DNA of 10,143 nt. Source: Neptuniibacter sp. (GTDB taxonomy: Bacteria; Pseudomonadota; Gammaproteobacteria; Pseudomonadales; Balneatricaceae). The notes under the pieces are model-generated. The model was not told the origin of the DNA and did not search any database. It saw nothing but the letters and a program-made list of their open reading frames with translations. The position numbers were made by a program, and so were the translations under genes. Below are positions 1 to 10,143 of this stretch, in pieces (position 1 is the stretch's first letter; each line of letters starts with the position of its first letter). The DNA lies in contig JASBRM010000150.1 of the NCBI GenBank assembly GCA_030149405.1, forward strand, positions 1 through 10,143, in the 5' to 3' direction.

Positions 1-2
1 GT

Positions 3-290
3 ACACGGGCAAAGAGAGATCCCAGGAAAATGAGGCGCTGGGTTCATGAGGAAGAGATGGAAGCCATGCAGCAGCGGTTGAATGCTGCACCCGATACCAT
101 GCTGATCCGAAAACAGACGGTTGAACATCCCTTCGGGACGATCAAAGCCTGGATGGGGGCGACTCACTTCTTAACCAAGCGATTTAAAAATGTCAGTACA
201 GAGATGAGTCTTCATGTACTTGCCTATAATCTGAAGCGAGTTATCAATATCTTGGGCGTAAAAGAACTAACAGGAGCAATACAGGCTTAA
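3..290 (+). CDS. IS1182-family transposase, C-terminal part (gene begins before the window)
   Basis: The reading frame is open from the left edge and ends at TAA 288-290, leaving the last 95 residues. The segment TVEHPFGTIKAWMG (codons from about 117) is the signature of the C-terminal catalytic region of DDE transposases of the IS1182 group. The Glu at 123-125 is followed six residues later by Lys (144-146), matching the E-(6)-K part of the DDE/YREK motif. The end, with TEMSLHVLAYNLKRVI, is also typical of this family. In the family, this enzyme cuts and joins the ends of its own insertion sequence. An ATG at 30 lies inside the conserved domain and is not the true start. The catalytic Asp residues lie outside the window, so I cannot tell whether the copy is intact. 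Confidence 0.88.
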   Translation, partial: TRAKRDPRKMRRWVHEEEMEAMQQRLNAAPDTMLIRKQTVEHPFGTIKAWMGATHFLTKRFKNVSTEMSLHVLAYNLKRVINILGVKELTGAIQA

Positions 291-784
291 TAAGGGTTGT
301 TATCTGCTGTCAGAAGCCCAGCAGGTTTACGAAAGCTAGATTAGCCCCTGATCTGGATTGAGCTGAATATAAGTTATTTACACTTATCTAAACGGGTAGC
401 TCGCCGTTAGCCGCTGAAATACGATCATCAGTGGTCTTTTCACACAGCCTGGGCACGAAGCTGCCGTTATAAACGTGCCCTTAAATCCCAGACCACAAGC
501 CTGTTCTCTGCTATCAAATGACAGTTCCTAAGGGAAATATCTGAGAAATCGTAGTTGTTGTCGCCTCACGTGCACGAAATCGACACTCTACGCGGGAATA
601 CCTTTTTCTGGCCTTGGTAAGCTATCTAACTGATCTTCACAATCTTGCAGAGAATTTCAGTAATGGATACCAAAAGTCACTTCAAAACAGTATTTGCCCA
701 TACCGGGAGGCAAAAACGTTCACCCGGCGTAACCTTTCTTGTTTTTAGGTCCTGGATAATCTCATCTCTGATGGAGGGTTTGAG
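291..784. other. Gene-free stretch: right flank of the insertion sequence and leader of the next gene
   Basis: I see no convincing coding region in these 494 bp. The first 200 bp or so probably hold the 3' non-coding end of the IS1182-type element. The right terminus is likely somewhere in 425-500, where the string TTTTCACACAGCCTGGGC (435-452) resembles the terminal region of such elements as I remember it. The left terminus and target duplication are outside the window, so the exact end cannot be fixed. The stretch 500-770 holds no feature I recognise. A good ribosome binding site for the 785 gene closes the interval. Confidence 0.5.
431..496. repeat. Nested inverted repeat, possible IS end or hairpin
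   Basis: Two inverted repeats share one centre. The outer arms are GTGGTCT (431-437) and AGACCAC (490-496). The inner arms are GGGCACG (451-457) and CGTGCCC (474-480). All arms pair perfectly over 7 bp. The structure lies about 140 bp after the transposase stop codon and coincides with the probable right end of the insertion sequence. No T-run follows, so it is not a standard intrinsic terminator. It could be part of the IS end or a structured RNA; the sequence alone does not decide. Confidence 0.5.
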
Positions 785-1720
785 ATGACAGAGATAGAAG
801 AATTAAAGAGCAAACTGGCTCGGATGAACCAGAAACCGCTAGTTGTTGCGACAGCAAAAGTTGAAAAATTCGAAGAAATCTCCTCAGGTCTGGTTCAATC
901 AGGGTGGACAGTGATCCCCGATATACTCAAGAAGTTCAAGAAGAAGCTCGAACCTTTTGTTAATGAGCTTATCGCAGCCAATAAATTTGTAGATTCAACC
1001 ATCACTGAATCAGTATTCATATTTAAAGGTGATTGTAGCTGCCAAGCATTGTATGTCATTGGTATTAATAACGATTGCGATATTACCGACATACAGAAAC
1101 AAATTGGATGTTTCATTCAGATAGCTACGGATCAGGGAATAATTATCAAACCTGATGAGAAGGGTAATGTTGTCATCTCTGTTTCTCAGTTTTTCCACTC
1201 GAACAGCCTGATCGACAAGGAAAATTATTCTGCTGACGTGTCAGTCGTTTTCTCAAAGTACATACGTGAGTTCGTTGAATGGTTAGGTAAGGCTAAAGAA
1301 AGGTCTCTACTTGGGCTTCAGCTAGAGAGTGCCAATCTATCGTTTGAATTTGGTGATCAGATGGCAACCATTGACTATGGTAAACCTCCGAAACCAACAG
1401 ATCATAGCGTGATCGGGAGGGTTAAGGGATTAACGGAAAAGGATCTGACAGTTGAGGTTATTGGGCAGCCGAAGAAAGGATTGGTCCTTGAACAACAGGA
1501 AGGTTTTAACAAAAGTGAAATGGCTGATGCATATGTTCACCGGACGTTTCTTGAGATTTCTTATCAGGTCAGAAAGAAATCACATTTTTTGAAAGGCGAG
1601 TCTTACTTTGTCAGTGGCAGACCTGCGCCTGAACATGAGATCTCTCAATACATAGAAAACCTAGAGACGGCTAAAGAACAACAGCAACAGCTTTTCACCG
1701 GCAATAATTTGGAAAAATAA
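785..1720 (+). CDS. Hypothetical protein, 311 residues, unrecognised
   Basis: The start ATG 785 follows GGAGGG (773-778) with a 6-nt gap, a strong ribosome binding site, and the frame ends at TAA 1718-1720. I do not recognise the family. No signal peptide or membrane segment is visible, so the protein is probably cytoplasmic. The N-terminal 65 residues are charged and look helical, with a lysine-rich patch (KKFKKK, about residues 48-53). The middle alternates short hydrophobic strands and polar turns. Residues from about 200 (DHSVIGRVKGLTEKDLTVEVIG) look beta-rich, and the tail is helical and glutamine-rich (KEQQQQ). The gene is convergent with the giant recombinase gene and its stop lies only 15 bp from that gene's stop. 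It is therefore probably cargo or an accessory gene of the same element, but nothing in the sequence shows a function. Confidence 0.72.
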   Translation: MTEIEELKSKLARMNQKPLVVATAKVEKFEEISSGLVQSGWTVIPDILKKFKKKLEPFVNELIAANKFVDSTITESVFIFKGDCSCQALYVIGINNDCDITDIQKQIGCFIQIATDQGIIIKPDEKGNVVISVSQFFHSNSLIDKENYSADVSVVFSKYIREFVEWLGKAKERSLLGLQLESANLSFEFGDQMATIDYGKPPKPTDHSVIGRVKGLTEKDLTVEVIGQPKKGLVLEQQEGFNKSEMADAYVHRTFLEISYQVRKKSHFLKGESYFVSGRPAPEHEISQYIENLETAKEQQQQLFTGNNLEK

Positions 1721-1735
1721 GTGGTGGTAATTCCA

Positions 1736-4700
1736 CTAATGATAATGGCGGCTAAATTCTAGGTATATGCCAACTGCAACGACGCATAATGCTAGATCAA
1801 AACTATTTCTTAGTATGTATTGCTGATTTCGCTCGATGATTAATGAGATGAAATCAGAGGTGCGGATATATCTACTGCGTGCATCACTATGTTGAAGATT
1901 ACTATCTAGTCTTAGTGGGGCTTCTCTGGCGCCTGATTCTTCATGAGGTATTAGCTCGAATCCATACCTCTGGCTAAGAGTGACTAGGTCGGGTATGGGT
2001 GATCTACAGGTGGTGCGGAATACAGAGATTGGAGTGCGGAAGTAATCTAGCAACGTTCTTACAAATGCAAAGTCATTTACGTGCACCAGTTGTACCTGCC
2101 TTGTCTTACCAAGGAGGTGCATAGGGTTTATAGGTTCGAATTCAATGAGCGAATCAAAGGGAGCAATACCGTTTTGTTTAACGACATCTAGAATCCGAGC
2201 CCAGCTTTCGTCATTGACACGAGAGATAAATTCTAGAGGGTCGTCTCTTCCTTTTATTGAAGTCTTTTCTCCTTTCTTTCTTCCATACTCCATTCTGGAG
2301 CCGATGGAAATAACAGTACGTTCTATACTCCAAACAGTTTCAGGGCTCAAATTTAAATAAGAACCGGCATGCTGGAAGTTCTTGCCAATTGAAACCAATC
2401 TCAGAAGTTTAAACGTATCCAGAAGCTGTAATTGCTCATATTTTGATGAGTTAGCTGTATTTAGAGTGTTGCACTCAAGTGGTTCAGGCTTGATCAGCTC
2501 ATCAGTATTGAAGGTCGCGTTAAGATCAAGATTTGTGGGATCTTGAGGAACAAGCGCATCTGACCAAAATGGGATGATATGTATATAGCTTCTAAAGGTT
2601 GTTCTTGGGGATGCGTGGCCCATTAAGCGTGCCAACGCCATTGCTGACCTTCGACATGGTTCGTGGTGATTTCCCAACAGGATTTCCCTAATCACTTGAG
2701 GGTTTGCTGTAGGAGGAAATATTCCTGAAGGCAAGTGCTCAATTATATCCAACAATGCTCCGGTGACGATATTTGCAAAGGAGTGACGATTGTCATGAAA
2801 CACGCATTCTTCGTTTTGCGTCACTTGTTTTAGCATTCGATTTAATCTTTGAGCTATCCGGGATAGGTGAGGAGTGATTGGGGGTAGCCTTACAGCAGTG
2901 TCTGGTTGAATAAAAAGTAAAGGACCGTTTGTACGCTCGCCGATACAGCTATCGTAGTTACTAAGCACTTTTTGGATTACCCATATCTCTTTACTGGTTA
3001 ACTCGAAGAGCAGGGGAACTACACGACGTGAGCTGAAGGTTTTTAAATCCCTGTATTTATTCCTGCGAACGAAGATGACTGGTTGGAAGCCATCTTGTGG
3101 TAGACATATATCTTCGCGTAATAGCCCTGCGGCTTCCATTAGTCTGAGCCCATATCGATAACTGCATATTTGGATAAAAGCAGCATATAGCTCTTCATCA
3201 TCTACACTTTCCTGCTCTGGGATCAGGCTTGAAATTGTAGCTAAATGGTCGGATTCCAAAATGAACCCAGGACGAACTGAACGGGCTGATATTGGTATGT
3301 CAATTTCGTCCCAAAGTGGAGGCGTGATACCTAGTGATGTGCTCCACTGGATGAAATTGCTCAAGACTATATAAAAATCTTCATTATTCTTTTTCTTTTT
3401 TCTGTACTCAAAGCAAGATTGATAGAAAGCAGTGATCTCTTCTTCATCCATTAGCATCAAGTCAGTGTTATAACCAAGTTCTTGGACAACATTACTCATT
3501 AATCCCCAATACTTTTTGATTGTGCTCTCTTTTAGATCTTTTGGGGTACGCAGATTGCCCCGACGTAGGCGATCTTCAAACCATTCAGAAACCAATAACA
3601 CAGAGGAACTAACTTTGCCTGACCATTTTTTGCTTAGGCTTTTAACCGCTTTAGCAATGTTTGCAGAGTTATTACCAGGAATTGATTTTTTAACAGCTGA
3701 ATAAAAGGTGAGTGCATTTGTATAAAGTTCTTTATCATCATTATCCGCGGAAGCGGTTCTGCCTTTCGGAAGGGATCTAAGTTTATTGAAATTTAAGTGA
3801 GTATCCTGTGCGTCGTTTCTTTTAGATCCATCAGCAAGGAGATACCGCTCTTCCTTCATAGTTTTTGCCCAGTTGACCACGCTAAAACTGGTGGATATCA
3901 CACGTCCTGAAAGCTCGCCACATAAAATGCCTGGTAGATGAACTAAATTACTTTGATCCATGATGCGACAAAGTACATAGATTAGCTCTTTGGGTGTGGA
4001 GCAAGAAAATGATAGGGGCTTATAGGAAGAGATAAACTTTACTAATGGCGTTAAGTGTTTCGGAATTTTATCTCCAAGTTGAATTACCTTTTTGCGATCA
4101 ATGGCAGCGCTGATGAATTGAGCTGCAAGGGAAGAAATTCTTTTTTGGATTGCCGGATCATAGGCTGCGCCTAGTTCTGGATGTTCGGTATATCGTAAGT
4201 AATAGTCAGCCCCATGCCGGATGAGTGCAAAACCCTTGTTACACATCACATCGTGCAGAAATCTGGGGGAGCAAATACGTGATTCTAAGCAGAGTAGAAT
4301 CGAGGCTGTAATCAGACCGTCTGTCTGACTGATTTTACTGATATGAAAGCTAGTATCCTGATCAGTTTGGCAGCACTTAATTAGAATTTCCCGTAGTTGA
4401 TCAGCGAGTTCACATGCATGGACAGCGATCGGTGTGGTTAAGCTAATCCCTGATTCAGGGATTCGGTATCGTTTTGACGCATGAACCTTCTTCGCTTTTG
4501 TAAGGCTAACACCTTCTAAAATTTTGATTAAATGTTGGTATCGCAACCCCGCTCTAGGCTGCGGAGTACCATTGCTCTTGAATAGCATGATTTTGGTGAG
4601 TTCATCTGTATGTTCACTTTCAATATCTTTGAAACTAATACCTTGGTTATCTAGGTATAGGCGAAGATCCAGATTGGCTCTTTTTATTGCTTTGACTGCG

Positions 4701-7165
4701 GATTTGCTGCGTTCAGTTTTTCTAAGCGCTATACCAAATTTTTTATTAGTTAGACTGGCTGGGTTAATGCTGGAATTAATTTGGATATCGCAGAGCTGAG
4801 GCTGGGAAAAATTAAGGTGTTTAAAAGCGCGCTCAAGATGGTCTATATATTTTTCTTTATCCTCTTTCCATGAGCGGCAGGAATAATCGCTGTACGTTTC
4901 CACGTCGCGTTCAGCATGACCACACCAGCCTTCAATCACCTCAGCGTCGACTCCAGACCTTGTGAGAAATTGGACAAAGCGGTGGCGCAAAATGTTAGCT
5001 GGGAGGGGGCAGTTGAATAGATCAATTTCTGCGAGGGAGCTAGCAGATACCCTATACCAGTCCAGTCTAGGCGATAAAAAGAAGAAAAAAGGAAGAACGT
5101 CAGATTGCTCACATTTTGAGAGCTTTATGATCTCCTTTGAAAGGCTTGGAGCCAGTGTTTGGTTGAGCCGAGAAAAACGCTTTAAATGTTCGAGATATCT
5201 TTCAATCACCTGTATCACAGAGGGACATAGTGGGCACAGGCGCCCTGTGTGGGTATGCCCGTCATTTTTATCTTCGATGTAAACGAAGCCTTCTGAAAGG
5301 TTAAAGAAAAGAGGGGATTCAAAGGGATCTATTACAGGTCTTGATCCCGTAGCAGCAAACAAGGAGGTAACTATATAAGCGGTTACTTGGTTGTGATGCA
5401 AGATGGGATCAGATAGCGCCGACTGATCGATTTTAGTATTGGCTGTAGTTACGGCCTCACGAAATATTTCATCATTCAGATCTAGTCGACTGCCCAGGCA
5501 GATAGATGAAGAGGAATGAAGTGATGATTCAAGTTGTAGTTGATGGGCTGCTTCTGCTTCCTCGCCCGTAATTGATAAATAAGCAGATGAACCAGGCTGT
5601 GCACTTCGCGGATGTGATGTGATTAATTTAACAAATGTAGGATTGTTGGTTTCTTCAAAAATGTTCTGTTGCCAATGCTTTCCAAGTAATGCAGGTGAGA
5701 GTCTGGACAATTCTTTAGGGATATTATTTATCCACCAGGAGCGAAAGTTTTCTGAGCTGGTTTGGTCCCAAAAATCCTTAATGGTATTTAGTTGAAAGAT
5801 TTTATTGGTTCGTGCTTTGATTATTTTGAGAGCATTGGACAGCGAATCGGGTAGCAAAAGCCGATAAGACTCTGAGCATGGACGAACCCAGCTTTCAAAC
5901 TGAGGCTCAATATTTTTAGAATTGTGCCTTTGGGGTGCTAGCCGGTGAAGGTGAGTAAGATCATTCGAGATACTCCATTCATGCTGTACTTCATCTGTAA
6001 TTTGGATTGCTTCAGAACGAACCGGTGAACGGGATAGCCAGAGTGATAACCAACAAATGATGCCTGCTGCCTGAGAATTTCTTTCTTCGCTCACTAACAG
6101 CTCTGAAATCCAGCGTCGAAGTACTGGTGTTTCATGTGGTAGAGGTTGATCCATTGTCCACTTCAGAAAGTGCTTTTCTTCGGTTGTTTGCATGAGCACC
6201 GAATTTTCTGAAAGTACTTTGTCGCCACCACTGATCAGATTGCGTTGGTCATCCGGGTGTTGGGAGAAGGGAATAAGATCAAGCTGTTCGTGTAAGGAGG
6301 AGCTAGTAAGGTCTTCCTCATTGGAGTCATAGATCGTGGAATCCCAATCGATAGGTTTTTCATTGCACTTGTTCGTGAATTTGAAATTTGGGCGTTCAAG
6401 ACTTCCAGCTTTACCAGTGCTGTTGATTTCTTTAGTTATCCCCTGAGCAACATTTGTTATTGAAGTGATAAATTCTGCTGGTGCGTCATCGTTAGGAATG
6501 TGTTTGGCTGCGTAAACTAGAGCATTGGAGAATTGTTCGAAGTCACAGTCCACCCCTCGAGTTAAAACCTTAAAGTTTTTCTGAAGCTGAGCAAATCCTT
6601 TGAACTGTTTATTGCGGTCCCTTTGATCATTTCTGGGGAAAAGCTGGCTTGAGAGTCTTTGAATGTAGTAGTCGCAACTATAATTTTTGTGTATCAAACG
6701 GTTAAGGTTCTGGACAATCAGCCACAGCTTGAACTGTGTATAGAAGCTTGATAGTTCCTCAGTGACTTCTTTAGGCGTTGATTGGGTAACTAAAGCGATC
6801 AAGTAAAGCGATTGAAGTTGGTTTTTGTATTCTTTACGGACGTCTGAGACGCTGCCGATAGAATGATAAGTGGGCTGCGATGACGAAATGTAAGTGGAGA
6901 TGAATTCTTCGAGAATTTGTGCAGCCTGGTTATCAGACCACTGATCAAGAGTTTTTAAGGTTTTTTCTGAGCTAAGGAACTCGATTATATTGCCGAGAGG
7001 CGAATACTTGTAATGATCGAGGTTAAAGGAGAGATAGATAGCGTTGAGCTCTTCTTGCAATCCAACGGATTCAGCCCAATTGGCTATATCGGTATATCCA
7101 GCTCGTTGCCTTAAGGTCATAGATTCGCCGAGCCGATTCGATTCAGTGTGACAATCCGTATCCAC
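1736..7165 (-). CDS. Giant tyrosine recombinase (integrase) with two recombinase-like catalytic regions, 1,809 residues
   Basis: The protein is a site-specific DNA recombinase of the tyrosine (phage integrase) superfamily and very probably moves the element it lies in. The complete catalytic set is C-terminal. It comprises R1341 (YGLRLMEAAGL), K1375 (LKTFSSRRVVPL), H1457 and R1460 (HDNRHSF), H1517 (LMGHASPRTT) and nucleophile Y1527 (FRSYIH). A helical core-binding-like segment precedes it (about 1190-1280). A second recombinase-like region lies at about 590-765: R609 (ATGSRP), K633 (YIEDK), N724-x-x-R727 (NILRHRF), H750 (WCGHAERD) and Y758 or Y761. Its HxxR histidine is Asn. Residues 1-560 are unrecognised and mostly helical. 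After the nucleophile, about 280 more residues include a possible helix-turn-helix (1587-1616). Usual integrases have 300-450 residues. Translation starts at GTG 7163-7165; the stop is TAG 1736-1738. It could be a fusion of recombinases that act as a set in other elements; this is inference. Confidence 0.9.
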   Translation of the reverse strand: MDTDCHTESNRLGESMTLRQRAGYTDIANWAESVGLQEELNAIYLSFNLDHYKYSPLGNIIEFLSSEKTLKTLDQWSDNQAAQILEEFISTYISSSQPTYHSIGSVSDVRKEYKNQLQSLYLIALVTQSTPKEVTEELSSFYTQFKLWLIVQNLNRLIHKNYSCDYYIQRLSSQLFPRNDQRDRNKQFKGFAQLQKNFKVLTRGVDCDFEQFSNALVYAAKHIPNDDAPAEFITSITNVAQGITKEINSTGKAGSLERPNFKFTNKCNEKPIDWDSTIYDSNEEDLTSSSLHEQLDLIPFSQHPDDQRNLISGGDKVLSENSVLMQTTEEKHFLKWTMDQPLPHETPVLRRWISELLVSEERNSQAAGIICWLSLWLSRSPVRSEAIQITDEVQHEWSISNDLTHLHRLAPQRHNSKNIEPQFESWVRPCSESYRLLLPDSLSNALKIIKARTNKIFQLNTIKDFWDQTSSENFRSWWINNIPKELSRLSPALLGKHWQQNIFEETNNPTFVKLITSHPRSAQPGSSAYLSITGEEAEAAHQLQLESSLHSSSSICLGSRLDLNDEIFREAVTTANTKIDQSALSDPILHHNQVTAYIVTSLFAATGSRPVIDPFESPLFFNLSEGFVYIEDKNDGHTHTGRLCPLCPSVIQVIERYLEHLKRFSRLNQTLAPSLSKEIIKLSKCEQSDVLPFFFFLSPRLDWYRVSASSLAEIDLFNCPLPANILRHRFVQFLTRSGVDAEVIEGWCGHAERDVETYSDYSCRSWKEDKEKYIDHLERAFKHLNFSQPQLCDIQINSSINPASLTNKKFGIALRKTERSKSAVKAIKRANLDLRLYLDNQGISFKDIESEHTDELTKIMLFKSNGTPQPRAGLRYQHLIKILEGVSLTKAKKVHASKRYRIPESGISLTTPIAVHACELADQLREILIKCCQTDQDTSFHISKISQTDGLITASILLCLESRICSPRFLHDVMCNKGFALIRHGADYYLRYTEHPELGAAYDPAIQKRISSLAAQFISAAIDRKKVIQLGDKIPKHLTPLVKFISSYKPLSFSCSTPKELIYVLCRIMDQSNLVHLPGILCGELSGRVISTSFSVVNWAKTMKEERYLLADGSKRNDAQDTHLNFNKLRSLPKGRTASADNDDKELYTNALTFYSAVKKSIPGNNSANIAKAVKSLSKKWSGKVSSSVLLVSEWFEDRLRRGNLRTPKDLKESTIKKYWGLMSNVVQELGYNTDLMLMDEEEITAFYQSCFEYRKKKKNNEDFYIVLSNFIQWSTSLGITPPLWDEIDIPISARSVRPGFILESDHLATISSLIPEQESVDDEELYAAFIQICSYRYGLRLMEAAGLLREDICLPQDGFQPVIFVRRNKYRDLKTFSSRRVVPLLFELTSKEIWVIQKVLSNYDSCIGERTNGPLLFIQPDTAVRLPPITPHLSRIAQRLNRMLKQVTQNEECVFHDNRHSFANIVTGALLDIIEHLPSGIFPPTANPQVIREILLGNHHEPCRRSAMALARLMGHASPRTTFRSYIHIIPFWSDALVPQDPTNLDLNATFNTDELIKPEPLECNTLNTANSSKYEQLQLLDTFKLLRLVSIGKNFQHAGSYLNLSPETVWSIERTVISIGSRMEYGRKKGEKTSIKGRDDPLEFISRVNDESWARILDVVKQNGIAPFDSLIEFEPINPMHLLGKTRQVQLVHVNDFAFVRTLLDYFRTPISVFRTTCRSPIPDLVTLSQRYGFELIPHEESGAREAPLRLDSNLQHSDARSRYIRTSDFISLIIERNQQYILRNSFDLALCVVAVGIYLEFSRHYH

Positions 7166-7172
7166 ATCAATA

Positions 7173-7178
7173 TCCCTT
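7173..7178 (-). promoter_or_regulatory. Ribosome binding site of the giant recombinase
   Basis: On the minus strand AAGGGA lies 7 nt before GTG 7163-7165. This supports the GTG as the start. The ATG at 7165-7167 overlaps it but is in another frame, and the next in-frame Met is residue 16. Confidence 0.6.
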
Positions 7179-7255
7179 AAATGCCATAAACCTCTGTTTG
7201 AATATTGAACAATTTAGATGGATTTCTTACTAAATACAACTTTTAAAGTATTTTA

Positions 7256-7273
7256 ATATGTAAATATACATAT
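7256..7273. promoter_or_regulatory. Inverted repeat in the recombinase leader, possible operator or recombinase arm site
   Basis: ATATGTA (7256-7262) and TACATAT (7267-7273) form a perfect 7-bp inverted repeat with a 4-bp centre. It lies in a very AT-rich stretch between the tRNA remnant and the recombinase start. This is the place where integrases bind arm sites and where their promoters are controlled. The role is inferred from position only. I could not pick a clear -35/-10 pair in this stretch. Confidence 0.35.
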
Positions 7274-7286
7274 CTATTTTGTCACT

Positions 7287-7329
7287 CTCATAACCAAGGT
7301 CGTTGGTTCAAATCCAGCCCCCGCTACCA
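7287..7329 (+). tRNA. 3' remnant of initiator tRNA-fMet (CAT), attachment site of the element
   Basis: The stretch holds the anticodon loop CTCATAA (7287-7293, anticodon CAT 7289-7291), the T-stem GTTGG (7302-7306) and the T-loop TTCAAAT (7307-7313). It continues with the T-stem partner CCAGC (7314-7318), acceptor strand CCCCGCT (7319-7325) and ACCA (7326-7329). This matches initiator tRNA-fMet, in which CTCATAACCCGAAGGTCG precedes the T-arm. The acceptor, D-arm and 5' anticodon stem are missing to the left, so the gene is not functional here. Between loop and T-arm the window has CCAAGGTC where the E. coli gene has CCCGAAGGTC, two bases fewer. Either the remnant has decayed or the crossover lies a few bases to the right. 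A terminator hairpin follows at the normal distance, so this side is the original chromosome. Confidence 0.85.
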
Positions 7330-7339
7330 GATTCAAAAT

Positions 7340-7370
7340 AAAAAAGGTCATCCAACGGATGGCCTTTTTT
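7340..7370 (+). terminator. Intrinsic terminator of the tRNA-fMet unit
   Basis: GGTCATCC (7346-7353) pairs with GGATGGCC (7357-7364) around an AAC loop, 8 bp with one G-T pair. It is followed by six T (7365-7370) and preceded by six A (7340-7345), so it can work on both strands. It ends the tRNA transcript 10-35 bases after CCA. It is also the first of three copies of this hairpin in the repeat array. Confidence 0.85.
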
Positions 7371-7505
7371 ATTTTCTGCCAGCAGCGCTGTATTTGTTCC
7401 TTTAATCCCTTGGTTCAGCGATTGCGCAGCAATCACAATCGAGCGCGTCAGCGCGAAGCCCGAAGGGTGGTTGCAGCCAAAAGCTGCAACCAATAAATCC
7501 AGCCC
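7340..7505. repeat. Hairpin repeat unit 1
   Basis: Hairpins in order: terminator stem 7346-7364; GATTGC/GCAATC (7420-7425 with 7429-7434); GCGC/GCGC (7443-7446 with 7451-7454); CCC/GGG (7459-7461 with 7465-7467); and TGGTTGCAG/CTGCAACCA (7468-7476 with 7484-7492), with loop CCAAAAG. The unit closes with the tRNA-like string at 7495-7505. Confidence 0.8.
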
Positions 7506-7518
7506 TTAACTCAATATT

Positions 7519-7696
7519 AAAAAAGATCATGCATCTATCAAGAACGGATGGCCTTTTTTATTTTCTGCCAGCAGTGCCGAATTTGTTCCTTTAATTCATT
7601 TGGTTCAACGATTGCGCAGCGATCATCGCCGAGCACGAAGTGCGAAGCCCGTCAGGGTTGTTGCAGCCCTAAGCTGCAACAAGCAAATCCAGCCCC
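7519..7696. repeat. Hairpin repeat unit 2 (diverged)
   Basis: The terminator-like hairpin is eroded: the right arm GGATGGCC 7546-7553 and the T-run are kept, but the left arm is altered. The other stems persist with changed bases: GATTGC/GCGATC (7610-7615 with 7619-7624, one wobble), GCAC/GTGC (7633-7636 with 7640-7643), CCC/GGG (7648-7650 with 7655-7657) and TTGTTGCAG/CTGCAACAA (7658-7666 with 7674-7682). The unit closes with AAATCCAGCCCC at 7685-7696. Confidence 0.8.
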
Positions 7697-7708
7697 AATC
7701 AACACCTT

Positions 7709-7885
7709 AAAAGGTCATACATCTACCAAGTCTAGGATGGCCTTTTTTATTTTCTGCCCGCAGCGCTGTATTTGTTCCTTTAATTCCTTGGTTCAGCGAT
7801 TGCGCAGCAATCACAATCGAGCGCCTTTAGCGCGAAGCCCGAAGGGTGGTTGCAGCCAAAAGCTGCAACCAATAAATCCAGCCCC
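7709..7885. repeat. Hairpin repeat unit 3
   Basis: Its terminator-like stem is GGTCAT/ATGGCC (7713-7718 with 7737-7742) with a long loop, followed by six T. Further stems are GATTGC/GCAATC (7798-7803 with 7807-7812), GCGC/GCGC (7821-7824 with 7830-7833), CCC/GGG (7838-7840 with 7844-7846) and TGGTTGCAG/CTGCAACCA (7847-7855 with 7863-7871). The unit closes with AAATCCAGCCCC at 7874-7885. It is nearly identical to unit 1 over the hairpin part. Confidence 0.8.
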
Positions 7886-7978
7886 ATTGAATCAAACTCC
7901 TACACCTTTCCTGAACAGCTTCTCCTAGCCTCAATAAAATAACTCCTGCATAGAGCGGTCCTCAGCTTTGGCGCGGCT

Positions 7979-7999
7979 ATTGCTTCAAGTAAAAGCAAT
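7979..7999. promoter_or_regulatory. Inverted repeat upstream of edd, possible operator or promoter region
   Basis: ATTGCTT (7979-7985) and AAGCAAT (7993-7999) are a perfect inverted repeat with a 7-bp centre, 67 bp before the edd start. TTGCTT (7981 is its second T) followed after 17 bp by TTTAAA is a weak -35/-10 candidate overlapping it. The site does not match the HexR box (TGTAAT..ATTACA type) known for edd control in some gammaproteobacteria, so no regulator is assigned. Confidence 0.3.
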
Positions 8000-8051
8000 T
8001 AATTTAAAAGTAATAACCGAGTATGCTTTTATTTGAGTGATTCATGCCAGC

Positions 8052-8058
8052 AAAGGAG
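8052..8058 (+). promoter_or_regulatory. Ribosome binding site of edd
   Basis: AAAGGAG lies 8 nt before ATG 8067. It selects this start over the in-frame GTG at 8037, which would add ten residues not found in E. coli Edd. Confidence 0.8.
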
Positions 8059-8066
8059 TTAGGCCC

Positions 8067-9896
8067 ATGAACCCAGTTGTTGATAGTGTTACTGCCCGTA
8101 TATGTGAGCGAAGCAAACACACTCGTGATTCTTATCTGCAGCAAATGAAAAAGGCTGAGGATGATGGCGTACACAGATCCAGACTCTCTTGCGGTAATTT
8201 GGCACATGGTTTTGCAGCCTGTGGAGATACAGACAAGCAAGCCCTCAAACTCAGCAACTCTGTGAATGTTGCTATTGTTAATGCTTATAACGACATGCTG
8301 TCGGCTCACCAGCCTTTTGAAACATACCCTGATACCATTAGGAAAGCTGTTCGTGAAATGGGCTCTGTAGCTCAGGTTGCAGCAGGAGTGCCTGCAATGT
8401 GCGATGGGGTTACCCAAGGGCAGCCGGGCATGGATCTAAGTCTGTTTAGCCGTGATGTAATTGCTATGTCTACGGCCATTGGCCTTTCTCATAATATGTT
8501 TGATGCTGCACTTTATCTGGGAGTGTGCGACAAAATTGTGCCTGGGTTGATGATTGGCGCTTTACGCTTTGGTCATCTGCCCACTGTATTTGTACCAGCG
8601 GGTCCAATGCCTAGCGGGCTGCCAAACAAAGAAAAAGCCAGGATCAGGCAGCTGTTTGCGGAAGGTAAGATTGGTAGAAAAGAACTCTTAGAGTGTGAAT
8701 CTGATTCTTATCACAGTGCGGGTACTTGCACATTCTATGGAACAGCTAATACAAATCAGATGCTCATGGAAGTGATGGGGCTGCATTTGCCTGGTGGCAC
8801 TTTTGTAAACCCTGAGACGCCTCTTAGAGAAGCTTTGACAAGAGAGGCTGCGCAGAGAGCCGTTAAGCTGACAGCATCGAATGGCCGTTTTACGCCTTTG
8901 TATGAAATAGTCAATGAGCGCTCAATAGTAAATGCAATTGTTGCCCTCCTGGCTACCGGTGGCTCCACTAACCACACCATGCATATTGTCGCTATTGCCC
9001 GTGCTGCCGGAATAATTATCAACTGGGATGACTTTTCGGAACTGTCTTCTGTTGTGCCTTTATTGGCGAGGGTTTACCCAAATGGTAATGCAGATATTAA
9101 CCACTTCCATGCTGCTGGGGGGGTAGGATTTTTGATCTCTGAATTACTGAATTCAGGATATTTGCATGAAAATGTAATGACCATCATGGGCGAAGGCTTA
9201 TCAAGGTATATGCAGGAACCGTTCTTGCAGGAGGGCAAACTTGATTGGAAAGAGTCGACTAAATCTTCCCTCGATACGGCTGTTTTAGCTCCGGTTACAG
9301 ACGCCTTTCGTGCAGATGGCGGGCTGAAAGTTTTAGAAGGCAATCTGGGCCGTGGTGTGATTAAAACTTCTGCGGTTGCAGAGGAACACCTGGTTGTTGA
9401 AGCGCCTGCCGTCGTTTTTGAAGATCAGGAGGACTTTGCCGATGCTTTTAAACGCGGGGATCTGGATAAAGACTTTGTCGCGGTATTAAGGTATCAGGGG
9501 CCAAAAGCGATAGGCATGCCTGAACTGCATAAGTTAACCCCTTATCTAGGCGTTCTGCAGGATAGAGGCTTCAAGGTGGCTTTAGTAACGGATGGTCGAA
9601 TGTCTGGCGCCTCGGGTAAAGTCCCCGCAGCTATCCATGTCTGGCCAGAAGCTTTAGAAGGTGGAGCGCTGTCCAAAATTCAGGACGGTGACCTGATCAG
9701 GCTGGATGGTCTAGAAGGATCGCTGATGCTAGTGGCTGAGAATGATGAATGGCTATCACGCAGTGTTGAATCCGGTGGGGTTCCGATGGAAAACAATATG
9801 GCGATGGGCAGAGAGTTGTTTTCTGCTTTTCGTAATCAAGTTGGTTGTGCTGAAGAGGGTGCATCTGTATTCGATTTTTCAGCTATAAATGGATGA
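8067..9896 (+). CDS. edd: Phosphogluconate dehydratase (6-phosphogluconate to KDPG)
   Basis: Edd is the first committed enzyme of the Entner-Doudoroff pathway. It dehydrates 6-phosphogluconate to 2-keto-3-deoxy-6-phosphogluconate in the cytoplasm, using an iron-sulfur cluster (IlvD/Edd family). The 609-residue product is close to the 603 residues of E. coli Edd and aligns along its whole length from the first residues (MNP, then RI.ERS). Family motifs include [11 protein letters not shown] (42-52), [10 protein letters not shown] (74-83), MCDGVTQG (111-118), [19 protein letters not shown] (Cys 221), [11 protein letters not shown] (from 296), [11 protein letters not shown] and [12 protein letters not shown] (507-518). 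Cys 112 and Cys 221 are the likely cluster ligands, with Cys 42 a further candidate. No frameshift or missing motif is visible. The gene is convergent with eda, 49 bp apart, so the two cannot share one transcript as they do in E. coli. Confidence 0.97.
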
Positions 9897-9945
9897 TAGC
9901 CAGATTGATAAAATGCTGAACAGATGTGTACGGATATTTATCGGA

Positions 9946-10143
9946 CTAATTCTGCCCGAGCATTTTCACAGTTTCTTGAGCTAGTTTTTTGATGCCACTC
10001 CAATCTTTCTCTTCAATCAGACTTCTTGGAGCTAACCAGGATCCGCCAACACACATAAAGTTTTTAAGCTGTAGATAGTCTTTAGCATTATCGAGACTGA
10101 TGCCTCCCGTTGGGCATAATTTTATGTCGCCAAAAGGTCCTGA
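9946..10143 (-). CDS. eda: KDPG aldolase, C-terminal part (gene begins beyond the right edge)
   Basis: Read on the minus strand, the frame is open from the right edge to TAG 9946-9948 and gives the last 65 residues. It contains LCPTGGIS (the phosphate-binding PTGG segment), LDNAKDYLQLKN and MCVGGSWLAP, which are hallmarks of 2-keto-3-deoxy-6-phosphogluconate aldolase. The enzyme splits the product of Edd into pyruvate and glyceraldehyde 3-phosphate, and in several species it also cleaves 4-hydroxy-2-oxoglutarate. The Schiff-base Lys lies upstream, outside the window. The usual enzyme has about 210 residues, so roughly one third is present. Facing edd across 49 bp is consistent with the same pathway but with separate promoters. 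No T-rich intrinsic terminator is obvious between the two stop codons. Confidence 0.93.
   Translation of the reverse strand, partial: SGPFGDIKLCPTGGISLDNAKDYLQLKNFMCVGGSWLAPRSLIEEKDWSGIKKLAQETVKMLGQN

What the first reader, a model, noticed from the sequence alone, without database searches (positions are those of the whole stretch)
1736..7165. One 1,809-residue polypeptide carrying two tyrosine-recombinase catalytic regions
Ordinary integrases have 300-450 residues and one catalytic domain. Here two sets of recombinase boxes lie about 750 residues apart in one uninterrupted frame, with large unrecognised N- and C-terminal parts. Some elements (Tn554-like, the RIT recombinase trios, the gamma-mobile-trio islands) use several adjacent proteins for movement. 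This may be a single-chain version of such a set, or an internal duplication in which one domain cuts and the other holds the complex. I know of no characterised enzyme of this layout, but I cannot search.
Basis: partly seen in the sequence, partly recalled or inferred. Interest (0 to 1): 0.78.

Follow-up and report, generated by a model that had tools for sequence, protein, structure and literature searches.

The report
Single-chain fused pair of DNA recombinases
One very long bacterial protein joins two recombinase units that relatives make as two separate neighbouring proteins; only the second unit keeps a full DNA-cutting site, which suggests a built-in cutter-plus-helper machine for moving a mobile element.

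Summary
Confirmed: 1736-7165 (minus strand) is one frame of 1,809 residues with two tyrosine-recombinase regions, box-I arginines 732 residues apart. It is no artefact: P0002 (1,801 aa, another contig) is 90% identical, and two further searches gave 22 single-chain proteins of 1,618-1,971 aa. In 81 of 91 loci (one counted twice) relatives carry the halves as two adjacent genes in this order, so this is a gene fusion, arisen at least twice. The regions differ: the second keeps R-K-H-R-H-Y; the first keeps the R-K-R-H pocket, but its HxxR histidine is Asn in 79 of 85 sequences and no tyrosine is conserved, so it is probably a pseudo-recombinase. A third, degenerate fold probably precedes it. Unfused Acinetobacter relatives show a sharp element end in at least six different flanks. 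A tRNA-fMet 3' fragment 122 bp before the gene is a candidate attachment site. Best reading: a single-chain recombination module in which one domain cuts and a tethered partner helps hold or restrict the synapse; the roles are inferred. New variant of a known kind.

The parts
1736..7165 (-). Single-chain double tyrosine-recombinase ORF, 1,809 aa, GTG start
4766..7165 (-). Residues 1-800, equivalent of gene 1 of unfused relatives
   Evidence: profile match to residues 66-793 (the profile contains the window); alignment A2
1739..4765 (-). Residues 801-1809, equivalent of gene 2 of unfused relatives
   Evidence: profile match to residues 803-1804 (the profile contains the window); alignment A3
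5546..6214 (-). Residues 318-540, degenerate recombinase/topoisomerase-IB-like fold (probable)
4796..5500 (-). Residues 556-790, recombinase region 1: phosphate-binding pocket kept, HxxR His is Asn, no conserved Tyr (pseudo-recombinase)
3776..4450 (-). Residues 906-1130, helices around three strands; possible further degenerate fold, not above noise
   Evidence: secondary structure; hhalign score 11.3 against unrelated parts up to 11.2
3326..3736 (-). Residues 1144-1280, helical core-binding-like domain
   Evidence: predicted helices; structural rows that extend into it
2531..3283 (-). Residues 1295-1545, catalytic tyrosine-recombinase domain (R1341, K1375, H1457, R1460, H1517)
2585..2587 (-). 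Codon of the predicted nucleophile Tyr1527
   Evidence: Y in 29 of 29 single-chain sequences
1739..2530 (-). Residues 1546-1809, C-terminal part, fold not resolved (mostly pLDDT under 50)
7173..7178 (-). Shine-Dalgarno-like AAGGGA, 7 nt before the GTG
   Evidence: sequence printed
7287..7329 (+). 3' part of a tRNA-fMet gene (anticodon loop to CCA), candidate attachment-site half
   Evidence: 96% match of 7287-7363 to the fMet region of genome G008; intact fMet gene on contig C200 of the own genome
785..1720 (+). Convergent 311-aa ORF, no known family; possible partner by position only

Best explanation
The ORF is the recombination protein of an integrative mobile element, made by fusing two adjacent large-recombinase genes into one chain. 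Shown by sequence: relatives carry the two halves as neighbouring genes; fused forms are diverged and arose at least twice; region 2 has a complete tyrosine-recombinase active site; region 1 has the fold and the pocket residues, but its family has lost the HxxR histidine and has no conserved tyrosine. Inferred: region 2, with the helical domain before it, binds a core site and cuts through Tyr1527; region 1 binds a neighbouring half-site as a non-cutting partner in the synapse; fusion fixes a 1:1 ratio of cutter to helper, which unfused relatives may reach by overlapping genes. A synapse with non-cutting protomers would favour exchange of one strand pair, as reported for SE elements, which also encode a recombinase-fold protein (Tfp) without the catalytic residues. 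Also inferred: the window's element ends near the tRNA-fMet fragment just before the gene.
For: Open frame and 90% identical relative on another contig. Unfused pairs: 81 loci, 53 overlapping and 25 within 0-10 bp by the earliest start codon. Single-chain relatives. Residue counts. Folds. At least two fusions. Sharp element end in different flanks of Acinetobacter pairs. tRNA fragment.
Against: Tyr758 exists in the window and P0002 (2 of 29 single chains) and at the same place in L164, so region 1 could still cut in this branch. No movement was observed. The far end of the window's element is not in the contig. Of 91 loci scanned ten hold a tRNA; none of the ten shows a displaced tRNA copy longer than 15 nt, so tRNA targeting is not shown for the family. 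The small upstream ORF seen in 73 of 81 pairs is missing in the window. Of four further chains L162 has Gln for the GH histidine, Tyr for the HxxR histidine of region 2 and Arg at the Asn position of region 1; L163 has Tyr for the HxxR histidine of region 2. For the N-half plain Foldseek gave no significant match.
Confidence: 0.68

Rival explanations
1. Both regions cut: a single-chain equivalent of a two-recombinase system such as XerC/XerD, each exchanging one strand.
For: The pocket of region 1 is invariant (R609, K633, R642, R727, H750 in 85 of 85); Tyr758 is present in window, P0002 and L164; Asn in place of the HxxR His might be tolerated (inference).
Against: Tyr758 in 3 of 85 and Tyr761 in 19 of 85 gene-1 sequences, Asn for His in 79 of 85; the nearest other relatives P0024 and P0025 lack Tyr758.
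Confidence: 0.13
2. Region 1 is not a synapse member but an arm-site, end-recognition or directionality domain, working like an accessory factor.
For: It lacks the nucleophile; the extra degenerate fold and the helical N-part offer further DNA-binding surfaces (inference); SE and GInt elements need further proteins besides their cutting recombinases.
Against: Invariant active-site pocket residues suggest binding at a scissile phosphate rather than at a remote arm site.
Confidence: 0.25
3. A domesticated or dead remnant: a conserved DNA-binding protein no longer moving DNA, in a degraded island.
For: IS1182 fragment at 3-290; tRNA half with two bases missing against the intact gene; no small upstream ORF.
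Against: Region 2 residues intact and the frame open in P0002 at 90% identity; R, K, R, H and Y of region 2 intact in 29 of 29 single chains.
Confidence: 0.12
4. Assembly error or very recent accidental fusion.
For: Unfused relatives exist; the contig is short (10,143 bp).
Against: P0002 on another contig (63,363 bp) and 22 further single-chain proteins; two long chains in a one-contig genome, G649.
Confidence: 0.02

Closest known systems
SE (strand-biased circularizing integrative elements; intA-tfp-intB-srap)
   Same: Recombinase genes at one end of the element; an oversized recombinase; a recombinase-fold protein without the catalytic residues (Tfp). Seen: PMC10214605 section 3 (first part), sections 6, 12, 13; PMC9345347 passages.
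   Different: Four genes and two RHRY recombinases there; here one chain (or two large genes plus a small ORF) with one complete active site. Sequence relation could not be tested: no SE proteins were at hand.
GInt (ginABCD genomic islands)
   Same: Recombinase operon at one end, variable DNA after it; one of the set (GinC) lacks part of the catalytic motif. Seen: PMC5385486 abstract and passages.
   Different: Three recombinase genes plus ginD; here two parts in one chain. The far end was not found here. Accession LT671993 was not held, so homology is untested.
Gamma-Mobile-Trio (GmtY/GmtZ/GmtX; names GmtZ and GmtX recalled)
   Same: The small ORF plus two large ones of the unfused relatives is a superficial likeness.
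   Different: NCBIfam GmtY is a 441-position model; best score here 18.7 bits against a cut-off of 340. The Gmt paper itself is not held; only passages and references in papers that cite it were seen.
Tn554 (TnpA/TnpB/TnpC) and RIT elements
   Same: Several tyrosine recombinases used together.
   Different: Separate proteins; RIT proteins 315-410 aa, all with catalytic tyrosine (PMC10214605 Table 1).
Unfused gene pairs found here in Acinetobacter, Psychrobacter, Vibrio, Aeromonas and others
   Same: Same two parts, same order, same residue pattern.
   Different: Two genes instead of one, in 73 of 81 with a small ORF in front.

Membership tests
Tyrosine recombinase (region 2) | Catalytic fold with R-K-H-R-H/W-Y | tested here: met
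   Fold: R, K, R, H, Y in 29 of 29 single chains, HxxR His in 27 of 29
Tyrosine recombinase (region 1) | Catalytic fold | tested here: met
Tyrosine recombinase (region 1) | Complete catalytic set with Tyr nucleophile | tested here: not met
   His to Asn 79 of 85, Tyr758 3 of 85; the window itself has Asn724 and Tyr758
Gene-1/gene-2 recombinase pair family (defined here) | Homology of both halves to the two adjacent genes | tested here: met
   tblastn of the window protein to L004: E 2.7e-16 (486-778) and 1.2e-11 (1215-1530) (30-odd loci searched); hmmsearch E 9e-230 and 6e-295 with profiles that contain the window
Gamma-Mobile-Trio | GmtY equivalog score above cut-off | tested here: not met
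   Not listed for the window protein; P0010 18.7 of 340 bits
SE elements | Adjacent genes intA, tfp, intB, srap with RHRY in IntA and IntB | tested here: not met
   One ORF with one complete set between a tRNA fragment and a convergent ORF; gene order from PMC10214605. The far part of the element is not in the contig
SE elements | Strand-biased circle formation without an empty site | not testable with these tools
   needs DNA from the organism
GInt | ginABCD operon of four genes at one end | tested here: not met
   One ORF in the window; homology to Gin proteins not tested
RIT | Three recombinases of 315-410 aa, all with catalytic tyrosine | tested here: not met
tRNA-targeting integrative element | Displaced tRNA 3' end at one end and intact tRNA at the other | tested here: inconclusive
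   3' fragment at 7287-7329; other end outside the contig; no such pair in ten relatives with a tRNA

The most novel reading that the evidence does not exclude
A recombinase that carries its own dead partner: each chain holds one active and one inactive recombinase domain (plus at least one more degenerate copy), so a dimer builds a four-domain ring with only two cutters. This permits exchange of one strand pair only and drives copy-out style movement. The layout was invented at least twice by fusing a coupled gene pair.
Probability: 0.3. Interest if true: 0.82.

Novelty: new variant of a known kind. Interest (0 to 1): 0.64.

Why it matters
Multi-recombinase elements (SE, GInt, Tn554) are known, but the role of each recombinase-fold protein is open (PMC10214605, section 13). 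A natural single chain fixes composition and stoichiometry, so the question 'is one recombinase-fold subunit a non-cutting synapse member?' becomes testable with one protein and point mutants. Relatives were met in Gammaproteobacteria, Alphaproteobacteria (Sphingobium, Paracoccus), Malonomonas and unnamed sources. In the six annotated plasmid loci gene 1 is called hypothetical (five) or integrase (one), so such elements may be overlooked (inference).

Tried and rejected
Direct searches with the window protein in genome contigs and viral contigs found no relative; phages gave four records at E 2 or worse; 57 genomes (own included) gave the own match and one weak single-domain match. Alignment scans of viral contigs gave none (A7) and one partial locus, L066 (A6). 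GMT, SE and GInt routes: the Gmt paper was not found in the library; the records of a SE-bearing plasmid and of pGInt0 are not held.

tRNA targeting as a rule of the family: ten loci with a tRNA tested for a displaced copy, none had one. A right-hand inverted copy of the Acinetobacter terminus was not found in the DNA held for 19 loci. An empty site beside edd was sought in the genus; none of 10 other genomes held an edd at E<=1e-200, so it could not be shown; the neighbour of another fMet locus was not found in the own genome. The convergent 311-aa ORF has look-alikes by position in L161 and L164 but no detectable sequence similarity, no match but itself in 57 genomes and only E 0.37 in six genomes with relatives. 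Four recombinase folds per chain: the fourth (906-1130) was not above noise. Papers on double recombinase chains: one search with six phrases gave one unrelated hit.

Full report
WHAT IS THERE. The window is a whole contig, C187 of a 2.9-Mb, 397-contig genome. The ORF 1736-7165 lies on the minus strand, has a GTG start with AAGGGA seven bases before it, and encodes 1,809 residues without a stop. Pfam recognises one integrase domain (1326-1466, 26.5 bits, slightly below the curated 27.1) and nothing in 560-820. NCBIfam gives two weak Xer matches, one of them at 717-752, the box-II part of region 1 (E 0.011).

IT IS NOT AN ARTEFACT. The protein search with the whole chain found one relative, P0002, 1,801 aa, 90% identical over its length, on a 63,363-bp contig. 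Searching with the Pseudidiomarina marina single chain (L072) gave P0003-P0011, 1,869-1,971 aa, 25-92% identical. Searching with P0011 gave P0012-P0025: 12 of these 14 are 1,772-1,906 aa; P0021 is 1,618 aa and P0020 1,179 aa. In these two searches only the roughly 8,000 candidates sharing most words were scored, so the numbers are lower bounds. Of 369 genomes drawn from the class, 10 (own included) matched the gene-2 alignment at E<=1e-8, with an 1,832-residue frame in G168. Of 398 drawn from the phylum, 20 (own included) matched the single-chain alignment at E<=1e-10; frames over 1,700 residues were seen in the own genome, G649 (two, in a one-contig genome) and G531.

UNFUSED RELATIVES. tblastn in plasmids found matches to both regions in Vibrio, Aeromonas and Acinetobacter. 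Of seven plasmid loci looked at, six have a gene of 725-790 aa followed on the same strand by one of 995-1,120 aa; L007 (Sphingobium) has 306 and 947 aa. A scan of genome contigs gave 73 loci, mostly Acinetobacter and Psychrobacter. Of 91 loci examined, 81 have separate gene 1 and gene 2 hits (L024 and L135 are the same contig), 5 have a single chain or part of one (window, L072, L025, L032, and L100, whose N-half gave no significant profile hit), and 5 lack gene 1. In the 81 pairs gene 2 overlaps gene 1 in 53 and follows within 0-10 bp in 25 (earliest start codons taken, so overlaps are upper values); the other three lie 82, 819 and 2,216 bp away; 78 of 81 are in different frames. A small ORF of 95-381 aa stands directly before gene 1 in 73 of 81; these fall into 12 clusters by blastp, three of them large. 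Such an ORF also precedes the single chains L072 (214 aa) and L025 (226 aa), overlapping by 4 nt. The window has none.

EVOLUTION. On a tree of 45 gene-2 parts (quick search, SH-aLRT support) the window groups with 12 other single chains (support 99), while the Idiomarina-type single chains sit beside Vibrio/Aeromonas pairs (support 95); the tree needs four changes, and well-supported branches force at least two. Holding all single chains together is rejected (AU p 1.5e-5), and so is holding these two groups together (p 2.2e-4). Caution: branches are long, and the groups were named after the tree was seen.

THE TWO REGIONS DIFFER. In 85 gene-1 sequences (84 loci plus P0002; five loci without gene 1 and the cut or duplicate L126 and L024 left out, L100 added by hand; many Acinetobacter rows are near copies) R609, K633, R642, R727 and H750 are invariant; the HxxR histidine is Asn in 79 (His in 1); Tyr758 is Tyr in 3 and Tyr761 in 19. 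In 86 gene-2 sequences R1341 and K1375 are invariant, H1457 is His in 81, and R1460, H1517 and Y1527 are kept in 85, one gap each. In 29 single chains (P0020 and L032 partial) the pattern is the same: Asn724 in 28, Tyr758 in 2; in region 2 R, K, R, H and Y in 29, HxxR His in 27; the spacing R609 to R1341 is 703-802 in the 28 with both. Of four more chains added afterwards, L161 and the partial L164 fit (L164 has Tyr at 758), L163 has Tyr for the HxxR histidine of region 2, and L162 departs in both regions.

MOBILITY AND SITE. Acinetobacter pairs share a sharp left end, TAACAGAAAACTAAAAAAAA. It was found before gene 2 in all 19 loci searched, at 2,978-2,987 bp in 18 and at 3,014 bp with four mismatches in L009; the DNA outside is of at least six different kinds. 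In many pairwise comparisons identity ends soon after gene 2 (whose output was cut). This is the layout of an element with its recombinase genes at one end. In the window, 7287-7329 is the 3' part of an initiator tRNA-Met gene; an intact copy with a similar 3' flank is on contig C200, and the region matches the fMet region of G008 at 96%. It reads from the anticodon loop on, with two bases missing after the loop. I take it as a candidate attachment-site half; the far end is outside the contig, and the tRNA test in other loci was negative.

MECHANISM. Shown by sequence: fusion, order, residue pattern, predicted folds, mobility of relatives. Inferred: region 2 cuts; region 1 binds DNA without cutting; the fusion fixes a ratio that unfused relatives may reach by coupled translation. 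SE elements, which also encode a catalytically empty recombinase-fold protein and show strand bias (PMC10214605, parts read), are the best functional analogue, but membership fails on gene content and was not testable on sequence.

NOVELTY. In the open-access library, one search with six phrases for two or fused tyrosine-recombinase domains returned one unrelated paper; most subscription papers are not covered. P0010 is named 'tyrosine-type recombinase/integrase' [Idiomarina zobellii], so single members are deposited; in the searches made I saw no description of the architecture.

Noticed in passing
window 7357-7884: Three tandem repeats of about 189 bp behind the tRNA-fMet 3' fragment; repeated tRNA-tail matches also lie behind fMet genes in other genomes of the genus.
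   Followed up: partly
window 8037-9896 and G000:C14: Two edd (6-phosphogluconate dehydratase) genes, 84% identical, in the same genome; none of 10 other genus members had a match at E<=1e-200.
   Followed up: no
window 3-290: 3' end of an IS1182-type transposase gene at the contig start; perhaps where assembly stopped.
   Followed up: no
window 785-1720; L161 3330-4310; L164 5242-6135: A convergent ORF of about 300 aa ends at the 3' end of the recombinase gene in these three loci, without detectable sequence similarity.
   Followed up: partly
L032 (G199:C33): The N-terminal part of gene 1 seems to be a separate 521-aa ORF overlapping a 1,278-aa chain by 43 nt: another split point or a frameshift.
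   Followed up: no
L140 (Vibrio cyclitrophicus plasmid pLMG21359): Xylan-use genes follow the recombinase pair, possibly cargo.
   Followed up: no
L004, gene 2 residues 782-813: Weak helix-turn-helix match in the C-terminal part (HTH_23 E 0.005, below cut-off).
   Followed up: no
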